Shown: positions 1 through 64,000 of the stretch, piece by piece
How the letters are laid out: each line of letters opens with the position of its first letter
Numbering within the stretch: the first letter of the stretch is position 1
Assembly: GCF_019823105.1 (NCBI RefSeq)
Contig: NZ_CP081960.1
Coordinates: 124,001 to 188,000, forward strand
DNA from: Halobaculum magnesiiphilum
Lineage (GTDB): Archaea; Halobacteriota; Halobacteria; Halobacteriales; Haloferacaceae
DNA length: 64,000 bases
Direction of reading: 5' to 3'
Notes under the pieces: generated by a model
What the model was told of the DNA's origin: nothing
What the model saw: only the letters and a program-made list of their open reading frames with translations
Database searches by the model: none
Program-made: the position numbers and the translations under genes

Positions 1-1
1 C

Positions 2-286
2 GTGTTGTACTCAAACGACGCCGCGTACTTCTGGCTCGGCGGCGCGGTCGCGACGTTGGAGGGGACGACGGTCAACAGCGCGCTCCACTGGCGGATCGTC
101 CGCGACATCGCCGCCGATGAACCCCTCGGATCGGTCGATACGTACGACCTGATGGGCGCCAACACCGAGCGACTCTGCCGGTACAAGAGCAAGTTCGGCG
201 CCGACCTCGTGCCGTACTACACGGTCGAGTCCGAGGGCGCGGGAATGCGCGCTGCCAAGACAGCCTACCGGCTCATGAGCAGGTGA
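2..286 (+). CDS. FemAB/GNAT-like acyltransferase, C-terminal fragment
   Basis: Only the last ~94 codons are in the window; the reading frame is open to the left edge, so the first GTG seen is probably internal. The tail contains an LxRYKSKFGADLVPYY segment, which resembles the end of the FemAB/BioF2-like (GNAT-fold) domain often found in haloarchaeal polysaccharide loci. Such proteins transfer an amino acid or acyl group to a sugar or peptide acceptor; the substrate here is unknown. The stop lies 4 nt before the next gene, so the two are probably co-transcribed. Confidence 0.6.
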   Translation: MLYSNDAAYFWLGGAVATLEGTTVNSALHWRIVRDIAADEPLGSVDTYDLMGANTERLCRYKSKFGADLVPYYTVESEGAGMRAAKTAYRLMSR

Positions 287-290
287 CCTG

Positions 291-1223
291 ATGCGGGTGC
301 TCAACCTGGTCACCAACGAACGCGCGCGCTTCTTTCGAAAACAACGGGCCACGCTCACGGATCTGGGCGTGGAGGAGACCACGCTGACCGTCCCCGGCGA
401 CCACTCCTACGACAACGGCTCGACGAACGAGCGGTCCGCGGTCGACTACCTCAGGTTTCTCCCGCAGGTCGTGCGTCGCTCGTTCGGGGAGTTCGATCTC
501 GTTCACGCGAACTACGGGCTGACGGCGCCGCACGCGCTCGCGCAGCTTCGACTCCCGGTGGTGCTGTCGCTGTGGGGGACCGATCTGATGGGCAGGTACG
601 GCCCGATCACGAAGGCGTGCGCCCGTCGCGCGGACGAGGTCGTCGTGATGTCCGACCGAATGGCCGCGGCGCTCGATCGCCCGTGTCACGTCATCCCACA
701 CGGCGTCGACCTCGACCTGTTCGAGCCGATGCCGACAGACGATGCCCGCGCCGAGCTGGGATGGGACGCCGACGCCGACCACGTGCTGTTTCCGTACCCG
801 CCCGCACGCGGGGTGAAGGACTACCCGCGCGCCGAGCGCGTCGTCGACCGCGTCCGCGACCGCCTCGAGGGGGAGGTCGCCTTCCACACCGTCACCGGCG
901 AGCCGCACGAGCGGATGCCCGTGTACATGAACGCGGCGGACGTGCTGCTGCTCACCTCTCGCCACGAGGGCTCGCCGAACGCCGTGAAGGAGGCGCTGGC
1001 GTGCAACCTCCCGGTCGTCTCCACCGACGTGGGTGACGTGCCCGAGCGCCTCGACGGCGTCGCCCACTCGCGAGTCGCCCGCAGCGACGCGCAACTCGTC
1101 GACGGCGTCGTCGCGGCGCTCCGCGCCGGCGAACGCTCGGACGGTCGGGCGGCCGCCGAGGAGGTGTCGGCCGAGGAGACCGGCGCTCGACTGTTGGCCG
1201 TCTACGAGGAGGTGCTCTCGTGA
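291..1223 (+). CDS. GT4-family (GT-B) glycosyltransferase
   Basis: A 310-residue retaining glycosyltransferase of the GT-B fold, probably adding a sugar from a nucleotide donor to a lipid-linked surface glycan at the cytoplasmic face. The N-terminal acceptor domain has the HANYGLTAP segment. The C-terminal donor domain carries VIPHGVDLDLF and, near residue 224, the EGSPNAVKEALACNLPVVS block, which supplies the EX7E-type motif of GT4 enzymes. It is short for the family (usually 350-400), chiefly because the donor domain is compact. The ATG start follows the FemAB-like stop by 4 nt. The donor sugar cannot be predicted. Confidence 0.85.
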   Translation: MRVLNLVTNERARFFRKQRATLTDLGVEETTLTVPGDHSYDNGSTNERSAVDYLRFLPQVVRRSFGEFDLVHANYGLTAPHALAQLRLPVVLSLWGTDLMGRYGPITKACARRADEVVVMSDRMAAALDRPCHVIPHGVDLDLFEPMPTDDARAELGWDADADHVLFPYPPARGVKDYPRAERVVDRVRDRLEGEVAFHTVTGEPHERMPVYMNAADVLLLTSRHEGSPNAVKEALACNLPVVSTDVGDVPERLDGVAHSRVARSDAQLVDGVVAALRAGERSDGRAAAEEVSAEETGARLLAVYEEVLS

Positions 1224-1280
1224 CCGCTCGCCTTCGAGTCCGTGTTCGCGCCCACCCCCACGTCGAACAGTACCCACTTC

Positions 1281-1288
1281 ATAACTAT
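1281..1288 (+). promoter_or_regulatory. TAAC-type promoter element before the membrane protein
   Basis: ATAACTAT lies 40 nt before the ATG at 1321, a divergent member of the element seen at 4791, 16118, 17696 and elsewhere. A short GGAGG/CCTCC inverted repeat (about 1295-1310) sits between it and the start and could form a small leader hairpin. Confidence 0.35.
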
Positions 1289-1320
1289 TCACGGAGGCGC
1301 CAGACCTCCGCTACTCGGTG

Positions 1321-3225
1321 ATGTCTGTAATGTCCGCATCGAAACGCCGCTTGGCCGGATTCGGGCTTGCGATCGGGTACGCGGGGCTGCTCGGCGCCGT
1401 GGTGGCGGCACACAACGCGCCAGCCACCGCCTACGAGCTGTCGCTGTACGCCGAAACGCCTGTGGCAGTTTGGGTCGGCTTTGGCGTTGCCGCCGTGGCC
1501 GGGCTGTTCATCGCGCTGTCGACACGGCCCGAGAGCCGGATCCACCACGCGAGCCTCGGACTCATCGGTCTGTCAGCTCTCACGCTCACCGCGATGCCGA
1601 TCCTTCGTGGCTACCGCTTCTACGGCGCCGGCGACTCGCTCACGCATCTCGGCTGGGCTCGCGAGATCGCTGCCGGTTCCCTCCCGGCGACGGACCTCCT
1701 GTATCCAGGAATCCACACGTTCTCGGTCGCCATTACCATGCTGACCGGCGTTCCGCTCTCCCGGGCGATGCTCTACGTGACGCTCGTCGCCTTCCCGCTG
1801 GTCTTCCTCGTCACTGTCCCGCTGATCGTGAAGCTGGTCGCCGATACACCGTGGGCGTACAGCTTCGGACTCGTCACTGCGGCGATGTTCGTCCCCATAA
1901 ACAACATCAGCGTCCACCCGGTCGCCCACCCCACGAGCCAGGCGATCCTGTTGGTCCCGTTGTGGATTCTGGTCACGCTTGCATACACGTACAGGCTCGA
2001 TACCGACTCCGTCGTGTCCCCGGTGGGCGAGGACACCTCGTCCTCGACGGGCGCGATCACGGACGGTGGCTGGCGGAGCGGCCCGACGGCGACCGGCGTC
2101 GTGATGGTGGTGGTTTCCGGGGCACTCGTGTTGTACCACCCTCAGCAGGCGCTCAACGTCGCGATGGTGCTGGCAGCGATCGCCGTGGTGCAATTGGTCC
2201 TCAGTTGGCTTCGCCCCGGCTCGGCATTTACCGGCCACCGCTGGCTCGGCGTCCAGGCCGTGATCGTCACTGTGTTGTTCCTCCTGTGGGTGCCACGGTT
2301 CGAGCGCGCGGTCGGAACGATACGTTTCACGCTCGGCAGTTTCTTCACCGGCCAGACGGCCGCTGGGACTGTGGTCGCGGCGAAGTCCACCTCCCTGACC
2401 GCGTTGGGCGGCAGCCTGCTTACGCTGTCGACGAGGCTGTTCCTTGCCGGGGCAGTCCTCTCGCTGATCGCCGCTTTGCTCGTGTTCGCTGTGCTCCTCG
2501 GGCGAGTTGAGCGGAGCCTCACCGACACCTCGGTGCGGTATCTGACGGTGGCGCTGGTTCCGCCGTTCTTGGTGTTCCTGCTCGTATTCGCGATCGGGGC
2601 CGGCGACATGTACTTGCGGTATCAGGGGTTCATCATGGTGTTTATCACCGTGTTAGGTGCCACCGGGATCTCCCTCGCTGTCGACCGCCTCGACGCGTCG
2701 GTCAAACCGGGTACCGGACGGGCACTCGCGCTCGTGTTGCTACTGATACTGTCTCCCGTCGCTGTGATGGGGTACCATACGTCACCGTACATGTATCAGC
2801 CGACTTCCCACGTCACCGAGAGTCAACTCGACGGGTACTCGGCCTCGTTCGAGCACCGAGGTGAGGGGATCGAGTTCACGGGATTGCGTGGCGGGCCTGA
2901 ACGGTACGTCGACTACTACTACGGGTCCCAGCGCGCCCGCACGACGCTGAATTTCCCCGGGTACAGCGACAGAATTACGCCAGACGTGTTCAACGGGGGG
3001 GCGTACAGGTCGACATACGACGAGCCGCGGTACCTCGGCATCACCCAGTCGGAATATGAGCGCGAGGTCGTCCTCTACGATGAACTCCGCTACTCACAGC
3101 GGGGGTTCGAACAGTTGGAGACGACACCGACGGTCAACCGCATACGGACGAACTCCGGGTTCTCCTTGTACTACATCTTGTCCGACTCGGCCGAACCTCC
3201 GTCCGACGATGGAGGCACGGACTGA
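1321..3225 (+). CDS. polytopic membrane protein with GT-C-like first loop
   Basis: A 634-residue protein with about 11-13 hydrophobic segments followed by a ~130-residue soluble C-terminal tail rich in Tyr, Arg and Gly. After the third predicted helix there is a GAGDSLTHLGWAREIAAG loop. An acidic residue at this position followed by a second acidic motif is typical of GT-C membrane glycosyltransferases and related oligosaccharide enzymes, so a lipid-linked sugar transferase or ligase role is possible, not proven. The ATG at 1321 was preferred over the GTG at 1318. The stop codon directly abuts the flippase gene, so the two are translationally linked. Confidence 0.6.
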   Translation: MSVMSASKRRLAGFGLAIGYAGLLGAVVAAHNAPATAYELSLYAETPVAVWVGFGVAAVAGLFIALSTRPESRIHHASLGLIGLSALTLTAMPILRGYRFYGAGDSLTHLGWAREIAAGSLPATDLLYPGIHTFSVAITMLTGVPLSRAMLYVTLVAFPLVFLVTVPLIVKLVADTPWAYSFGLVTAAMFVPINNISVHPVAHPTSQAILLVPLWILVTLAYTYRLDTDSVVSPVGEDTSSSTGAITDGGWRSGPTATGVVMVVVSGALVLYHPQQALNVAMVLAAIAVVQLVLSWLRPGSAFTGHRWLGVQAVIVTVLFLLWVPRFERAVGTIRFTLGSFFTGQTAAGTVVAAKSTSLTALGGSLLTLSTRLFLAGAVLSLIAALLVFAVLLGRVERSLTDTSVRYLTVALVPPFLVFLLVFAIGAGDMYLRYQGFIMVFITVLGATGISLAVDRLDASVKPGTGRALALVLLLILSPVAVMGYHTSPYMYQPTSHVTESQLDGYSASFEHRGEGIEFTGLRGGPERYVDYYYGSQRARTTLNFPGYSDRITPDVFNGGAYRSTYDEPRYLGITQSEYEREVVLYDELRYSQRGFEQLETTPTVNRIRTNSGFSLYYILSDSAEPPSDDGGTD

Positions 3226-4695
3226 ATGGATTTAGCGAAACGACTGAGCCGTGGGATCCAAGCGATCTTCGCGGCCAACCTGGTCACGATGCTGGCGAAA
3301 GCTGGCCTCCTCCTGCTGTTGACGCGTGTGCTGTTGACTCCCGAGCAGTACGGCGAGTTGAACTTCGCGCTGTCGGTGCTCGGCGGCCTCGCGATCCTCG
3401 CGACGCTGGGGCTCCCGAAGTCGGCGGCCCGATACGTCACGGAGTTCGCCGAGCAGCGACCGGGGATGGTGCCGCACGTCATCGTCAGGTCGCTCGGGTT
3501 CCTCCTGTTCTTCACACTGCTCATCGCTGGGGGAACTGCCCTCTTCGGCGATGAAGTCGCCACGCGGTTCGGAGTCCCCTCACTCGTGCCGGTGCTCGGG
3601 GTCGGCGCGCTGTTCATCGCCGCCACCGCGTTGTCGGCGTACACTCGGCAGCTGTTCCAGGCGTTCAACAGCGTTGAGTGGAGCGGCGTCGTCGGAGTTA
3701 TCTCAGGCGTCTCCCGGCTACTGTTCGTCGCGCTGTTCGTCTGGCTAGGGTACGGCGTGGCAGGCGCGCTGTTCGGCTACGTCGCAGGGTTGGCGTTAGG
3801 GGTTCTCATCGGAGGCGTCGTCCTCTACCGGCGCTTCTACTCGACGTACGAACCCGACGTCGACCCGGACGCGTCCGTCTCCCGTCGGATCCTAGAGTAC
3901 AGCGTGCCGCTCACGGCGACCCGGAGCGCGAACGTCATCGACAAGAAGGTCGACACCGTGCTCGTCGGCGTCCTCGTTGACATGACCGCCGTCGGATTCT
4001 ATACGATCGGGAAGGCCGTCTCCGACTTCGTGTCGATGCCGGCGTCCTCGCTCGGGTACACGATCTCGCCGGCCCTGAGCGAACAACGGTCTAAAGGGAG
4101 TGAGGCCAGGGCTGCACGGATCTACCAGACCACGCTCCGATACGTCCTCCTGGCGTACATCCCCGCCGTTGCTGGCTTGATCCTCGTGGCCGAACCGATG
4201 GTCCGATACGTATTCGGCTCCGGATACGACGGCGCCTCCCCGGTCGTCCAAGTCTTCGGCCTGTTCATCCTCGTCAACGCGATCAACAAGGTGACCAGCG
4301 ACGGACTGGACTACCTCGGGCGAGCACGCTCTCGGGCGATCGTGAAGACGGTCATGGCACTTGCCAACGTCGTGCTCAATCTGGTCCTCATCCCACTCAT
4401 GGGCGTCGTCGGCGCTGCGGTCGCCACCGTGATCACGTTCAGTTTCTACACGTTCGCCAACGTTTACATCATCCATCAGGAACTCCCGCTGAACCCCCGC
4501 GATCTCGTCGGCGTCTTCGGGGCCGCGGTGGCGGTCACCCTCGTCATGTCCATCGTCGTCTGGCTGACGCTCCCCTACGTGTCCGGGGTCCCGACGCTGA
4601 TCGGGGCCGTCGTACTCGGGGCGGCGACGTGGGCCGTGCTATCTATCGCCGGTGGCCTGCTCGACCCGAACGAGGTCACCCGGCTGATCGGTTGA
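3226..4695 (+). CDS. Wzx/MATE-like lipid-linked oligosaccharide flippase
   Basis: A 489-residue membrane protein with 12-14 hydrophobic helices, of the polysaccharide-biosynthesis (MOP/Wzx) superfamily. The N-terminus has the family look: NLVTMLAKAGLLLLLTRVL, then PEQYGELNFALSVL and a LGLPKSAARYV segment. The middle DKKVDTVLVGVLVDMTAVGFYTIG is typical of archaeal flippases such as AglR-type proteins. It would move a lipid-linked glycan across the cytoplasmic membrane. It is joined to the upstream membrane gene without a spacer, completing a set of glycosyltransferase, putative transferase/ligase and flippase. Length and topology are normal. Confidence 0.85.
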   Translation: MDLAKRLSRGIQAIFAANLVTMLAKAGLLLLLTRVLLTPEQYGELNFALSVLGGLAILATLGLPKSAARYVTEFAEQRPGMVPHVIVRSLGFLLFFTLLIAGGTALFGDEVATRFGVPSLVPVLGVGALFIAATALSAYTRQLFQAFNSVEWSGVVGVISGVSRLLFVALFVWLGYGVAGALFGYVAGLALGVLIGGVVLYRRFYSTYEPDVDPDASVSRRILEYSVPLTATRSANVIDKKVDTVLVGVLVDMTAVGFYTIGKAVSDFVSMPASSLGYTISPALSEQRSKGSEARAARIYQTTLRYVLLAYIPAVAGLILVAEPMVRYVFGSGYDGASPVVQVFGLFILVNAINKVTSDGLDYLGRARSRAIVKTVMALANVVLNLVLIPLMGVVGAAVATVITFSFYTFANVYIIHQELPLNPRDLVGVFGAAVAVTLVMSIVVWLTLPYVSGVPTLIGAVVLGAATWAVLSIAGGLLDPNEVTRLIG

Positions 4696-4730
4696 CATCC
4701 TCCCCGCGCTAATGCCCGAGGATTCCCGAC
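4694..4730 (+). repeat. IS200/IS605-like right-end remnant
   Basis: GACATCCTCCCCGC followed by a degraded GC-rich stem and GATTCCCGAC resembles the stem-loop end of haloarchaeal IS200/IS605 (TnpB-type) elements. It begins at the stop codon of the flippase gene. No transposase remains nearby, and the palindrome is imperfect, so this is either a scar or chance similarity. Confidence 0.3.
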
Positions 4731-4790
4731 CGCCGTTGGGATACTAACCGCGGTCAGCGACGAGTTTGCCTCCGGGTTGTTTGCCGCTCT

Positions 4791-4798
4791 ATAACAAA
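4791..4798 (+). promoter_or_regulatory. ATAACAAA promoter element
   Basis: ATAACAAA starts 33 nt before the ATG at 4824, at the place where a TATA box would lie for a leaderless transcript. The 129-nt gap to the flippase suggests an independent transcript for the epimerase. Confidence 0.55.
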
Positions 4799-4823
4799 CC
4801 CGGCCGCTGGGTACCCACAACCC

Positions 4824-5795
4824 ATGGATACTGTCAACGGCAGGGAGACGGAGACGGCGGCGATCGACGCCGACATCACCGGACGCACGGTGCTGGTCAC
4901 CGGGGGTGCCGGGTTCGTGGGAAGCCATCTCGCACGAGCGCTCGTCCGCGACAACGAGGTCCGCGTACTCGACGACTGTTCGACCGGCCAGCCGGACAAC
5001 GTTCCGGGGGATGCGACGCTGTATGAGGGCGATCTCCTCGACGAGGGGCTGTTGCAGGACGCGATCGACGGCGTCGACCTCGTGTTCCACGAGGCCGGGC
5101 TGGTCAGCGTCCCGAAGTCGGTCGAGTGCCCGGTTGAGAGCAATCGGGTGAACGTCGCCGGCACGCTCGCGGTCCTCGAAGCCGCACGCTCCGTCGACGC
5201 GCGGGTCGTACTCGCCTCCAGCGTCGCCATCTACGGCGACCCGGAGACGGTCCCGGTCGACGAGTCGCACCCGACCCGTCCGACCTCCCCGTATGCGACC
5301 GACAAGCTCGCGATCGACCACTACGCACGCGTATATCACGAACGATACGGACTGGAGACGGTTTCGCTCCGGTACTTCAACGTGTACGGGCCCGGCCAGT
5401 CGACGGGCAGCTATGCGGGCGTCGTGAGCACGTTCCTCGAACAGGTGCGCTCGGGCCAGCCGATCACCGTCGAGGGTGACGGCTCCCAGACGCGTGATTT
5501 CGTCCACGTCGCCGACGTGGTCCGGGCGAACCTCGCGGCCGCAACGACCGAACACGTCGGCGAGGCGTTCAACATCGGCACCGGCGACAGCGTCACGATC
5601 CGAGAACTCGCGGAGCTGATCGCCGACGTGGCCGGCGCCACTGCAGGGATCACCCACGTCCACCCTCGACCGGGCGACGTGGAACGTAGCCGTGCGGACA
5701 TCTCGAAGGCGCGTCGACTGCTCGGCTTCGAGCCGAGCGTCGACCTTCACACCGGGATCGCCGAGTTAGCCAGCCGACAGTGTCTCGAGCGATAA
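4824..5795 (+). CDS. NAD-dependent nucleotide-sugar epimerase/dehydratase (UDP-glucose 4-epimerase type)
   Basis: A 323-residue short-chain dehydrogenase of the extended, sugar-nucleotide class. The Rossmann motif GGAGFVGSH lies near residue 30. The catalytic Ser is in VLASSVAIYGDP, and the Tyr and Lys are in SPYATDKLAIDHY. LRYFNVYGPGQ and QTRDFVHVADVVRA are characteristic of GalE/WbpP-like enzymes. It probably interconverts UDP-hexoses or UDP-N-acetylhexosamines, which fits the UDP-GlcNAc genes located downstream. The N-terminus has an acidic ~20-residue extension. Its own TAAC-type promoter precedes it. It ends convergently with the ParB-like gene. Confidence 0.88.
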   Translation: MDTVNGRETETAAIDADITGRTVLVTGGAGFVGSHLARALVRDNEVRVLDDCSTGQPDNVPGDATLYEGDLLDEGLLQDAIDGVDLVFHEAGLVSVPKSVECPVESNRVNVAGTLAVLEAARSVDARVVLASSVAIYGDPETVPVDESHPTRPTSPYATDKLAIDHYARVYHERYGLETVSLRYFNVYGPGQSTGSYAGVVSTFLEQVRSGQPITVEGDGSQTRDFVHVADVVRANLAAATTEHVGEAFNIGTGDSVTIRELAELIADVAGATAGITHVHPRPGDVERSRADISKARRLLGFEPSVDLHTGIAELASRQCLER

Positions 5796-5821
5796 CGGGT
5801 CGTCGGCTCTCGCTCACATCG

Positions 5822-6802
5822 TTACGTGACGCTGTCGAACCGAAGATAGCTGATATCCGGGTGATCGTCGTACGCGTGAGTCCACGCTTCGCCGCGGACG
5901 TACGCGTCACGTACACGTTGCCAGTCCGCGTGGCGCTTGAGGACCCGAACCGGAACCGCCCCCGTGTCGAGTAGTTTGAGGATCGACAGTCGATTGCGGC
6001 CGTCCGCGAACAGGATCTCGCCGTCGTCGGCGATGTGGACGGCGATCTCGTCTTTCATGCGCTCGGTGAGCAGTCGAGACTCCCTGCCGAGGTCGATGGG
6101 GTCAGATTCCTCCTCGAGTAACTCCGCTTGCGTTCGATACCCGTCGGTTTCGATGCGCTCGTACAGCTTGTCGACTCCCGCACATCGTTCGCGGAAGTCC
6201 GCCTCGCTGTGGCAATTCCACAACACCGATCCGGCTTCGATCTCGTCGACGACGCGCCGGTAGAACGACGTATCTGCCCAGTCGACCCCGTCGCGGAAGT
6301 GCGCACGATAGGCTTGGTACACATCGAGGTCGGTGAACTTGCACTGAGGGGTAGCCCAGTCGCCGTCCTCGACGACCGCTGCTTGGACGTACTTCGACCG
6401 GTTGAATTGCCTGACGGAGGTGATCGACGCCGGGTCGACGTCGATCAGCCGGTACGGCTCGGGCGGTGCAGCATACCGGACGGAGTTAGCGACCGTCCGA
6501 AGTCGGACGACCGCCCTCGCGTAGCGATCTCTCGCGATCAACAGTGGCAGTTGCAGCGACCAAACGCGTCGAAACAGCGCGGTACCGACTGATCGAACCA
6601 CCTCACCCACTGAACTCCCGGATAACACGTCTAACACACCGCTCGGGTCCGTCCCCGTCGCTTGACTGGCGGCCAGATCCCCCTCGCTTGCTCCGTTCCC
6701 ATCTCTCGCCGCGCCCCGTCTTCGTCTGTCCTCCGAGAATTCCAGTCGGGCCTCGTCTTCACTCGAACTTCCCCGCCGTGGCTGTGTCTCGTCGTTATCC
6801 AC
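5822..6802 (-). CDS. ParB-like-domain protein of a surface-glycan locus
   Basis: A 326-residue soluble protein. The C-terminal third contains EILFADGRNRLSILKLLD followed by VPVRVLKRHADWQ, the pattern of ParB/Srx-like domains (a GxHR-like loop here read as DGRNR). Such domains bind nucleotides or nicks; in haloarchaea, related proteins sit among glycosyltransferase genes and their role is not known. The N-terminal ~45 residues are charged and disordered, and residues about 60-110 carry Arg-rich helices. It overlaps the upstream DUF1616 gene by 8 nt, indicating a bicistron. DNA partitioning is unlikely from the context. Confidence 0.55.
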   Translation of the reverse strand: MDNDETQPRRGSSSEDEARLEFSEDRRRRGAARDGNGASEGDLAASQATGTDPSGVLDVLSGSSVGEVVRSVGTALFRRVWSLQLPLLIARDRYARAVVRLRTVANSVRYAAPPEPYRLIDVDPASITSVRQFNRSKYVQAAVVEDGDWATPQCKFTDLDVYQAYRAHFRDGVDWADTSFYRRVVDEIEAGSVLWNCHSEADFRERCAGVDKLYERIETDGYRTQAELLEEESDPIDLGRESRLLTERMKDEIAVHIADDGEILFADGRNRLSILKLLDTGAVPVRVLKRHADWQRVRDAYVRGEAWTHAYDDHPDISYLRFDSVT

Positions 6803-7814
6803 TGTCCTCGACGTCGACCCAGATGTACAGGTGTTTGTCCGCGGTGGTTCGTGACGGGAACTCCGGCGCCGCTCCCTCGTACACGAACACGCTCAGCCGG
6901 AGGTCGCTACCGAGCATCGACGGCACCAACGACAGCGTTCGGGTCGCCGTCTCGTCGTCCGCGAGGCTCACGTTCCCCCGTTCGAGAGCGTCCCGCTCGA
7001 GCACCGTCACCTCGGTGCTGTCCGCCGACAAAGACACGCGATCCAAGACGACGACGTACTCGTACGCCGTTGTGCGACCGAGGTCGTTCTCGATCGACAA
7101 CACCAGCTCGAGCGGTTCGTCGTTCGCGACGGCGTCGGGATATCCCGCGGCGACCGGCCCGTCTTCGCTCGGTGTCAACAGCGCGACCTCGGTGTAAGAC
7201 TCTCCGTCCGGAGGGGCGGCGAGTCCCACCGACATCCCTGCCAGCGCGAGTACCACCAGCACGCCGAGCACGACGGCCCCAGTCTTGTCGACTCGCGTTG
7301 CTCGGCGTGACCCGGCGAACGTCCGAAATTCACGCAGCCACCGGTCGACCGGGAGCCCGTAGCGGTTCTCCTCCGGAAGTGCGAGCCGCCGAGCCGCGCC
7401 GAGCGCCGACGCCAGAACGACGAACCCCACCAGCGTCACGGAGACAGTCGTTCGTGTCGGTTGGTACCCGAGCGCAGCCAGCAGAACCACGAGAAGGGGG
7501 AGAACGGCGACACTGATTCCAACGGATAGCGAGGCTCGTTCGAACCACCCGATCGTTACGCCACCGATCGGCGGGGCGGACACGGCGTCTCCGGCCGAGT
7601 TAGCCGATCCCGGAGCCAAGGCGGACAGCAGCGCATACCCCGGAAGAAACAACACGAGAGGTCCGGCCAGGACGACCATTGCGGGCCCCCGTATCGACCC
7701 CGTAAGGGCGACGGCACCGACGAGAACGGCGTAGATGGCGCTGAGAACCACGTCGACCGGGGTCCGATTGAGGTCGCCCTTCCCGCCGCGCCGGCCACCA
7801 CCGCTGTCACTCAT
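6795..7814 (-). CDS. DUF1616-family membrane protein
   Basis: A 339-residue protein with four hydrophobic helices in the first ~130 residues, including the VLAGPLVLFLPGYALLSAL segment typical of DUF1616 proteins. A further helix lies near residue 190, followed by an extracytoplasmic beta-rich domain with YEYVVVLDRVSL-type strands. Archaeal DUF1616 proteins are recurrent in cell-surface glycan and S-layer loci; their biochemical activity is unknown. The ATG overlaps the stop of an 18-codon upstream ORF, with a GAGGTG Shine-Dalgarno-like sequence about 8 nt ahead. It is co-transcribed with the ParB-like gene. Confidence 0.75.
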   Translation of the reverse strand: MSDSGGGRRGGKGDLNRTPVDVVLSAIYAVLVGAVALTGSIRGPAMVVLAGPLVLFLPGYALLSALAPGSANSAGDAVSAPPIGGVTIGWFERASLSVGISVAVLPLLVVLLAALGYQPTRTTVSVTLVGFVVLASALGAARRLALPEENRYGLPVDRWLREFRTFAGSRRATRVDKTGAVVLGVLVVLALAGMSVGLAAPPDGESYTEVALLTPSEDGPVAAGYPDAVANDEPLELVLSIENDLGRTTAYEYVVVLDRVSLSADSTEVTVLERDALERGNVSLADDETATRTLSLVPSMLGSDLRLSVFVYEGAAPEFPSRTTADKHLYIWVDVEDSG

Positions 7815-7863
7815 CTCTCCACACCTCGCCGAACGTGACCCGTAACAGATGGATCGATCCCAT
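7807..7863 (-). CDS. 18-codon leaderless upstream ORF coupled to the DUF1616 gene
   Basis: Reads MGSIHLLRVTFGEVWRDE and stop. Its ATG lies 33 nt after an ATAACAAT element (7896-7889, minus), so it would be the first codon of a leaderless mRNA. Its last codons overlap the start of the DUF1616 gene by 8 nt and carry the GAGGTG sequence that can serve as ribosome binding site for that gene. The arrangement suggests a leader ORF for translational coupling; whether the peptide itself matters is unknown. Confidence 0.5.
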   Translation of the reverse strand: MGSIHLLRVTFGEVWRDE

Positions 7864-7888
7864 GGAGTCGGTTTGTTCCGTTCCGTGG

Positions 7889-7896
7889 ATTGTTAT
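7889..7896 (-). promoter_or_regulatory. ATAACAAT promoter element
   Basis: On the minus strand ATAACAAT lies 33 nt before the ATG of the 18-codon leader ORF and 82 nt before the DUF1616 start. Confidence 0.5.
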
Positions 7897-8019
7897 GTAG
7901 ACGTTAGTCGCGAGACGTGACGCTGTCTCGTGTGTTCCGAGGACACGACCGAGACGCATCCCGTGGCCTCGCGTTGGGTGCCTTCGTCGGTAGCCTCTTT
8001 CAGCAGTAGGTAACACGTA

Positions 8020-8595
8020 TCACTCCTCGTCTGAGTCGGTAGTCCACTCCCGGATCCATCTGGCCCCGGGAGCGCCATCTCGGATCCACAGTGTCGCGGT
8101 TCCGAGTAGGAAAACGAGATCCAGTACCAGATACGTCGCTCCCGCAGGCGTCGTGAGGTATCCGAGATATGCAGCGAACAGCTCGGCCACGTACGTGAAC
8201 GGGGCCGGTGTGGGGTCGTTCACAGCGGGCACCAGCGGCCACAGTAGGAACTCGACGCTAAGAGTGTCCTTGACCAGCAGTGGATACGCCATGTCGCCGA
8301 GGAGGTGTGAGACGTAACCGATGGCGACCGCGGGGGTGAAACCGACCGCGCCGACGCGCCGTTGGACAGCGCCAGTAATCGCGACCACGCCCACGGCCGT
8401 GAATGCCGAGTGACCGAGCGACCGGCCGGACGGGAAGACGGCGAGCCACCACGACAGCGGCTTGTCGATCATGTCGGGCGCCACCGCGGCGGCGACGACG
8501 GCGAGCGCCGCCGCGTCCGACGGGCGCCTTCCGCGGGCCCGTGCGTACACGGCGTACGCGAGGTACGCGACGGCGACGTGATCCCACGGCCACAT
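8020..8595 (-). CDS. YdjM-like membrane-bound metal-dependent hydrolase
   Basis: A 191-residue integral membrane protein of the DUF457/YdjM (LexA-binding, inner-membrane metal-dependent hydrolase) family. The WDHVAVAYLAY start, the APDMIDKPLSW segment and the GHSAF and YVSHLLGDMAYPLL histidine/aspartate motifs provide the putative metal ligands between four helices. The cellular substrate is not known for the family; membrane phospholipid-related roles have been suggested elsewhere. A 57-codon ORF in the same frame ends 3 nt upstream, so translation may be by reinitiation. Gene length is normal. Confidence 0.75.
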   Translation of the reverse strand: MWPWDHVAVAYLAYAVYARARGRRPSDAAALAVVAAAVAPDMIDKPLSWWLAVFPSGRSLGHSAFTAVGVVAITGAVQRRVGAVGFTPAVAIGYVSHLLGDMAYPLLVKDTLSVEFLLWPLVPAVNDPTPAPFTYVAELFAAYLGYLTTPAGATYLVLDLVFLLGTATLWIRDGAPGARWIREWTTDSDEE

Positions 8596-8598
8596 CGG

Positions 8599-8772
8599 CT
8601 ACCGACACCCGGGACGCGGCCGATCCGTCCGGGTGTCGCGGGCGTTCCCCCCGCTCAGATCGCCCCCCGCGCTCCTTGAGTCGCCGCCCACTCCTCTCGC
8701 ACCGTTGCTCGATCCACTACCGTCGCCGTTCGACACCGGTCCGTCGCCGATCCCGACGTGCCCCCGAGTCAT
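8599..8772 (-). CDS. 57-codon Gly/Ser/Arg-rich ORF upstream of the YdjM-like gene
   Basis: Begins with ATG at 8772, 38 nt after a GTAACAAA element (8810-8803, minus), and ends with TAG 3 nt before the next ATG at 8595. The product is low-complexity, with GDGSGSSNG and GGDSRSAGG stretches, and has no recognisable domain. It fills most of an otherwise empty 344-nt interval. It may be a translated leader ORF or only a spacer that happens to be open. Confidence 0.35.
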   Translation of the reverse strand: MTRGHVGIGDGPVSNGDGSGSSNGARGVGGDSRSAGGDLSGGNARDTRTDRPRPGCR

Positions 8773-8802
8773 CGATCGCCACCGTGGAGACGCGGTTCGT
8801 CC

Positions 8803-8810
8803 TTTGTTAC
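8803..8810 (-). promoter_or_regulatory. GTAACAAA promoter element
   Basis: Lies on the minus strand 38 nt before the ATG at 8772. It is the only promoter-like element seen in the interval between the beta-helix gene and the YdjM-like gene on this strand. Confidence 0.4.
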
Positions 8811-8939
8811 GACCCGGATACCCACCGAAGACCCCGCGTTCGACGGTCTCGTGGCATTCCCCCGGTCCCGGCCGTCGTCTCCCCGTAACGGAAGCCTGCC
8901 GCTTACAATGGACCTCTACCGCCTGGGTACGCCGTAGCT

Positions 8940-10298
8940 ATGAGACCAGACTGGCGGAGCGATATCCGACGGGGCGGCATCGTCGCGCTCGTCGCCGTGA
9001 TGGTGGTCGCGATGGCCGCCCCGGCGACGAGCGCGGCGACCGCGTCGGCGGCGGACAGCCTCGGTCCCGGCCCGACCACGTACATCGACGGCTGCACGAC
9101 CCTCGATGACGCCGGCACGTACGTCCTCGACCGCGACGTGCGGTCGACCGACGGGGACTGCTTCACGGTGACGGCCGACGACGTACGGTTGTTGGGTGCG
9201 GGTCACGCGGTGATCGGCGAGAACGCAACCGGGTCGGCGATCGTCGTCGACGGCGCGACCGGCGTCCACGTCGAGGGCTTCGACGCGGTCGACTGGTGGC
9301 GCGGCGTCACGGTCGTCGACGCCGCGGACGTGACCGTCGAGGACGTGGCCGTCGAGAACGCGAGCGCCGACGGCGTCCGAGTCCGCGACTCCGCGGGCGT
9401 CACCGTCGTCAACGGGAGCGTCGTCGCGTCCGGCGGCCACGGGATCGCCGTGCTCGAAAGCGAGACCACGACCGTCGAGCGGATGCGCATCGTGAACAAC
9501 ACCGGCGACGGCGTGTCGGTTCGGCGCTCGGAGACGACGACGGTCCGCGCGAGCGCCATCGTGAACAACGGCGGGATGGGCGTCGCCGTCGCGGACGACT
9601 CCGACCCGATCGAGCGCACTCCGGACGTTCCCTCCTGGCTGCTGCCGCTCCTCGGCGGCGGCGGGTACGACGGCCTCGGCGGCCTGTTCGCCCCGACGGA
9701 TGCGGCCCCCGATCGAGCGTCGGTCGTCGTCGCGGAGAACCGGATCGCGGCCAACCGCTACGAGGGGGTGTTCGTCCGTGGACAGAACGGGAGCCGGATC
9801 TCGGGTAACGTCGTCTCCGGCGCGACCGACGGGATCAGCCTCGTCAACGCCTCCGACGGGACCGTCGTCGGGAACAACGTCTCCGGCAGCACCGACGACG
9901 GCATCGCGCTCGCGTCCACGGGCGCGACGACCGTCGCGGAGAACCGCCTCGTCGACAACGCCAACGACGGCGTCTACGTGTTCGGGTCCGGGAACGTCCT
10001 GACGAACAACACGCTCGCCGGCAACGGCGACGACGGCCTCGACCTCGACAGCGGCGTCGACAACAGGGTGATCTCGAACGTCGCGCACGACAACGTCGAC
10101 GACGGCGTCTTCCTCCGCGAGGCGGACAGCAACGTCGTCGCGCGCAACGTCCTCCGGGACAACGGCGACGACGGCTTCGACATCCGGGGTTCGACCGATA
10201 ACGACGTCCACAACAACACCGTGTGTCGCAACGCCAACCGCGACATGCAGGTCCGCCTGGGTGTCGAGGGCAACGACGTACGCGACAACTCCTGCTGA
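8940..10298 (+). CDS. secreted right-handed parallel beta-helix (NosD/CASH-type) protein
   Basis: A 452-residue exported protein. Residues 1-~35 form a signal peptide (Arg-rich start, hydrophobic core, SAATASA-type end). The rest consists of repeating ~22-residue coils with the NxxxGDGVxV and NNxxxGNxxxGxDDGI patterns of PbH1/NosD repeats, interrupted by a Pro/Gly loop near residue 225-245. Such carbohydrate-binding or lyase-like folds coat surfaces or process polysaccharide, which suits the locus. The catalytic residues of a lyase cannot be assigned. A TTACAAT element at 8903-8908 lies 37 nt before the ATG. Confidence 0.85.
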   Translation: MRPDWRSDIRRGGIVALVAVMVVAMAAPATSAATASAADSLGPGPTTYIDGCTTLDDAGTYVLDRDVRSTDGDCFTVTADDVRLLGAGHAVIGENATGSAIVVDGATGVHVEGFDAVDWWRGVTVVDAADVTVEDVAVENASADGVRVRDSAGVTVVNGSVVASGGHGIAVLESETTTVERMRIVNNTGDGVSVRRSETTTVRASAIVNNGGMGVAVADDSDPIERTPDVPSWLLPLLGGGGYDGLGGLFAPTDAAPDRASVVVAENRIAANRYEGVFVRGQNGSRISGNVVSGATDGISLVNASDGTVVGNNVSGSTDDGIALASTGATTVAENRLVDNANDGVYVFGSGNVLTNNTLAGNGDDGLDLDSGVDNRVISNVAHDNVDDGVFLREADSNVVARNVLRDNGDDGFDIRGSTDNDVHNNTVCRNANRDMQVRLGVEGNDVRDNSC

Positions 10299-10350
10299 CG
10301 CTTCCGGCCCTCCACTCGCGATTCCGATTTTCGGCTATGTTCCGTCGAGG

Positions 10351-11263
10351 AGAGAGTCCCGCCGTTAACGGCGGGAGTGAATCCGACAACTCCGACACGA
10401 ACTACCGTCGATGGAAGGCAGGATATTCAACGGACGGCGTTCAGATACGGGTGACGAGGTGGACGGAGCGAACGTTGGGTGGTCGATGCTCGAAATCGCC
10501 CGCCTCATCGGAGGGCGACTCCCTCGAGGTAGAGTTTCCCGAGCGGGAGGCGACACCCGAGTCCGCGATGACGCTCGGTATCCGACTCCGTCTGCCTGGG
10601 CGCTCACGTTCGGATACCGTCTCGATTCTCGATATATTGGGCGCCGATCGGTGCCGTTCAACAGTCTCGATCGAGTGCAACAGGCAGATCCACGGCAGAT
10701 CGATGGGCCCGACCCGGATCACGTCGCGGTAGACGACCCCGTGAACCAGCTGAACGACGAGCGATTCTGGCTGTACGCAGCGGTTGATCCCGACACGAAC
10801 CGTTTGCTCCACGTCGGGCTTGCTCCGACGAGAACGCGAGCGCTCACCGAGGTGGACCGTTCTGAACCCCGCGAGAACCATCCTGTCGATGATGCGGTCG
10901 TTCTCGTCGATTCTGCAGCGTGGCTGCACGCAGCTCTCCACCGACACGACCTCGAGTACAGATACGAGCACCATGGCGATCGGAGTAGCGCCGAACGTGT
11001 CTTCCGCGAACTAAAACGCCGAACTAACCAGTTCTCAACCCGTTCAGCCACGCCGACGCGAACGCCGCCGAAAACCGGCTCCAGTCGGTCTCCTTCGCAT
11101 TGAACCAGCGTATCTGAACGCTACCTGTGGCACAGCCATCGACATCCTTGTTCGACCGCCAGAGCGAGACGGTTCCTACGGGAGAACGCGTGGTGTCGTA
11201 GACCGGCAACTATCCCGACTGCGGTACGGGGACCCCCGTCGTTTGCACGGGGAGGATGCCACT
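10351..11263 (+). mobile_element. composite insertion-sequence remnant (IS6 relic inside IS200/IS605-like ends)
   Basis: The interval begins with a perfect 20-bp palindrome, TCCCGCCGTTAACGGCGGGA (10357-10376), followed by GTGAATCCGAC, and ends with ACGGGGAGGATGCCACT (11247-11263). Both resemble the hairpin ends of haloarchaeal IS200/IS605 elements. Between them lies a broken IS6-family transposase gene. No intact inverted repeats or target duplications are visible. The order of insertion cannot be decided by eye. Confidence 0.5.
10486..11117 (+). pseudogene. broken IS6-family transposase
   Basis: Three reading frames must be joined to recover a ~210-residue haloarchaeal IS6-type DDE transposase. 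The start reads MLEIARLIGG. A second frame gives EVEFPEREATPESAMTLGIR and SDTVSILDILGADRCRSTV. The main frame gives DHVAVDDPVNQLNDERFWLY, LHAALHRHDLEYRYEHHGD and ERVFRELKRRTNQFS; a last shift near 11038 restores FSHADANAAENRLQS and the stop. The DDE residues (VAVDD, VLVDS, AERVFRE) are still visible, but LTEMFL-type sequence after the second block is deleted or scrambled. It is inactive as it stands. Confidence 0.8.
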
Positions 11264-11416
11264 CCCGGCTCCAGGACGAACGACCCGATCATTGTCGCAA
11301 GGGCACCGTGATGGCGACCGACAGGACGGGACCGACCGCCGGCGACACGGTGCGGTCGTCGAAGAGTCGCGTGCTGTTCAGGTACTTCGCCTGCGGAACG
11401 AGTCCCCGGCTCGCCG

Positions 11417-14400
11417 TCACCGGGTACGTCGGCGCCGGCGGGCCAGCAGCGCGGCGGCGCCGGCGATCGCCACCGTCGCCGCGAGCGGCCCGAACCCCGG
11501 CGCGTTCGTCAGGGTGCTGCTGCCGGTGGCGGTCCCGTCACCTTCGGTTCCCGTGGTCGTGGGGCGGACGGCGAACGCGACCGTCCGGTCCCCGACACTG
11601 GCGTTGTACTCGCCCGCGGCGACGATCCGCCTGGTGAACGTGACCCGTGTGCTCATGCCAGGCTGGACGGTCACGTTCTCCGTCGCGACGGTCTCGTTGA
11701 ACAGCCGCAGCGCGACTGTCTCCGACCCGGGCGCTCGCCCGTCGTTGCGCACCACCGCCGTGAACGTGACCTCCTCACCGGTTTCGATCTGGTCGGCGTT
11801 CGCGTCCAACTCGGCGACCGAGATGTTCGGCTGGGGCGGCGTCACGTTGATCAGGAACCGCTCGCTCCGGTCGATCTCGACCGAGTACACGTCGGGCTCC
11901 TCGAACGTCCAAGTGAACCGGACGGTCCGGCTCTGGTTGGGTTCGAGGGTGAACTGTCGGGAGTCGACCTGCTCGCCGTCGATCTCGAACTCGATCGTCT
12001 TGGTTCCGGTGCCGTTCCCGACGTTGCTCACCGTCGCCGTCGCGACGAGGGTGTCACCAGTCACCAACTCCGTGTCGCTGACGGTCGCCGTCACGTTCGT
12101 GTACTCGGGCTCGAGATCGGCCGGCGGCTCGCTCCCGGTGTCGCCGTCGGAGCTCCCGCCGGAGCTCCCCCCGACAGACCCTCCGGTGCTACCGCCGGGG
12201 TCGCCTCCGGAACTCCCGCCCGTGTTGCCGCCGGGGGGACCACTGGACGACCCGCCCGAGTCACCGCCGGAGGAGCCGCCCGAACTGCCGCCACCGGGGT
12301 TCTGGGGCGCCTCGGTGACGTTCACCGGCAGGTTCGTGCTCGCGATCGCGCTTCCGCCCATCAGCACGCTCAGCGTCACCATGTACCGCCCCGAGTCGGC
12401 GTAGGCGTGTTCGACGGACCGGCCGTCAGCAGTCGTTCCGTCGCCGAACTCCCATCTGAACTCGACGGAGGAGCCGTCCCCGACGCCCGCGTCCGCGTCG
12501 AACGCGACCGACCGCTCCTCATTGATCTCGGTCGCGTCGGCGGTGATGGACGGGTTCGGTTCCTCGACGGAGACGGTCGCGCTCGCCGTCAGTGTTTCGC
12601 CGGCGTCGCTGGTCACTCGAACCCCCGGCGTGTACGTTCCCGTCTCGTTGTACGCGTGTGAGATCGTCGGCGACGCGCTCGCGTTCGTCTCGAACTCGCC
12701 GTCGCCGTCGAGGTCCCACTCGTAGGTGACGTTCGACCCGCCGACGGCGCTCCCGCCGGCGTCGAGCGTGACCGACTCCCCGACGACGACCGATTCGGGC
12801 ACCGTGAGGGCCGCCTGGGCCTCGACTGCGACGCTCGCGGTCGCCTCGTCCGTGATGTTCTCGCCGTCGGTCACGACGACGCGCGGGGTGTAGCTTCCCG
12901 TCTCGTTGTACGTGTGTGCCAGCGTCGGCTCGGTCGTGTTCGCGTCGACGTCGCCGTCGCCGTCGGGGTCCCAACGGTAGATCGCGTCGTCCCCGCCGAT
13001 CGTCGACTCGCTCGCGTCGAGGGTGACTGGTCGGGTCACCAGCGACTCCGCGGGTGCCGACAACGACGCGGTGACGCCCACGCGCACGGCCGTCGTCGCG
13101 GTACTTGTCTGTCCCTGCTCGTCGACGGCGGTGACGGTCGCGTCGACGGTCCCGGCGTCCTCGTAGGCGAACGAGTACGTCGGCTCGGTCGTGTTCGCGT
13201 CGACCGTTCCGTCGCCGTCGGTGTCCCACTCGTAGCGGACGATCCCTCGGTCGTCGGTCGACTCGCTCGCATCGAGGGTGAGGTCCTCGCCGACCGCGAC
13301 GTCCTCCGGTCCCGTCAGCGCCGCGCTCGGCGGCCGGTCGGGCGTCACGTCGACCGTCACGGACGCGCTTCCGGTCTGGTTCGTGTCGTCGACGGCGGTG
13401 ACGGTCACCTCCCGATCGCCGGCCGACTCGAAGGCGGTGGTGAGCGTCGGATCGGTCGTGTTCGCGTCGATCGTGCCGTCCCCGTCGAGATCCCAGTCAT
13501 AGCGGACGATCGTCCCGTTGTCCGTCGATCCGCTCGCGTCGAGCGTGAGCGACTGGTTCACGGTGACCGTCGACGGCGACGCCGAAAGCGCAGCGTCCGG
13601 GGCGTACGGCTCGCCGACGACGAACGTCGCCTCGGCGGTGTCGGCGTTTCCGTACGTGTCGAACGCCGTCACGCGGACGGTGTACTCGCGCTCCTCCTCG
13701 AACGCGTGACGCACGGTCGGCCCCTCGGTGACGGCGTCGACATCGCCGTCGGCGTCGAAGTCCCACTCGTAGCCCGCGACCGTACCCGCGGCGCTCGTGC
13801 CGCCCGCATCGAGCGTGACGTTCTCGCCGGCGGGGGCGTCGCTCGGCGCCCGAAGCGACGAGCTCACATCGGCGTCGACGCAGCCGCCGGCGTGAATGAA
13901 CACACGGCGGTCGAGCGCGAGCGAGTGCTCGGCCCCGTCGCCGCCGTAGAGCACCCAGTCGGTGATCCGGTTCTCCTCGCTCCCGGAGTAGTTCCACTCG
14001 CCCCACGAGGGCGCCCGTTCGTTGTACCGCGGGTCGATCACGGTCGTCCCAGCCAGCGAGTCGAACCCGCGGTAGGCGCCGCCGTCGGTGCGGTTGTCCG
14101 CCCACTTCCAGTCGACCGTGGTCGTCGATGCGCCGACGTCCCACTCGTCGTCCATGAGCGGGTACTCGTCGTCGCGCACCGCCCACGAACCGCTCGGGAG
14201 CCCGCTGATCCGGTAGTTCACCGTGCTTCCGCCGGCCTCGTCGCCCCGGCGACCGTGGACGACCACCATGCTGGTGTCGTCGGGGCCGGCGTAAAACAGG
14301 AGGGCGCTCGTCCCGGTTCGCTGGAACCGATCCGTGCCGTACGAGCTGTACGTCGAGGACGCCGGACGTCCCGTGATCGACGGGTACGGGTTTCGATAGT

Positions 14401-14602
14401 CGTAGAACGCGGTAACGCTCTGTGAGCCGTTCTCGTGTGTCGCCACGGCGTAACACGAGTCCCCCTGCGCGACGGCGAACGTCTGATCGTCGCCGGCGGC
14501 CGCCCGCGCGGTGTCCGCGAGCGGTCCCACGGCGGGCGCGGCCACGAGAAGGAGAACGACGACCACCACTCGACACACCGCGGGTTCGGAGTACGTTCCC
14601 AT
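11417..14602 (-). CDS. large PKD/CARDB surface protein with PGF-CTERM-like anchor
   Basis: A 1061-residue exported protein. The ATG at 14602 was chosen because it opens a clear signal peptide (VCRVVVVVLLLVAAPAVG) and lies 35 nt after an ATAACAAA element; an upstream in-frame ATG would bury the signal. A ~220-residue N-terminal globular domain is followed by about six PKD repeats (YEWDFDADGDVDA, YDWDLDGDGTIDA and similar), a Gly/Ser/Pro linker of ~70 residues, and two CARDB-like domains (LVATATVSNVGNGTG, FTAVVRNDGRAPGS). It ends with PGFGPLAATVAIAGAAALLA plus an Arg cluster, the archaeosortase-type PGF-CTERM pattern. It probably acts at the cell surface in adhesion or matrix. It is transcribed divergently from the GT2 gene. 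Confidence 0.85.
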   Translation of the reverse strand: MGTYSEPAVCRVVVVVLLLVAAPAVGPLADTARAAAGDDQTFAVAQGDSCYAVATHENGSQSVTAFYDYRNPYPSITGRPASSTYSSYGTDRFQRTGTSALLFYAGPDDTSMVVVHGRRGDEAGGSTVNYRISGLPSGSWAVRDDEYPLMDDEWDVGASTTTVDWKWADNRTDGGAYRGFDSLAGTTVIDPRYNERAPSWGEWNYSGSEENRITDWVLYGGDGAEHSLALDRRVFIHAGGCVDADVSSSLRAPSDAPAGENVTLDAGGTSAAGTVAGYEWDFDADGDVDAVTEGPTVRHAFEEEREYTVRVTAFDTYGNADTAEATFVVGEPYAPDAALSASPSTVTVNQSLTLDASGSTDNGTIVRYDWDLDGDGTIDANTTDPTLTTAFESAGDREVTVTAVDDTNQTGSASVTVDVTPDRPPSAALTGPEDVAVGEDLTLDASESTDDRGIVRYEWDTDGDGTVDANTTEPTYSFAYEDAGTVDATVTAVDEQGQTSTATTAVRVGVTASLSAPAESLVTRPVTLDASESTIGGDDAIYRWDPDGDGDVDANTTEPTLAHTYNETGSYTPRVVVTDGENITDEATASVAVEAQAALTVPESVVVGESVTLDAGGSAVGGSNVTYEWDLDGDGEFETNASASPTISHAYNETGTYTPGVRVTSDAGETLTASATVSVEEPNPSITADATEINEERSVAFDADAGVGDGSSVEFRWEFGDGTTADGRSVEHAYADSGRYMVTLSVLMGGSAIASTNLPVNVTEAPQNPGGGSSGGSSGGDSGGSSSGPPGGNTGGSSGGDPGGSTGGSVGGSSGGSSDGDTGSEPPADLEPEYTNVTATVSDTELVTGDTLVATATVSNVGNGTGTKTIEFEIDGEQVDSRQFTLEPNQSRTVRFTWTFEEPDVYSVEIDRSERFLINVTPPQPNISVAELDANADQIETGEEVTFTAVVRNDGRAPGSETVALRLFNETVATENVTVQPGMSTRVTFTRRIVAAGEYNASVGDRTVAFAVRPTTTGTEGDGTATGSSTLTNAPGFGPLAATVAIAGAAALLARRRRRTR

Positions 14603-14629
14603 TACAGCCCAACTCCCGGCAGATCCGGC

Positions 14630-14637
14630 TTTGTTAT
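14630..14637 (-). promoter_or_regulatory. ATAACAAA promoter element of the PKD gene
   Basis: Minus-strand ATAACAAA lies 35 nt before the ATG at 14602. It forms one half of a divergent promoter region with the plus-strand element at 14719. Confidence 0.55.
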
Positions 14638-14718
14638 GGATCGGTTTCGCTCCCGGAACCCCCATCTCTGTCGTCGACGGTCGGCGGTGCGATCCCCGAT
14701 TCACGGTGCAGGGTATGG

Positions 14719-14726
14719 GTAACAAA
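14719..14726 (+). promoter_or_regulatory. GTAACAAA promoter element of the GT2 gene
   Basis: Lies 59 nt before the preferred ATG at 14778, farther than at other genes, so this transcript would have a leader of roughly 25-30 nt if the element is used in the same way. Confidence 0.4.
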
Positions 14727-14777
14727 ATCCGATGCGTCGCTTGCTGTCACCAGCCGGCGGTCACGGTTACCTACACA

Positions 14778-16091
14778 ATGTATCGAGGACAGACGGTCGG
14801 GGTTGTCATCCCGGCGTACAACGAGGAACCGTTCGTCCGCGAGACGATCGTGACGGTCCCCGCGTTCGTCGATCGGATCTACGTCGTTGACGACGCCTCC
14901 ACCGACGACACCTGGACGGAGATCCAGCGCGCGGTCGCGCTGGACCGCGCCCGATCCGACCGACGGGGCCGGTCAGAACGGAACGGAATACACGATAGGC
15001 ACAATAGCTCAGATAGGCAAGAGAGTCGTACCGAACGATCCGACGGCGCCCGCGGAACCGACGAGTCGACGCGAACGGACGGCCCCTTCGACGAGCGGAT
15101 CGTCGCCATCCGACACGAGGAGAACAGGGGGGTCGGCGGCGCGATCAAGACAGGCTACCTCCACGCGCGCGACGACGACATCGCCGCAACCGCCGTGATG
15201 GGCGGCGACGGACAGATGGACCCCAACGTGCTCGGGACGCTGTTCGACCCGATCGTCGACGGCGAGGCGGACTACGTCAAGGGCAACCGGTTCGTCGGGC
15301 GACGCGACCGGGGGGACATGCCGCGGCTCCGGTTCGTCGGGAACGCGATCCTCGGTGCGCTGACGAAGATCGCGAGCGGCTACTGGTCGACCGGCGACCC
15401 CCAGAGCGGGTACACGGCCATCTCACGGCGCGCCCTCCACGAGGCCGACATCGAGGGGATGTACGAGTTCTACGGCTACTGCAACGATCTGCTCGTGAAG
15501 CTCAACGTGGCCCGGCTGCGGGTCGTCGACCTCCCGAACCCGATCATCTACGGCGACGAGGAGAGTCACATCCGCTACCGGACGTACGTCCCGCGGGTGT
15601 CGTGGATGTTGCTTCGCAACTTCCTGTGGCGCTTACGGACGAACTACCTCGTGTACGACTTCCACCCGCTCGTCGTCGCATACGGCGTCGGCGCCGGCGC
15701 GAGCGCGCTCGGCGTGGTCGGGATATTCGCGTCGCTTGCGTCGTTGGCCGGCCTCGTCGGTGCCGGGTCCGCCGCGGCGTCGACGGTCGGCGTCGCCGGG
15801 CTCGTCTCCGCGCTGTTGTTCGTCGTCGGCGCGTGCGCCCTCGTCGGCGCGATGGCGATGGACATCGGCGAGAACGACCATCTGGACGACGTGCTGTTCC
15901 CCGACCGCGGGGGGCCGACTGGGGAACCGGTCGAGTCGGGCCGGAACGTCCTCCCGTCGGTCGCCGGAGGCACTGAGTCGAACGGGTCCCAGTTGCCGCG
16001 GGAGTCGGGTTCGACCATCGAATCCGACGGCGGCCGTCGGACGGAACCGTCCGACACGGACTCCGAGGCGCCTCCCGGTTCCGACGGGTAG
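14778..16091 (+). CDS. GT2 glycosyltransferase, dolichol-phosphate-sugar synthase-like, membrane-anchored
   Basis: A 437-residue protein. The GT-A domain has VVIPAYNEEPFVRETI at the start, VVDDASTDDTW, NRGVGGAIKTGY and GGDGQMDP, the metal- and donor-binding motifs of DPM1-like enzymes. About 50 hydrophilic residues (54-103, rich in Arg, Ser, Asp and Glu) are inserted between the first and second motifs. Three hydrophobic helices follow at about 297-362, then an acidic disordered tail. It probably loads a sugar onto a polyprenyl phosphate in the membrane. The ATG was preferred because upstream in-frame sequence lacks family similarity. Confidence 0.85.
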   Translation: MYRGQTVGVVIPAYNEEPFVRETIVTVPAFVDRIYVVDDASTDDTWTEIQRAVALDRARSDRRGRSERNGIHDRHNSSDRQESRTERSDGARGTDESTRTDGPFDERIVAIRHEENRGVGGAIKTGYLHARDDDIAATAVMGGDGQMDPNVLGTLFDPIVDGEADYVKGNRFVGRRDRGDMPRLRFVGNAILGALTKIASGYWSTGDPQSGYTAISRRALHEADIEGMYEFYGYCNDLLVKLNVARLRVVDLPNPIIYGDEESHIRYRTYVPRVSWMLLRNFLWRLRTNYLVYDFHPLVVAYGVGAGASALGVVGIFASLASLAGLVGAGSAAASTVGVAGLVSALLFVVGACALVGAMAMDIGENDHLDDVLFPDRGGPTGEPVESGRNVLPSVAGGTESNGSQLPRESGSTIESDGGRRTEPSDTDSEAPPGSDG

Positions 16092-16117
16092 CCGATCGGT
16101 ACCCCGATAGTCGGGTT

Positions 16118-16125
16118 GTAACAAA
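16118..16125 (+). promoter_or_regulatory. GTAACAAA promoter element
   Basis: Lies 35 nt before the glmM ATG, in the 61-nt gap after the GT2 stop. Confidence 0.55.
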
Positions 16126-16152
16126 CTCGGATCGTCGCGCGTAGCGAATCGT

Positions 16153-17493
16153 ATGTTCGGAACGAGCGGTATCAGGGGAACCGTGGGAGAGGAGGTCACC
16201 GCGTCGGTCGCGCTCGACGTGGGCCGAGCCGTCGCCTCCGAGGGCGCGCGACGGGTCGTGATCGGTCGCGACCCCCGATCGACCGGGCCCGCGCTCGTCG
16301 ACGCGACGACCGCCGGGCTGCGCGAATGCGGCGCCGACGCCGTCTCGCTGGGTGAGGTGCCGACACCGACGGTCGCGCGGGCCGTCGAGTGGTACGGGGC
16401 CGACGCGGGGATCGCCGTCACCGCCTCACACAACCCCGCCTCCGACAACGGCCTGAAGCTGTGGACCGACGACGGCGCCGCCTACGTCGGCACCGCACAG
16501 GACGCCGTCGCCGAGCGGATCCGCGAGAACGCGTTCGACCTCGTCGGCTGGGACGCCTACGGGAGCCGCATGCGGAGTCGGCGCGCCCGATCGCGTCACG
16601 TCGACGCCGTCGTCGACGCCGTCGACGGCGACCTCGGGCTCGATGTTGTCCTCGACGTGGGCAACGGCAGCGGCCGGATCACCGCGGAGATACTCCGGGA
16701 CCTCGGCTGTACCGTCCGGACGCTCGCCGCCGAACCCGACGGCTCGTTCCCGAGCCGACCCAGCGAGCCGACCGCGGACAACTGCGGGACGCTGCGGGAG
16801 GTCGTCGCCGCGACCGACGCGGACCTCGGGATCGCCCACGACGGCGACGCCGACCGGATGCGCGCGGCGACCGCGTCCGGGGAGTTCCCCTCGGGCGACG
16901 TACTCCTGGCGCTGTTCGCACGCGACATCGCCGCCGCCGGCGACCGCGTCGCCGTCCCGATCGACACGAGCATCGCCGTCGACACGACGCTGGAGGCGAT
17001 CGGCGCCTCGACGGTCCACACGCGGGTGGGGGACGGCTACGTCGCCGAGCGGACCCGAGAGACGGATGTCGTGTTCGGCGGCGAGCCCAGCGGCGCGTGG
17101 ATCTGGCCGGAGCTGGCCCGCTGTCCGGACGGCCCGCTCGCGGCGGCGAAGCTGGCCGAGCTGGTAGCGCGACGCGGTCCGCTCGACGACCTCGCGTCCC
17201 AAGTCGAGACCGTTCCGCTGCGCCGTGCGAACATCGAGACCGACGCGAAACACGATCTCGTCGCGCACGTCGCCGACCGCGTCGCCGGCCGGTACGCGAA
17301 CGTCTCCACCGTCGACGGGGTCCGCGTCGACGTCGACGCCGGCTGGTTCCTCGTGCGCGCCAGCGGGACGCAGCCGCTCGTGCGTGTCACCGCCGAGGCC
17401 GGCGTCGAATCCGAGATGGAGTCCCTGTTCGAGACGGCGACCGACCTCGTCAGGGAGGCCGAGCGGGCCGTCGCCGTCCCGGCGTCCGACTGA
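16153..17493 (+). CDS. glmM: phosphoglucosamine mutase/phosphohexomutase
   Basis: A 446-residue alpha-D-phosphohexomutase, expected to convert glucosamine-6-phosphate to glucosamine-1-phosphate. The phosphoserine loop TASHNP (Ser92), the Mg-binding DGDADRM (about residue 230), the sugar-binding GEPSGAW (about 315) and the C-terminal phosphate-binding RASGTQPLVR are all present. Phosphomannomutase and phosphoglucomutase share this fold, but the start FGTSGIRGTVGEEVT and the neighbouring glmS and GlmU-like genes favour GlmM. The cytosolic enzyme is complete, with no unusual insertions. Confidence 0.85.
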   Translation: MFGTSGIRGTVGEEVTASVALDVGRAVASEGARRVVIGRDPRSTGPALVDATTAGLRECGADAVSLGEVPTPTVARAVEWYGADAGIAVTASHNPASDNGLKLWTDDGAAYVGTAQDAVAERIRENAFDLVGWDAYGSRMRSRRARSRHVDAVVDAVDGDLGLDVVLDVGNGSGRITAEILRDLGCTVRTLAAEPDGSFPSRPSEPTADNCGTLREVVAATDADLGIAHDGDADRMRAATASGEFPSGDVLLALFARDIAAAGDRVAVPIDTSIAVDTTLEAIGASTVHTRVGDGYVAERTRETDVVFGGEPSGAWIWPELARCPDGPLAAAKLAELVARRGPLDDLASQVETVPLRRANIETDAKHDLVAHVADRVAGRYANVSTVDGVRVDVDAGWFLVRASGTQPLVRVTAEAGVESEMESLFETATDLVREAERAVAVPASD

Positions 17494-17695
17494 CTCGCCG
17501 CCGACCGTCGTCACCCCACTCGGACGAACCGACGGCCCCCGACTGGCGCTCCCACCCCTCTCACCGTTCCTCTCCTCCCGTCATCCCTTCCGTCCGATCG
17601 ATCGTTGATCGTCCTGACTCCGTTCCGGACGAACCTCCCGACGTCCTCCACCGGTACACAACCACCTAACCGGCACGAGATCTCGTTGTCTGCCC

Positions 17696-17703
17696 ATAAC
17701 AAG
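17696..17703 (+). promoter_or_regulatory. ATAACAAG promoter element
   Basis: Lies 36 nt before the ATG at 17732, at the end of a 238-nt gap that otherwise shows no gene. Confidence 0.55.
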
Positions 17704-17731
17704 GGGCGCTCCGGTCCTGACTTCGGCCGTC

Positions 17732-18781
17732 ATGCATGCAGTGATACTGGCGGCCGGGCGTGGCTCCCGAATGCGGCCGCTCTCGCGGATCACGCCGAAG
17801 CCGATGCTTCCCGTCGGGGACCGCCCGCTCGTCGCACACGTCGCGGACGCGGCCGTCGCCGGCGGCGCCGACGACCTGATCTTCGTTGTCGGCGACAGCG
17901 ACGGACACCTGCGGGAGTACTTCGGCGACAGCTACCGGGGGGTTCCGGTGACGTACGCCGTGCAGGACCCGCCGGCGGGCACCGCGGACGCGGTCCGGTG
18001 TGCGACGCCGTACATCGACGGCCGCTTCGCCGTCCTCAACGGCGACAACCTGTTCGAGGCCGAGGCGATCGCCCGCCTGTTCGACCACGACGCCGCGGTG
18101 TTGGCCCACCGCGTCGACGACCCGCGCGAGTACGGCGTCCTCTCGACGGACGGCTCGCGCGTCACGGGGGTCGTCGAGAAGCCCGACGATCCCCCGACGG
18201 ATCTCGCGAACGCGGGCGCGTACGTCTTCCCGGGGTCGATGCGCGACGCCTTCGACGTCTCCCGCAGCAGCCGCGGCGAGTACGAGATCACCGACGCGGT
18301 GGAGTCCCTGATCGCCGAGTGCGACGTGACGGCCGTCGAGACCGCACGGTGGCTCGACGTGGCGCGTCCCGACGACTTCGTTCGGGCGAACGAGATCGTG
18401 CTCGCCGAGGGGGTCCCGGTCGAGGACGGCGACCACTGGGGCGACGGCGTGTACGTCGCGCCCGGCGCCAGCGTCGCCGACGACGCGACCGTCCACGGAC
18501 CCGCGATGATCGGCGCGAACGCCGTGATCGAGTCCGACGCGGTGATCCGCGGTCCGAGCGTCGTCGGCGCCGGCGCCAGCGTCGGTCCGGAGGCGGAGCT
18601 GACGCGGTCGGTGTTGTTCCCGGGCGCGCGGGTCGGGTCCCGCGTCCTGCTCAACGGCGTCGTCCTCGGACCCCGGTGTGACCTCTCGACGGGCGCGTGC
18701 GTCTCCGGGACGCACCAGTCCGGCGAGACCACGTCGGTCGTCGCCACGCACAGCCCGCTGGAGTCGGCGCTCGGCTACTGA
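17732..18781 (+). CDS. sugar-1-phosphate nucleotidylyltransferase with left-handed beta-helix (GlmU-like, uridylyl half)
   Basis: A 349-residue cytosolic protein. Residues 1-~230 form a nucleotidyltransferase with the intact signature LAAGRGSRMRPLSRITPKP (residues 6-24), GTADAV and LNGDNLF. Residues ~235-345 form hexapeptide repeats. The acetyltransferase hallmark of GlmU (a His before SYVGD, then GAGS) is absent from its helix. It therefore looks competent to make UDP-GlcNAc from GlcNAc-1-P and UTP but not to acetylate. Other donors (dTDP-glucose type) cannot be excluded. It complements the minus-strand GlmU-like protein 900 nt downstream. It follows glmM, with its own TAAC-type promoter. 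Confidence 0.8.
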   Translation: MHAVILAAGRGSRMRPLSRITPKPMLPVGDRPLVAHVADAAVAGGADDLIFVVGDSDGHLREYFGDSYRGVPVTYAVQDPPAGTADAVRCATPYIDGRFAVLNGDNLFEAEAIARLFDHDAAVLAHRVDDPREYGVLSTDGSRVTGVVEKPDDPPTDLANAGAYVFPGSMRDAFDVSRSSRGEYEITDAVESLIAECDVTAVETARWLDVARPDDFVRANEIVLAEGVPVEDGDHWGDGVYVAPGASVADDATVHGPAMIGANAVIESDAVIRGPSVVGAGASVGPEAELTRSVLFPGARVGSRVLLNGVVLGPRCDLSTGACVSGTHQSGETTSVVATHSPLESALGY

Positions 18782-18993
18782 TACCTCGTCGTTCGCGGTT
18801 TTCCGTCCCGTTTCGCGCGGCGCTCGCGCTTTGACCGACGGTCGTACCGGTCCAGTCGCTCACCGGGTAGTGTCCGCTCAGTCGTTCCCTCACCGGCGCC
18901 GCCGCTCGTCGGGATAGCGTCCGTGGGAGAACGGTCCGGCCTCGCGGTCGAGTCGTCGGCCCCCAGGCGACTACTCGGGTTCCGGTTTCGAGG

Positions 18994-19623
18994 TTACTCG
19001 CTCGTCAACGATCGACGACCGAGATAGAGCACGGCCGTCAGGAACCCGAACATCAACGCGCTCGCCAGGAGGTGATGCCCCATGAACTGCGCGACGCCGA
19101 AGAGGGCGCCGACGCCGACCGTCGCCGCGCCGTACGGTCGCGGATCGACGGATTCGGACTCGGATTCCTCGTCCTCGTCGCCCTCGTCGACCAGGTACTC
19201 GTACAGCGGCCCGGCCTCCGGTTCGAGTTCGACCCGACCCCGGCTCTGGTTGAAGTCGATGACCCCCGCATCGTCCATCTTCGGGAGGTGACACTGGTAC
19301 AGCCCGATGTACACGCGCTTGCGCTGTTGGGCGCCGAGCGCCTGCACGTCGCAGTCGTTCTCGATCGCGGCGATGTGTTCGGCGAGCTCGCCGATCGTCG
19401 ACTCGCCGTCGACCGATCTGAGATGGCTCAACACGAGTCGCCGACGTTGGTTCTTCAGGATCTCGAACGTCAGATCCAGCGGTAACGGGTCCGGCTCGGT
19501 CTCCCGTTCGGTGTCGTCCTCGCCATCGATCTCGTGTTCCGATTCGATCTCCGGCTGTGTCGTCGACTCAGCAGTCATCGTCGGCTCCTCCGTCGTCGTG
19601 GTCGCGTGGGTTGTGTTGACCAT
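18994..19623 (-). CDS. DUF7344 winged-helix membrane protein
   Basis: A 209-residue haloarchaeal protein. The acidic, Thr/Glu-rich N-terminus (~50 residues) precedes a DUF7344 winged-helix domain, with LTFEILKNQRRRLVLSHLR, IGELAEHIAAIEN and RKRVYIGLYQCHLPKMDDAGV. Two hydrophobic helices near residues 165-205 follow an acidic linker. Proteins of this type are presumed DNA-binding regulators tethered to the membrane. It lies between the two GlmU-like genes, on the opposite strand to glmM. An internal ATG 15 codons later is an alternative start. A second member lies downstream of glmS. Confidence 0.75.
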   Translation of the reverse strand: MVNTTHATTTTEEPTMTAESTTQPEIESEHEIDGEDDTERETEPDPLPLDLTFEILKNQRRRLVLSHLRSVDGESTIGELAEHIAAIENDCDVQALGAQQRKRVYIGLYQCHLPKMDDAGVIDFNQSRGRVELEPEAGPLYEYLVDEGDEDEESESESVDPRPYGAATVGVGALFGVAQFMGHHLLASALMFGFLTAVLYLGRRSLTSE

Positions 19624-19701
19624 TTTCGTGGTGTGACTCGGTTCCGTCTGCGTGTCGATTCCGCTCGAATTCGTCCGCGGCTGCGATCCCCGATCGCATG
19701 G

Positions 19702-20787
19702 TTACGGATCCTCCGTCGTGACGTCCCTGCGGACGACTTCCCCGGGTGCCGTCGTCGCGTTCGCCCCGACGACGGTTCCCACGTTGAGGCGGGTTCCGAT
19801 CCCCAGCTTCGCTCCCTCGCCGATCACCGCGCCGAACTTCCGTCTCCCCGTTCGAACGCGGCGATCGGCGTGTGTCAGCGTCACCTGCTCGCCGTCGTGG
19901 CGAAGGTTCGCCACGAGCGACCCGGCGCCCACGTTCGCGCGCGGGCCGACGACGCTGTCGCCCACGTAGCTTTGGTGGGGGACGTTTGCGTCGTTCATGA
20001 TGACGCTGTTTTTGAGTTCCACGGCCGCTCCTATCTTTGTGTCATTTGAAATAAAACTGTTTGCCCTCACATAACAGTTCGGTCCGACCGTCGCGCCGGG
20101 CATCACGAGGGCGGGCCCCTCGATGACGGCGCCCGAGCGGACGGTCGCGCCCTCGCGGACGGCGATCGGTCCCGTGAGCTCCGCATCGGGGTGGATCTCG
20201 CCGGAGCGATCCGATTCGATCTTCGCGAATCCGTCCGAGCCGGCCGTTCCCGCGAGGAGCCACTCGGTCGCGTCGAGGTACTCCCACGGGCGGCGCACGT
20301 CGGCGACGTGTTCGTGTTCGATCGCGTCGATGGCCGCGTCGGCAGCGAGGTCGCGTGCGACCTCGACCGCCGCCGTCGGCGGGCGACCCTCGAACGCGTC
20401 CGCCGGTACCACCAGCGGACGGACTTCCGGGCCGTCGAGCGGCGGTAGCGGTTCCGCGGGGCGCCGGAGATACGCCGCGCTCCGGCGCCCGAGCGCGTCG
20501 AGCGCGCCCGGGGAGACGATAGCGGTCGCGGGCAGCCGGATCACGCGGTCGTGCGCGGTCGGCGGATCCGCCCGTTCCGTCGTCACGATCTCCGGGTACC
20601 GATCGAGTAGCCGCCGCTGAACGGTCGGTGCGACGCCCGTAACCAGGAGTTCGTCGACGCCGGCACGCACCATCGAATCGGCGGCCCGGACGGCGACCGG
20701 CGTCCCGGCAACCGACACCTGCGCTGCGTGTGTCGACGGCGCGTACGCGGTCCCGATCTCCCCTTTCGACGCAAGTACCCCGAGCAT
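19702..20787 (-). CDS. GlmU-like protein, acetyltransferase half (glucosamine-1-phosphate N-acetyltransferase candidate)
   Basis: A 361-residue protein with a two-domain GlmU layout but divergent roles. The N-terminal ~170 residues keep the outline of a nucleotidyltransferase (AAQVSVAGTPVAVRAADSMV, VDELLVTG), yet the P-loop-like LxAGxGxRM/KP signature is gone. The left-handed beta-helix (about 195-350) contains NVPHQSYVGDSVVG (His271) and NVGAGSLVANLRHDG, matching the catalytic His and acetyl-CoA loop of GlmU. It is thus expected to acetylate GlcN-1-P only. The ATG lies 37 nt after an ATAACAAT element. A short AT-rich patch occurs near codon 250. Confidence 0.75.
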   Translation of the reverse strand: MLGVLASKGEIGTAYAPSTHAAQVSVAGTPVAVRAADSMVRAGVDELLVTGVAPTVQRRLLDRYPEIVTTERADPPTAHDRVIRLPATAIVSPGALDALGRRSAAYLRRPAEPLPPLDGPEVRPLVVPADAFEGRPPTAAVEVARDLAADAAIDAIEHEHVADVRRPWEYLDATEWLLAGTAGSDGFAKIESDRSGEIHPDAELTGPIAVREGATVRSGAVIEGPALVMPGATVGPNCYVRANSFISNDTKIGAAVELKNSVIMNDANVPHQSYVGDSVVGPRANVGAGSLVANLRHDGEQVTLTHADRRVRTGRRKFGAVIGEGAKLGIGTRLNVGTVVGANATTAPGEVVRRDVTTEDP

Positions 20788-20816
20788 ACCCGGCTGTTAC
20801 TGTCGGACCTACTTGT

Positions 20817-20824
20817 ATTGTTAT
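20817..20824 (-). promoter_or_regulatory. ATAACAAT promoter element
   Basis: Minus strand, 37 nt before the ATG at 20787; an A/T-rich stretch (20825-20840) lies immediately upstream. Confidence 0.5.
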
Positions 20825-20968
20825 AGAGATTATATGTGTGGTTAGGTAGCGACCCACTCGATCTCGCGCTCGACCGGCTGCCTACCCGCCAGGTCACGGG
20901 TCGACCGAGATCCGGTTGATTTGGGGGATAGAGGCGTTTAACCTCCGGTCCTCGAACGTAACAGCCTA

Positions 20969-20976
20969 ATAACAAT
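20969..20976 (+). promoter_or_regulatory. ATAACAAT promoter element upstream of glmS
   Basis: Lies 30 nt before the ATG of a 32-codon ORF and 174 nt before glmS, in the 355-nt divergent interval. If used like the others it would give glmS a leader of about 140 nt that begins with that ORF. Confidence 0.45.
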
Positions 20977-20998
20977 GCCCGACTGCCGGGATTGGCGC

Positions 20999-21097
20999 AT
21001 GTTACCCCGGACGCTATCCGTTCGGCCTGACCATGATCTGTACACACCACCGCGCCGGACTGACGGCACGACGACAGGAGGAACACGCGCCGAGTAA
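20999..21097 (+). CDS. 32-codon leader ORF upstream of glmS
   Basis: Starts with ATG 30 nt after the ATAACAAT element and ends with TAA 45 nt before the glmS ATG. The product, beginning MLPRTLSVRPDHDLYTPPRR, has no known domain. It contains an AGGAGG string near its end that is not followed by a start codon at normal spacing. It may be a regulatory leader for glucosamine synthesis or a chance open frame. Confidence 0.35.
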   Translation: MLPRTLSVRPDHDLYTPPRRTDGTTTGGTRAE

Positions 21098-21142
21098 TCA
21101 CGGGAATACCGGAGTACGTCGCCGGGGAGCGGGCGATCGCTG

Positions 21143-22957
21143 ATGTGCGGGATTACCGCCTGCGTCGCCGACGACGATGTCGTCGATACGGTGCTTACCG
21201 GCCTGGAGAACCTCGAATACCGAGGATACGACTCCGCCGGGATCGCCACGCTCAACGGCGCCGGCGTTCGCGTCCACAAGCGCGAGGGCGGCATCGACGA
21301 GCTCGTCGCGGAGGTCGACGGCGTCGACCTCCACGGGGAGTTCGGCGTCGGCCACACACGGTGGAGCACGCACGGGGCGCCCACCGACGAGAACGCCCAC
21401 CCGCACACGGACTGCACCGCCTCCGTCGCGGTCGTGCACAACGGGATCATCGAGAACTACGCCGAGCTCCGCGGCGAGCTCTCGGCGGCCGGACACCTGT
21501 TCACCAGCGAGACCGACACCGAGGTGATCCCACATCTCATCGAGGACGAATTGGCCGCGGGGAACCCCCCCGAGGCGGCGTTCCGGGCGGCCATCGACCG
21601 CCTCGAGGGGAGCTACGCTATCGCGGCTCTGGTCGACGGGACCGAGGCGATCTTCGCGACCCGGCAGGGTTCGCCCCTGGTGCTCGGTGTCGACGACGGT
21701 CGGCGGTTCCTCGCCAGCGACGTGCCGTCGTTCATCGAGTTCACCTCGCGCGTGGTGTATCTCCACGACGGCGATGTCGTCCGGCTCACGCCCGGCGATC
21801 ACACGATCACCGACGCGGACGGCGACCCGGTCTCCCGACCGGTCGACACCGTCGATTGGGGGTCTGAGGACGCCGAACGCGGCGGCTACGACCACTACAT
21901 GCTCAAGGAGATCAACGAGCAGCCGGAGGCGTTGGAGCGAACGATCAACGGCCGGATCACCGACGACGGGCGCGTCGCGCTCGAGGAGTTCCCGGAGGGA
22001 GCCTTCGACGGGGTTTCGGAGGTCCACTTCCTCTCGTGTGGAACCTCCCATCACGCCTCGATGTACGCCCAACAGCTCCTCCGGGACCGCGGGGTCCCCG
22101 CGTACGCGTTCACGGCCGGGGAGTACGCGACGACACCTGCGCCGGTCTCCGAGGACACGCTCGTCGTCGCAGTCACCCAAAGCGGCGAGACGGCGGACAC
22201 GCTCGCGTCGCTGCGGAGCGCGAACGCGCGCGGGGCGCGGACGCTCGCGGTGACGAACGTCGTCGGATCGACGGCCGCCCGCGAGGCGGACGAGGCGCTG
22301 TTCATTCGGGCGGGCCCGGAGATCGGCGTCGCCGCGACCAAGACGTTCTCCTCGCAGGTCGCCACGCTGACGCTCGTCATCGAGCGACTCGTGGCCGATG
22401 TCACGGGCGCTCCCAGCGAGGACAGCGAGGCGGTCCTGTCGGCGTTGCAGGAGCTCCCGGACCTGGTCGATAGGGTGATCCGGCAGTCGACGGCGTCGTC
22501 GCTGGCGAACAGGTACGCCGGCAGCGACGGGCACTTCTTCATCGGCCGCGGCGTGGCGTACCCGGTCGCGCGTGAGGGGGCGCTGAAGCTCAAGGAGATC
22601 TCCTACGAGCACGCGGAGGGGTTCTCGGCGGGCGAACTGAAACACGGCCCGCTCGCGCTGGTGACCGCGGACACCCCGGTCGTCGCGGTGTTCTCCGGAA
22701 AACACGACAGGAAGACGCTCAACAACGTCGAGGAGGTCCGCTCGCGTGGCGCGCCGGTGATCGGCGTCGCCCCCGAATCGGCCGACAACGTCGCCGCCGC
22801 GGTCGACGAGTTCTTGGCCGTCCCGGAGACGCATCCGGACGTCGCGGGAATCCTCGCGAACGTCCAGCTGCAACTCGTCTCGTACTACGAGGCGAACGCG
22901 CTGAACCGATCGATCGACAAACCTCGGAACCTGGCAAAGAGTGTGACGGTAGAGTGA
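21143..22957 (+). CDS. glmS: glutamine-fructose-6-phosphate aminotransferase (isomerizing)
   Basis: A 604-residue complete GlmS. MCGI at the start gives the catalytic Cys after Met removal. The Ntn-glutaminase domain contains GVGHTRWSTHG, HPHTD and VVHNGIIENY. Two SIS isomerase domains follow, with SCGTSHHASMY and TQSGETADTL (about 295-350), then REGALKLKEISYEHAEGFSA with ELKHGPLAL (about 480-510). It ends with PRNLAKSVTVE, the C-terminal sugar-site tail. It makes glucosamine-6-phosphate from fructose-6-phosphate and glutamine, the first step toward UDP-GlcNAc. A GGGGAG string lies ~15 nt upstream of the ATG. Confidence 0.95.
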   Translation: MCGITACVADDDVVDTVLTGLENLEYRGYDSAGIATLNGAGVRVHKREGGIDELVAEVDGVDLHGEFGVGHTRWSTHGAPTDENAHPHTDCTASVAVVHNGIIENYAELRGELSAAGHLFTSETDTEVIPHLIEDELAAGNPPEAAFRAAIDRLEGSYAIAALVDGTEAIFATRQGSPLVLGVDDGRRFLASDVPSFIEFTSRVVYLHDGDVVRLTPGDHTITDADGDPVSRPVDTVDWGSEDAERGGYDHYMLKEINEQPEALERTINGRITDDGRVALEEFPEGAFDGVSEVHFLSCGTSHHASMYAQQLLRDRGVPAYAFTAGEYATTPAPVSEDTLVVAVTQSGETADTLASLRSANARGARTLAVTNVVGSTAAREADEALFIRAGPEIGVAATKTFSSQVATLTLVIERLVADVTGAPSEDSEAVLSALQELPDLVDRVIRQSTASSLANRYAGSDGHFFIGRGVAYPVAREGALKLKEISYEHAEGFSAGELKHGPLALVTADTPVVAVFSGKHDRKTLNNVEEVRSRGAPVIGVAPESADNVAAAVDEFLAVPETHPDVAGILANVQLQLVSYYEANALNRSIDKPRNLAKSVTVE

Positions 22958-23130
22958 CGGGAGGAGGCTTCGGATGTCCGACCACGGTACGTATCGACCC
23001 CCGCGAGCGACGACGAACGCGATCGCAGCCCCTGCCCGCCGTCGGGCGTGTCGGGCGCGTTCCGTCGCGGCTCCCCGGCGCCGACAGCCCGGGCGGGCCG
23101 AGGTGGTGAACCGCGGAGACCCCCGAGTAG

Positions 23131-23649
23131 ATGTCGAGCACAAACACAGACGCACTCAGCAGGGACGAGGTCTACGACATCCTGAGCAACGGCAGGCGCC
23201 GGTTCGTCATCTACTTGCTCCGGGAGGAGGGGGAGCCGATTCCGCTCAGCGAGCTTTCCGACCGCGTCGCGGCCTGGGAGAACGATCTCCCCGTGGACGA
23301 GTTGACCGATCAGCAGATCAAGCGGGTGTACGTCTCGCTGTACCAGACGCACATTCCGAAGCTCGAGGAGTCGGGGATCGTCGAGTACGACAAGGACTCG
23401 GGGTTGGTGTCGCTCACCTCGAACGTCTCCTCGCTCGACGCCTATCTCCCGGAGGAGGACCGGCGCGAGATCCCGTGGCAGGCGATCTATCTGGGGCTCG
23501 CCGTCGTCGGTCTCGTTGTCTACGGCGTCGCGACCATGGCCGCCGGCACGATCCCACAGGCGACGCTCAACGTCGTCGGCCTGCTCGTGTTCGCGGCGTT
23601 CGGTGCCGTCGTCGCCGCACAGTATCTGTACGAACGCTCCCGCGGATAA
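23131..23649 (+). CDS. DUF7344 winged-helix membrane protein
   Basis: A 172-residue protein of the same family as the one at 18994-19623. DEVYDILSNGRRRFVIYLLR, LSELSDRVAAWEN and KRVYVSLYQTHIPKLEESGI make up the DUF7344 winged helix (residues 10-95). Two hydrophobic helices follow at about 115-165. It is 173 nt downstream of glmS on the same strand and has no TAAC-type element of its own, so it may share the glmS transcript. The role as a membrane-tethered transcription regulator is inferred from the domain. Confidence 0.75.
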   Translation: MSSTNTDALSRDEVYDILSNGRRRFVIYLLREEGEPIPLSELSDRVAAWENDLPVDELTDQQIKRVYVSLYQTHIPKLEESGIVEYDKDSGLVSLTSNVSSLDAYLPEEDRREIPWQAIYLGLAVVGLVVYGVATMAAGTIPQATLNVVGLLVFAAFGAVVAAQYLYERSRG

Positions 23650-23754
23650 CCACCATCAAACCGTGAATACACACGCTTCCGCCGTCGTCCGTTCGACGAC
23701 GGCCGCACTCTCGTCGAAGACCGCCCCCGAAGTATCGCACACGGGTGATCGCCC

Positions 23755-24033
23755 GTGACAACCGACTGGGACGTCATCGGCTACGTCATCAGCTCCGACC
23801 ACCGTGTGGTCGTCTTAGGACGCCTCGCGGAGGGTCCGGCGACGCCGACGCGGATCGCCGAGGACGTGGAGCTGTCCGTGTCGCACGTCTCCCGGGCGCT
23901 CGGGTCGCTGCGAGAGAAGGAACTCGTCGAGCTGCTCGTCCCGGAGGAGCGCCGAAAGGGGCGCGTCTACGGTATCACCTCCGCGGGGGAGGAGGTGTGG
24001 GCCGACATCAGTACGAAGGACCTCGCGGAGTGA
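23755..24033 (+). CDS. winged-helix transcriptional regulator
   Basis: A 92-residue single-domain winged helix starting at GTG. TPTRIAEDVELSVSHVSRAL is the recognition helix-turn-helix, and LVELLVPEERRKGRVYGIT forms the wing. It resembles MarR/ArsR-like small haloarchaeal regulators. There is no ligand domain. The start is set by the alignment of WDVIGYVISSDHRVVVLGRL with the first helix. Target genes are unknown; nearest neighbours are small membrane and zinc proteins. Confidence 0.75.
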   Translation: MTTDWDVIGYVISSDHRVVVLGRLAEGPATPTRIAEDVELSVSHVSRALGSLREKELVELLVPEERRKGRVYGITSAGEEVWADISTKDLAE

Positions 24034-24151
24034 CCGCGCGCTCGCGGTCGGTCCGAAAACGGGGGAGGAGAGGAGCAGGTGTTGGATGCCAGGGGAATGG
24101 GAATGGGGCCGTGCTGTGTCTCCCCCGAACGTGTGTATGGCATCCGGCCGC

Positions 24152-24159
24152 TTTGTTAG
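24152..24159 (-). promoter_or_regulatory. orphan CTAACAAA element
   Basis: Minus-strand CTAACAAA in a 210-nt interval. No plausible start codon lies 30-40 nt downstream: an ATG at 24143 is too close and its frame is not protein-like. It could drive an RNA running antisense to the winged-helix gene, or be chance. Confidence 0.25.
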
Positions 24160-24243
24160 TCGGACGTGTCGTGGTGAGTCGACGCACACACGTCGATCTT
24201 ACCGAACCGTCGTACGCTTGAAGGACTCCCGTCACAGACCGAC

Positions 24244-24684
24244 TCACCGGGGAAACGCGACGGCCAGAATGACCACGACGTTGTGCGCCGCGATCGCGAG
24301 GTTACACGTGCAGCCGACCCCGTAACAGACGAGCCGTCCGGTCCGGGCGGACGATACGCCGTCGCCGGCGGCACGTCCGGTCGCCAGCCCGAACCCTCCC
24401 TCGACGAGGACGACCGTGAGACCGACCGTGAGCAGTCCGACCGCGAGCAGCCCGGGCACCGTTCCCAACTGAACGATCGCCGCCGCAGCGATCGGGTTGC
24501 GCTCGACGATCGCCGGAGACACGCCGAGGCCGATCATCGTGGTGCCGAAGTCGACGGATTTCGTCACGGTCAGGCCCACCACGCCGGCCGTCGTGACCGC
24601 GCTGACGCTGCGGTCGGTCTCGACGATCGCGTCCGGATCCTCCACCCCGGGTGCGACCTGATCGCCCCGGCCGGCTCGACGCAT
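24244..24684 (-). CDS. small DUF5658-like membrane protein
   Basis: A 146-residue protein with three to four hydrophobic helices. TKSVDFGTTMIGLGVSP followed by ERNPIAAAAIVQLG matches the shape of DUF5658-type proteins (helix with a D-x-x-T motif, then xxNP). The C-terminal helix contains YGVGCTCNLAIAAHNVVVI, with two Cys. The ATG at 24684 was selected because an ATAACGAA element lies 35 nt upstream; longer frames run into the divergent promoter. Function unknown. Confidence 0.6.
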   Translation of the reverse strand: MRRAGRGDQVAPGVEDPDAIVETDRSVSAVTTAGVVGLTVTKSVDFGTTMIGLGVSPAIVERNPIAAAAIVQLGTVPGLLAVGLLTVGLTVVLVEGGFGLATGRAAGDGVSSARTGRLVCYGVGCTCNLAIAAHNVVVILAVAFPR

Positions 24685-24711
24685 TCGTTCCGGACTACGC
24701 GGTCGCGACCG

Positions 24712-24719
24712 TTCGTTAT
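24712..24719 (-). promoter_or_regulatory. ATAACGAA promoter element
   Basis: Minus strand, 35 nt before the ATG at 24684; divergent partner of the element at 24788. Confidence 0.45.
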
Positions 24720-24787
24720 GAAGACTGTTCGTCGCCCCGACACGACCGAATCGGTTCCCAGGGTCGGTCCGAGGCGTTTGCCGTTTA

Positions 24788-24795
24788 CTAACAAA
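24788..24795 (+). promoter_or_regulatory. CTAACAAA promoter element
   Basis: Lies 32 nt before the ATG of the 52-codon zinc-ribbon gene. Confidence 0.5.
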
Positions 24796-24819
24796 GGCCA
24801 CCCCGGTCCGTGTCCTACC

Positions 24820-24978
24820 ATGACACTCCGTGCTCCCGGCGACGACGCGCTCGGCGCGTGCCCGCGGTGCGGGCGGTCGATTCCCCGCGCGAGCCACCTG
24901 ATCAGCTACCGGGACGGCGATTGGCCGCTGATGTTCGCGACCTGTCGGGAGTGCGACGAAGTCGTCCACCCCAGGTAG
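24820..24978 (+). CDS. 52-residue zinc-ribbon protein
   Basis: A compact protein with CPRCGRSIPRASHL and TCRECDEVVHPR, two CxxC pairs about 35 residues apart that can bind one zinc ion. It is a typical haloarchaeal small zinc-finger protein (DUF7837-like). It is too short for other domains and probably mediates protein or nucleic-acid contacts. Its start is fixed by the leaderless promoter spacing. Function unknown. Confidence 0.65.
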   Translation: MTLRAPGDDALGACPRCGRSIPRASHLISYRDGDWPLMFATCRECDEVVHPR

Positions 24979-25058
24979 CCGGTCGACCGTCGACCGGCTG
25001 CTACGCCGGGTGCCTATCGGCGACCCAGCCCGACGGGGCCGTCCCCGCTATCAGGTGT

Positions 25059-25066
25059 ATAACGAT
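25059..25066 (+). promoter_or_regulatory. ATAACGAT promoter element
   Basis: Lies 36 nt before the ATG at 25095. This spacing is the reason for preferring that start over the ATG at 25065, which overlaps the element itself. Confidence 0.45.
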
Positions 25067-25094
25067 GGGTGGCATCGTCCTGGACCCGACCGCA

Positions 25095-25205
25095 ATGTCG
25101 AAGAAACCCATCGCGTTCGCGGTCATCGCAGCGATCGTTCTGGTACTTGCTCGCGTCGTCGAACGACGTACCCGACCGGAGTTGGCCGACGAGTACGGGA
25201 GCTGA
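25095..25205 (+). CDS. 36-residue single-helix membrane peptide
   Basis: Reads as a lysine-flanked hydrophobic helix (KKPIAFAVIAAIVLVLARVV) followed by a charged tail ending ADEYGS. Third codon positions are GC-rich, as in real genes nearby. The start is set by promoter spacing. The function is unknown; small single-span membrane proteins of this kind are common in haloarchaea. Confidence 0.5.
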   Translation: MSKKPIAFAVIAAIVLVLARVVERRTRPELADEYGS

Positions 25206-25453
25206 ACGGTCGACGACAGCCCCGACGCGCCGTCCGGAGGAGATCGGTATCGACGCGTCGTCCGGAAGATCGGTAGGCGGGTGCTACGACTCGCAGCTCC
25301 GATCCCGGCGACATCCGTCCTCGACGAGGCTCAACCATACCACTGGAATCGTTCTTACAGGCATGGAACAGAGGTTCCCCGGCGATCTCAGGGTTCTATC
25401 ACCCGTTTAACGACGTGCTACTTTCGGCTACCCTGAATATTACTTTATCCTAT

Positions 25454-25615
25454 ATGGTGGTATCACGGTTCGTGCCGAACTGGATCACGGACGAAGAGCA
25501 GGAACGGATTCGTAAGTTCGCCGCGACGCCGCGCTACCAGCGCGGACCGCACTTCCTCGAGCCGGAGTCCGAGGAGGACTCCGACGAGCACGAGGAGGCG
25601 CCGACGCGGCGGTAA
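25454..25615 (+). CDS. small acidic protein, unknown function
   Basis: A 53-residue product if translation begins at the ATG at 25454; an in-frame TTG or GTG start upstream would extend it to 66. The core FVPNWITDEEQERIRKFA and RYQRGPHFLEPE, with an acidic Glu/Asp tail, looks like a conserved haloarchaeal protein. Upstream sequence is A/T-rich (about 25435-25453). No domain recognised. Confidence 0.5.
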   Translation: MVVSRFVPNWITDEEQERIRKFAATPRYQRGPHFLEPESEEDSDEHEEAPTRR

Positions 25616-25892
25616 CTGCGTGACAGGGGCGGAGCTCGGTACAACGGGAACGGGGCACTCACACGCGGTTGGCCGGCGCGACCGTCGCTGACCGCCGTGA
25701 TCGCCGGTGTGTCTCCGTGGCACCGCCCTCCCGAGCGGACGAATCGATCGACGTGTCGTATCGACCGTCGAACCAGCCAGGGTCGCGGTCGCCTCCCGGA
25801 GACCGCGTTTTTTGCCTCCTCAACCCGTCGTCGACGACCGGATCCGCCATCGTACGGGTCGAAACGACACAATACCGCGATTGTACGGGTGT
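25616..25892. other. interval without recognisable gene
   Basis: Between the small acidic protein and the next TAAC-type element, no frame shows protein-like composition. A run of six T after a GC-rich stretch (about 25808-25813) could end an upstream transcript. Confidence 0.3.
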
Positions 25893-25900
25893 ATAACTAA
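25893..25900 (+). promoter_or_regulatory. ATAACTAA promoter element
   Basis: Lies 33 nt before the ATG of a 30-codon ORF that overlaps the winged-helix gene at 26015. Confidence 0.45.
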
Positions 25901-25925
25901 CGGGGCGCTTGGTCGATTCCGTTGT

Positions 25926-26018
25926 ATGTGGCGTGTCACCCAGGTCACGACCCGTCGTCGGCCGACACCGGCCCCACGTACCGGCGTTGAGCGCGCGCTC
26001 CAGCGGGGTGGGCAGTGA
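25926..26018 (+). CDS. 30-codon leaderless upstream ORF coupled to the winged-helix gene
   Basis: Begins MWRVTQVTTRRRPT, is Arg-rich, and ends with TGA that overlaps the GTG start of the next gene (GTGA). Its final codons include GGGGTGGG, a possible ribosome-binding site for that gene. The layout matches the 18-codon ORF before the DUF1616 gene: TAAC-type element, ATG 33 nt on, overlap with the main start. Confidence 0.45.
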   Translation: MWRVTQVTTRRRPTPAPRTGVERALQRGGQ

Positions 26019-26386
26019 CCCGTTCGACGGCGTCCGATCCGGCGACCGGCATCGAGACGCCGGTGGTCCACGCGTCGCCCGCGGAGACGGCCCGGCTGTT
26101 CGACGCACTCGACAGCGAGGCGTGCCGCACGGTGGTCCGGGCGCTGGAGGATGGCCCGCTGACCGCGAAGGAGCTTCAGGCGGCCGGAGACATCCCGCTC
26201 TCGACGGTGTACCGCTGCGTGAACGAACTGGTCGACACCCCGCTCGTGGAGGAAACGACTCGCGTCAGCGAGGGCGGCCACCACGCCAGCGAGTACTCGC
26301 GCCCAGTCGAAACGCTGGTCGTCAGCTTCGGCGCGGAGCCGACGATGCACGCCGTCGACGCGCCCGTTCTCAAGCTGACCCTCTGA
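26015..26386 (+). CDS. ArsR-like winged-helix transcriptional regulator
   Basis: A 123-residue protein starting at GTG. The winged helix spans residues ~28-95: LFDALDSEACRTVVRALEDG, TAKELQAAGDIPLSTVYRCV (helix-turn-helix) and LVEETTRVSEGGHHASEY (wing). A ~25-residue C-terminal strand region follows, with no metal-binding cysteines. It resembles haloarchaeal ArsR-family proteins used as local regulators. It is translationally coupled to the 30-codon ORF before it and convergent with the J-domain/ferredoxin gene. Confidence 0.7.
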   Translation: MTRSTASDPATGIETPVVHASPAETARLFDALDSEACRTVVRALEDGPLTAKELQAAGDIPLSTVYRCVNELVDTPLVEETTRVSEGGHHASEYSRPVETLVVSFGAEPTMHAVDAPVLKLTL

Positions 26387-26408
26387 GGCGGCTCCCCGCG
26401 TCGCCCGG

Positions 26409-27155
26409 TCAGTCGTCGGCACGCGCGCGCTCGAACCGGTCGGCCGGCAGGCGCAGGTCTTCGAGCCCGGGCAGGTGCTTGACGTTGTAGACGACGCGAA
26501 GCGTCTCGGAAACCGGCCGGCCGATACACGAGAGCCGGAACCCGCGGTCGACCAGATCGTCGGTGAGCACGTTGTCGACGGTGCTGTCGAGTTCGCCCTC
26601 CACCACCGCGACGGCGCAGTTCGCGCATGCGCCGCCGCGACAGGCGAACGGCCACGCGAACCCGCGCTGTTCGGCCGCCTCGAGGAGGGTCTCGCCCGGC
26701 TCCGCGAGGAACATTCCGTAGTCGTCCGCATCGAGGTCGGCGTCCGACGCCGTCTCGAAGAGGTCGTCGTCGTCGATCTCCCACCCGTGGTCGGCGACGA
26801 CCTCGTAGTTCAGATACTCGACGCGGGTGGTCGTCGCCTCGGACCCGTTTGCGGTGCCGTTTCCGTGCTCCCCGCCGGTTCGATCGGCCGGGTCGGTGCT
26901 CGTGTCGGCGCCCGACTCCGCAACCCCCGGTTCCTTCCGAGGCGGTGCCGCCCCGTTACTCTCGGGGACGGCCTCGGTGGCCGGGACCGCAGTTCCCGAG
27001 ATCGCGGCCTCGTACGCCTCGCGGACGCGCTGGAACTCCTCCATCGAGCCGCCCCGATCCGGGTGCGCCTCCTTCACCCGCCGTCGGTAGGCGCGTTCGA
27101 TCTCCGTATCGTCGGCGTCGGCGTCGAGCCCCAGTACGTCGTACGGAGAATCCAC
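26409..27155 (-). CDS. J-domain/[2Fe-2S] ferredoxin fusion protein
   Basis: A 248-residue protein. Residues 2-~55 are a DnaJ-type J-domain with the HPD tripeptide (VKEAHPDRGGS). A ~60-residue acidic linker follows. The C-terminal ~130 residues match halophilic plant-type ferredoxin: WEIDDDDLFETASDADLDA is the acidic halophilic insertion, and CRGGACANC plus SCIG supply the four cluster cysteines. The GTG start at 27155 follows a TTATAT box by 29 nt; upstream in-frame ATGs would add unrelated sequence. It may deliver an electron carrier to Hsp70 (DnaK) clients or assist Fe-S assembly; this role is inference. Confidence 0.8.
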   Translation of the reverse strand: MDSPYDVLGLDADADDTEIERAYRRRVKEAHPDRGGSMEEFQRVREAYEAAISGTAVPATEAVPESNGAAPPRKEPGVAESGADTSTDPADRTGGEHGNGTANGSEATTTRVEYLNYEVVADHGWEIDDDDLFETASDADLDADDYGMFLAEPGETLLEAAEQRGFAWPFACRGGACANCAVAVVEGELDSTVDNVLTDDLVDRGFRLSCIGRPVSETLRVVYNVKHLPGLEDLRLPADRFERARADD

Positions 27156-27178
27156 GACGCACGGTAGGGACGAGGGAC

Positions 27179-27184
27179 ATATAA
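27179..27184 (-). promoter_or_regulatory. TATA box of the J-domain/ferredoxin gene
   Basis: TTATAT on the minus strand begins 29 nt before the GTG at 27155, the usual spacing for a leaderless haloarchaeal transcript. Confidence 0.5.
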
Positions 27185-27343
27185 CGCCGTTCCCCGCGGC
27201 GACGCGTTCTGGACGCGGCCGACGCACGACCGCCGTGAGAATATGTCGACTCACACACTACTACGCGCGGGAACCCGGGAGTGGTCGGGATGAAACTGTC
27301 AGAGGTCCCCGGTTCCCTCATCCCCCGGCGGTCGTGTGACCGC

Positions 27344-27526
27344 TCAGTCGTCGAACACCGTGATTCCGTTGTCGTTCGATCGCTCGCGGATCAGCCGGCC
27401 CGACCAGTCGTGGTTCGACAGGTCCCCGACGTCGAGTCCCGCGTGGACCCGCTCGACGCGCTCGGGGCCAACCTTCCGGGCTCGGGCTTCCACTCGCGGG
27501 AGCGCACGACCGTCTCGAACAGCCAC
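27344..27526 (-). CDS. 60-residue conserved-looking small protein
   Basis: Starts at GTG and reads through LPRVEARARKVGPERVERVH and LDVGDLSNHDWSGRLIRERS to NDNGITVFDD. Codon composition and the mix of charged residues are protein-like, and no opposing gene explains the frame. It lies 170 nt downstream of the Tat-exported TIM-barrel gene, on the same strand. No domain recognised. Confidence 0.45.
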   Translation of the reverse strand: MAVRDGRALPRVEARARKVGPERVERVHAGLDVGDLSNHDWSGRLIRERSNDNGITVFDD

Positions 27527-27696
27527 CGGCGAGATCTCGCGAGGGCACGTCGTTCGTGCCCCCGTAGGCGGTTCCTAATCAGTGTTCGGCCGTGTGCGAG
27601 TCCGCAGTGTCGAGGGGCGGTCCCGACCGACGGCGGTCGCTTGCATCCGCCGTCGGCGCCCGACCCGTTCGTGCCGGGCCCGCCCGTGCCGCGTGC

Positions 27697-28908
27697 CTAC
27701 TCGGGCGTCTCCGTCGGCGTTCCGGTCGGAGTGCCGTCGGGGGTCCCAGTCGGAGTTCCGTCGGGTGTTCCTGTCTCGGTACCGTTCGGCGTCCCGGTCT
27801 CAGTACCGTTCGGCGGTTCGGTTCCCGGCGTCTCGGTCCCCTCGGGCGTCTCCTCCGGGGTGCCGGTCGGCTCCTCCGTTCCGTCGTCGTCTCCGTCGTC
27901 CGTGTCGGCGCCCGCATCGCCGAGCACCGAGAGCGCGCCCTCGTAGGTATGCGTGTACGCGCTCTCCATCCCGCGCCGGCGGTACTCCTCCGAGAGGATC
28001 TCGTTGCCCCACGGGCCGGCGAATCCGGCCTCCCGGCAGGCGTCGACGAATCCCTGCACGTCGAAGTCGCCGTAGCCGGGGACCCGGCGCATGTTGACGG
28101 TGTTCTCGACGAAGCCGCCGCGGCCGGTGTCGGTGAACCCGTCGTCGATCTCGACGGCGGTGATGTCCTCGGGCGACAGCGCCGCCACGTCGTCGTAGTC
28201 GATCGTCTCGATGTTCGTGATGTGCCAGGTGTCGAGGAACAGGCCGCCGTTCTCCGGACCGCTCACCCATTCGAGCGCCTGATCGAGGGTCTGCGAATTC
28301 GGATCCGGCGGCAGGATCTCCATCCCGACGAGCGTGTCGACTGCGGCCGCCTCTTCGCAGAACGTCGCGAACCGGTCGGCGAGCGCGTCCGTCTCCACCG
28401 GGTAGCCGTTGATGTTCCCGATCTTGATGTGGCGCGCATCCATCGCCTCGGCGGCATCGAGAAGGAGCTGTCGAGTCTCCTCCTCGGCTTGCCGTCGCGG
28501 ATCGTCCTCCGGGAGGAGCCAGTTCACGAGGAACTCCAACTCGATCGTGTCGATCCCGGCGTCGCGTATCGTCTGCCCGATCCCTTCGAGCGTCCGACCC
28601 TCCGCCTCGACCATGTGCTGGATGTCGGCGTGGTAGAGGCCGATCCCCGTGAAGCCGACCTCCGCGAGCATCTCCACGCGGTTCTCCAGGTCCCAGGGAC
28701 TCCACTCGCGTCCCGTGAACGGTTTCACGTCGCCCGCGTGTGCCCAGTAGGACGCGAGCACGTCGACGTCCGCCTGTTGTTGCTGCTGTCGTACTTCTCG
28801 CGCTCGGTCGATGTCCTCCGCCAGCGCCTCGTCCATCCCCGCGGCGCCTGCGCCGAGCGCGACTGTTCCACCCGTCGCCTTGAGTACGTCTCGTCGTTTC
28901 GGTGGCAT
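27697..28908 (-). CDS. Tat-exported sugar-isomerase-like TIM-barrel protein
   Basis: A 403-residue protein. The start at 28908 opens a twin-arginine signal (KRRDVLKATGGTVALGAGAA). The central ~290 residues form a xylose-isomerase/endonuclease IV-like TIM barrel (AP_endonuc_2), with MLAEVGFTGIGLYHADIQH, IKIGNINGYPVE, LVGMEILPPDP, LFLDTWHITNI and AVEIDDGFTD supplying likely metal-ligand His, Asp and Glu positions. The last ~60 residues are a Thr/Pro/Gly repeat (TGTPDG, TGTPNG) that looks like an extracellular spacer. Sugar epimerase or isomerase activity outside the cell is inferred. Confidence 0.75.
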   Translation of the reverse strand: MPPKRRDVLKATGGTVALGAGAAGMDEALAEDIDRAREVRQQQQQADVDVLASYWAHAGDVKPFTGREWSPWDLENRVEMLAEVGFTGIGLYHADIQHMVEAEGRTLEGIGQTIRDAGIDTIELEFLVNWLLPEDDPRRQAEEETRQLLLDAAEAMDARHIKIGNINGYPVETDALADRFATFCEEAAAVDTLVGMEILPPDPNSQTLDQALEWVSGPENGGLFLDTWHITNIETIDYDDVAALSPEDITAVEIDDGFTDTGRGGFVENTVNMRRVPGYGDFDVQGFVDACREAGFAGPWGNEILSEEYRRRGMESAYTHTYEGALSVLGDAGADTDDGDDDGTEEPTGTPEETPEGTETPGTEPPNGTETGTPNGTETGTPDGTPTGTPDGTPTGTPTETPE

Positions 28909-28952
28909 GGTGTCGTCACTCCGTGACCTCGTTCGGGTCGCATCGCGTCGCG

Positions 28953-28973
28953 TCACACACGATAGCTGTGTGA
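28953..28973. promoter_or_regulatory. inverted repeat upstream of the TIM-barrel gene
   Basis: TCACACA-N7-TGTGTGA, a perfect 7-bp inverted repeat, 45-65 nt upstream of the ATG at 28908 (minus). An imperfect GTGTGA/TTACAC repeat follows at about 28968-28985. This is a plausible operator in the divergent interval to the dehydrogenase operon. Confidence 0.4.
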
Positions 28974-29154
28974 CACGTTACACACCGGCGTGAGTACCGA
29001 AAAGGGTAGTTGGCGATTCCGTCCGTTCGCCTCCCCGATTCGTTTCGGGCGGTTACGAGTTGCTGTGCGTTGGCACCCGGAACGCATCGGAACCGCTGAC
29101 GCCGGCGAGATGACGCCATTCGGGGCAAACGTGCCCGCACGTGACAATCTGGGG

Positions 29155-29171
29155 TCACCTTGATATGGTGA
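29155..29171. promoter_or_regulatory. inverted repeat at the dehydrogenase-operon promoter
   Basis: TCACC-N7-GGTGA, with TGATAT in the centre, lies 24-40 nt before the ATG at 29195, where the TATA box is expected. A regulator bound here could block initiation. The core TCAC...GTGA is shared with the repeat at 28953. Confidence 0.4.
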
Positions 29172-29194
29172 TACGTGGATAGTTGACGCGGAGC

Positions 29195-30253
29195 ATGCCA
29201 ACAGCTAGCCCGGACCAACTGCGGCGGATGTACGAGGACATGGTAACGGCGCGCCTCTACGAGGAGCGCCTCCAGGAGGAGTACATGGAGGGGAAACGAC
29301 CGGGGTTCGACATCAGCGCCGGCGAGGTTCCCGGCGAACTTCACCTCGCGGCCGGCCAGGAGGCGGCCGCGGTGGGCGTGTGTCACCACCTCCGCGACGA
29401 CGACACCGTCACGGCACCGCACCGACCGCACCACGTCGCCATCGCGAAGGGGGTGGACCTGAAGCGAATGACCGCGGAGATCTTCGGCCGGGAGACGGGG
29501 CTGTGCCACGGGAAGGGCGGGCACATGCACCTGTTCGACCCGGACGTGAACTTCGCGTGTAGCGGGATCATCGCGCAGGGGTGCCCGCCCGCGGTCGGCG
29601 CGGGGATGGCCGCGAAGAAGCGAAACACCGACAGCGTCGCCGTCGCGTACCTCGGCGAGGGCGCGATCGACCAGGGCGGGTTCCTGGAATCGCTCAACAT
29701 GGCGAGCGTCCACGACCTGCCGGTCGTGTTCGTCATCGAGGACAACGACTGGGCGATCAGCATGCCGAAGGAGCGCGTCACGAGCCCGCAGGACGGCTCC
29801 GCCCGCGCTGACGGCTTCGACATGCACGGCGTCCGCGTCGACAGCGACGACGCCCGCGCGGTGTACGAGGCCGGCGCCGAGGCGGTCGGACGAGCCCGCG
29901 ACGGTAACGGACCCACCGTCCTGGAGGTGCAGGTCCACCGCCGGATGGGCCACTTCATGGGCGACCCGGAGACGTATCGCCCCGAGGAGGATCAGGAGCG
30001 GGCGGCCGAACGCGACTCCATCGAGCGCCTCGCGGCCGACATGCGTGAGTTCGGCATCGACGACGAGGAGCTGGAGGAGATCCGCGACCGGGCGGCAGAG
30101 CGGGTCGACGAGGCGGTCACGTGGGCGAAACAACAGCCGCTGCCCGAGCCGGAGGCGGCCCACGACCACGTGTTCACGAACCCGCCGTCGGGCGTGACCG
30201 ACGAGGAGCCGGAGTTCTCCGACGCCGGCGCGGCCGCAGGGGGTGACGACTGA
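29195..30253 (+). CDS. 2-oxoacid dehydrogenase E1 component, alpha subunit
   Basis: A 352-residue thiamine-diphosphate enzyme subunit. GETGLCHGKGGHMHLFD, GCPPAVGAGMAAK and the ThDP/Mg site LGEGAIDQGGFLESLNMA...NDWAISMP are all present (GDG is GEG here). The ATG at 29195 was chosen; the TTG 12 nt earlier is less likely. With the beta subunit it decarboxylates a 2-oxoacid (pyruvate, branched-chain or acetoin type) and passes the acyl group to the lipoyl protein encoded downstream. Its stop overlaps the beta-subunit ATG (TGATG). Substrate cannot be decided from sequence. Confidence 0.9.
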   Translation: MPTASPDQLRRMYEDMVTARLYEERLQEEYMEGKRPGFDISAGEVPGELHLAAGQEAAAVGVCHHLRDDDTVTAPHRPHHVAIAKGVDLKRMTAEIFGRETGLCHGKGGHMHLFDPDVNFACSGIIAQGCPPAVGAGMAAKKRNTDSVAVAYLGEGAIDQGGFLESLNMASVHDLPVVFVIEDNDWAISMPKERVTSPQDGSARADGFDMHGVRVDSDDARAVYEAGAEAVGRARDGNGPTVLEVQVHRRMGHFMGDPETYRPEEDQERAAERDSIERLAADMREFGIDDEELEEIRDRAAERVDEAVTWAKQQPLPEPEAAHDHVFTNPPSGVTDEEPEFSDAGAAAGGDD

Positions 30254-31278
30254 TGAGTTCCCAGGAACAACAGCAGACGGGGCGCACAGCGACGATGAGC
30301 GACGCGATGGTCGAGGCGATCGCCAGCGAGATGCGCGCCGACGAGGAGGTGTTCTACATGGGCGAGGACGTCGCCGACTACGGCGGCATCTTCGACTCCA
30401 CCACGGGGCTGCTCGACGAGTTCGGCCGCGACCGCGTGATGGACGTGCCCATCAGCGAGACGGCGTACCTCGGCGCGGCCGTCGGCGCCGCTCAGGCGGG
30501 GATGCGCCCCATCGCCGAGCTGATGTTCGTCGACTTCTTCGGCGTCGCGATGGACCAGATCTACAACCAGATGGCGAAGAACACCTACATGAGCGGGGCG
30601 TCCGTCAGCGTTCCGATGGTGCTCACCACCGCCGTCGGCGGCACGTACAATGACGCCGCCCAGCACTCCCAAACGCTGTACGGGACGTTCGCGCACCTCC
30701 CCGGCATGAAGGTGGTCGTCCCCTCGACGGCGTACGACGCCAAGGGGCTGATGCACAACGCCATCCGCGACGACGACCCGGTCGTCTACATGTTCCACAA
30801 GCGGCTCATGGGGATCGGCTGGATGCCCGCCCCCGACGGGCCGAAGACGCCCGTCCCCGAGGAGGAGTACACCATCCCCTTCGGCAAGGCCGACGTGAAA
30901 CGCGAGGGCGACGACGTGACGGTCGTCACGCTCGGGCTGCACGTCCATCGCGCGCTGGAGGCCGCCGAGACCCTCGCCCACGAGGGGATCGACGCGGAGG
31001 TGATCGACCTCCGGACGCTGAAGCCCCTGGACCGCGAGACGGTGCTGGAGTCCGTGCGGAAGACGGGTAGCCTCGTCGTCGTCGACGAGGACTACCAGTC
31101 GTACGGCGTCACGGGCGAGATCATCTCCAGCGTCGCCGAGTCGGACCTCGATGCGCTGGAGGCGGTCGAGCGCGTCGCCGTTCCCGACGTGCCCATCCCG
31201 TACTCGCGGCCGATGGAGGACGCGGTGATCCCCGGCGCCGAGGACGTGGCCGAAGCGGTCCGCTCGGTCGGCGAATGA
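30253..31278 (+). CDS. 2-oxoacid dehydrogenase E1 component, beta subunit
   Basis: A 341-residue transketolase-like subunit with an ~18-residue hydrophilic extension. GEDVADYGGIF, DVPISETAYLGAAVGAA and PIAELMFVDFFGVAMDQI are the family blocks; LRTLKPLDRETVLES and the C-terminal swivel domain are complete. It forms an alpha2-beta2 E1 with the preceding gene product. The gene overlaps both neighbours by one and four bases, so subunit ratios are probably set by translational coupling. Confidence 0.92.
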   Translation: MSSQEQQQTGRTATMSDAMVEAIASEMRADEEVFYMGEDVADYGGIFDSTTGLLDEFGRDRVMDVPISETAYLGAAVGAAQAGMRPIAELMFVDFFGVAMDQIYNQMAKNTYMSGASVSVPMVLTTAVGGTYNDAAQHSQTLYGTFAHLPGMKVVVPSTAYDAKGLMHNAIRDDDPVVYMFHKRLMGIGWMPAPDGPKTPVPEEEYTIPFGKADVKREGDDVTVVTLGLHVHRALEAAETLAHEGIDAEVIDLRTLKPLDRETVLESVRKTGSLVVVDEDYQSYGVTGEIISSVAESDLDALEAVERVAVPDVPIPYSRPMEDAVIPGAEDVAEAVRSVGE

Positions 31279-31586
31279 GCCGGCGCGATCCGCACATCGA
31301 CGGCGGCCTCACCACGGCCACTGACGGCGGCGACGACCGCGTCCCCGTCGACAGCGGGGCGCTGTGGCCCGGCGACACCGACGACGACGTGGGGCTGCTG
31401 CTCAACTGGTTCGTCTCGGAGGGGAGCCGGGTGTCGGAGGGCGACCGGATCGCCGAGTTCCAGGTCGAGAAGGTCGACGTGGACGTGCCCGCCCCCGCGT
31501 CGGGAACCCTCGCGGAGATCGTCGTCGACGAGGACGGCGAGTTCGACCGCGGCGACGTGCTCGGCTACGTCGAGCCGGAGGGGTGA
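31275..31586 (+). CDS. stand-alone lipoyl-domain protein
   Basis: A 103-residue protein carrying one biotinyl/lipoyl domain: LLLNWFVSEGSRVSEGDRIA, then QVEKVDVDVPAPASGTL with the lipoylated Lys in the EKVDVDV turn, and GDVLGYVEPEG. The N-terminal ~35 residues are acidic. It would carry acyl groups between E1 and the E2 catalytic protein encoded next. In most E2 enzymes this domain is fused to the catalytic domain; separate lipoyl genes have been noted in haloarchaeal 2-oxoacid dehydrogenase operons. ATGA overlap with the E1-beta stop. Confidence 0.88.
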   Translation: MSRRDPHIDGGLTTATDGGDDRVPVDSGALWPGDTDDDVGLLLNWFVSEGSRVSEGDRIAEFQVEKVDVDVPAPASGTLAEIVVDEDGEFDRGDVLGYVEPEG

Positions 31587-31592
31587 TCGCGG

Positions 31593-32372
31593 ATGGCAGA
31601 TGACCGCCGGGGTTCACAGCACGTCCGCACGGACGGCGGCGACGCGGCCGATACGCCACGAGACGAGCCGGCGACACGCACGGTCGCCGAGGAGCACACG
31701 CCGAGTCCGATGCGGCGGACGATCGCGCGCCGGCTCCACGAGAGCTACAGCGAGGCGGTTCACGTCACGGCGACGCGCGTCGTCGACGCCGAGGCGCTGT
31801 TCGAGGCGGTCGACGTCGCCGGCGACCGCCACGGCGTCGATCTCTCGCTGTCGGACGCGGTGTTGGCGGCGGTCTCGGCGACGCTGGATCGACATCCCTC
31901 GTTCAACGCCACGTTCGAGGACGGCACCCGCCGCGTGTACGAGGAGCACAACCTCGGATACGGCGTCGACCTCGAACAGGGGCTCGTCGCGCCCGTCCTC
32001 GCTGACGTGGGACCGCTGTCGATCGCGGAGATCCACCGCCGACGAACGGCGCTCGTAGACCGCGTGCGCGCCGGCGACTACGACACGGCCGACCTCCGCG
32101 GCGGGACGTTCACCGTCTCGAACCTCGGCCCGCTCGGGGTCGACTCGTTCACGCCGATCATCAACCCCCCGCAGGTCGCGATCCTGGGGGTGAACGCCGT
32201 GCGGGAGCGGGCGGTCCGTCCGGACGACGACGGCGGCGCCGTCGCGTTTCGCCGGCACCTCCCCTTGGATCTCAGCTTCGACCACCGCGTCGTCGACGGT
32301 GCCGACGCGGGACGGTTCCTCCGGACGCTCGCGACCGTGATCGAGGAGCCGGACGAACTGTTCGAGGGATGA
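31593..32372 (+). CDS. dihydrolipoamide acyltransferase (E2) catalytic protein
   Basis: A 259-residue acyltransferase domain with an ~35-residue acidic leader. SPMRRTIARRLHESY is the start of the catalytic domain, TFTVSNLGPLGVDSFTPIIN the substrate loop, and LDLSFDHRVVDGADAGRFL the HxxxDG catalytic motif. No lipoyl domain and no clear peripheral-subunit-binding domain are present, so docking of E1 and E3 must occur otherwise. No E3 gene accompanies the operon; dihydrolipoamide dehydrogenase must be supplied from elsewhere. It starts 6 nt after the lipoyl gene. Confidence 0.88.
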   Translation: MADDRRGSQHVRTDGGDAADTPRDEPATRTVAEEHTPSPMRRTIARRLHESYSEAVHVTATRVVDAEALFEAVDVAGDRHGVDLSLSDAVLAAVSATLDRHPSFNATFEDGTRRVYEEHNLGYGVDLEQGLVAPVLADVGPLSIAEIHRRRTALVDRVRAGDYDTADLRGGTFTVSNLGPLGVDSFTPIINPPQVAILGVNAVRERAVRPDDDGGAVAFRRHLPLDLSFDHRVVDGADAGRFLRTLATVIEEPDELFEG

Positions 32373-32497
32373 CCACGGACGGGGGCCGTACCGGCTCAAT
32401 ACTATCATATTCTCCAGACAACTTTCAGGCTATCAGACGGCACTGGGGACGATCCGTAGCTAGGGATAAATGATGGGTATGTGAAATAATATAAAAT

Positions 32498-32505
32498 TAT
32501 TTATA
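32498..32505 (+). promoter_or_regulatory. A/T-rich TATA box
   Basis: TTATTTATACT in a ~40-nt A/T tract, with TTTATA starting about 30 nt before the ATG at 32530. It is a conventional haloarchaeal TATA box, unlike the TAAC-type elements of the first 26 kb. Confidence 0.55.
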
Positions 32506-32529
32506 CTATCTACCTCGTATCCGGTTGAG

Positions 32530-32739
32530 ATGACATGTGTTCACTGTGGAATAGGAGACTGCGATCGCTACACACTGCGGTTTTCTCCTGAGGGCGGGGA
32601 AGAACGGAGGACGGAGTTAGAACTCTGCGAGGGGTGTCTCGAGCAGTTTCTCACTGAGGCGAACGCCGACCTCATCGAACCGAACATCGTACTGACTGAC
32701 GACATTCCATCCGACATATTTCCCGACAGTCTTCGGTAG
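32530..32739 (+). CDS. 69-residue CxxC zinc-finger-like protein
   Basis: MTCVHCGIGDCDRYTLRF and LELCEGCLEQFL provide Cys pairs (with an additional Cys) suitable for one zinc site. The C-terminal half is acidic and hydrophobic. It has its own A/T-rich promoter and is convergent with the nadM-like gene. Base composition is more A/T-rich than the flanking operons, hinting at later acquisition. Function unknown. Confidence 0.6.
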   Translation: MTCVHCGIGDCDRYTLRFSPEGGEERRTELELCEGCLEQFLTEANADLIEPNIVLTDDIPSDIFPDSLR

Positions 32740-32803
32740 TACTGAGCAGGATCCGAGTCGGGAACGCCGTAGCCGGCCCTCACCTGTCGAACGTCCCCGC
32801 CGG

Positions 32804-33403
32804 TCACTCGTCGACTAACGACCGCACGCGCGCCGCTCCGTCGATGTCGTCGATCACCGCCTCCACGGGCGGCGGCACCGACTCACGCCAGCGACCGGCG
32901 TTGGCGTCGGACGTGGCATCCTGTCGGTTGCTGTCCCGTGCACCGCGGCCGTCGTCCTCGGCGGCCATCGATTCACGGATCGCCGTTCCGCTCACCGTGC
33001 GCTCGGCCTCGATCGTCCGCACGGCTCGCCCGTGCTCGCGCAGACGGTCCGCCTTCACCTCGTGCCACGGTTCGAGCACCCTGAGGAGGTGCAGCGCGTC
33101 CGGCGGCGCGTAGTGCTCCCACAGCTCCGGGCGGTTGATCGGGAACGGGAGTACGCGAACGGGGACGTCCAGATCCGCGGCCGCCAGCGCGTCGCGCACC
33201 ATCCGGTGGCGCTCGTGGTAGCGGAACGGGTTGTTCCGCGGGTCGTCACGCTCCGGGTCGGCCGTCTCGTGGGCGACGTGTGCGGGGTCGGCGTTGGTGA
33301 TCCCGACGATCAGCTCGTCACACTCGCCGGCGGCCCACTCGCAGTACGCGAGGTGGCCGTCGTGGAACGGCTGAAAGCGGCCGTGGACGTGGCCGACGGT
33401 CAT
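32804..33403 (-). CDS. nicotinamide-nucleotide adenylyltransferase
   Basis: A 199-residue archaeal NadM-type enzyme that makes NAD from NMN and ATP. GRFQPFHDGHLAY is the nucleotidyltransferase HxGH-class motif, VGITNADPAH follows, and RTVSGTAIRES is the second phosphate-binding (ISTxxR-like) motif. A ~35-residue hydrophilic insert plus a C-terminal PPVEAVIDDIDG helix extend it a little beyond typical length. The start at 33403 overlaps the SelD-like stop (ATGA); the longer open frame upstream is a shadow. Last gene of a four-gene minus-strand operon. Confidence 0.85.
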   Translation of the reverse strand: MTVGHVHGRFQPFHDGHLAYCEWAAGECDELIVGITNADPAHVAHETADPERDDPRNNPFRYHERHRMVRDALAAADLDVPVRVLPFPINRPELWEHYAPPDALHLLRVLEPWHEVKADRLREHGRAVRTIEAERTVSGTAIRESMAAEDDGRGARDSNRQDATSDANAGRWRESVPPPVEAVIDDIDGAARVRSLVDE

Positions 33404-34887
33404 CGTTCCTCCCCCGCGGCCGGCCAGCGCGCGGCCGCCTCGACGAACTGCACCGGGTCGCCGCCGGTGGCGTCGCGGATCGGCGCGTCGCCGCGGTCGA
33501 GCGTACCGATCCGGACGGGGTCGGCGCCCTCGACGCTCCGAAGTCGCTCGCTCGCTCGCGCCAGGGCGCTCGGCGTTCCGATCGCCGCGAACGGGCCGTT
33601 CGTCTCCACGGTCGCGTCGGGGATCGTCCATCCTCCCGCTGCCGCGTCGGCGACTCCCGGCAGGAACGGAAGTCGGTCGAGCCGAAGCGACCGCCCGTCG
33701 CGAGCGACCAGCCGGCCGACGCCGCCGATCCCCTCCCCGGACACGTCGGTAACGCGAGCGAGGTGTCGCGCCGGATCGAACGGTTCGTCGGGCTCCGGTC
33801 GACACGCGGCCAGCGCCTCCGCGACGGGTCGGGCGTCCCCCGTGAGCCGGTCCCGTCCCAACTCGCGGAGGCCCCGGTCGCCGTCGATATGACCGAGCGC
33901 GAACGCCGCCAACCCGCCGAGCGGCCGCGTCAGGAGTACGCCGCAGTCGTCGGGGAGCGGCGGCTCGGTCGGGTCAACGCCTCCGCGGGCGGTGACGCTC
34001 GCGCCGAGGAGCCAGCTCTCCCCCCCGTGACCGAGTACCGACGCCGGGAGCACCGATACCTCTGCTGGGATCCCCGCACGATACCAGTCGGTCGCCTGCG
34101 ACGCGGGTGGGTCGACGCCGGCAGGTGACGCGACGACCGGACGGACGACGCGGTCGGCGGTCGCCCCGACGGCGTACACGTCATTGCAGGCGTTGAGGGC
34201 GGCGATCCGCGCCTGCTCCGGCGGCGTCAGGTCCGGAAACGCGTGGACCGCATCGACGTTCGCCGCGACGAAGCCCGCGGATGCGGTTCCCGACGCCCCG
34301 CCGGCCCTTCCGGCGTTGGCTTCGCCGCCGTCGCGGTCGGAGTCGGTGGCGCCGTCGCGGTCGCAGTCGTTCTCGCTGTCTCCCCGCCGGAGGTGCTCGA
34401 GCCACAGGACGCCGCCATCGAGGTCGGGAATCTGCACGGCGTGGCCCTTCCCGATCGTCACGTCCGGCCCGTCGAGGCCGGCGTAGGCGGTCGCCAGCGC
34501 GTCGCCGAGGGCGTCCGGGTCCGCGAGGTCGTCGCCGACGAACACACACGCGAGCGTCACGACGGGAGCGCCGCCCCCGTCGCCGGCGAACGGGGCCGCG
34601 GGTTGTTCCTCGCCGAGCGCGACCGTGTCGACTTCGCGATCGACCGGGTCGACGCCGGCCGATCCTCGGAGGATCGCCGCGTCGGTGTCTGGCCCCAGCC
34701 GGACGCTCGTCCCGTCGAGGGCGGCCGCGACGCGGTCGCGTGCCGGCAACACCACCCGGTCGAGTGGAGTCTTGCCGGCACAGCCGCATCGCCGCGGATC
34801 TGCCCCGGTAGCCGGCGTGACGCTGGGTGCTCCGCCCGACCGGTCGCGGTCGCGTCCGCCGTCGGCGACGACCCGGCTCCAGTTCAC
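33400..34887 (-). CDS. SelD/AIR-synthase-like protein
   Basis: A 495-residue protein starting at a GTG that overlaps the previous stop (GTGA). RRCGCAGKTPLDRV recalls the CGC-K active-site loop of selenophosphate synthetase, with extra residues. DVTIGKGHAVQIPDL, LNACNDVYAVGATADRVV and CGVLLTRPLGGLAAFA follow the PurM/SelD fold. It is longer than SelD because of acidic inserts (about residues 180-215). Haloarchaea generally lack selenoproteins, so a true selenide kinase role is doubtful; another ATP-dependent phosphorylation is possible. Co-translated with an ApgM-like enzyme and nadM. Confidence 0.6.
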   Translation of the reverse strand: MNWSRVVADGGRDRDRSGGAPSVTPATGADPRRCGCAGKTPLDRVVLPARDRVAAALDGTSVRLGPDTDAAILRGSAGVDPVDREVDTVALGEEQPAAPFAGDGGGAPVVTLACVFVGDDLADPDALGDALATAYAGLDGPDVTIGKGHAVQIPDLDGGVLWLEHLRRGDSENDCDRDGATDSDRDGGEANAGRAGGASGTASAGFVAANVDAVHAFPDLTPPEQARIAALNACNDVYAVGATADRVVRPVVASPAGVDPPASQATDWYRAGIPAEVSVLPASVLGHGGESWLLGASVTARGGVDPTEPPLPDDCGVLLTRPLGGLAAFALGHIDGDRGLRELGRDRLTGDARPVAEALAACRPEPDEPFDPARHLARVTDVSGEGIGGVGRLVARDGRSLRLDRLPFLPGVADAAAGGWTIPDATVETNGPFAAIGTPSALARASERLRSVEGADPVRIGTLDRGDAPIRDATGGDPVQFVEAAARWPAAGEER

Positions 34888-36179
34888 TCCTCGCGCGGCC
34901 ACAGCGGGGTCACCTCCGTCGTCGGGTAGTCCCGGACCGCCGGCGTCCGACGCAGCCCGTCGAGCATGACGCGGTCGGCGGCCGCCCGCGCGGTCTTCAA
35001 CAGCTCCCGACCGCGCACGTCCCGGAAGTGACCTCGGGCGGCCGGGCGCTCGCCGACTTCCTCAACGTCGTCGACGCGGACGGGGTCGGCGACCATCGTC
35101 ACGGGCACCGGCTCGCCCGAGTGGACCACGTCCTCAGTGCTCGGCGTGGTGTGGTCGGCGGTAACGACGGTGACCAACTCGGGGTCCTCCAGCGCGCGCT
35201 CGACCACCGGCGCGAGCGACGCGTCGATGGACTCCAACTCGTCGCGCTTCGCTGACGGGCCGGCGGCGTGGGACACTTCGTCCGGCTCCGGGTAGTGGAC
35301 GTGGACGAACTCGTTCTCTGCGAGCGTGTCGAGCGCTAGGTTCGCCCTGGCGTCGTACCCGTCCGGCGGGTCGACGTGGGTCATCCCGAGGGTCCGAGCC
35401 AGCCCCGTCAACACCGGCTTGGGCGTCACGCTCGCGGCCTCCAAGCCGTGGCGCCGCCGGAACGACTCGACGCGCGTCGGCGTGCCGGCCCACTTCGAGA
35501 GCACCACGTCCGCCGGTCCCGTTGCGTCCGCCAGCCCCGACCGTGTCGAGCGCGTGTACGTCCGCAGCGCGTCGGCGGTCCGGCGGGCGGCGGCCCGGTG
35601 GTCCGCGGCGCGTGTCGGCTCGCTGGCGATGACCGGGAGTCCCTCCTCGAAGGGGTCCACGTCGGTGACCGCCGGCGACACCACCGTGTCCGCAGTAATC
35701 GTCACCAGTCCCCGGTTCTTCCACGTGTATTCGAAGCTCGCGGTGCAGCCCTCGACCACCGGCACGTCGACGGAAGCGACGCCGGCCCGGTCCGCGAGCG
35801 CGGGGAAATCGGCGGCGTCGGCGGGGAGGTGTCGGTCCGTGACACGCGTTCCGGTCTCCGGGTCCAGCGACGCGAACGACGCCGAGCAGACGACGCTGCC
35901 GGCGGGGGGGTCGCGGCCGAAGCCTCGTGCCTCAAGCACGCCCCGCCCCGGTACCTCCTCGGGATCGTAGCCGAACAGCCGGGTGTGTGCGAGGTCGCTC
36001 GACAGCGGGACGCCCGGGTCGGCGACGTGCATCGTCCCGTTGATCCCGGCGGCCGCGAGGCGGTCGAGGTTCGGCGTCTCCGCGGCCTCCAGCGGCGTTC
36101 GGCCGTCCAGCTCTGGCGCCGGCCGGTCGGCCGCCCCGTCGAGCAGGAGCAGCAGGATGGAGCGGTCCGTCCCGCGCAT
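34884..36179 (-). CDS. ApgM-like (alkaline-phosphatase superfamily) phosphoglycerate mutase-type protein
   Basis: A 431-residue protein. ILLLLLDGAADRP with TPNLDRLAAAGINGTMHV is the metal-binding start of archaeal cofactor-independent phosphoglycerate mutases and related phosphatases. DLAHTRLFGYDPEEVPGRG, VHVHYPEPDEVSHAAG and TVVTADHTTPS provide further metal ligands. The family includes 2,3-bisphosphoglycerate-independent mutase, but paralogues with other substrates are common, and the operon (acyl-CoA dehydrogenase, SelD-like, NadM) does not point to glycolysis. The start overlaps the acyl-CoA dehydrogenase stop (TGATG). Confidence 0.75.
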   Translation of the reverse strand: MRGTDRSILLLLLDGAADRPAPELDGRTPLEAAETPNLDRLAAAGINGTMHVADPGVPLSSDLAHTRLFGYDPEEVPGRGVLEARGFGRDPPAGSVVCSASFASLDPETGTRVTDRHLPADAADFPALADRAGVASVDVPVVEGCTASFEYTWKNRGLVTITADTVVSPAVTDVDPFEEGLPVIASEPTRAADHRAAARRTADALRTYTRSTRSGLADATGPADVVLSKWAGTPTRVESFRRRHGLEAASVTPKPVLTGLARTLGMTHVDPPDGYDARANLALDTLAENEFVHVHYPEPDEVSHAAGPSAKRDELESIDASLAPVVERALEDPELVTVVTADHTTPSTEDVVHSGEPVPVTMVADPVRVDDVEEVGERPAARGHFRDVRGRELLKTARAAADRVMLDGLRRTPAVRDYPTTEVTPLWPREE

Positions 36180-37447
36180 CACTCCAAGCCGAGGGTCTTC
36201 GCGATGGTACGTTTCTGCATCTCCGTCGTCCCCGCGGGGATCCGGAGGTTACGGGCCACTCGGAACACGCGTTCGACGCCGCCGGCGCGCATGAGGCCGT
36301 AGCCGCCGAGCACCTGGATCGCGCGGTCGGCCCAGTCGAACAGTCGGTCCTCGGGGTAGTACTTCAGCATCGAGAGCTTCCGACGTGCGGTCGCCGGCTG
36401 GTCGAGGTCGTGAAGGTTCGCCTCGGCGTCATAGGCGCCCAGCAGTGCCGTCCCGAACTCGCGGACGGCGTGGATCTCCGTCGCCGTCTCGACGATGGGC
36501 CACTGCACGGCCTGATTGGTGCCGATGGACTCGCCGAAGGTCTCGCGATCCTTCGCGTACGTGAGCATCCGGTCGAGGAGGTACCGCCCCATCCCGGCAC
36601 ACATCCCGGCGCGGCCGGCGCGGCGCCAGTTGACCCACGACAGCGCCAACGGCAGACCGTCCCCGACCTCGCCGACGAGCTGGTCGCCGCCGACCCGGCA
36701 GTCGCGGAGATGTACGTCCGAGGTGATGCCGTCCATCATGATGTTCAGGTTCGGCTGCCCCACCTCGAAGCCGGAGTTATCGGTGTCGACGAGGAACATC
36801 CCCATCGTCTCGTGGGCCGGCCCCTCCGCCCCCTCCACCTTCGCGAGGATCTGTGCGGTGTCGGCGAACGGCCCGTTCGTGATGTAGCGCTTGTCGCCGT
36901 TGAGCACCCAGCCGTCGCCGTCGCGCTCGGCGGTGGTCGAGATGGCCGTCACGTCCGAGCCGGCGCCCGGCTCGGTGATGCCGATGCAGGCAGTCTTCCG
37001 CCCTTCGACGAGCGGTCGGAGCCACTCCTCGCGCTGGTCTTCGTCGAGATGCAACAGCGCGGGAGAGGGCCCCTCGGTCCACGCCATCATCGCCCGGGCG
37101 ACGCTGGACCCGTGTCCGGTGCCGTAGCGGAACACCGCCTCCTGGACGTAGAAGTGCTCGCGGTTCGAGAGGCCGCCGCCGCCGACCTCCTCGGGGAGAT
37201 GCAGCGCGTACAGCCCCGCGTCGGCGCTGCGCTTCCGGATCTCCTCCTGCATCGCGCGCGTCTCGGGCTTCATGAGGCCGTCGTCGTCGAGGTAGTCCAG
37301 GGGGCCGCCGACGTGGTCGGCGTGTTCCTCCTCGTACGGCAGCACCTCCTCCTCGATGAACTCGATCACTCGATCGACGACCGGCCGTACGTCGTCGGGG
37401 ACAGTGAACTCGCCAGCGAGCGCGTCGTCCTCGGGGAACGTCGTCAT
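36179..37447 (-). CDS. acyl-CoA dehydrogenase
   Basis: A 422-residue flavoenzyme that oxidises an acyl-CoA to the trans-2-enoyl-CoA. CIGITEPGAGSDVTAISTTA and NGDKRYITNGPFAD form the FAD/substrate blocks; LSMLKYYPEDRLFDWADRAI and QVLGGYGLMRAGGVERVFR are the C-terminal helical bundle. It is the first gene of a four-gene overlapping operon with an ATGACGACG start behind a TATA-like ATACTTATCC about 33 nt upstream. Substrate chain length is not predictable. Confidence 0.92.
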   Translation of the reverse strand: MTTFPEDDALAGEFTVPDDVRPVVDRVIEFIEEEVLPYEEEHADHVGGPLDYLDDDGLMKPETRAMQEEIRKRSADAGLYALHLPEEVGGGGLSNREHFYVQEAVFRYGTGHGSSVARAMMAWTEGPSPALLHLDEDQREEWLRPLVEGRKTACIGITEPGAGSDVTAISTTAERDGDGWVLNGDKRYITNGPFADTAQILAKVEGAEGPAHETMGMFLVDTDNSGFEVGQPNLNIMMDGITSDVHLRDCRVGGDQLVGEVGDGLPLALSWVNWRRAGRAGMCAGMGRYLLDRMLTYAKDRETFGESIGTNQAVQWPIVETATEIHAVREFGTALLGAYDAEANLHDLDQPATARRKLSMLKYYPEDRLFDWADRAIQVLGGYGLMRAGGVERVFRVARNLRIPAGTTEMQKRTIAKTLGLE

Positions 37448-37473
37448 ATGATACCGATTCGCACTCCGGTGGA

Positions 37474-37483
37474 TAAGTATTGG
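37474..37483 (-). promoter_or_regulatory. TATA-like box of the acyl-CoA dehydrogenase operon
   Basis: Minus-strand ATACTTATCC about 27-36 nt before the ATG at 37447. Confidence 0.45.
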
Positions 37484-37635
37484 CTCGACCGTGGCCGATT
37501 ACCGGTTCATCGTTCCGACAAACGGGTTTCCCCGCGTCCGAGACATCTCGAGCCGCTCCAATGAAATCCGCGGGGGAATCTAAGCTCGAAAGGTCGGCCT
37601 GTCAAATACAGGGGGAACGGACGAATCGCGCCGGA

Positions 37636-38829
37636 TCACTCCAGCGCGAGGATCCGCTGATCGCCGTCACCGACGGCCGCGAAGACGGCGCCGTCCGCGA
37701 CACTCACGCCCGAGACGTACCCGCCGTCGTGGGTGTACTCCCATCGCCGTGGGTCGATCCGTGCCCCGCCGACGCCGGTCCCGCCGTCGAACTTGTACGC
37801 GAGGATACTGTCCTCCCCGGCGATGTACAGCGTGTCACCGGCGGCTGCGGGAACGCTGCTCGCGGCGTCGTCGACCGTCCAGCGTTCCTTTCCGCCGTCG
37901 GTACCCAACGCTGTAAGGCCGCCGCCATCGGCACCGTATACCCCACCGGCAGCACGAACGAGTAGCCCCTGTGCGACCGGTCCATCCTCCGTGTGCCAGC
38001 TCACACGGCCGGCGTGGGCGGCGGTTCGTAGCTTGAGGACGCCGCCGCCGAAGGTCGCGACGTACAGCGAGTTTCCCCGTTCGGCCGTCATCGCGGTGAC
38101 GCCGCCGGGGACTTTCGTGCGCCAGAGCCCCCGGCCGTCGTACACCATGAACACCTCCCCGCCACTCGTCCCCGCAGTCACGCCGGCGACGTTCGAAGCG
38201 ACGAGCCTGACGATCTCCCCGTACACGGATTTCGTCCACTGGACCGTCCCCGGCGGTTCGGAACTCCCTTCCTCGAGCACCACGTCGAGGAGGGTTCCCT
38301 CGATCGTCCCGACGTAGAGGTGGTTCCAGTCGTACCCCGCTACCGGCGGTGCCGAGACCCGACTGTCCGTTTCCACGCGCCATCGCACCTCGCCCGATCC
38401 CGCATCGAGCGCGACGAGGCCCGATTCCGTTCCCACGTACGCGATTCCGTCGTGAACGGCCGGCGGCTGGTACTGGACAGCCGTGTCTCCCGGCTCCTCG
38501 TCTCGGAACCGCCACAGCGACTCGCCGTCGGCCGCATCGAACGCCTCGATACCGTACCACGTCGACTGGAAGACGGTTCCGTCGGCAACGATGGGTTGGC
38601 CGATGGGCGTTCCCTCAAGCGAGGCCGTAAAGCGTTCGCTGGGTGCGGATCGTGGAGCGGCCGCCGAGGGAACGTACCCCGACCGCAGGCGATCGGCACC
38701 GAACATCGGCCAGTCCGTGTCCGAGTCGGTTCCCGGCGTTGCCGAGGGTCCGGCGGTGCTCACACAGCCCGCGAGGGAGCCGACGGTGCCGCCGGCGAGT
38801 CCGGCAAGTACAGCGCGTCTGGAGGGCAT
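37636..38829 (-). CDS. Tat lipoprotein with PQQ-like beta-propeller
   Basis: A 397-residue exported protein. The N-terminus SRRAVLAGLAGGTVGSLAGC combines a twin-arginine signal with a lipobox, so Cys22 is likely lipidated outside the membrane. The remainder consists of PQQ/BamB-type blades (GTVFQSTWYGIEAFDAADGE, AYVGTESGLVALDAGSGEVR, LYVATFGGGVLKLRTAA, LYIAGEDSILAYKFDGG). It may bind a partner protein or cofactor; no PQQ-binding residues can be asserted. It is monocistronic, with a GATATT-type TATA about 30 nt upstream. Confidence 0.85.
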   Translation of the reverse strand: MPSRRAVLAGLAGGTVGSLAGCVSTAGPSATPGTDSDTDWPMFGADRLRSGYVPSAAAPRSAPSERFTASLEGTPIGQPIVADGTVFQSTWYGIEAFDAADGESLWRFRDEEPGDTAVQYQPPAVHDGIAYVGTESGLVALDAGSGEVRWRVETDSRVSAPPVAGYDWNHLYVGTIEGTLLDVVLEEGSSEPPGTVQWTKSVYGEIVRLVASNVAGVTAGTSGGEVFMVYDGRGLWRTKVPGGVTAMTAERGNSLYVATFGGGVLKLRTAAHAGRVSWHTEDGPVAQGLLVRAAGGVYGADGGGLTALGTDGGKERWTVDDAASSVPAAAGDTLYIAGEDSILAYKFDGGTGVGGARIDPRRWEYTHDGGYVSGVSVADGAVFAAVGDGDQRILALE

Positions 38830-38955
38830 CGTTCACACGTCCGTACGTGGACCAATATCTTTTCTGCACCGTCCCCCGGTCGGCGTCTCACGGCGGACAG
38901 TAGAACGCGTTGGTTACAAGATCGTCACTCCGAAGGCTTCGACGGGGTCGACGAG

Positions 38956-39990
38956 TCAGCCGGCGGTCCACTCCAGCACGGTCGCCGCCCACGTGTAGCC
39001 GGTGCCGGCCGCGAGGAACAGGATCACATCGCCGTCGGCGACGCGTCCCCTATCGAGCCCCTCGGCGAGTGCAAGCGCCTGATCGGCGCTCTGGACGTGG
39101 CCGTATTCGTCCAGGTAGTACTGGCCGCCCTCGTCGACGCCGAGTTCGTCACACAGGTACTCGTGGAACGACCGCTTCATGTGGGTGAGCGCCAGGAAGT
39201 CGATGTCGTCGCGCTCGTACCCCGAGTCGGCGATCGCGTCGTCGGCGACCGAGAGGAACGACGGCGCCGACACGTCCGCGAGCCGTTCTTTCATCCCCTC
39301 GGGATCCGGCACGGTCAGCGTGTGTTCGCCCGCGTCGACGGTCTCGCGGCTCGGCGGCTTCGCCGACCCGCCCGCCGGCATCACCACGTCGCGGGAGAAA
39401 CTGCCGTCGGTCGTCGCCGCCGACTCCCGGACGACTGCCCGCGTCCGGTCATCCCTCGGATCGGCTTCAAGCACCGTCGCGGCCGCGCCCGAGCCGAAGT
39501 TGAACATGAAGCTCGCGTCCCCGTCAGTGTAGTCGACCAGGTCCTCCTCGCGGCTCGCGGTGACCAGCAGCGCGCGATCGATGTCGCCGACGCGGAGCTG
39601 GGCGGCGGTGTGCCGGATCGCGATCGGCGCACCCGCACACAGCGCATACGACTCGTGGGCGTACGCGTCATCGGCGCCGAGGCGCTCGGCCACGTCAGCG
39701 GCGGCCGACCAAACGACGTGGTCCTTGTACTCGCTGCCGTGATACAGGAGGAGGTCGAGGTCGCCGGCCTCGATCCCGGCATCCGAGAGCGCCTCGCGCC
39801 CCGCCGCGACGCACATGTCGCTCACGTGGTCGTCGTCCGGGGGGCAGACGCGTTTCTCGCGCATCCCCATCTTCACGACGACGACCTCCTCGGGGATCCC
39901 GCTGATCTCGGCGATCTCCTCCCCGGTCAACACCTCGTCGGGTACGTACGTTCCGAGGCCGGTGAGGCCGACGGTCCGCCCCTCAGCCAT
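38956..39990 (-). CDS. KAS III/thiolase-fold synthase-like protein
   Basis: A 344-residue protein of the 3-oxoacyl-ACP synthase III/HMG-CoA synthase superfamily. ESYALCAGAPIAIRHTAAQL holds the nucleophilic Cys118; FLALTHMKRSFHEYL provides the His. The position of the usual Asn (YGNTSAAS) reads YGHVQSAD, so the triad is altered. MFNFGSGAAATVLE and FLAAGTGYTWAATVLEW are fold markers. It starts within the last codons of the LivM gene (8-nt overlap), so it is the sixth gene of an ABC-importer operon and may act on the imported acid or amide as a CoA ester; this is inference. Confidence 0.75.
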   Translation of the reverse strand: MAEGRTVGLTGLGTYVPDEVLTGEEIAEISGIPEEVVVVKMGMREKRVCPPDDDHVSDMCVAAGREALSDAGIEAGDLDLLLYHGSEYKDHVVWSAAADVAERLGADDAYAHESYALCAGAPIAIRHTAAQLRVGDIDRALLVTASREEDLVDYTDGDASFMFNFGSGAAATVLEADPRDDRTRAVVRESAATTDGSFSRDVVMPAGGSAKPPSRETVDAGEHTLTVPDPEGMKERLADVSAPSFLSVADDAIADSGYERDDIDFLALTHMKRSFHEYLCDELGVDEGGQYYLDEYGHVQSADQALALAEGLDRGRVADGDVILFLAAGTGYTWAATVLEWTAG

Positions 39991-41455
39991 CGAACCACCG
40001 CCGGAGGCGACGAGGAACGGCCTTCGCTAGCGTGCCGCCCATGCGGTCGCGGGCGGTGCCGAGCAGGCCGTTCGGGACGTACAACACGAACAGGACGAAC
40101 AGCAGGCCAACGTACAGCGCGGCGTGCCCGTTCAGGAACGTGTCGATAGCCTCGGCGACCGTGAGTCCGTTGTAGATCTCGGTCGCGAGCGTCGCGTCGC
40201 CGACGTTCGCGCGGAGGTACGGTAACAAGCCGCCCCCGCCGCCCACCTTGGAGAGGAACTCGCGGACGGTAGCGTCGAACAGCTCGCCGTACAGCGGCCC
40301 GGCGAGCGTGCCGAAGCCGCCGATGATCGACACCAACAGCGCGTCGCCGGCGACGAGGAAGTAGAACCCGCTCTCGGGCGTCACCGAGCGCCGGAACCCG
40401 ACGAACAGCGCGCCGGCGATCCCGGCGAAGAAGCCGGAGACGACGAACGCGCCGAGCTTGTACGCGTAGGTGTTGTAGCCGATCGCCCGGGCGCGCTCCT
40501 CGTTCTCGCGGATCGCGATCAGCGTCCGCCCGAACGGCGAGTGGACGAGCCGCTGCATCGCGAGGTAACACACGAGCACCACGGCCCCGATGGCGTAAAA
40601 GGACACCTCGGTGGGCGAGAGATTGATGAAGCCGAACAGCCCCTCGATCGAATCGCCCGTGAGCTGTCCGATCGCGACCGAGAGCCCGTCGACGCCGGGG
40701 ACGCCGATCCGGAACCCCTCGAACGTGCCCGTCACCGCGACGCCGTCGCGCGGCGCCGAGGAGACGAAGTCCCAGTCGCGCACGAACACGTAGAGCACCT
40801 GCGAGAACCCGAGGGTGATCATCGCGAAGTAGACGCCCGACAGGCGGAACGACACGCTCCCGATGGCGAGCGCCAGCGCCGCGGCGGCGACGCCAGCGAG
40901 CACGAGCAGGAGCATGAACGGCGTTTCCGGACCCAACAGCGGGATCTTCCCGTTGGCCGCGAGCGCGACGAGGTAGGCGCCGGTGCCGTAGAACGCCGCG
41001 TGGCCGAACGAGAGGTAGCCCGTGTAGCCGCTGATGAAGTCGAACGACATCGCAAAGAGCGCGAAGAACAACACGACGACGAGCGTCTCGATCCGCGGCA
41101 ACAGCGCGACGACCTCGGCCGACAGCCCGGAGTTCACGAGCAGCGCGTACACGCCGGGATAGGCGGCGAACGCGAGTACCACAGCCAGGTGGACCAGATG
41201 GTCCTCGGCGTACTGCCGGTACCACGCGGTCTCGTCGTCGGCGCCGGCGTATCGATCGACGGCACTTGCGGTGTCGCCGTCGGCGGCCTCGGCAGCGTCG
41301 CTGTCGGCCGTGGTGCCGTCGGCCCGACCGACGCCGTCAACGGGCTCCCCACCGTCGCCGACGGATGTCTCGGCGGATCCGGTGTCCGCGTTGGTCCCGT
41401 CGCCGGCGTGTGATTCGGAGTCGTCCCCGTCGGCGGGGTCGTCGGGGGAGCTAAT
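39983..41455 (-). CDS. branched-chain/carboxylate ABC transporter permease (LivM type)
   Basis: The hydrophobic core (from 41182, 399 residues, about ten helices) contains ALFAMSFDFISGYTGYLSFG and FFAGIAGALFVGFRRSVTPE, typical of LivM permeases. Upstream, the same frame stays open for 91 codons with strong GC third positions and an acidic, haloarchaeal-like composition (SSPDDPADGDDSES...AVDRYAGADDETAWYRQYAE). It contains no ATG, GTG or TTG. It begins at an ATT that overlaps the LivH stop (ATTAG), where ATGAG would be expected. Start at AUU (490 residues) or at the internal GTG (399) remains to be shown. Confidence 0.75.
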   Translation of the reverse strand: MSSPDDPADGDDSESHAGDGTNADTGSAETSVGDGGEPVDGVGRADGTTADSDAAEAADGDTASAVDRYAGADDETAWYRQYAEDHLVHLAVVLAFAAYPGVYALLVNSGLSAEVVALLPRIETLVVVLFFALFAMSFDFISGYTGYLSFGHAAFYGTGAYLVALAANGKIPLLGPETPFMLLLVLAGVAAAALALAIGSVSFRLSGVYFAMITLGFSQVLYVFVRDWDFVSSAPRDGVAVTGTFEGFRIGVPGVDGLSVAIGQLTGDSIEGLFGFINLSPTEVSFYAIGAVVLVCYLAMQRLVHSPFGRTLIAIRENEERARAIGYNTYAYKLGAFVVSGFFAGIAGALFVGFRRSVTPESGFYFLVAGDALLVSIIGGFGTLAGPLYGELFDATVREFLSKVGGGGGLLPYLRANVGDATLATEIYNGLTVAEAIDTFLNGHAALYVGLLFVLFVLYVPNGLLGTARDRMGGTLAKAVPRRLRRWFDG

Positions 41456-42527
41456 GGCCCCCCACCTCCGAGACGCCGTACAGCCCCTGCGGCTTCACGA
41501 TCAGCGTGATCACGAGCACGAGGAACACCACCATCTCCGGCAGGCCGGTGAAGTCGACGAAGTTCTGGAACCACCACGTCATCGACGAGTCGACCAGGCC
41601 GACGATCAGCGCCGCGACGACGGTGCCGCGGAACGTTCCCAGCCCGCCGACGATCACGACGACGAACGCCGGGAGCAGCGTTTCCGCGGCCAGCGGGACC
41701 GACGCGCCCCACGATGGGTCCCACGCGAGCAGCACGCCGGCGGCGCCGGCAATGCCGGTCCCGAGCGCGAACACGACGGTGAACACCCGGTTCACGTCGA
41801 CACCGAGCGCCGACAGCATCTCGCTGTCCTCGCCGCCGGCGCGCACGAACAGCCCGTAGCGCGTCCGGGTGAGAAACAGGTGGACGCCGACGACGGTCGC
41901 GACGCCGAACAGGATGTGGAACAGCTCCAGCCCGCTCGCGGAGACGCCGGCGACGCCGAGTGAGTCGGCGAGGAACGCCGGCTTCGTCCCGAGGACGTCC
42001 TGCCAGACGGTCGTCGGCTGCAACCCGTAGAACAGCACGACGATGCGCGCCAGCTCGTCGAGTACCAGCGTCACGCCGAAGGTGAGTAGGATCTGATACA
42101 GCGGCGGCCGGTCGTAGATCGGTCTGACGAGCCCGATCTCCACACCGCCGCCGAGGGCTGCGAGGGCACCGAAGGCGACGACGACGGCGACGCCGAACGC
42201 GAGCAGCCGCCCGGCCCCGCCGGTCGACTGCGCGACTACGGTCACGAGCACCAGCCCGCCGAGGTACGCGCCGAGCATCGTCAACGACCCGTGGGCGAAG
42301 TTGAGCACGCCCATCAGCCCGAACACGAGCGTCAGGCCGGCGGCGATCATCACGTAGAGGCTCGCCTCGGCGATCCCGCGGACGATCACGTCCGCGAGCG
42401 TCGTCGGCGAGAGGAACTCGATCAACGCGTCCGCGAACTGCAGGGGGAGCGCCGTCCCGACGGACGCGAGCGAGGCCAGCGACGCCACCGGAGCCAGCGA
42501 TGCCATCACCTGAGCGATCGCGCTCAT
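41451..42527 (-). CDS. branched-chain/carboxylate ABC transporter permease (LivH type)
   Basis: A 358-residue membrane protein with about eight to nine helices. ASLYVMIAAGLTLVFGLMGVLNFAHGSLTM is the LivH signature at residues ~50-80, shown here in pieces: LTLVFGLMGVLNFAHG. EIGLVRPIYDRPPLYQIL and FVVVIVGGLGTFRGTVVAAL follow. Residues 1-45 are an Ala/Ser/Leu-rich extension. With LivM it forms the membrane channel. The ATG overlaps the LivF stop (ATGA), and the TAG overlaps the presumed LivM start. Confidence 0.88.
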   Translation of the reverse strand: MSAIAQVMASLAPVASLASLASVGTALPLQFADALIEFLSPTTLADVIVRGIAEASLYVMIAAGLTLVFGLMGVLNFAHGSLTMLGAYLGGLVLVTVVAQSTGGAGRLLAFGVAVVVAFGALAALGGGVEIGLVRPIYDRPPLYQILLTFGVTLVLDELARIVVLFYGLQPTTVWQDVLGTKPAFLADSLGVAGVSASGLELFHILFGVATVVGVHLFLTRTRYGLFVRAGGEDSEMLSALGVDVNRVFTVVFALGTGIAGAAGVLLAWDPSWGASVPLAAETLLPAFVVVIVGGLGTFRGTVVAALIVGLVDSSMTWWFQNFVDFTGLPEMVVFLVLVITLIVKPQGLYGVSEVGGH

Positions 42528-43321
42528 GCCGAGAGGTACCTCCGAAGTCGGTCGCCGTCGGCGCTGACGGCATCGGTGTCGCCCTCGTCGACGACGGTGC
42601 CGTGATCGAGCACGTAGAACCGGTCGGCAACGTCGAGCGCGAGCGGGAGGTTCTGTTCGACCAGCAGCATCGTCGTGTCGCTGGCCGCCTCGGTTAGTGC
42701 CTCGGCGACCGCCTCGACGATGAGCGGCGCCAGCCCCTCGCTTGGCTCGTCGACGAGCAGCAAGTCGTTGTCGCCGACGAGACCACGGGCGATGGAAAGC
42801 ATCTGCTGTTGCCCGCCCGAGAGGTCGCCCGCCTTCGCGTCGCGTCGCTCCCGGAGGTCCGGGAACGTGTCGAATGCCAGATCCAGCGCCGCGTCGGCGT
42901 CGTCGGCGTCCGGGACGGCCACGCGGACGTTCTCCTCGACGGTGAGCTGTCCGAACATCCGCCTGTTCTCGGGGATCCACCCGAGGCCGCGGGCGGCGAC
43001 CTCGTGAGTCTCGCGGCCCACGAGCTCCTCGCCGCGGTATCGGATCGATCCCTCACGCGGGGGCGTGAGCTGCAACACCGAGCGCAGCGTCGTCGTCTTC
43101 CCGACGCCGTTGCGCCCCATCAACGCGACAACCTCGCCCTCGTACACCTCCAGATCGACGCCCTCGAGCACGTGACTGTCGCCGTAGTACGTCTCGACGC
43201 CCGATAGCGATAGCAGCGGGTCGCCGCGGTCGTCGGTCGTGGACTCGCCGGCGACACGGTCGTCCGCGTCAGTACTCGCATCCGAACTCGCGTTCGACTC
43301 GGCGCTCGTGTCCGTGCTCAC
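42524..43321 (-). CDS. ABC transporter ATP-binding protein (LivF type)
   Basis: A 265-residue ATPase with a ~35-residue acidic extension. Walker A is GRNGVGKTTT, the signature is LSGGQQQMLSIARGL, and Walker B is LLLVDEPSEGLAPLIVE; the switch His is replaced by Gln-containing LLVEQNL, as usual in LivF. ENRRMFGQLTVEENV is the LivF-specific segment. It energises import together with LivG. Gene overlaps of four bases on both sides show tight coupling. Confidence 0.9.
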   Translation of the reverse strand: MSTDTSAESNASSDASTDADDRVAGESTTDDRGDPLLSLSGVETYYGDSHVLEGVDLEVYEGEVVALMGRNGVGKTTTLRSVLQLTPPREGSIRYRGEELVGRETHEVAARGLGWIPENRRMFGQLTVEENVRVAVPDADDADAALDLAFDTFPDLRERRDAKAGDLSGGQQQMLSIARGLVGDNDLLLVDEPSEGLAPLIVEAVAEALTEAASDTTMLLVEQNLPLALDVADRFYVLDHGTVVDEGDTDAVSADGDRLRRYLSA

Positions 43322-44211
43322 GCCGGTTCACCCCCGTTCGTTCCCGTGTCAGCGTCGTCGCCGGCGTCGGACGATGCGCCGTTGCTCGCGCTTCCGGGCT
43401 CGTAGCCGCCGAGATACGCCTTCTGGACGGCGGGATCGTCCCTGACGGCGGCTGGCTCGTCGTCGGCGATCACCGCACCTTGGTTGAGCACGACGACGCG
43501 GTCGGATACCTCCATCACGATGTCCATGTTGTGCTCGACGAGCAGCACGGCGTGATCCGTCGCCACGTCCTCGATGAGGTCGACGACGCGGTCGACGCTC
43601 TCGGAGGAGACGCCCGCGTTCGGCTCGTCGAGCAGGAGGACATCCGGGTCGCCGGCGAGCGCGATACCCACCTCGAGCTGGCGCTTCGCCCCGTGCGACA
43701 ACGCGCTGGCGGGTTCCTCGGCGCGATCCGCCAGGTCGACGCGGTCGAGGATCGCGTACGCCTCCTCGATGTACCGGTCGAGCTGCCCGGCGTTGCGCCA
43801 GAAGTTTGTGCCGTCGCCGCCGGCGGCCTGTGCGGCGACGCGGACGTTCTCCAGCACGCTCGAGTTCGGGAACACGTTCGTCACCTGATACGACCGATGG
43901 ACGCCCAGCGACGCGATCTCGTGTGGCGCGTCGCCGGTGATGTCGCGCCAGCCGTCGGCGTCTTCCGCGTCACCGTCCGCTGCGTCGGCTTCATCGCTGC
44001 CGGTCGTGACGCTCCCGTCGTTCCCGGTTCGGAATTCGACGGCGCCCTCGGTCGGTTCGAGCACCCCCGTCAGGAGGTTGAAGAACGTCGTCTTGCCGGC
44101 GCCGTTGGGGCCGATCAGCGAGCACAGCTCGTCGTCGCCGAGCGCGAAGTCCACGTCGTCGACGGCGGTGAGCCCGCCGAACCGCTTCGTGAGACCACTC
44201 GTGCGAAGCAT
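43318..44211 (-). CDS. ABC transporter ATP-binding protein (LivG type)
   Basis: A 297-residue ATPase. Walker A GPNGAGKTTFFNLLTG, the divergent signature SHGAKRQLEVGIALA, Walker B LLLDEPNAGVSSESVD and LLVEHNMDIVM identify LivG. About 30 acidic residues (GSDEADAADGDAEDADG) are inserted near residue 75, in the region where LivG normally has the inner-leaf loop. DDPAVQKAYLGG near the end is typical. Its ATG immediately follows the substrate-binding-protein stop, so they are co-transcribed. Confidence 0.9.
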   Translation of the reverse strand: MLRTSGLTKRFGGLTAVDDVDFALGDDELCSLIGPNGAGKTTFFNLLTGVLEPTEGAVEFRTGNDGSVTTGSDEADAADGDAEDADGWRDITGDAPHEIASLGVHRSYQVTNVFPNSSVLENVRVAAQAAGGDGTNFWRNAGQLDRYIEEAYAILDRVDLADRAEEPASALSHGAKRQLEVGIALAGDPDVLLLDEPNAGVSSESVDRVVDLIEDVATDHAVLLVEHNMDIVMEVSDRVVVLNQGAVIADDEPAAVRDDPAVQKAYLGGYEPGSASNGASSDAGDDADTGTNGGEPA

Positions 44212-45645
44212 CTACAGCGAGCAGGTCATGTCGTCGCCGTCGGCCGGGATCGTCGTTTCCTCGGCCGCGATGCGCGCGACGGGGTCGCTCGGCTGGACGG
44301 CCGCTCCCCAGGTGTCACTCCACTCGTCGGCCGTGGGGACGACGTTCGCGACAGTCATCTCCGAGCGGGCCTGGTTGTTGTACTCCTGGAAGGTGTAGGC
44401 GTCAGTCCCCTTCGGCGTCTCCGCGACGGTCATCCCGCGCAGCGCCTCGGCGATGTCGGCGCCCTCGGTCGAGCCGCCCTCCTCGACGCCCTGCACGATC
44501 GCGGAGGCCGCCGTGAACGTCCCCGACGTGAACAGGTCCGGCACCCGCCCGTAGGCGTTCACGTAGCCGTCGACGAACGCCGAGTTGATCTCGTTATCGT
44601 ACTGGTTCCAGTGGTACCGGGTGGTGAACGGCCCGACGCCGAGGCCGTCGAGCTTCTCCTCGGTGAGCGGCTCGCCGAGCTGGTTCTGGAGCAGGCCGCC
44701 GACGACGTTGTTCGTGATCGCGGTCGCGAAGCCGCCGAACACGGTGAAGTCGTAATCGCCCTGGAGGTACGTCGTGAACAGGTTCGGGAGCGTCGCGACG
44801 GTGAACCCGCCGACGATCCCCTCGGCGCCCGCCTCGACGGCGTTGTCGAGCAGCCCCTCCCACTCGCTGTACCCCTGCGGGACGAACCGCTTGCCGACGA
44901 TCTCGACTCCCTCGTTCGTGAGCACCTGCTCGTAGTTGTTGACGACGGCGCGGCCGAACGAGTAGTCGGCGCCGAACAGGAACACCCGCGACACGTCCGA
45001 CTCCTGGGCGACGTACTTCCCGCCCGAGCGCGCGTCCATCGCCGTGTTCTCCGAGGCGCGGAAGACGTTGTCGGCGCACGTCTCCGAGTCGCCGGTGAGC
45101 GACGCCGACGCGGCCGGCCCGGCCATGTACGGGACGCCGGCCTGCTGGGCGACCGTCGTGCTCACGCGGCTGGCGGCCCCCGAGGAGGCGCAGCCGAACA
45201 GCATGTCCACCTCCTGGTCGGTGACGAGATTCGTGGCGAGCGTCTGGGCGGTGTCCGCCGAGAACTGCGTGTCGCGGATGTACAGCTCGTAGTCCACGTC
45301 GCCCACGGTGACTGTCTGGCTGCCTGTCTCGGCGGTCACCGCCGGCTCGACTCCGGCCTTGTACGCGAGCCCGCAGGAGAAGCCCCACAGCGACTGTTGG
45401 CCGTAGTACTGGAGGTCGCCCGAGATGGGCTGCAGCACACCGATCTTCACCGTCCCGGACGCCCCGCTCGAACTTCCCGTCGTTGTCCCGTCCATGTCGT
45501 CGCTCGTCTCCGTGTCCGCCGCCGCGGTATCTCCGTCGGTTTCGGTTCCGTCGCCGCCGTTCCCGCCGGCACAGCCGGCTAAACCCGCGATGCCCGTCGC
45601 ACCCAGCGCGGCCAGCGTCCGGCGTCGTGTGATACGCTCACTCAT
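44212..45645 (-). CDS. ABC transporter substrate-binding lipoprotein (Peripl_BP_6)
   Basis: A 477-residue exported binding protein. TRRRTLAALGATGIAGLAGC gives a twin-arginine signal with a lipobox Cys, which would anchor it outside the membrane. A Thr/Asp/Ser-rich linker of ~50 residues follows. The two-lobed domain has KIGVLQPISGDLQYYGQQSL, VDMLFGCASSGAASRVS and VSRVFLFGADYSFGRAVV, as in amide, urea or branched-chain binding proteins. A ligand of carboxylate or amide type is likely from the family only. The ATG is at 45645; longer frames are artefacts. First gene of the importer operon. Confidence 0.88.
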   Translation of the reverse strand: MSERITRRRTLAALGATGIAGLAGCAGGNGGDGTETDGDTAAADTETSDDMDGTTTGSSSGASGTVKIGVLQPISGDLQYYGQQSLWGFSCGLAYKAGVEPAVTAETGSQTVTVGDVDYELYIRDTQFSADTAQTLATNLVTDQEVDMLFGCASSGAASRVSTTVAQQAGVPYMAGPAASASLTGDSETCADNVFRASENTAMDARSGGKYVAQESDVSRVFLFGADYSFGRAVVNNYEQVLTNEGVEIVGKRFVPQGYSEWEGLLDNAVEAGAEGIVGGFTVATLPNLFTTYLQGDYDFTVFGGFATAITNNVVGGLLQNQLGEPLTEEKLDGLGVGPFTTRYHWNQYDNEINSAFVDGYVNAYGRVPDLFTSGTFTAASAIVQGVEEGGSTEGADIAEALRGMTVAETPKGTDAYTFQEYNNQARSEMTVANVVPTADEWSDTWGAAVQPSDPVARIAAEETTIPADGDDMTCSL

Positions 45646-45660
45646 ACAGTGCTGTACTGT
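45646..45660. promoter_or_regulatory. inverted repeat adjacent to the binding-protein start
   Basis: ACAGT-GCTGT-ACTGT, with 5-bp arms, touches the ATG of the substrate-binding gene. It could be an operator or a small mRNA stem at the initiation codon. The rest of 45661-45958 shows no gene and becomes A/T-rich toward the toxin-antitoxin island. Confidence 0.3.
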
Positions 45661-45959
45661 GACGTATCCGGCAAGAACTGCGGGGTTAACATGTGAACGA
45701 GGCGGCGTTCGCCGGGATCGGATCCGAGGCGAGCAGGAGTTCGAACGGCTGTACGACAGCACGGGTGAGACCTAGCGTCCGTCTCGCCGCGTCCAGCTCC
45801 GTAGAAACCTATTGGACCGACACGATCTGCGGTGAAACAGCCGGTACGTAGGATTGCATATGGAGTAAATGTCTTGGCCCTATTTTACTACTCTACCGGC
45901 GGACTTCGTGATTCTGTGGTTGAGTATTTAAGTAAGTCAGATAGACAATGCGTTGGTTA

Positions 45960-45967
45960 GATATATA
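45960..45967 (+). promoter_or_regulatory. TATA box of the toxin-antitoxin operon
   Basis: GATATATAAG with TATATA centred about 28-30 nt before the ATG at 45992, the standard spacing for a leaderless mRNA. Confidence 0.6.
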
Positions 45968-45991
45968 AGTACTCGCGTTAACCAATGTATC

Positions 45992-46606
45992 ATGGCGTTG
46001 CTGGAGCAACCCAATCGAGAACGTGGCTTCACCAAGGAGCGGATTATTCGCGTCCTGTTAAACCACACCGGAAATGATCTGACGAAGTACCGGCTGGCGC
46101 AGCTAGCAGACGCATCCGAACCGTGGACGCGGCAATACACGGAGAAACTCGAAGAAGTGGGACTGATCAAGGGAACCGAGGTTGTCGGTGCTGCTGATCT
46201 GTACCGAGTCTGGTTGGACCAACGGATTGAGCCGAATCAACTGGAAATATCACTCCAGCAGCCGATGGACCTGTTAGCAGAAACCGACCTAGAGTATGCG
46301 TTAACGACGTACCAAGCAGAAAACCTCCACCAAGGGTTCCTCTTCGCCTCCAGCACTGACTTCTACATCTCCTCCGAGGACATTAGTAACTGGCTTGAAA
46401 CCGTTGAGGAGAAGGGATTACTGGGTGGTGGGAATACCCGGATCAGGGTTCTGGACGATCACGTATTCTATAAGCAACAGCGTGTCGATGGGTTCTCGAC
46501 CGTATCCATCCCGCAGTTGATTCTGGATCTGCTTGCGGAGGGCGGACCGTGTGAGGAGGCCGCAGAGAAACTCATTGATTCATATCACGGTGAGCAACGA
46601 TGGTGA
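45992..46606 (+). CDS. AbiEi-like winged-helix antitoxin candidate
   Basis: A 204-residue protein. The N-terminal winged helix (residues ~8-70: FTKERIIRVLLNHTGNDLTK, YRLAQLADASEPWTRQYTEK, LEEVGLIKGTEV) is followed by a ~130-residue mixed domain (LDLLAEGGPCEEAAEKLI near the end). This is the layout of AbiEi-type antitoxins that repress their own operon. It is chosen as antitoxin because it precedes, and overlaps by 7 nt, a nucleotidyltransferase gene. Codon use and base composition are clearly less GC-rich than flanking genes, pointing to horizontal transfer. Start fixed by the TATA spacing. Confidence 0.55.
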   Translation: MALLEQPNRERGFTKERIIRVLLNHTGNDLTKYRLAQLADASEPWTRQYTEKLEEVGLIKGTEVVGAADLYRVWLDQRIEPNQLEISLQQPMDLLAETDLEYALTTYQAENLHQGFLFASSTDFYISSEDISNWLETVEEKGLLGGGNTRIRVLDDHVFYKQQRVDGFSTVSIPQLILDLLAEGGPCEEAAEKLIDSYHGEQRW

Positions 46607-47415
46607 GACAGTACTATATCCCGCAGGTAACAGCGCTGTCCGAGCAGGAGCTTCAGGCAGTGTTTGAGGCTGCTGAGCCACCTATCTGCTTGCTCGGTGG
46701 CTGGGCAGTCCATCTCCACGTCAATCCCGGCTTTCACTCCGAGCATAGTCGGGAGTACATCGGGTCGCGTGACATCGATATCGGCGTCCATGTAGACTCC
46801 GACTGGAGTGATGAAGAACTCCTTGGGACTCCGATTGGGACATCTATCTCGGCAATCGAGGACCTGGGATACACGAAAAGCCGGTTTGGGTTTGTTCAGA
46901 ACTTTCTCCGTGACAGCCAAGAGCGCATCAGTGAGGACGAGGCCAGCGAATATGGGATGCACGAGGTGTTCCAAGTCTACGTTGACGTAATTCCGAATAC
47001 CACAGAGTTAGACGGGTTCCGGGAGGTGTTCGGGTTCAAGCCGCCAGCAGAATCCCTGCTTGCACCGGTGTTCGAGGACGACAGGGGCGAACCATTATCT
47101 GAATATGTTTCGTGGTCACCATCCAGCCAGAAGCTGATTGTCCCACCAGCATTGTTGGCAGCGATGAAGATTCGGTCGCTTCCAGATCGGGATAAGAGCC
47201 ACAAGCGGGTGAAGGATGTCTCTGATCTTCATGCCCTTCTCTGGTACGTCAAAGACTACGGTGAGATGAAAACAGACGCACTGGAGTACGTCTCGAAATC
47301 TGACTTGGGTCGGATGGAGGATGCAGTAGACGAAACCATATTCGAAAACGCAGCGCAACTCCTCCAAATCGACCAACAGCTCATCAGTGACTCGATTACA
47401 CGACTAATGCAGTAG
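46600..47415 (+). CDS. AbiEii-type nucleotidyltransferase toxin candidate
   Basis: A 271-residue protein of the DNA polymerase beta-like nucleotidyltransferase superfamily. LLGGWAVHLHVNPGF (Gly33-Gly34) and GSRDIDIGVHVDSD (residues 55-68) are the active-site GG and DxD motifs. VYVDVIPNT supplies a third carboxylate, and PPALLAAMKIRSLPDRDKSHKRVKDVSDLHALL resembles the DIYDL-type helix of AbiEii, given here as KRVKDVSDLHALL. Such toxins transfer nucleotides to tRNA or other targets and act in phage defence or plasmid stability. The pair overlaps, as type IV TA modules do. Confidence 0.7.
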   Translation: MVRQYYIPQVTALSEQELQAVFEAAEPPICLLGGWAVHLHVNPGFHSEHSREYIGSRDIDIGVHVDSDWSDEELLGTPIGTSISAIEDLGYTKSRFGFVQNFLRDSQERISEDEASEYGMHEVFQVYVDVIPNTTELDGFREVFGFKPPAESLLAPVFEDDRGEPLSEYVSWSPSSQKLIVPPALLAAMKIRSLPDRDKSHKRVKDVSDLHALLWYVKDYGEMKTDALEYVSKSDLGRMEDAVDETIFENAAQLLQIDQQLISDSITRLMQ

Positions 47416-47594
47416 TGTCTATTTAGGGTTTCTCCGGTGGATCTCGGGAATACGTCCTACAATCGAATTTTCCCGTACCTCTACGTACCAATCCGGTCGT
47501 TTGAGCTTGAGGAGGACTCGTCTGAATAAAAATCTCGTGTTAACAACTCCGTCTCTAATCGCTGTGCTAACTGACTCGTCTGTATTTCACATGG

Positions 47595-47700
47595 CTACCA
47601 ATCAGGAACCGCTCGTAATCCACCGGAGTCGAGGGATTTCATCCCCTCTGAGCGGAAACCCCACGTGTCAACTCCGGGCTCTCCCCAAGGCACCACCTGA
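47595..47700 (-). mobile_element. possible TnpB-type element tail
   Basis: Read on the minus strand, this stretch gives a frame ending GEPGVDTWGFRSEGMKSL then a short tail and stop, reminiscent of the ends of haloarchaeal IS200/IS605 TnpB-type genes. There is no transposase core. It lies about 180 nt after the toxin gene and may mark the boundary of the acquired island. Confidence 0.25.
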
Positions 47701-47701
47701 G

Positions 47702-47965
47702 TCAGAAATCCGCGAGCCGTATCACCTCGACGGCGGTCAGGACGAACCAGGCCATCCAGATGGTAAACGTGACCAACGCTGCAGTGTAGTACGCCACGCT
47801 CGAACCGAGCGAGGACGCGACCCCGAACGCCACTGCCACACTGGCAACAGCGGCGGCGTGACGGCGCCAGTCGCGGAGGGCCTCCATGAGCACCGCGTGT
47901 GCCGGATAGCTCGCCATCGGGGACCGTTCGTCGCCCGCGGAGAAAAACCGTTCCGGGATCGACAA
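47702..47965 (-). CDS. small two-helix membrane protein
   Basis: An 87-residue product, or 71 residues if the internal ATG (MASYPAHAVLMEALRDW) is used. A basic stretch ALRDWRRH precedes two hydrophobic helices (AAAVASVAVAFGVASSLG and TAALVTFTIWMAWFVLTAVE). Typical of small haloarchaeal membrane proteins with unknown role. Monocistronic; no neighbour suggests a function. Confidence 0.6.
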   Translation of the reverse strand: MSIPERFFSAGDERSPMASYPAHAVLMEALRDWRRHAAAVASVAVAFGVASSLGSSVAYYTAALVTFTIWMAWFVLTAVEVIRLADF

Positions 47966-48036
47966 CCCTGAACATACCGGACAGTCTACTCAAGCGCCCG
48001 TCTGGCTGAATATCCTGGACGCTGCTCCTCCACGAC

Positions 48037-48183
48037 CTAGTCACGAGCGGCTATCCTGATGACGGCCTCGGGGCCCTCGACACGCTCGCGTCGGGGAACG
48101 GCGTACCGGCCCGCACACTCGTGGGCGACGAAGCCGCCGAGCATGGGATCGTCCGCGCGTCCCGCCTCAGCACCGAAAGTCAT
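48037..48183 (-). CDS. 48-residue small protein
   Basis: Reads MTFGAEAGRADDPMLGGF through HECAGRYAVPRRERVEGPEA to RIAARD. The composition is protein-like, and the frame ends just before the YdjM-unrelated small membrane gene region. It is divergent from the amidotransferase gene, with 40 nt between the two starts. No domain or family recognised. Confidence 0.4.
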   Translation of the reverse strand: MTFGAEAGRADDPMLGGFVAHECAGRYAVPRRERVEGPEAVIRIAARD

Positions 48184-48223
48184 GTTACCGCAAGGATACC
48201 AGTTCCGCTCAACGAAGGCGAAT

Positions 48224-48859
48224 ATGATACTGGTACTCGACAACGCGGTCGACGGCGGCTACATGGCCGGCGAGATCGTGCACTTCCTTCCCGACGCTCG
48301 CGCGTACAACTACCCGAACGAGGACGGCGACCCGAGCCTCGAGGACGTGGACGGCGTCGTCATCGGCGGGAGCGGCGCCGGCGTGTACGACGAGCCGGAC
48401 CAGCCGTGGATCACCGAGCAGAAGCGGTTCGCGCGCCGCCTCGTCGAGGACGGCGTGCCGACGCTCGGCATTTGTTTCGGCCACCAGATCCTGAACGCCG
48501 CCCTCGGCGGGGAGGTCGAGGACAGCGGAACCTCCCGGCTCCACCTCCGTGACGCCGAGTTCGACGACGACCCCCTCTTCGACGGGGTCGAACCAACCGT
48601 GCCCGTCCTTCACTCCGACGTGGTTACCGAACTCGGGGAGGGGATGGAGATCATCGGCCGCGCGGACTACTACGAGTACTTCGCAACCCGGCACCGCGAC
48701 AGCCCAGTGTGGTCCGTCCAGTATCACCCGGAGTTCACGCCGCGGATCGTCGACGAGTACGACGACTGGGAGGAGTCCGACCGCTCCTTCGCGGACGCTA
48801 CCGCCACACGAACGCTCGCCAACTTCGCGGACCTCGTGGCGTCCCACGCCGGCGAGTGA
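48224..48859 (+). CDS. class I glutamine amidotransferase (GMP-synthase subunit A-like)
   Basis: A 211-residue glutaminase domain. GICFGHQILN contains the nucleophilic Cys, and VQYHPEFTPRI the His-Glu pair. VVIGGSGAGVYDE and LHSDVVTELGEGMEIIG complete the fold. It resembles archaeal GuaAa but begins VLDNAVDGGYMAGEI in place of the usual NxGQYxH, so it is a paralogue whose acceptor enzyme is unknown; no synthetase partner is adjacent. The ATG at 48224 is preferred on family length; an upstream open frame is noncoding. Confidence 0.75.
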   Translation: MILVLDNAVDGGYMAGEIVHFLPDARAYNYPNEDGDPSLEDVDGVVIGGSGAGVYDEPDQPWITEQKRFARRLVEDGVPTLGICFGHQILNAALGGEVEDSGTSRLHLRDAEFDDDPLFDGVEPTVPVLHSDVVTELGEGMEIIGRADYYEYFATRHRDSPVWSVQYHPEFTPRIVDEYDDWEESDRSFADATATRTLANFADLVASHAGE

Positions 48860-48943
48860 GCCAGGACCGCACACGAGTTCTCGGGTACCGTGAACCAGAG
48901 GGCGAATCGCCGATAGTGTCCCGGAACGAGCGTCCGAGGCGGG

Positions 48944-49648
48944 TCACTCCTCCAGTTCGCCCATCGCGTCGACGACGCGCTGGAGCATCTTCCGCTGGCC
49001 GCGCCGGAGGTTCTTCGAGACGGCCGGCTTGGACACGTCGAACTCCTCGGCGAGTGTGCCGAGCGTGGCCGAGCGCGGACTCTCGAAGTACCCCTCCGAG
49101 GCCGCCGTCTGCAGCGTCTCGCGCTCCACGTCCGAGAGGTCCTTGCAGCCCTCGATGAGCGTCATCGCGGCGCCGGCGTTCTGAATGAACCCCTGCAACT
49201 CCGGCAGATCGGGCTCGTCGCGTTCCAAGACCTCGTACTCGTTGTCGCGGTCGAGCCGCGAGAGGGTCCCGTCGGCCTCGCCGCGGCCGTCGAAGCCGAC
49301 GTGCCACAGCTCGGAGCCGTCCGCGATGTAGAAGGGACCGGTGATGTAGCCGCCGCCGTCGCGGATGGTCGACATCGCGGCCGTCTCGTCGATGACGGTC
49401 CGGATGTGGCCGACGCCGCCGGTTTTCGAGAGGAGGTTATACTCGCGCAGGCCGTCGTGCTCGCGCAACTCCGTGAGCCCCCGCCCGAGCGACTCGCGGT
49501 CGTCACCCTCGACGACCATGCGCGTCTCCAGCGTGTCGGTCGCGGTGTCGAACTCCCAGTGCACCGCCGAGAACGCCAGATCGTGCTCCTCGGTGGCGTG
49601 GATGAACGGACAGTCGTACTGCTCCATGTCCAAGGTGACGTCGATCAT
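48944..49648 (-). CDS. bat-type HTH-10 transcriptional regulator
   Basis: A 234-residue haloarchaeal regulator. The N-terminal ~150 residues form a bacterioopsin-activator-like sensor domain (CPFIHATEEHDLAFSAVHWE, YITGPFYIADGSELWHVGFD). The C-terminal HTH_10 domain spans ~178-228: LSDVERETLQTAASEGYFE, RSATLGTLAEEFDVSKPAVSK, NLRRGQRKML. It is convergent with the amidotransferase gene and divergent from an SDR gene, which it may control. Ligand unknown. Confidence 0.85.
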   Translation of the reverse strand: MIDVTLDMEQYDCPFIHATEEHDLAFSAVHWEFDTATDTLETRMVVEGDDRESLGRGLTELREHDGLREYNLLSKTGGVGHIRTVIDETAAMSTIRDGGGYITGPFYIADGSELWHVGFDGRGEADGTLSRLDRDNEYEVLERDEPDLPELQGFIQNAGAAMTLIEGCKDLSDVERETLQTAASEGYFESPRSATLGTLAEEFDVSKPAVSKNLRRGQRKMLQRVVDAMGELEE

Positions 49649-49776
49649 GGTGCTCCCCGACCTTCGTGGGAAATTCGGGACGAACTACATAATTGTTTGT
49701 GTGGTGACTCCCAGGTCGGTCCCGCCCCCCGGTCGAGGATACAGTCTTTGTCGCCGGGAGCCTCCGGGACGGCAGA

Positions 49777-50541
49777 ATGAAACGAACTGACGGCGCTCGG
49801 GTCGTCGCGGTGACCGGTGCGAACGAGGGGATCGGCCACGGCATCGCGGCCGCGCTGCTCGCCGACGGCGACCGGGTCGCCGTGCTCGACGTGAACGGCG
49901 ACGGCGTCGACGCCCTCGCGGCGACCCACGGCGACGCCGTCCGGTATCACGAGTGCGACGTGACGGACGACGACTCGGTGACGACGGCGGTGGGCGCCGT
50001 CCGCGACGAGTGGGGACACATCGACGTGCTCGTCAACAACGCCGCGGTGTTCACCGCCGGCGCGTTCCTCGATCGCGATCCGACGGATCTCCGGCGGGAG
50101 TTCGACGTGAACTATTTCGGCACCGTCCGCACGATGCGGGCCGTTCTCCCCGAGATGCTGAAGCGCGATGCCGGGACGGTCCACACCGTCAGTTCCGGTG
50201 CCGGGATCGTCGGCCACCCGCTGCTCTCGGGGTACGCCTCGACGAAGGGGGCCCTCGAGGCGCTCGTCCGCTCGGTCCGCTCGGAACTGCGCCACGCGAA
50301 CGTCGCGGTCACGCTGATGCACCCGCCCCTGACGAACACGCGCTCGGCGGCGCGGATCGGCTACCCCGAGTCGCTGCTCGCCGACCCCGATGAGGTCGGG
50401 CGGAAACTGGCCCGGAAGGTCGACCGCACCGACGCCGTCATCTACGCGGACTGGCGAACGCGGTTGGGGATCGCGCTCTCGCGGCGCTTCCCCGCGCTCG
50501 TGGACCGTGGAACCGCGCGGTTCGTCGAGGAGGGGGAGTAG
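49777..50541 (+). CDS. short-chain dehydrogenase/reductase
   Basis: A 254-residue classical SDR. The cofactor motif TGANEGIGHG lies near residue 13, VLVNNAAVF is the NNAG-like block, and HTVSSGAGIVGHPLLSGYASTKGAL contains the catalytic Ser, Tyr and Lys (given as SGAGIVGH and SGYASTKGAL). NAD or NADP preference: the acidic VLDVNGDG after strand 2 favours NAD. Neighbouring CoA-ligase and hydratase genes suggest an acyl or hydroxyacyl substrate, but the substrate is unknown. Complete and of normal length. Confidence 0.85.
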   Translation: MKRTDGARVVAVTGANEGIGHGIAAALLADGDRVAVLDVNGDGVDALAATHGDAVRYHECDVTDDDSVTTAVGAVRDEWGHIDVLVNNAAVFTAGAFLDRDPTDLRREFDVNYFGTVRTMRAVLPEMLKRDAGTVHTVSSGAGIVGHPLLSGYASTKGALEALVRSVRSELRHANVAVTLMHPPLTNTRSAARIGYPESLLADPDEVGRKLARKVDRTDAVIYADWRTRLGIALSRRFPALVDRGTARFVEEGE

Positions 50542-50547
50542 GGTTCG

Positions 50548-52203
50548 TCACTCGTCCTCGCCGAACCGCTCGCGCACCGCCTCGCGGTCGATCTTCGAGG
50601 GACCCGAGTACGGGACCTCGTCCACGAACGCGAGGTGTTTCGGGTGTTTGAACCGCGCGAGGCGGCTGTCGAGGAACGCCGTCACGTCCTCCAGCGTCAG
50701 CGACTCGTCGCCGTCGATGACGGCCTTCCCGACGGTCCCCCACGTGTCGTCGGGGACGCCGATGACGACCGCCTCCCTGACGCCCGGATGATCGGTGAGC
50801 GCGTCCTCGACTTCGGGCGGAAAGACGTTCTCGCCGCCGCTGACGAACATGTTCTTCTTGCGCCCTTCGATGTGGTAGTAGCCGTCGTCGTCGACGCGCG
50901 CGAGGTCGCCGGTCGACACCCACCCGCCGCCGAACGTCTCGGCGGACTCCTCGGGGGCGTTCCAGTAGCCGTCGGCTGCCGCGGGACTGGACAGTTCGAG
51001 CTCGCCGACGGTCCCGTGCTCGACGGGGTCGCCCTCGGCGTCGACGACCCGCGCGGAGACGTGGGGCGCGGGGACGCCGACGGCGTCGGCCTTCTCGCGG
51101 GGCCAGTCGTCGGGCATCGCGAAGTTGTTCGGGCCGCACTCGGTGAGGCCGTATCCCTGCGAGAGGTCGACGCCGCGGTCCCACCACGCCTCCAGCACCG
51201 AGCGTCGGCAGGGGCCGCCGCCGGACTTGGCGAACCGCAGCGACGACAGATCCGTGTCGGCCCAGTCGTCGTGGTCGCGCATCATCCGCAACACCGCCGG
51301 CACCGCGACCAGCACCGTCGCGTCCCGGTCGTCGACGACCCCCAACACCTGGCCGGGATCGAACCCGCGGGCGATCACGACGGTCCCGCCGGTGTGGAAC
51401 AACGGTACCGTGAGCACGTTCCACCCGCCGGTGTGGAACATCGGGAACGGCATCGGCGTCACGTCGTCGCCGCGGAGGTTCCACGCCGCGATCGTCGTCA
51501 TCGAGTTCCAGTACACCGCCCGGTGGGTGATCACCGTCTGCTTCGGCGTCCCGGTCGACCCGCCGGTGTGGAGGAACAGGTGGGGGTCCGACAGCGACAC
51601 CTCGGGGCGGTCGAGTTCGTCCACGCTCCCGTCCGAACTCGTTCGCCATCCCGCCCCGCCCCCCTCCGGCCGGGCGTCCTCGAACGACTCTCCCCCGAGG
51701 TCGTCGGCCGCGCTCGCGACGGCGTCGGCGTCGTCGCCGACGACGAACACCCGAACGTCGGTGCGGTCGATGTCTCCCTCGTCGAGCGCGTCGGCCGCGA
51801 GGTCCGCGAACGCCGCCTCGACGACGACCGCGGCGGGGTCGGTGTCGCCGACGAGCTCGGCCAGCTCCGGCGGCGCCAGCCGGTGGGACAGCGGCGCGAG
51901 CACGGCGCCGACTTTCCCGGTCGCGAAGAACAGGTCGACCAGCGCCGGCCGGTTCCGAGAGAGCGTCACCACCCGGTCGCCCTTCTCCACGCCCGCGGAC
52001 TGGAGGACTCGTGCGGTCCGGACCGCGCGATCGTCCAACTCGGCGTAGGTGTACTCTCGGCCGGTCGTCCCGTCGACGAGCCCCACGCGGTCGGGCGACA
52101 GCGACGCGCGACGACCGGACCAGTCGCCGACCCAGTCGGGACCGGAGGAGGGCGGGCTGGTCGTTCCTTTCTCGTCCGGGGCGCCCGTGTCCCCCTCAGG
52201 CAT
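50548..52203 (-). CDS. AMP-dependent acyl-CoA synthetase/ligase
   Basis: A 551-residue ANL-superfamily enzyme that activates a carboxylic acid with ATP and CoA. The P-loop LHTGGSTGTPKQTVITHRA, the acyl pocket LSQGYGLTECGPNNF, the adenylate site GGWVSTGDLARVDDDGYYHIEGRKKNMF in pieces (STGDLARVDDDGYYHIEG), and PYSGPSKIDREAV with the catalytic C-terminal Lys are all present. It starts inside the last codons of the alpha/beta-hydrolase gene (8-nt overlap) and is convergent with the SDR gene. Fatty or aromatic acid specificity cannot be told. Confidence 0.9.
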   Translation of the reverse strand: MPEGDTGAPDEKGTTSPPSSGPDWVGDWSGRRASLSPDRVGLVDGTTGREYTYAELDDRAVRTARVLQSAGVEKGDRVVTLSRNRPALVDLFFATGKVGAVLAPLSHRLAPPELAELVGDTDPAAVVVEAAFADLAADALDEGDIDRTDVRVFVVGDDADAVASAADDLGGESFEDARPEGGGAGWRTSSDGSVDELDRPEVSLSDPHLFLHTGGSTGTPKQTVITHRAVYWNSMTTIAAWNLRGDDVTPMPFPMFHTGGWNVLTVPLFHTGGTVVIARGFDPGQVLGVVDDRDATVLVAVPAVLRMMRDHDDWADTDLSSLRFAKSGGGPCRRSVLEAWWDRGVDLSQGYGLTECGPNNFAMPDDWPREKADAVGVPAPHVSARVVDAEGDPVEHGTVGELELSSPAAADGYWNAPEESAETFGGGWVSTGDLARVDDDGYYHIEGRKKNMFVSGGENVFPPEVEDALTDHPGVREAVVIGVPDDTWGTVGKAVIDGDESLTLEDVTAFLDSRLARFKHPKHLAFVDEVPYSGPSKIDREAVRERFGEDE

Positions 52204-53029
52204 CGGCGAGGAACTCGACGAGAAGGTCGTTCACGCGTTCGGACTCCTCGATGAAGAACAGGTGCGAGCCCCCCTCGACGAACTCGGCGTCCGCGTTCGG
52301 GATCGCCTCCGCGAGCAACTCGCCGTTCTCGACGGGGAGCACCCGATCGTCGGTCCCGTGGGCGACGAGCGTCGGAACGTCGAGCGTGTCGAGTTCGTCG
52401 CTCGCGTCGAACGCCTGCACCGCCGCCGCCTGCGCCTCCCGGGCCCTCGGCGGCGCGTCCGACTCCAAGCGCCAGTCGACGATCCGCTCGATCAGCTCCG
52501 GGTTCCCCTCGATGAACCCGTCGGTGACGGCGGGCGCCATCTTGTAGCGGATCGCCTCGCGCTCGTCGGCGTCGTCGGGGACCGAGAACATCCGCGCGAG
52601 CGTCGACTCCGGCGTCGGCACCGCGTCGGGGCCGCCCGGGGAGGTGCACAGCAGCGCCAGCGACCGCGCCCGGTCGTACGACAGGGCGTACCGCTGGGCG
52701 ACCATCCCGCCCATGGACGCGCCGACGATGTGCGCCTCCTCGATCCCGGAGTCGGCGAGCACCGCCTCCAGGTCGCCGGCGAGTTGATCTATTGTGTACG
52801 GCCCCTCCGGCACGTCCGACTCGCCCGTCCCGCGGTTGTCCCACAGCACCACGTGATAGGCGTCCGTCAGCGCGTCGGCCTGCCAGTTCCACATCCAGCG
52901 CCCGTAGCCGAGCCCCTCACAGAGGACGACCGTCTCCGCCTCGGCCGGGTCGCGCCCGCGCTCCTCGTAGGCGATCGCGACGCCGTCGTGATCCGCGGTT
53001 TGCACGAGGGATCCCAGCGCTCGCGTCAC
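52196..53029 (-). CDS. alpha/beta hydrolase
   Basis: A 277-residue serine hydrolase. LCEGLGYGRWMWNWQ is the oxyanion region, VGASMGGMVAQRYAL the nucleophile elbow (Ser), VPTLVAHGTDDRVLP carries the Asp, and EGGSHLFFIEE the His. Haloacetate dehalogenase, enol-lactone hydrolase and esterases share these motifs. The GTG at 53029 is preferred to the TTG two codons earlier because a GTTAAC-containing box lies ~27 nt upstream. First gene of a two-gene operon with the acyl-CoA ligase; release of an acid that is then CoA-activated would make sense. Confidence 0.8.
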   Translation of the reverse strand: MTRALGSLVQTADHDGVAIAYEERGRDPAEAETVVLCEGLGYGRWMWNWQADALTDAYHVVLWDNRGTGESDVPEGPYTIDQLAGDLEAVLADSGIEEAHIVGASMGGMVAQRYALSYDRARSLALLCTSPGGPDAVPTPESTLARMFSVPDDADEREAIRYKMAPAVTDGFIEGNPELIERIVDWRLESDAPPRAREAQAAAVQAFDASDELDTLDVPTLVAHGTDDRVLPVENGELLAEAIPNADAEFVEGGSHLFFIEESERVNDLLVEFLADA

Positions 53030-53092
53030 CTTCAAGCGGGCGCTTCACATGTTAACCCGCGACGCTTTCCCCGACCCGCGACGAGCACGACC

Positions 53093-53491
53093 ATGCCAGT
53101 CGCAACCGTCGGCGACGCCGCGACCGCGAGCATCGACGTGACGGCCGAGACTATCGACGAGTACGCCGCCCTCACGGGCGACGAGAACCCGATACACCTC
53201 GACGAGGCGTACGCGAGCGAGACCATGTTCGGCGGCCGGATCGCCCACGGGATGCTCGGTGCCGGCGTCGTCAGCGCCGCGCTCGCGTCGCTTCCAGGCG
53301 ACATCGTGTATCTCGATCAGGATTGTTCGTTCGAGGCCCCGGTACGACCGGGCGACACGATCGAGGCGCGCGCCAGCGTCGAGGAGGAGATCGGCGGCGA
53401 CCGGATCCGCGTCGAAACGGTCGCGTCGGTCGACGGCGAGCCGGTGATCGAGGGGGAAGCGACGGTGCTGTCGGTGCCCCACGACGCCTGA
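53093..53491 (+). CDS. MaoC-like (R)-specific enoyl-CoA hydratase
   Basis: A 132-residue hot-dog-fold hydratase. YAALTGDENPIHLDEAYA is the hydratase-2 motif with the catalytic Asp and His, and RIAHGMLGAGVVSAAL is the second conserved block. It would hydrate a trans-2-enoyl-CoA. It is divergent from the hydrolase/CoA-ligase pair, sharing a 60-nt promoter interval centred on GTTAAC (53051-53056). With the acyl-CoA dehydrogenase and SDR in the region it supports an acyl-CoA degradation or modification pathway. Confidence 0.85.
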   Translation: MPVATVGDAATASIDVTAETIDEYAALTGDENPIHLDEAYASETMFGGRIAHGMLGAGVVSAALASLPGDIVYLDQDCSFEAPVRPGDTIEARASVEEEIGGDRIRVETVASVDGEPVIEGEATVLSVPHDA

Positions 53492-53607
53492 CCGGGGTGG
53501 ACTCGGCGTCCGGTCCCCCGGTTCGTCGCCGGTGGACCGCTTGGTCGAACCGTTCAATGTGTCGGGCGACGAAGACGCGGGCGTCACGACGCGTGAGAGG
53601 ACGACGG

Positions 53608-54240
53608 ATGTTCGAGGACAGGAACGACGCCGGCGACCGGGTGGCCGCCCTCCTCGCGGAGCGCGGCGTCGAAGCCGAAATCGTGCTCGCGGTGCCGCGG
53701 GGTGGGCTCCCGATCGGTCGCGCGGTTGCCGACCGCCTGGGGGTACCGCTCGACATCGTTTCCGCCCGAAAGATCGGCGCCCCGTGGAACCCGGAACTCG
53801 CGATCGGTGCCGTCGCGAGCGACGGCAGCGTCTGGCTCAACGAGGAGCTCATCGCGGACGCCGGGATCGACGACGAGTACGTCGCCGAGCGTCGCGAGCG
53901 CGAACGCGAAGCCGCCCGTGAGAAGGTGGACCGCTACCGCGGCGACCGTCCACCGTTGGAACTGGCGGGCAAACGCGTCGTCGTCGTCGATGACGGCGTT
54001 GCGACCGGCGCGACGATGCACGCGTGTCTCCGGCAGATCGCCGCCGCGGACGCCGACCGGATCGTGTTGGCCGTTCCGGTCGCTCCCCCGGACACCCTCG
54101 CCCGGCTGGCCGCCGAGGTCGACGACGTTGTTTGCGTGGAGACCCCGTCATCTTTCGGCGCAGTCGGGCAGTTCTACCGAATATTCGATCAGGTCACCGA
54201 CGAACAAGCCCGTTCGTACCTTACCACTGACGGACACTGA
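53608..54240 (+). CDS. phosphoribosyltransferase-family protein
   Basis: A 210-residue type I PRTase. VLAVPRGGLPIGRAVADRL is the N-terminal block, and VVVVDDGVATGATMHACLR the PRPP loop. SARKIGAPWNPELAIGAVA is characteristic of a conserved bacterial and haloarchaeal PRTase group whose base acceptor is unknown and which is sometimes fused to hydrolase domains. The ATG at 53608 matches the family start; the open frame upstream is a shadow. Monocistronic. Confidence 0.8.
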   Translation: MFEDRNDAGDRVAALLAERGVEAEIVLAVPRGGLPIGRAVADRLGVPLDIVSARKIGAPWNPELAIGAVASDGSVWLNEELIADAGIDDEYVAERREREREAAREKVDRYRGDRPPLELAGKRVVVVDDGVATGATMHACLRQIAAADADRIVLAVPVAPPDTLARLAAEVDDVVCVETPSSFGAVGQFYRIFDQVTDEQARSYLTTDGH

Positions 54241-54381
54241 CGGGTACACGACGATTGCTGCCGATCTGATACGCTTCGAACCCCACCCGTCTCCGAAGAC
54301 ACGGCCGACGTTGAGCAGCCGGCCGGGACGAGCCGACGAGTCATCGTCGCGCTCGGCGGTTGCGGACCCGAACGGCGTCGT

Positions 54382-54828
54382 TTACTCGACTTCGATCTCC
54401 CGGGCCGATTCGATCTCCTGTCGCGGGAGCGTCACGGCCAACACGCCGTTTTTCATCTCGGCGGTGACGCCGTCCGTCTCGACCTCGTCGGGGAGACTGA
54501 GCGACCGTTGCACCGACTGGTGGCGCCGTTCGCGCCGCAGGATACGCTCGTTTCCCTCCCCTTCGCGTTCCTCAGTTGCGTCCTCGCGCTCGCCGGCGAT
54601 CCGGAGCGTGTTGTCCGTCACTTTGACCGTCACCTCCGACCGGTCGAACCCGGGGAGGTCGACGGTCGCGACGAACTCGTCGTCGTACTCCACCAGGTCG
54701 ACGGGCGCGTACTCCTCCTCGTCGGCGAACTCCTCGCCGGACCACGACCCGGTCGCGGCCTCCAGCTGTCGGTTCATCCGCTCGATGAGCTGTTCCACTT
54801 CGGCGAACGGGTCTCTCTGTGGTGGCAT
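54382..54828 (-). CDS. Hsp20/alpha-crystallin small heat-shock protein
   Basis: A 148-residue chaperone. The alpha-crystallin domain (about 45-140) contains PVDLVEYDDEFVATVDLPGF, EVTVKVTDNTLRIAGERED, RRHQSVQRSLSLPDEVE and the C-terminal AEMKNGVLAVTLPR. The final IEVE-type tail replaces the usual IxI/V. It binds unfolding proteins as an oligomer in the cytosol. A short leader with GGGAGCACC precedes the ATG, and a TATTTTG box lies about 38 nt upstream. Confidence 0.9.
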   Translation of the reverse strand: MPPQRDPFAEVEQLIERMNRQLEAATGSWSGEEFADEEEYAPVDLVEYDDEFVATVDLPGFDRSEVTVKVTDNTLRIAGEREDATEEREGEGNERILRRERRHQSVQRSLSLPDEVETDGVTAEMKNGVLAVTLPRQEIESAREIEVE

Positions 54829-55041
54829 CGGTGCTCCCTCACTCGTCGTTCGCCGACCGACACAAAATACGCTCCGTCGATCGGACCGGCGTGGAAACGA
54901 CCGCCGGGGCCTTATCGCCGACAGCTAGAGGTAGGTACGGTTCGTGATCGGACGTAGCGACCGGCGGCACGTCGGATCTCTCCCGAACGTTCGAGGAGTC
55001 CCGCCCGCCGTGTTCCCGAGCCGCCACACATCCGAGATTCC

Positions 55042-55836
55042 ATGATCGACTGTGACGAGGTGCTGGCCGAGGTGAACGCGGAGACGGCCGATCCCCGACT
55101 CGACTCGGGGCACGTGCGCTGTCTTCGTGGTTCCGACGGCTCGGGCTCGGTGCTGCTCCTCGGAGTCGTCCACGATCACCCGGCGAGCGTGTTCCGGGTC
55201 TCACACCTGCTCGAATCGTTCCCGCCGGACGTGCTCGCGGTCGAGTTGCCGCCGCTTTCGGTCCCGTTGTTTCGCCGGTACGCGAGCGACTCGCACGTGC
55301 CGCCGCGGCTGGGCGGGGAGATGAGCGCGGCCATCCGGGCGGCCGAGGGGGCCCGCGTCGTCGGCGTCGACGCGCCGAACCGCCGCTACCTCGCGGCGCT
55401 GTTCGACCGATTCCGGAACGACTCCGCCGCACGAACGCTCACACGGCCGGTCGTCTCCGATCTCGCTCGCGGGCTCGGGCAGGCCGTGGCCTGCCGGCTC
55501 GGGGCGATCGTCGCCGCCTTCACGCCGTACACGCCACGAGTGTACGCGCATATCCAGTACGACGCGACGCTGCTCGACGATCCCGACGTGCAAGCCGAGC
55601 ACGAGGCGAGTCACCTCGCGCAACATCGTGCGTTCGTCGGCGTGGTCGAGCCGCCGCCCGAAACGGCGCTCGTCGATCGGACCCGTGAGGACGTGATGGT
55701 GGCGAGGCTCTCGGCGCTTCGAAGCGAGGGGGACGTCGCCGTCGTCGTCGGGATGAGCCACCTTGAGGAACTGGAGCGCAGGCTTGTCGCCCCCGGGAGT
55801 GCTCCCAATGATGACGGCGAACCCGCCGAACAGTGA
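55042..55836 (+). CDS. TraB/GumN-like domain protein
   Basis: A 264-residue protein of the TraB/Tiki-like superfamily. LLGVVHDHPASVFRV carries the first GxxH-like motif, VLAVELPPLSVPLFRRYAS the ExxPxR-like motif, and VVVGMSHLEELERRL the last GxxH motif. In other archaea and eukaryotes, TraB proteins are putative metalloproteases or pheromone-shutdown factors. There is no transmembrane helix, unlike many TraB relatives. The natural role is unknown. The start ATG is taken at 55042, after a CGAGATTCC leader. Confidence 0.7.
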   Translation: MIDCDEVLAEVNAETADPRLDSGHVRCLRGSDGSGSVLLLGVVHDHPASVFRVSHLLESFPPDVLAVELPPLSVPLFRRYASDSHVPPRLGGEMSAAIRAAEGARVVGVDAPNRRYLAALFDRFRNDSAARTLTRPVVSDLARGLGQAVACRLGAIVAAFTPYTPRVYAHIQYDATLLDDPDVQAEHEASHLAQHRAFVGVVEPPPETALVDRTREDVMVARLSALRSEGDVAVVVGMSHLEELERRLVAPGSAPNDDGEPAEQ

Positions 55837-55950
55837 TAAACGGTAGCACTGTCCATGGCCGTCGGCTATGTCCCTGGCGTGTGAATCTCAGGGATACGCG
55901 CGCCGACTGCGGGCGACCGCGGTCGACGCGCCGATAACGGAGGAACCCAG

Positions 55951-56325
55951 ATGGGACCGACACACGCAGACACGACGGGGTGGAAGCGGCTCGTGACGGC
56001 CGAGGGGCAGCCGGTCGGCTGGGCACGTCGGGGCGACGGGGAGGACGGCGACGGCGAGGGCGACGCCGACGAGTGGCACGCCAAGCCCAACCCGGGGTTG
56101 TTACGCGGGTGCGACTCCTGGATCGCTCCCTCATGGCACGAGGGCGGCCGGTACAGGCTCGACCCGGACGCGGTGGTCGGCGAGGGGGAGGCGACCGTCG
56201 TGCTCGCCGCCGCCGACTCGGACGCTGACTCGCTCCTCGAAGACGCTCGGGGGACGGAGGGTCGGGGCGTGGCGGACGATCGATCCGGATCGGAACACGA
56301 CAAGCCTCACCGCTCACGTCGGTGA
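55951..56325 (+). CDS. hypothetical acidic/Gly-rich protein
   Basis: A 124-residue product preceded by GGAGGAACCCAG, a Shine-Dalgarno sequence at good spacing that supports the ATG at 55951. It shows WKRLVTAEGQPVGWARRG, a GDGEDGDGEGDAD acidic stretch, and SWIAPSWHEGGRYRLDPDA. No family recognised. Composition is haloarchaeal, and the C-terminus is disordered. Confidence 0.5.
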   Translation: MGPTHADTTGWKRLVTAEGQPVGWARRGDGEDGDGEGDADEWHAKPNPGLLRGCDSWIAPSWHEGGRYRLDPDAVVGEGEATVVLAAADSDADSLLEDARGTEGRGVADDRSGSEHDKPHRSRR

Positions 56326-56451
56326 ACCGTCCTCGGTCACCCGCATAGCAGCCCGCCGCATGTCAGTCACGAGAGTTCGAACGCTCTCGAAGTGAGGCGC
56401 CGAAGAAAAATTTCGCCGTTCGAACGGTCTCTCCGTGGCGTTCGCCGCCGC

Positions 56452-56694
56452 TCAGAGGTTCTTCTTGAGTTTGATCTCGTTCGACCCGATGTCGTCGACC
56501 TTGGACGTTCGCAGCTCGTACATATCCTCCCCCTCCTCCGCCCAGCCGAGGCGGCGTCGGACGCTCTGTGACAGGTTCGACGACGGTTTGACGTGCGCCA
56601 TCGATCCCGACGTTTCCTCGATCGTTCCGATCTCGTCGCCGTCGGCGGTTATCACGCGCTTCCCCTCGTCTTCGGCCCTGAAGTTTCGTACCAT
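56452..56694 (-). CDS. PRC-barrel-like protein
   Basis: An 80-residue protein with VITADGDEIGTIEETSGSMA and MYELRTSKVDDIGSNEIKL, the beta-strand and turn pattern of PRC-barrel domains in haloarchaea. PRC barrels act as adaptor or RNA-processing-linked modules; here the partner is unknown. Monocistronic, in a ~640-nt region otherwise lacking genes on this strand. Confidence 0.65.
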   Translation of the reverse strand: MVRNFRAEDEGKRVITADGDEIGTIEETSGSMAHVKPSSNLSQSVRRRLGWAEEGEDMYELRTSKVDDIGSNEIKLKKNL

Positions 56695-56972
56695 GGATGC
56701 TGTAGCTCTCGTGTTCGTTCGCGCGTCCTACGGTCGCCATCCGTCGCGGTCGCGCCGATCGCGTTCGGGGTGGCCGACGACATGTCGTCCGTCGACCAAC
56801 TCCCCGCTCATATCCTCGCCGTGCCATCGTATGAACGCTGACTATCGGTCTCCAACGAGTTCAAGACGGGGCGGGTATCGGTCCGGTCATCGGTCCCGGG
56901 TGCCCACCGTGATTCCACGCTCTGGAAAAGACTGGCGCGATTCACGTCCCTGGCGGATCTCTGGTCGCCCGA

Positions 56973-57632
56973 ATGGCCGTTCACGCGACGGTCGCGGTTG
57001 CCCCTCGCGAGTTCCTCCTCGGGAGGGCCCTCGCCGTCGCCGGCGACGCACGGATCGAGCTCGAATGCGCGGTCCCGCTCGGGGACGAGTTCGCGCCGTA
57101 CCTCACGGTCTCGGCCGACGATCCGAAAACGGTGTGCGATCTCGTCGCCGCGGAGCCCTCCGTCTATCAGCTCGAACCGCTCCAGCGTGGCGACGACGAG
57201 TGGCTCGTGCGCGTTCGGTGGACGGGTCCCCGATCGCCGGTGTTGACGGCGCTTCGTGACGCCGACGCCGTCTGCGTCGAGGCGGTTGCGACCCGCGGAA
57301 CGTGGCACCTCACGCTCCGGTTCGATAGCCACGAACAACTCACCGACTGTTATCACCGTTGTCTCGACCGGGATATTCGACTCTCCGTCGAGCGCGTGCA
57401 GGAGGGGGAAGCCCTCCGACCGTCGGAATCACGGGCGCTCACGTCCGCCCAGCGCGAGGCGCTCGCGACCGCGTTCGATGCGGGCTACTTCGCGGTGCCG
57501 CGGGGAGTGACGCTCGCGGAGTTGGCCGACCGGCTCGGGATCTCCGATACGGCCGCCTCACAGCGGTTGCGACGCGCATTGCAAAACCTGCTCGCCGACA
57601 CCCTCGAGGCCGACGCGCGCGATCTCGCGTGA
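56973..57632 (+). CDS. bat-type HTH-10 transcriptional regulator
   Basis: A 219-residue regulator. A ~145-residue N-terminal sensor domain (ATVAVAPREFLLGRALAVAG, APYLTVSADDPKTVCDLVAA) is followed by HTH_10 at ~158-212: LTSAQREALATAFDAGYFAV, GVTLAELADRLGISDTAASQ and RLRRALQNLLADTL. It is convergent with the DUF2267 gene. The target is unknown. Confidence 0.85.
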   Translation: MAVHATVAVAPREFLLGRALAVAGDARIELECAVPLGDEFAPYLTVSADDPKTVCDLVAAEPSVYQLEPLQRGDDEWLVRVRWTGPRSPVLTALRDADAVCVEAVATRGTWHLTLRFDSHEQLTDCYHRCLDRDIRLSVERVQEGEALRPSESRALTSAQREALATAFDAGYFAVPRGVTLAELADRLGISDTAASQRLRRALQNLLADTLEADARDLA

Positions 57633-57658
57633 GGATCGAATTCGCGTCGGATCGGGAG

Positions 57659-58069
57659 CTAGGCGTTCTGGTCGATCACGTCGAACAGCTCGTCCCAGCC
57701 GTCGTCGGCCGGAAGTTGTTCGCGGACCTGACGCATCTCGTTGGGCGAGACGATCTCGTTCACAACATCGAGGACGACCCGCGCGTGATATGCGGCGTCG
57801 GAGCGGTCGTCACGATCTTGCATTCCTTCCCGTTCCCAGACGCGCTCGATGAACTCGGTCCAGTCGAACCGCTGTCCGTGTTCCTCGACGGCGTCGGTCA
57901 GGTAGTAGTCGATCTCCATCGGCAGCGACCCCGCGAGGTCGGTCGCCTCCCCTTCCTGGATCCGCTCGCCGAGTGTCGTCAGCGTCGCCCGGATGGCGCG
58001 GACGGACTCCCCTGTTCCAGGCAGCGAAAGACGATGTTGGACCTGTCCGGTGAACTCATCGAAGTTCAT
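57659..58069 (-). CDS. DUF2267 protein
   Basis: A 136-residue helical protein. MNFDEFTGQVQHRLSLPG opens the domain, AIRATLTTLGERIQEGEATD and LAGSLPMEIDYYLTDAVE are the DUF2267 core, and FIERVWEREG with ARVVLDVVNEIVSPNEMRQV completes the second repeat. DUF2267 proteins are widespread and of unknown function; many lie next to stress genes. The ATG at 58069 fits the family start better than the longer frame. Confidence 0.8.
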   Translation of the reverse strand: MNFDEFTGQVQHRLSLPGTGESVRAIRATLTTLGERIQEGEATDLAGSLPMEIDYYLTDAVEEHGQRFDWTEFIERVWEREGMQDRDDRSDAAYHARVVLDVVNEIVSPNEMRQVREQLPADDGWDELFDVIDQNA

Positions 58070-58258
58070 ACGGTGTGAGCATCGCGGGGAACACCCATGA
58101 GTGGTCACGGCGCTTCCCACGCCGCGGCGACGAGGTCCACACGGCCGAGCGCTCGACCGCGCATTCGAACCGAGGCGCGACCAAGAGGTTCACCGACGAT
58201 CTCAAGTAGCAGTGAAACTACGTCGACAGTTATCATCGATGTCGACGAACCCTCCGGT

Positions 58259-58723
58259 ATGGTGCTCGATGTCGAGACGCCCGCCCAGCCCGACCTGACC
58301 AACCGACCGGTGCCGAGCGTCATCGACGCCGACGAGGTGAGCGATCCGGACGGCGACCTCCGTCGGGCCGAACTCGAAGGGGCGCTCGCCGACGGCGCGT
58401 GGTCGGATGCGTTCCACGAATGGGCCGAGTACACGGACCTGACTGAATCGGAGATCACCGCGCTCGCGGATGCCGGTCGGTTCGAGGAGGTAGACTTCTT
58501 CTGGGACCCGACCGAGGGGCGGATCCGACACGAGGTTCCAACGGTTACCACGACGGGAGAAACCGACGCCGATCTGGCCGCCAGTGCGGAAACCGAACTC
58601 GCGGAGTTGTGCGAGCTTGTCGTCGAGACGCTCGACGACGCGTATCTCGACTGGGACGCCGACAGCGGCGTCGAGGAACCGTGGACCGAGGAGACGTTCG
58701 ACGACGAGTCGCCCGAGGAGTGA
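58259..58723 (+). CDS. hypothetical acidic protein
   Basis: A 154-residue, strongly acidic protein. The ATG at 58259 lies 30 nt after GTTATCAT, a TATA-like box, which supports a leaderless transcript; the longer open frame runs into noncoding sequence. Segments WSDAFHEWAEYTDLTESEIT and ELAELCELVVETLDDAYLDW look helical. No family recognised. Confidence 0.55.
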   Translation: MVLDVETPAQPDLTNRPVPSVIDADEVSDPDGDLRRAELEGALADGAWSDAFHEWAEYTDLTESEITALADAGRFEEVDFFWDPTEGRIRHEVPTVTTTGETDADLAASAETELAELCELVVETLDDAYLDWDADSGVEEPWTEETFDDESPEE

Positions 58724-58850
58724 TCCGAACGCGGCCCGTCCCGATCCGGTATCGGCCGCAACTGGATTCCACTCGAGATCATCGGATGTCGTATCCCGAT
58801 CGGTCGGATTCGGAACGGGATTTAACACCTTGTCGCGCGAACATCTATCT

Positions 58851-58994
58851 ATGGGGACCACTGTCGAACTCAGCGACGACCTCGTGGAGCGCATCGAAGG
58901 CCACCTCGAGGAGGACGAGACCATCGAGGAGTTCCTCGAAGAATTAATCTCGATATACGAGCAGGAGGGTCGCTTCCTCCAGGAAGGCGCCTAG
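58851..58994 (+). CDS. DUF7557-like small protein (antitoxin-like)
   Basis: A 47-residue protein: MGTTVELSDDLVERIEGHLE, then a Glu/Asp-rich helix and EEFLEELISIYEQEGRFLQE. The first strand and helix resemble the ribbon-helix-helix start of VapB-type antitoxins, and the haloarchaeal DUF7557 family has this length. No toxin gene is adjacent. TTTAAC lies 30 nt before the ATG. Confidence 0.65.
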   Translation: MGTTVELSDDLVERIEGHLEEDETIEEFLEELISIYEQEGRFLQEGA

Positions 58995-59194
58995 CCGGGG
59001 TACCGGCGGATTCGGTAGTCCGTTTCCTTCGCAGTGACGCTTCGGCTCTGTCTACGGTCGCGAAGACGCACCTACGCCCGTGAACTCGTTCTATCGGTCC
59101 CGTCGCATCCCCGTCGACATTGACCGCCTCTGAACAGGCGTCTGGACCGACCTCGAACCAACAGTCCTCTCAGGCTCGAAGAACTCACAAAGGG

Positions 59195-59220
59195 CAATTC
59201 GGGTTTCGAAACCCGAATTG
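59195..59220. repeat. perfect 26-bp palindrome
   Basis: The sequence from CAATTCGGG to CCCGAATTG, with TTTCGAAA in the centre, is its own reverse complement over 26 bp. It lies in a gene-poor interval between the DUF7557-like gene and an IS6 relic, about 90 nt before an A/T-rich stretch that repeats CCCGAATT. It may be an operator, a transposon end or a recombination scar. Confidence 0.75.
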
Positions 59221-59460
59221 TCGAGGTCGAAACCTACGTCGAGAACCCGGAGTATCGATAGAGTATCTGGGGCGAGAGGCGGTACCTGACCCCGTGACGA
59301 AGCTCAACACCCGAATTTATATACCTAAACTGCTAATTTCGGATACCTATTTGATTTTCTAGATAATCTGGCCGAGCGCTGTCAATCCCCACGTTCATAG
59401 CATGGGTCAGAAGGTCGCGGTACAGTCGCACGAGGTTGAACCCCTGATCACGGTGCGTTT

Positions 59461-59745
59461 GAAGATACCGTGATCCACCCGAACAATGAACCGTTCTGGC
59501 TGCACTTAGGAGTCACTCCCGCAACGGCCTGAACACGGCACGTCGAGCGTTCCCCGACGAGAAGCCGAGCGTTCACGGAGATGGTTCTCGCCGCTCTCCG
59601 CGAGAACTACGGTAGTCGAAACGGCGACGAACGTATTTTCGGGTTACTAAAACGCCGAACCCCCCGATCTCCAATTGCATTCAGTCTCTCCGACGCAACG
59701 CCGTACACTGGCTTCAAGCGTTTTCTTGGGAACAGGCGCTAAAAC
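59461..59745 (+). pseudogene. degraded IS6-family transposase fragment
   Basis: Joining frames gives DTVIHPNNEPFWLHLGVTPAT near the start and DERIFGLLKRRTPRSP with FSLSDATPYTGFKRF near the end. These match the DETVI...FWLY, ERxFxLLKRRT and C-terminal blocks of haloarchaeal IS6 transposases. The middle is deleted or scrambled, and stops interrupt it. It is the second IS6 relic in the window and a different lineage from that at 10486. Confidence 0.6.
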
Positions 59746-60034
59746 TCGCCCTTCAGGGCGGTGATACAGCGCCGTCATCGGTAGATTCACACGGGTACAG
59801 ACCGTCTGTGCTACCAACCGAGGCGGTCTACCCGCCCGATGTACTAAGACAGTATCGGGAGTTCCATTCGGTCGGTCGACGGTATCCCGTCGAGTTGACC
59901 GCTGTGGATACCGTCAAAAAACAAGCAAGGTACTCCCGAATCCCCCGAGGATAGGGATACGGGGGGCGTGGCACTCCCTGTATCACGACGGGATGCAAAC
60001 CCGAGGTTCCCAACTCAGCAAGGACTGTCATTGT

Positions 60035-60070
60035 GGGAAGCCCCGCCCTGTAGGGCGGAGAGAATGTCAC
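60035..60070. mobile_element. IS200/IS605-type stem-loop end
   Basis: GGGAAGCCCCGCCCTGTAGG and the following GCGGAGAGAATGTCAC, with a 7-bp stem (CCGCCCT/AGGGCGG, 60043-60058), matches the hairpin right end of haloarchaeal IS200/IS605 TnpB-type elements. A related hairpin (GCCCT/AGGGC) occurs at about 59748-59760. No intact tnpA or tnpB is present, so the element is a relic. Confidence 0.5.
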
Positions 60071-60552
60071 CGAGGAGAAGCATTGACCTCCTCCTCCGCG
60101 TGAAGACGGAGGAATCCGACCATCGGATTCGGGCGGTCGATGCCCTTCGGTTCCAACCCGCACTCGGAGGGAACCGGCGACACCCCGGGGGAACTATCGT
60201 TTACCTCCCTCGGAGGGCTGTGGCCCGGCCAATGAGGCCCCGTCGGATTCCATGTCATCGCCGTGCGAACCACCGACGGTTCGCCACCCCGTATGGTTCG
60301 AGGACGGCATCTCACCGAATCCGTAGCATCCGTGAGAACAGGGACCACGGCTTTGAATCTACCGAACAAGCGTGGCTGTTGTCCGCTTGACCCCCGCCTG
60401 AGGGGGTATGCGCTCGCACCTATATCAGTAGTCCACGTCGTGCTCTCGCTAACCTCTCGGGAGACGGTTTCAGAGAGGCCGAATTCCTGTCCTGTTACGG
60501 CCTTCACACGGAGGAGTTCGTTTGTGTTGGAATCGATGCAGCGTACAGCCAC

Positions 60553-61109
60553 TAGCGCCGGCCGTCGACTTGGATCACGGTATGGTCGATCGCAACGCGA
60601 TGCGGGTTTTACCGTGGGTGGCCGTGGGCCAGCCTTTCATACCCAGGTTTGATCAGTCGAACGGCTTGATACATATCAATTTTAGATATAGTATATGGAT
60701 CTGGTAGTTCTGTAGATGGAGTGAAGACCGAGCTTCACCACCCGGATCGGTGTCGCTTCTGACTCCACGAACTCTAACTCGAAAAACACGGCTGCACACG
60801 CGATCTTCCTGCCGAGATCAGCCCATCCGAACGACGCCGGCCTGATCAGAGGGCGACGACTCCAATCCTGAACACATCGCGGTCCCGATCACTGGACCCG
60901 AACAGCGATCGATCCGTGGACACATCGAGGACGTGCACCTATCGGAACTCGGGAACGGAGCAACCGTGTTCGACCTCTGATCAGACGTCACTGTACAGGT
61001 TTCGCAGGCTAACACGAGATTCCGCGTATGCTTTGTCGGTACAATGATATTATTGAAAGAAATGGGGCTGTTGCTTGATGTAATACTGGCTTGACTCGAG
61101 GGTCAGCGG
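60553..61109. other. gene-poor interval
   Basis: A/T-richer DNA without a convincing gene. One frame near 60870-60990 reads HIAVPITGPEQRSIRGHIED and VHLSELGNGATVFDL before a stop, possibly a fragment of a broken gene, but no family was recognised. Confidence 0.3.
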
Positions 61110-61712
61110 TTACATCGTACATTCACAGCCTCCGTCTCTCAACAATTCCCCCACAGGTAGATCTGAACCGCAATCCGGACAAACAGTTCGAACATCCACG
61201 AGAACGTCGTAGTCGTCTCGGTCTAAGTCGTTTGAGGACGCTAGCGAGCCGATGGCCGATTCGGTCACCGCCGCGAGCCGGCCTTGCAGTTTCTCTATCG
61301 ATTCGATCTTCCGTTCAGGCAGATCGGTATTGTCTGCTGGAAGACTCGCCTCTCTGTCTTGTTTCAGGAACGTGTGTATGGCCTGGTGGGTGACGAAGTC
61401 GGATGTAACTGCGTCGACGTCGATACCTTCCCGTTCGAGCCGTCTCCGAGCGCGAGTCGCGTCCGTGCTGGAATCACTCGTCAGCGTCTGGTACGTCCCG
61501 GAAATCTCATACTCCATGGGTGACTCCCCTGTTCGGCGAAGCGCTGCCGCTAACACTGCTTCATTGAACTCGTCCGCAAGGTCCCGGAGACTCGTTCGCT
61601 CACCATGCTGCCCGGTCCATTCTGCCTCGAGCTGATCGCCCATCTCTGTAAGCTCGTACTTGTCTATCACTCGGGCAACCTTCGTCCTACGAGAGTTTGT
61701 ACCGTTGGACAT
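61110..61712 (-). CDS. RdfA-family protein (rod-determining-factor homologue)
   Basis: A 200-residue haloarchaeal protein. TKVARVIDKYELTEMGDQLE starts the family domain, RTSLRDLADEFNEAVLAAAL is a helix-turn-helix-like segment, and SDFVTHQAIHTFLKQDREAS follows. The C-terminal CPDCGSDLPVGELLRDGGCEC has zinc-binding cysteines. RdfA affects rod versus disk cell shape in Haloferax; members of the family usually sit beside an archaea-specific SMC-related gene, as here (61848). Whether this copy controls shape is untested. It has its own promoter region in the 135-nt gap. Confidence 0.8.
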   Translation of the reverse strand: MSNGTNSRRTKVARVIDKYELTEMGDQLEAEWTGQHGERTSLRDLADEFNEAVLAAALRRTGESPMEYEISGTYQTLTSDSSTDATRARRRLEREGIDVDAVTSDFVTHQAIHTFLKQDREASLPADNTDLPERKIESIEKLQGRLAAVTESAIGSLASSNDLDRDDYDVLVDVRTVCPDCGSDLPVGELLRDGGCECTM

Positions 61713-61847
61713 ACCTGACCTACGGAACTTTCCTTTACATACCTAACGGTGTAATACTCTCCGTGTCATTCAAGGGTTTCCATAGGCACCAAATTTCACA
61801 GATTGACGGGGAATATTCAATTAAGGGAAGTGAGGTAGAGTATTCGC

Positions 61848-63773
61848 TCAGTCGATATTCTCGATGTACGTGTACTCTTCAGAGAGGGCTGCCGCGTCCT
61901 CGGGAAGGAGAGCCGCCACGAGGAAATCCGCATGTTCACTCAGGTAATCGACAACATGAGAAATCCGGTCGGAGTCGATCGCCTCCAACGAGTCGAGGAT
62001 GATAAACGGGACCTTCTCTGCCACGTCGTGTACGAGATAACCGGCAAGCGCGAACACCAATCCGGTAACTTCGCGCTCGCTCTCGGAGAGATGGTCGATC
62101 GTGTCTTCGTAGACGGTCCCGTCCGCAGTCGAACGAACGATATGGAGATCGAATCGAGACCGCATCACCTTCTTTCGACCCTCTCGGACCTCTGTCTCCC
62201 GTTGTTCGATCCAGATCCGATCGAGGTTGTCGTATTCCAGGATGTCGAGGACGGTTTCCATGTGCTCATTGAAGTTCTCGATAGCGTCTTGTTCGATACG
62301 GTTGACCCGCGTTCGTAGTTCAGTGAGCTGCTCGGTGACCGCTTCGCGTTCTGCAGTGAGTTCATCTCGTTGTTCGATAGCCGACTCTTTGTCCGCGATT
62401 TCCTCGTTGATCTCGTCAAGCTCTGACTCCAGCCGGTCGATTCGAAGCTCGATCCCGTTGATTTCGCGGTGGAGTTCGAGGACTTCGTCGTGGTCTTCTA
62501 GCTCGATGCTCTCGGCTTCCGCTTCGAGTTCGGAAACTCGTTGTTCTTGATCTTCAATACGTTGTTCAAGCTCAGCGACGCGCTCGCGTGATGATTCGAT
62601 GTCCGATTCGACCGTTTCGAGCCGTCGTTCGGTCTGTTGGCGCTCGCTCTTCCGTTCCCTGATCGATTCCTTCTGTTCACTCAACTCATCGATCTCTGAG
62701 CGGATACGATTCCGCTCATCGAGTTTGTCTGACCGCAGGTCACGAAGCCGCTGTAGCGTGTCCTCGATCTGGGTGGTCTCGACTTCGGACCCGCAGGTCC
62801 AACACACCGTCTCGTCGTTCTCGAGGAGTGCGTCCGTCGGATCCGTGTCGGTCTCGAGGTCTATCCCTTCCCCATTCAGCATCTCCTGGTTGAAATTGAT
62901 GACGCTCCCGAGTTCGTTGATAGTATCGTCGAGCGATCGCTTTCGTTCACGGAGTTCCGAAATACGGCCTTCGAGCCTGTCCGTAGACTCCGTCACCTCC
63001 TCCAGTTCCTCGAGACTCGCCTCCAATTCGTCGCGTTCCGCTTCGAGCTGTTCGATCGTAGATCGTTCGGTTTCCAAATCGAATTCCAGATCGTCCAACT
63101 CGGATCGCGCGTCACGAACGCGATCGAACGCGTCTTCGAGGTCCTGTTTCCGTGAGCGACTTTCCTCGACGCCGGTATCGACTGCATCGAGTTCGGCCTG
63201 CTTTGTTTCGAGCTTGTCACGGGCTGTTTCCAACTCCTCTTTCGTTTCTTTCTTCTCGGCCTCGAGTTGTGGGAGTTCCTGTTCGAGCCGGTCGAGTTCT
63301 TGGATCTTCGATTCGAGTTCGTCGCGTTCCTGCTCGCACGCCTCGATCTCGGCTTCGATCTGATCGGTGTCGATCGGGCGCATGATGATCTCTCTGAGAT
63401 CGTCACCGCGGGCGACAGCGCGTCGTGCCTCGTTGTCTTCGAGCAGGAACGCGAACGAGTCGGCGATCTCGGGGTCCTCGAGATACGGATCGCCGCCGAA
63501 CACAACGGTGTCACCGCTACGTTTCAGTGTCCGAGTATAGGTTTCCCCGCCGAGTTCCAGCGTAACTGATCCCTCCTCAGCGTCGCCTTTCAACGTGGTT
63601 TGCGTGCTGCCGAGCCCACCCATGAGCGCTTGGAGGAAGGATGTCCTGTTCGATGCGTTTCGGCCAGCAAGCACGGACACACCGGGAGGGAGCGTTACCG
63701 TTGTTTCATCGATCCCACCGATATTGCGTACTTTAACCCGAGTCTGTTGATGCGAAACTTGTTCTGATGACAC
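61848..63773 (-). CDS. archaea-specific SMC-related ATPase
   Basis: A 641-residue Rad50/SMC-like protein. The P-loop region reads LAGRNASNRTSFLQAL (about residues 36-50), where the usual GxGK[ST] Lys is replaced by Arg (NRTS). Two coiled-coil arms (~130-285 and ~345-500) flank a VCWTCGSEV zinc-hook-like CxxC near residue 320. The C-terminal head has HLSESEREVTGLVFAL (signature) and FIILDSLEAIDSDRI (Walker B). The GTG start follows GATTTAACT by ~30 nt. It is expected to form dimers with RdfA or DNA nearby; function inferred from family. Confidence 0.85.
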   Translation of the reverse strand: MSSEQVSHQQTRVKVRNIGGIDETTVTLPPGVSVLAGRNASNRTSFLQALMGGLGSTQTTLKGDAEEGSVTLELGGETYTRTLKRSGDTVVFGGDPYLEDPEIADSFAFLLEDNEARRAVARGDDLREIIMRPIDTDQIEAEIEACEQERDELESKIQELDRLEQELPQLEAEKKETKEELETARDKLETKQAELDAVDTGVEESRSRKQDLEDAFDRVRDARSELDDLEFDLETERSTIEQLEAERDELEASLEELEEVTESTDRLEGRISELRERKRSLDDTINELGSVINFNQEMLNGEGIDLETDTDPTDALLENDETVCWTCGSEVETTQIEDTLQRLRDLRSDKLDERNRIRSEIDELSEQKESIRERKSERQQTERRLETVESDIESSRERVAELEQRIEDQEQRVSELEAEAESIELEDHDEVLELHREINGIELRIDRLESELDEINEEIADKESAIEQRDELTAEREAVTEQLTELRTRVNRIEQDAIENFNEHMETVLDILEYDNLDRIWIEQRETEVREGRKKVMRSRFDLHIVRSTADGTVYEDTIDHLSESEREVTGLVFALAGYLVHDVAEKVPFIILDSLEAIDSDRISHVVDYLSEHADFLVAALLPEDAAALSEEYTYIENID

Positions 63774-64000
63774 AGTCCCATAGGAGGGCGTCTGTCAGTT
63801 AAATCTATTGAACGATTGTAACAGTCTGCAAGCAGGATACTGCTCGCTGCTGCCATCTCAAAAGCCACACACCTCACGAAGGAATGCGGATCGAGTCTCC
63901 CACCGGCAACTGAAGACATCGCCAATACTAAAGCGGATACTATTGGGGAGCTTCAACGTCGAGTCTCGGCAGTTACCGAATTGGCCATCTCATCACGTTC
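63774..64000. other. upstream region of the SMC-related gene
   Basis: Contains the A/T-rich TATA box AGATTTAACT (minus, 63806-63797) about 24-33 nt before the GTG at 63773. No gene was recognised to the right edge; a frame may enter from outside. Confidence 0.4.

Follow-up and report, generated by a model that had tools for sequence, protein, structure and literature searches.

A haloarchaeal gene joining a J-domain to a [2Fe-2S] ferredoxin: a candidate class C co-chaperone

Introduction

What might a protein do that begins as a J-protein and ends as a ferredoxin? The question is raised by one gene in a 64,000-nucleotide stretch of the Halobaculum magnesiiphilum genome (the window, from whose first letter all positions below are counted). 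DnaJ–ferredoxin fusions (DnaJ-Fer) with a CXXCXXC motif are known from Viridiplantae (Chlamydomonas CDJ3/4/5) and Thaumarchaeota, and the passages available of the 2012 paper describing them place DnaJ-Fer in no other lineage, the association being specific to plants and Thaumarchaeota (PMC3564930). According to the same passages, two of the Chlamydomonas proteins interact with chloroplast Hsp70B, and their function is still to be elucidated. Among titles and abstract openings in the open-access literature we found no haloarchaeal J-ferredoxin and no experiments on one. The available portions of two papers on haloarchaeal ferredoxins (PMC8305020, PMC4500146) do not mention DnaJ, and no J-ferredoxin fusion is described in those of two others (PMC7601130, PMC6267482).

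Results

Domain layout and predicted structure

The gene, here J-Fer, encodes a 248-residue protein in which a flexible linker joins an HPD-bearing J-domain to a ferredoxin (Fer) domain of the haloarchaeal plant-type [2Fe-2S] kind, complete with its four cysteines (Table 1). The preliminary description of this DNA had placed a J-domain with HPD and a complete four-cysteine ferredoxin in a single chain; our analysis confirms this, and the reading frame, strand and coordinates were exact. Pfam DnaJ matched residues 4–49 (E 5.5e-12) and Pfam Fer2 residues 151–214 (E 7.7e-14), both above the curated cut-offs, and the NCBIfam profile 'ferredoxin Fer' (NF041393) scored 175.2 bits against a cut-off of 150. 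The cluster cysteines are spaced C-x4-C-x2-C-x29-C, the Pfam Fer2 type. Besides these domains the Pfam scan gave just a sub-threshold RPT match, with no DnaJ zinc-finger or DnaJ C-terminal domain, and at E up to 1 it found no HscB C-terminal domain. With an HPD J-domain and neither zinc-finger nor DnaJ C-terminal domain, J-Fer is by sequence a class C J-protein. The linker had also been called acidic. It is present, but with 9 acidic residues in 57 it is better described as disordered than as strongly acidic; the highly acidic segment DDDDLFETASDADLD is part of the Fer domain and is common to stand-alone haloarchaeal Fer.

Table 1. Features of the J-Fer locus (positions in the window; residues of the 248-residue protein)
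Feature	Position	Strand	Remarks
J-Fer gene	26409..27155	-	GTG start at 27155, stop 26409-26411; 248 aa
J-domain, residues 1-55	26991..27155	-	Pfam DnaJ; pLDDT 93-96 over residues 1-50
HPD motif, residues 31-33	27057..27065	-	kept in 81/81 loci
Low-complexity flexible linker, residues 56-109	26829..26990	-	block pLDDT 45-68; mean pairwise identity 0.146 (33 J-Fer)
Fer domain, haloarchaeal plant-type [2Fe-2S], residues 110-223, including acidic insertion	26487..26828	-	NF041393, Foldseek, profile
Cluster loop CRGGACANC (C172, C177, C180)	26616..26642	-	G174 in 33/33 J-Fer
Fourth cluster cysteine C210	26526..26528	-	81/81 loci
C-terminal tail, residues 224-248, consensus NVKHLPxLxELRLPPxPFExA	26412..26486	-	unlike stand-alone Fer tail
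TATA-like box TTATA, -29 to -25 from start codon	27180..27184	-	70/77 loci
TA dinucleotide at -11/-10, promoter-proximal element	27165..27166	-	A/T in 88% and 82% of 77 loci

An AF2 model built with 43 homologues gave a confident J-domain block (pLDDT 93–96), low confidence over residues 56–109 and values mostly above 90 for the Fer domain. The best Foldseek match was 1doi (E 5e-15, TM by target 0.92, 52% identity), with 1e10 also among the best; these are the ferredoxins of Haloarcula and Halobacterium. In a profile search against structures 1e0z came first (E 9.3e-53), 1doi was also found, and the J part matched 2och (3.5e-11). The best 50 Foldseek matches were all ferredoxins, with no J-domain among the matches listed; the predicted J fold rests on sequence profiles and the AF2 model itself.

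Conservation of both domains

We compared 81 homologous loci, the best 30 from one set and 51 from a second (78 once near-copies are removed). The preliminary description held that loss of the HPD or of cluster cysteines in close homologues would speak against it; we looked for such losses and found none, HPD and C-x4-C-x2-C...C both being kept in all 81 loci. Positions A22, Y23, R24, H31, P32, D33 and G36 are invariant in 43 of 43 diverse aligned sequences, which also share the cluster loop. Both domains are thus under selection in one chain. Among 33 J-Fer sequences mean pairwise identity is 0.60 for the J-domain, 0.15 for the linker, 0.62 for the Fer domain and 0.62 for the tail (stand-alone Fer 0.85, n=22); with the domains near 60% and the linker at 15%, it is the J and Fer domains that are constrained and not the tether.

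Start codon and promoter

In 77 of the 81 loci a start codon aligns with the GTG at 27155, which supports this start. At least four of the five positions from -29 to -25 are A or T in 70 of these 77 loci, against 2 of 77 for control positions -44 to -40, the loci being related by descent and not independent draws. Position by position, A/T reaches 94–99% at -28 to -26 and 82–88% at -11/-10, in loci with a mean A+T of 34%. This spacing, which we take to fit an archaeal TATA box for a leaderless transcript, indicates that J-Fer has a promoter of its own, positioned for leaderless transcription.

Distribution

The preliminary description proposed a survey of the fusion across Halobacteria. A profile search (E 1e-60) found it in 101 of the 145 genomes of the class, spread over 37 of 58 genera and with Halobacterium salinarum (L047) among the carriers; the weakest accepted match had E 6.1e-65, and the best match seen without a J-domain, a fusion of an HTH-like module to Fer (HTH-Fer), had 3.0e-59. 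In 83 of the 101 genomes the alignment began at model position 1–3, and we read the other 18, in which the best profile stretch starts behind the model start, one by one. All 18 proved to be J plus Fer, so that HPD loss in these genomes was rejected; the HPD is in the open frame of Fer in 17 of them and in another frame in one (L123). In the L123 homologue the HPD and the remainder thus lie in different frames, an apparent frameshift that is either real or from draft assembly.

By our reading of the tables for the 145 genomes, J-Fer is present in 53/53 genomes of the host's own family, in 5/36 of a second family (f4) and in 43/56 of the rest. Class-wide universality is rejected, 44 of the 145 genomes being without J-Fer at E 1e-60, and J-Fer is therefore dispensable for Fe-S and for ferredoxin metabolism in the class. 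In a single-protein search of 391 genomes, three of the same genus (G183, G222, G385) and one of the same family (G195) matched with E-values no better than 3e-44 to 6e-45; these lie in the range of stand-alone Fer, and the four genomes probably have no J-Fer. In a phylum sample of 294 genomes (E 1e-30) all 52 matches, stand-alone Fer included, fell in the host's own order; among the 20 listed of the 242 genomes without a match, one belonged to that order. Bacterial fusions were considered and rejected: nine non-haloarchaeal loci matched the J-domain only, and in 0/9 did one frame join an HPD to a 2Fe-2S motif.

One could suppose that J-Fer is a chance read-through, a mis-assembly of two adjacent genes or a degenerate gene, and G+C-rich open frames around the gene and the frameshifted L123 homologue are all that points that way. 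The recurrence of the fusion in 101 of 145 class genomes, with a single promoter upstream of the J-domain, refutes read-through and mis-assembly, and we regard this whole explanation as exceedingly improbable.

Genome context and annotation

The host genome has one HSP70 and a full-length three-domain DnaJ nearby. It also encodes two other proteins that carry a J-domain at the C-terminus, and a stand-alone Fer among six Fer2 matches in all. With that stand-alone Fer available, bulk electron transfer need not depend on the fusion.

Flanking frames of 51 loci were compared all against all, and families present in at least six loci were listed; none is a class-wide conserved neighbour of J-Fer. 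Families with a constant place came from six Haloarcula loci, two wide families (36 and 12 loci) were shadow frames overlapping the J-Fer gene itself, and one found in 11 loci occupied scattered places on both strands.

Near the gene in the window lie three other frames. A small HTH protein gene (26015–26386, + strand), convergent with J-Fer, also stands beside it in five of seven other loci of the genus (L008–L011 and L013, that of L009 being partial; not in L012 or L014), and weak matches (37–38%) lie near J-Fer in L053 and L054. A 60-codon frame (27344–27526, - strand) has the look of a halophilic protein, and its matches in the fetched loci are copies of this region only. The third, at 27697–28956 (- strand), encodes a xylose-isomerase-like TIM barrel whose C-terminus is repetitive and G-T-P-rich; it may have a Tat signal, the match to which is below cut-off.

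All ten plasmid records with a homologue, five of them Halobaculum, annotate J-Fer as 'ferredoxin Fer'. The J-domain is missing from these names because the NCBIfam profile of that name passes its cut-off on J-Fer.

Origin of the ferredoxin domain

We built a tree from 60 Fer domains, of which 33 came from J-Fer, 22 from stand-alone Fer, 3 from Usp-Fer and 2 from HTH-Fer. In this tree, whose bootstrap had not settled, all J-Fer lie on one side of a 96/89 branch with HTH-Fer beside them, and a 100/99 branch parts J-Fer and HTH-Fer from stand-alone Fer and Usp-Fer. On these sequences the Fer domain of J-Fer has a single origin, in one clade apart from stand-alone Fer; J-Fer passes the NF041393 score but falls outside the clade of single-domain proteins. 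Fixed differences accompany the split: G174 in 33/33 J-Fer against A in 22/22 stand-alone Fer and, in the tail, P229 (33/33) against D (22/22) and L236 (33/33) against I (22/22). Further differences are S209 (T in stand-alone Fer) and a one-residue gap after 202. The changed tail and the faster evolution of this Fer domain (62% against 85% identity) could mean that the partner surface of the ferredoxin is no longer used.

HTH-Fer, an HTH-like module followed by Fer (L149 385–1185, - strand; L151; L156–L158), occurs in 8 of 145 class genomes from two genera; nine were above threshold, the G121 match being its J-Fer. The HTH matches in L149 are below the Pfam curated cut-offs. A Usp-Usp-Fer architecture was found by Pfam in L152 (492–1664, - strand) and by reading in L153 and L154.

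These fusions bear on a second explanation, in which the Fer domain is a sensor of redox or Fe-S status that gates the J-domain, oxidation, reduction or loss of the cluster altering DnaK activation when iron is limiting or the cell is under oxidative stress. In those eight genomes this Fer lineage is joined to an HTH module, and another Fer branch is joined to two Usp domains; attachment to modules for transcription, stress and chaperone action is the behaviour of a sensor, and G174 in the cluster loop, in place of alanine, could tune potential or stability. Yet no allosteric path is visible through a linker that is unconserved and predicted to be disordered, the HTH matches of L149 are sub-threshold, and Usp-Fer branches on the stand-alone side, so that the fusions are not one family. 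We hold sensing by J-Fer to be possible but doubtful. A broader version, which we consider rather unlikely, is that haloarchaea made a diverged [2Fe-2S] ferredoxin branch into a portable redox/Fe-S status sensor, with J-Fer switching DnaK, the sister HTH-Fer acting on transcription and an independent Usp-Fer branch linked to universal stress proteins. If it were true, J-Fer would be a case of chaperone activity set by an electron-carrier cluster, independent of the CXXCXXC-type DnaJ-Fer of plants and Thaumarchaeota.

Discussion

We favour a different role for J-Fer, that of a class C co-chaperone bringing DnaK to ferredoxin partners or Fe-S clients, and would place it midway between doubt and acceptance. 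HPD and the Y-R of helix II form what we take to be the DnaK-contact signature, and this makes recruiting DnaK the most probable task of the J part; a conserved HPD alone does not prove that J-Fer stimulates DnaK. In such a mechanism the Fer domain, on its flexible tether of about 50 residues, would be the aiming part and would dock on ferredoxin-dependent oxidoreductases or Fe-S proteins. The J-domain, working through helix II and HPD, would then stimulate ATP hydrolysis by the single DnaK, and DnaK might act on the docked partner in assembly, repair or disassembly.

Conservation of HPD and cysteines, the invariant J-domain positions, the drifting linker, two confidently modelled domains around it, a genome holding a single HSP70, a full DnaJ and a separate Fer, and presence in 101 of 145 genomes all count for co-chaperone action, as does the interaction of Chlamydomonas DnaJ-Fer with Hsp70B reported in the available part of PMC3564930. 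Flanking families in at least six of the 51 loci offer no conserved neighbour that names a client; this counts against the co-chaperone role, as do the 44 of 145 genomes that manage without J-Fer and the fast-evolving Fer part with its altered tail. The [2Fe-2S] cluster is likely to be loaded, judging from four ligand cysteines in 81/81 loci; the J-domain presumably binds DnaK, and the clients would be Fer partners or Fe-S proteins. That J-Fer sends DnaK to redox or Fe-S clients, as the preliminary description suggested, is plausible.

J-Fer might instead be mainly a specialised electron carrier, its J-like domain only docking a membrane or enzyme partner without DnaK. In favour of this, J-Fer keeps the four cysteines and most positions of the Fer core, and its own leaderless-type promoter is housekeeping-like. 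This would leave the strict HPD and the Y-R of helix II unexplained in a genome that already has a canonical Fer, and we think it quite unlikely.

With the co-chaperone role as our working interpretation, J-Fer is a widely kept link between Hsp70 and ferredoxin, unlabelled in the ten plasmid records seen. For [2Fe-2S] ferredoxins it contradicts the printed restriction of J-ferredoxin fusions to Thaumarchaeota and green plants, and it adds an independent case in which the role of such fusions can be studied, in haloarchaea that are amenable to genetics.

Comparison with known systems

Stand-alone haloarchaeal Fer/Fdx (NF041393; 1doi, 1e0z/1e10) has the fold, the acidic insertion and the four cysteines in common with J-Fer. 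It is a single domain with the loop CRAGACANC, whereas J-Fer adds a J-domain and linker, has CRGGAC for CRAGAC and another tail, and forms a separate clade. HTH-Fer resembles J-Fer in its sister Fer domain, CRGGAC loop and LRLP-like tail, and differs in that an N-terminal HTH-like module replaces the J-domain. Usp-Usp-Fer likewise carries a haloarchaeal Fer as the C-terminal domain of a fusion, but has two Usp domains, a Fer that branches with stand-alone Fer, and the loops CRGGGC, CRVGGC and CRAGGC.

HscB and Jac1 are class C J-proteins with a specialised client, and their partner module is an IscU binder. Like J-Fer they have a J-domain but lack the zinc-finger and the C-terminal substrate domains of DnaJ; J-Fer differs in having no Pfam-detectable HscB C-terminal domain and in its partner module, which is a ferredoxin instead of an IscU binder.

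The plant and thaumarchaeal DnaJ-Fer proteins, as far as the available text of PMC3564930 describes them, share with J-Fer an N-terminal J-domain and a C-terminal ferredoxin, and the thaumarchaeal inter-domain region of 54–92 residues is like the J-Fer linker. Their Fer is of the CXXCXXC type (PMC3564930), whereas that of J-Fer is C-x4-C-x2-C-x29-C, a Fer2 domain with the haloarchaeal acidic insertion.
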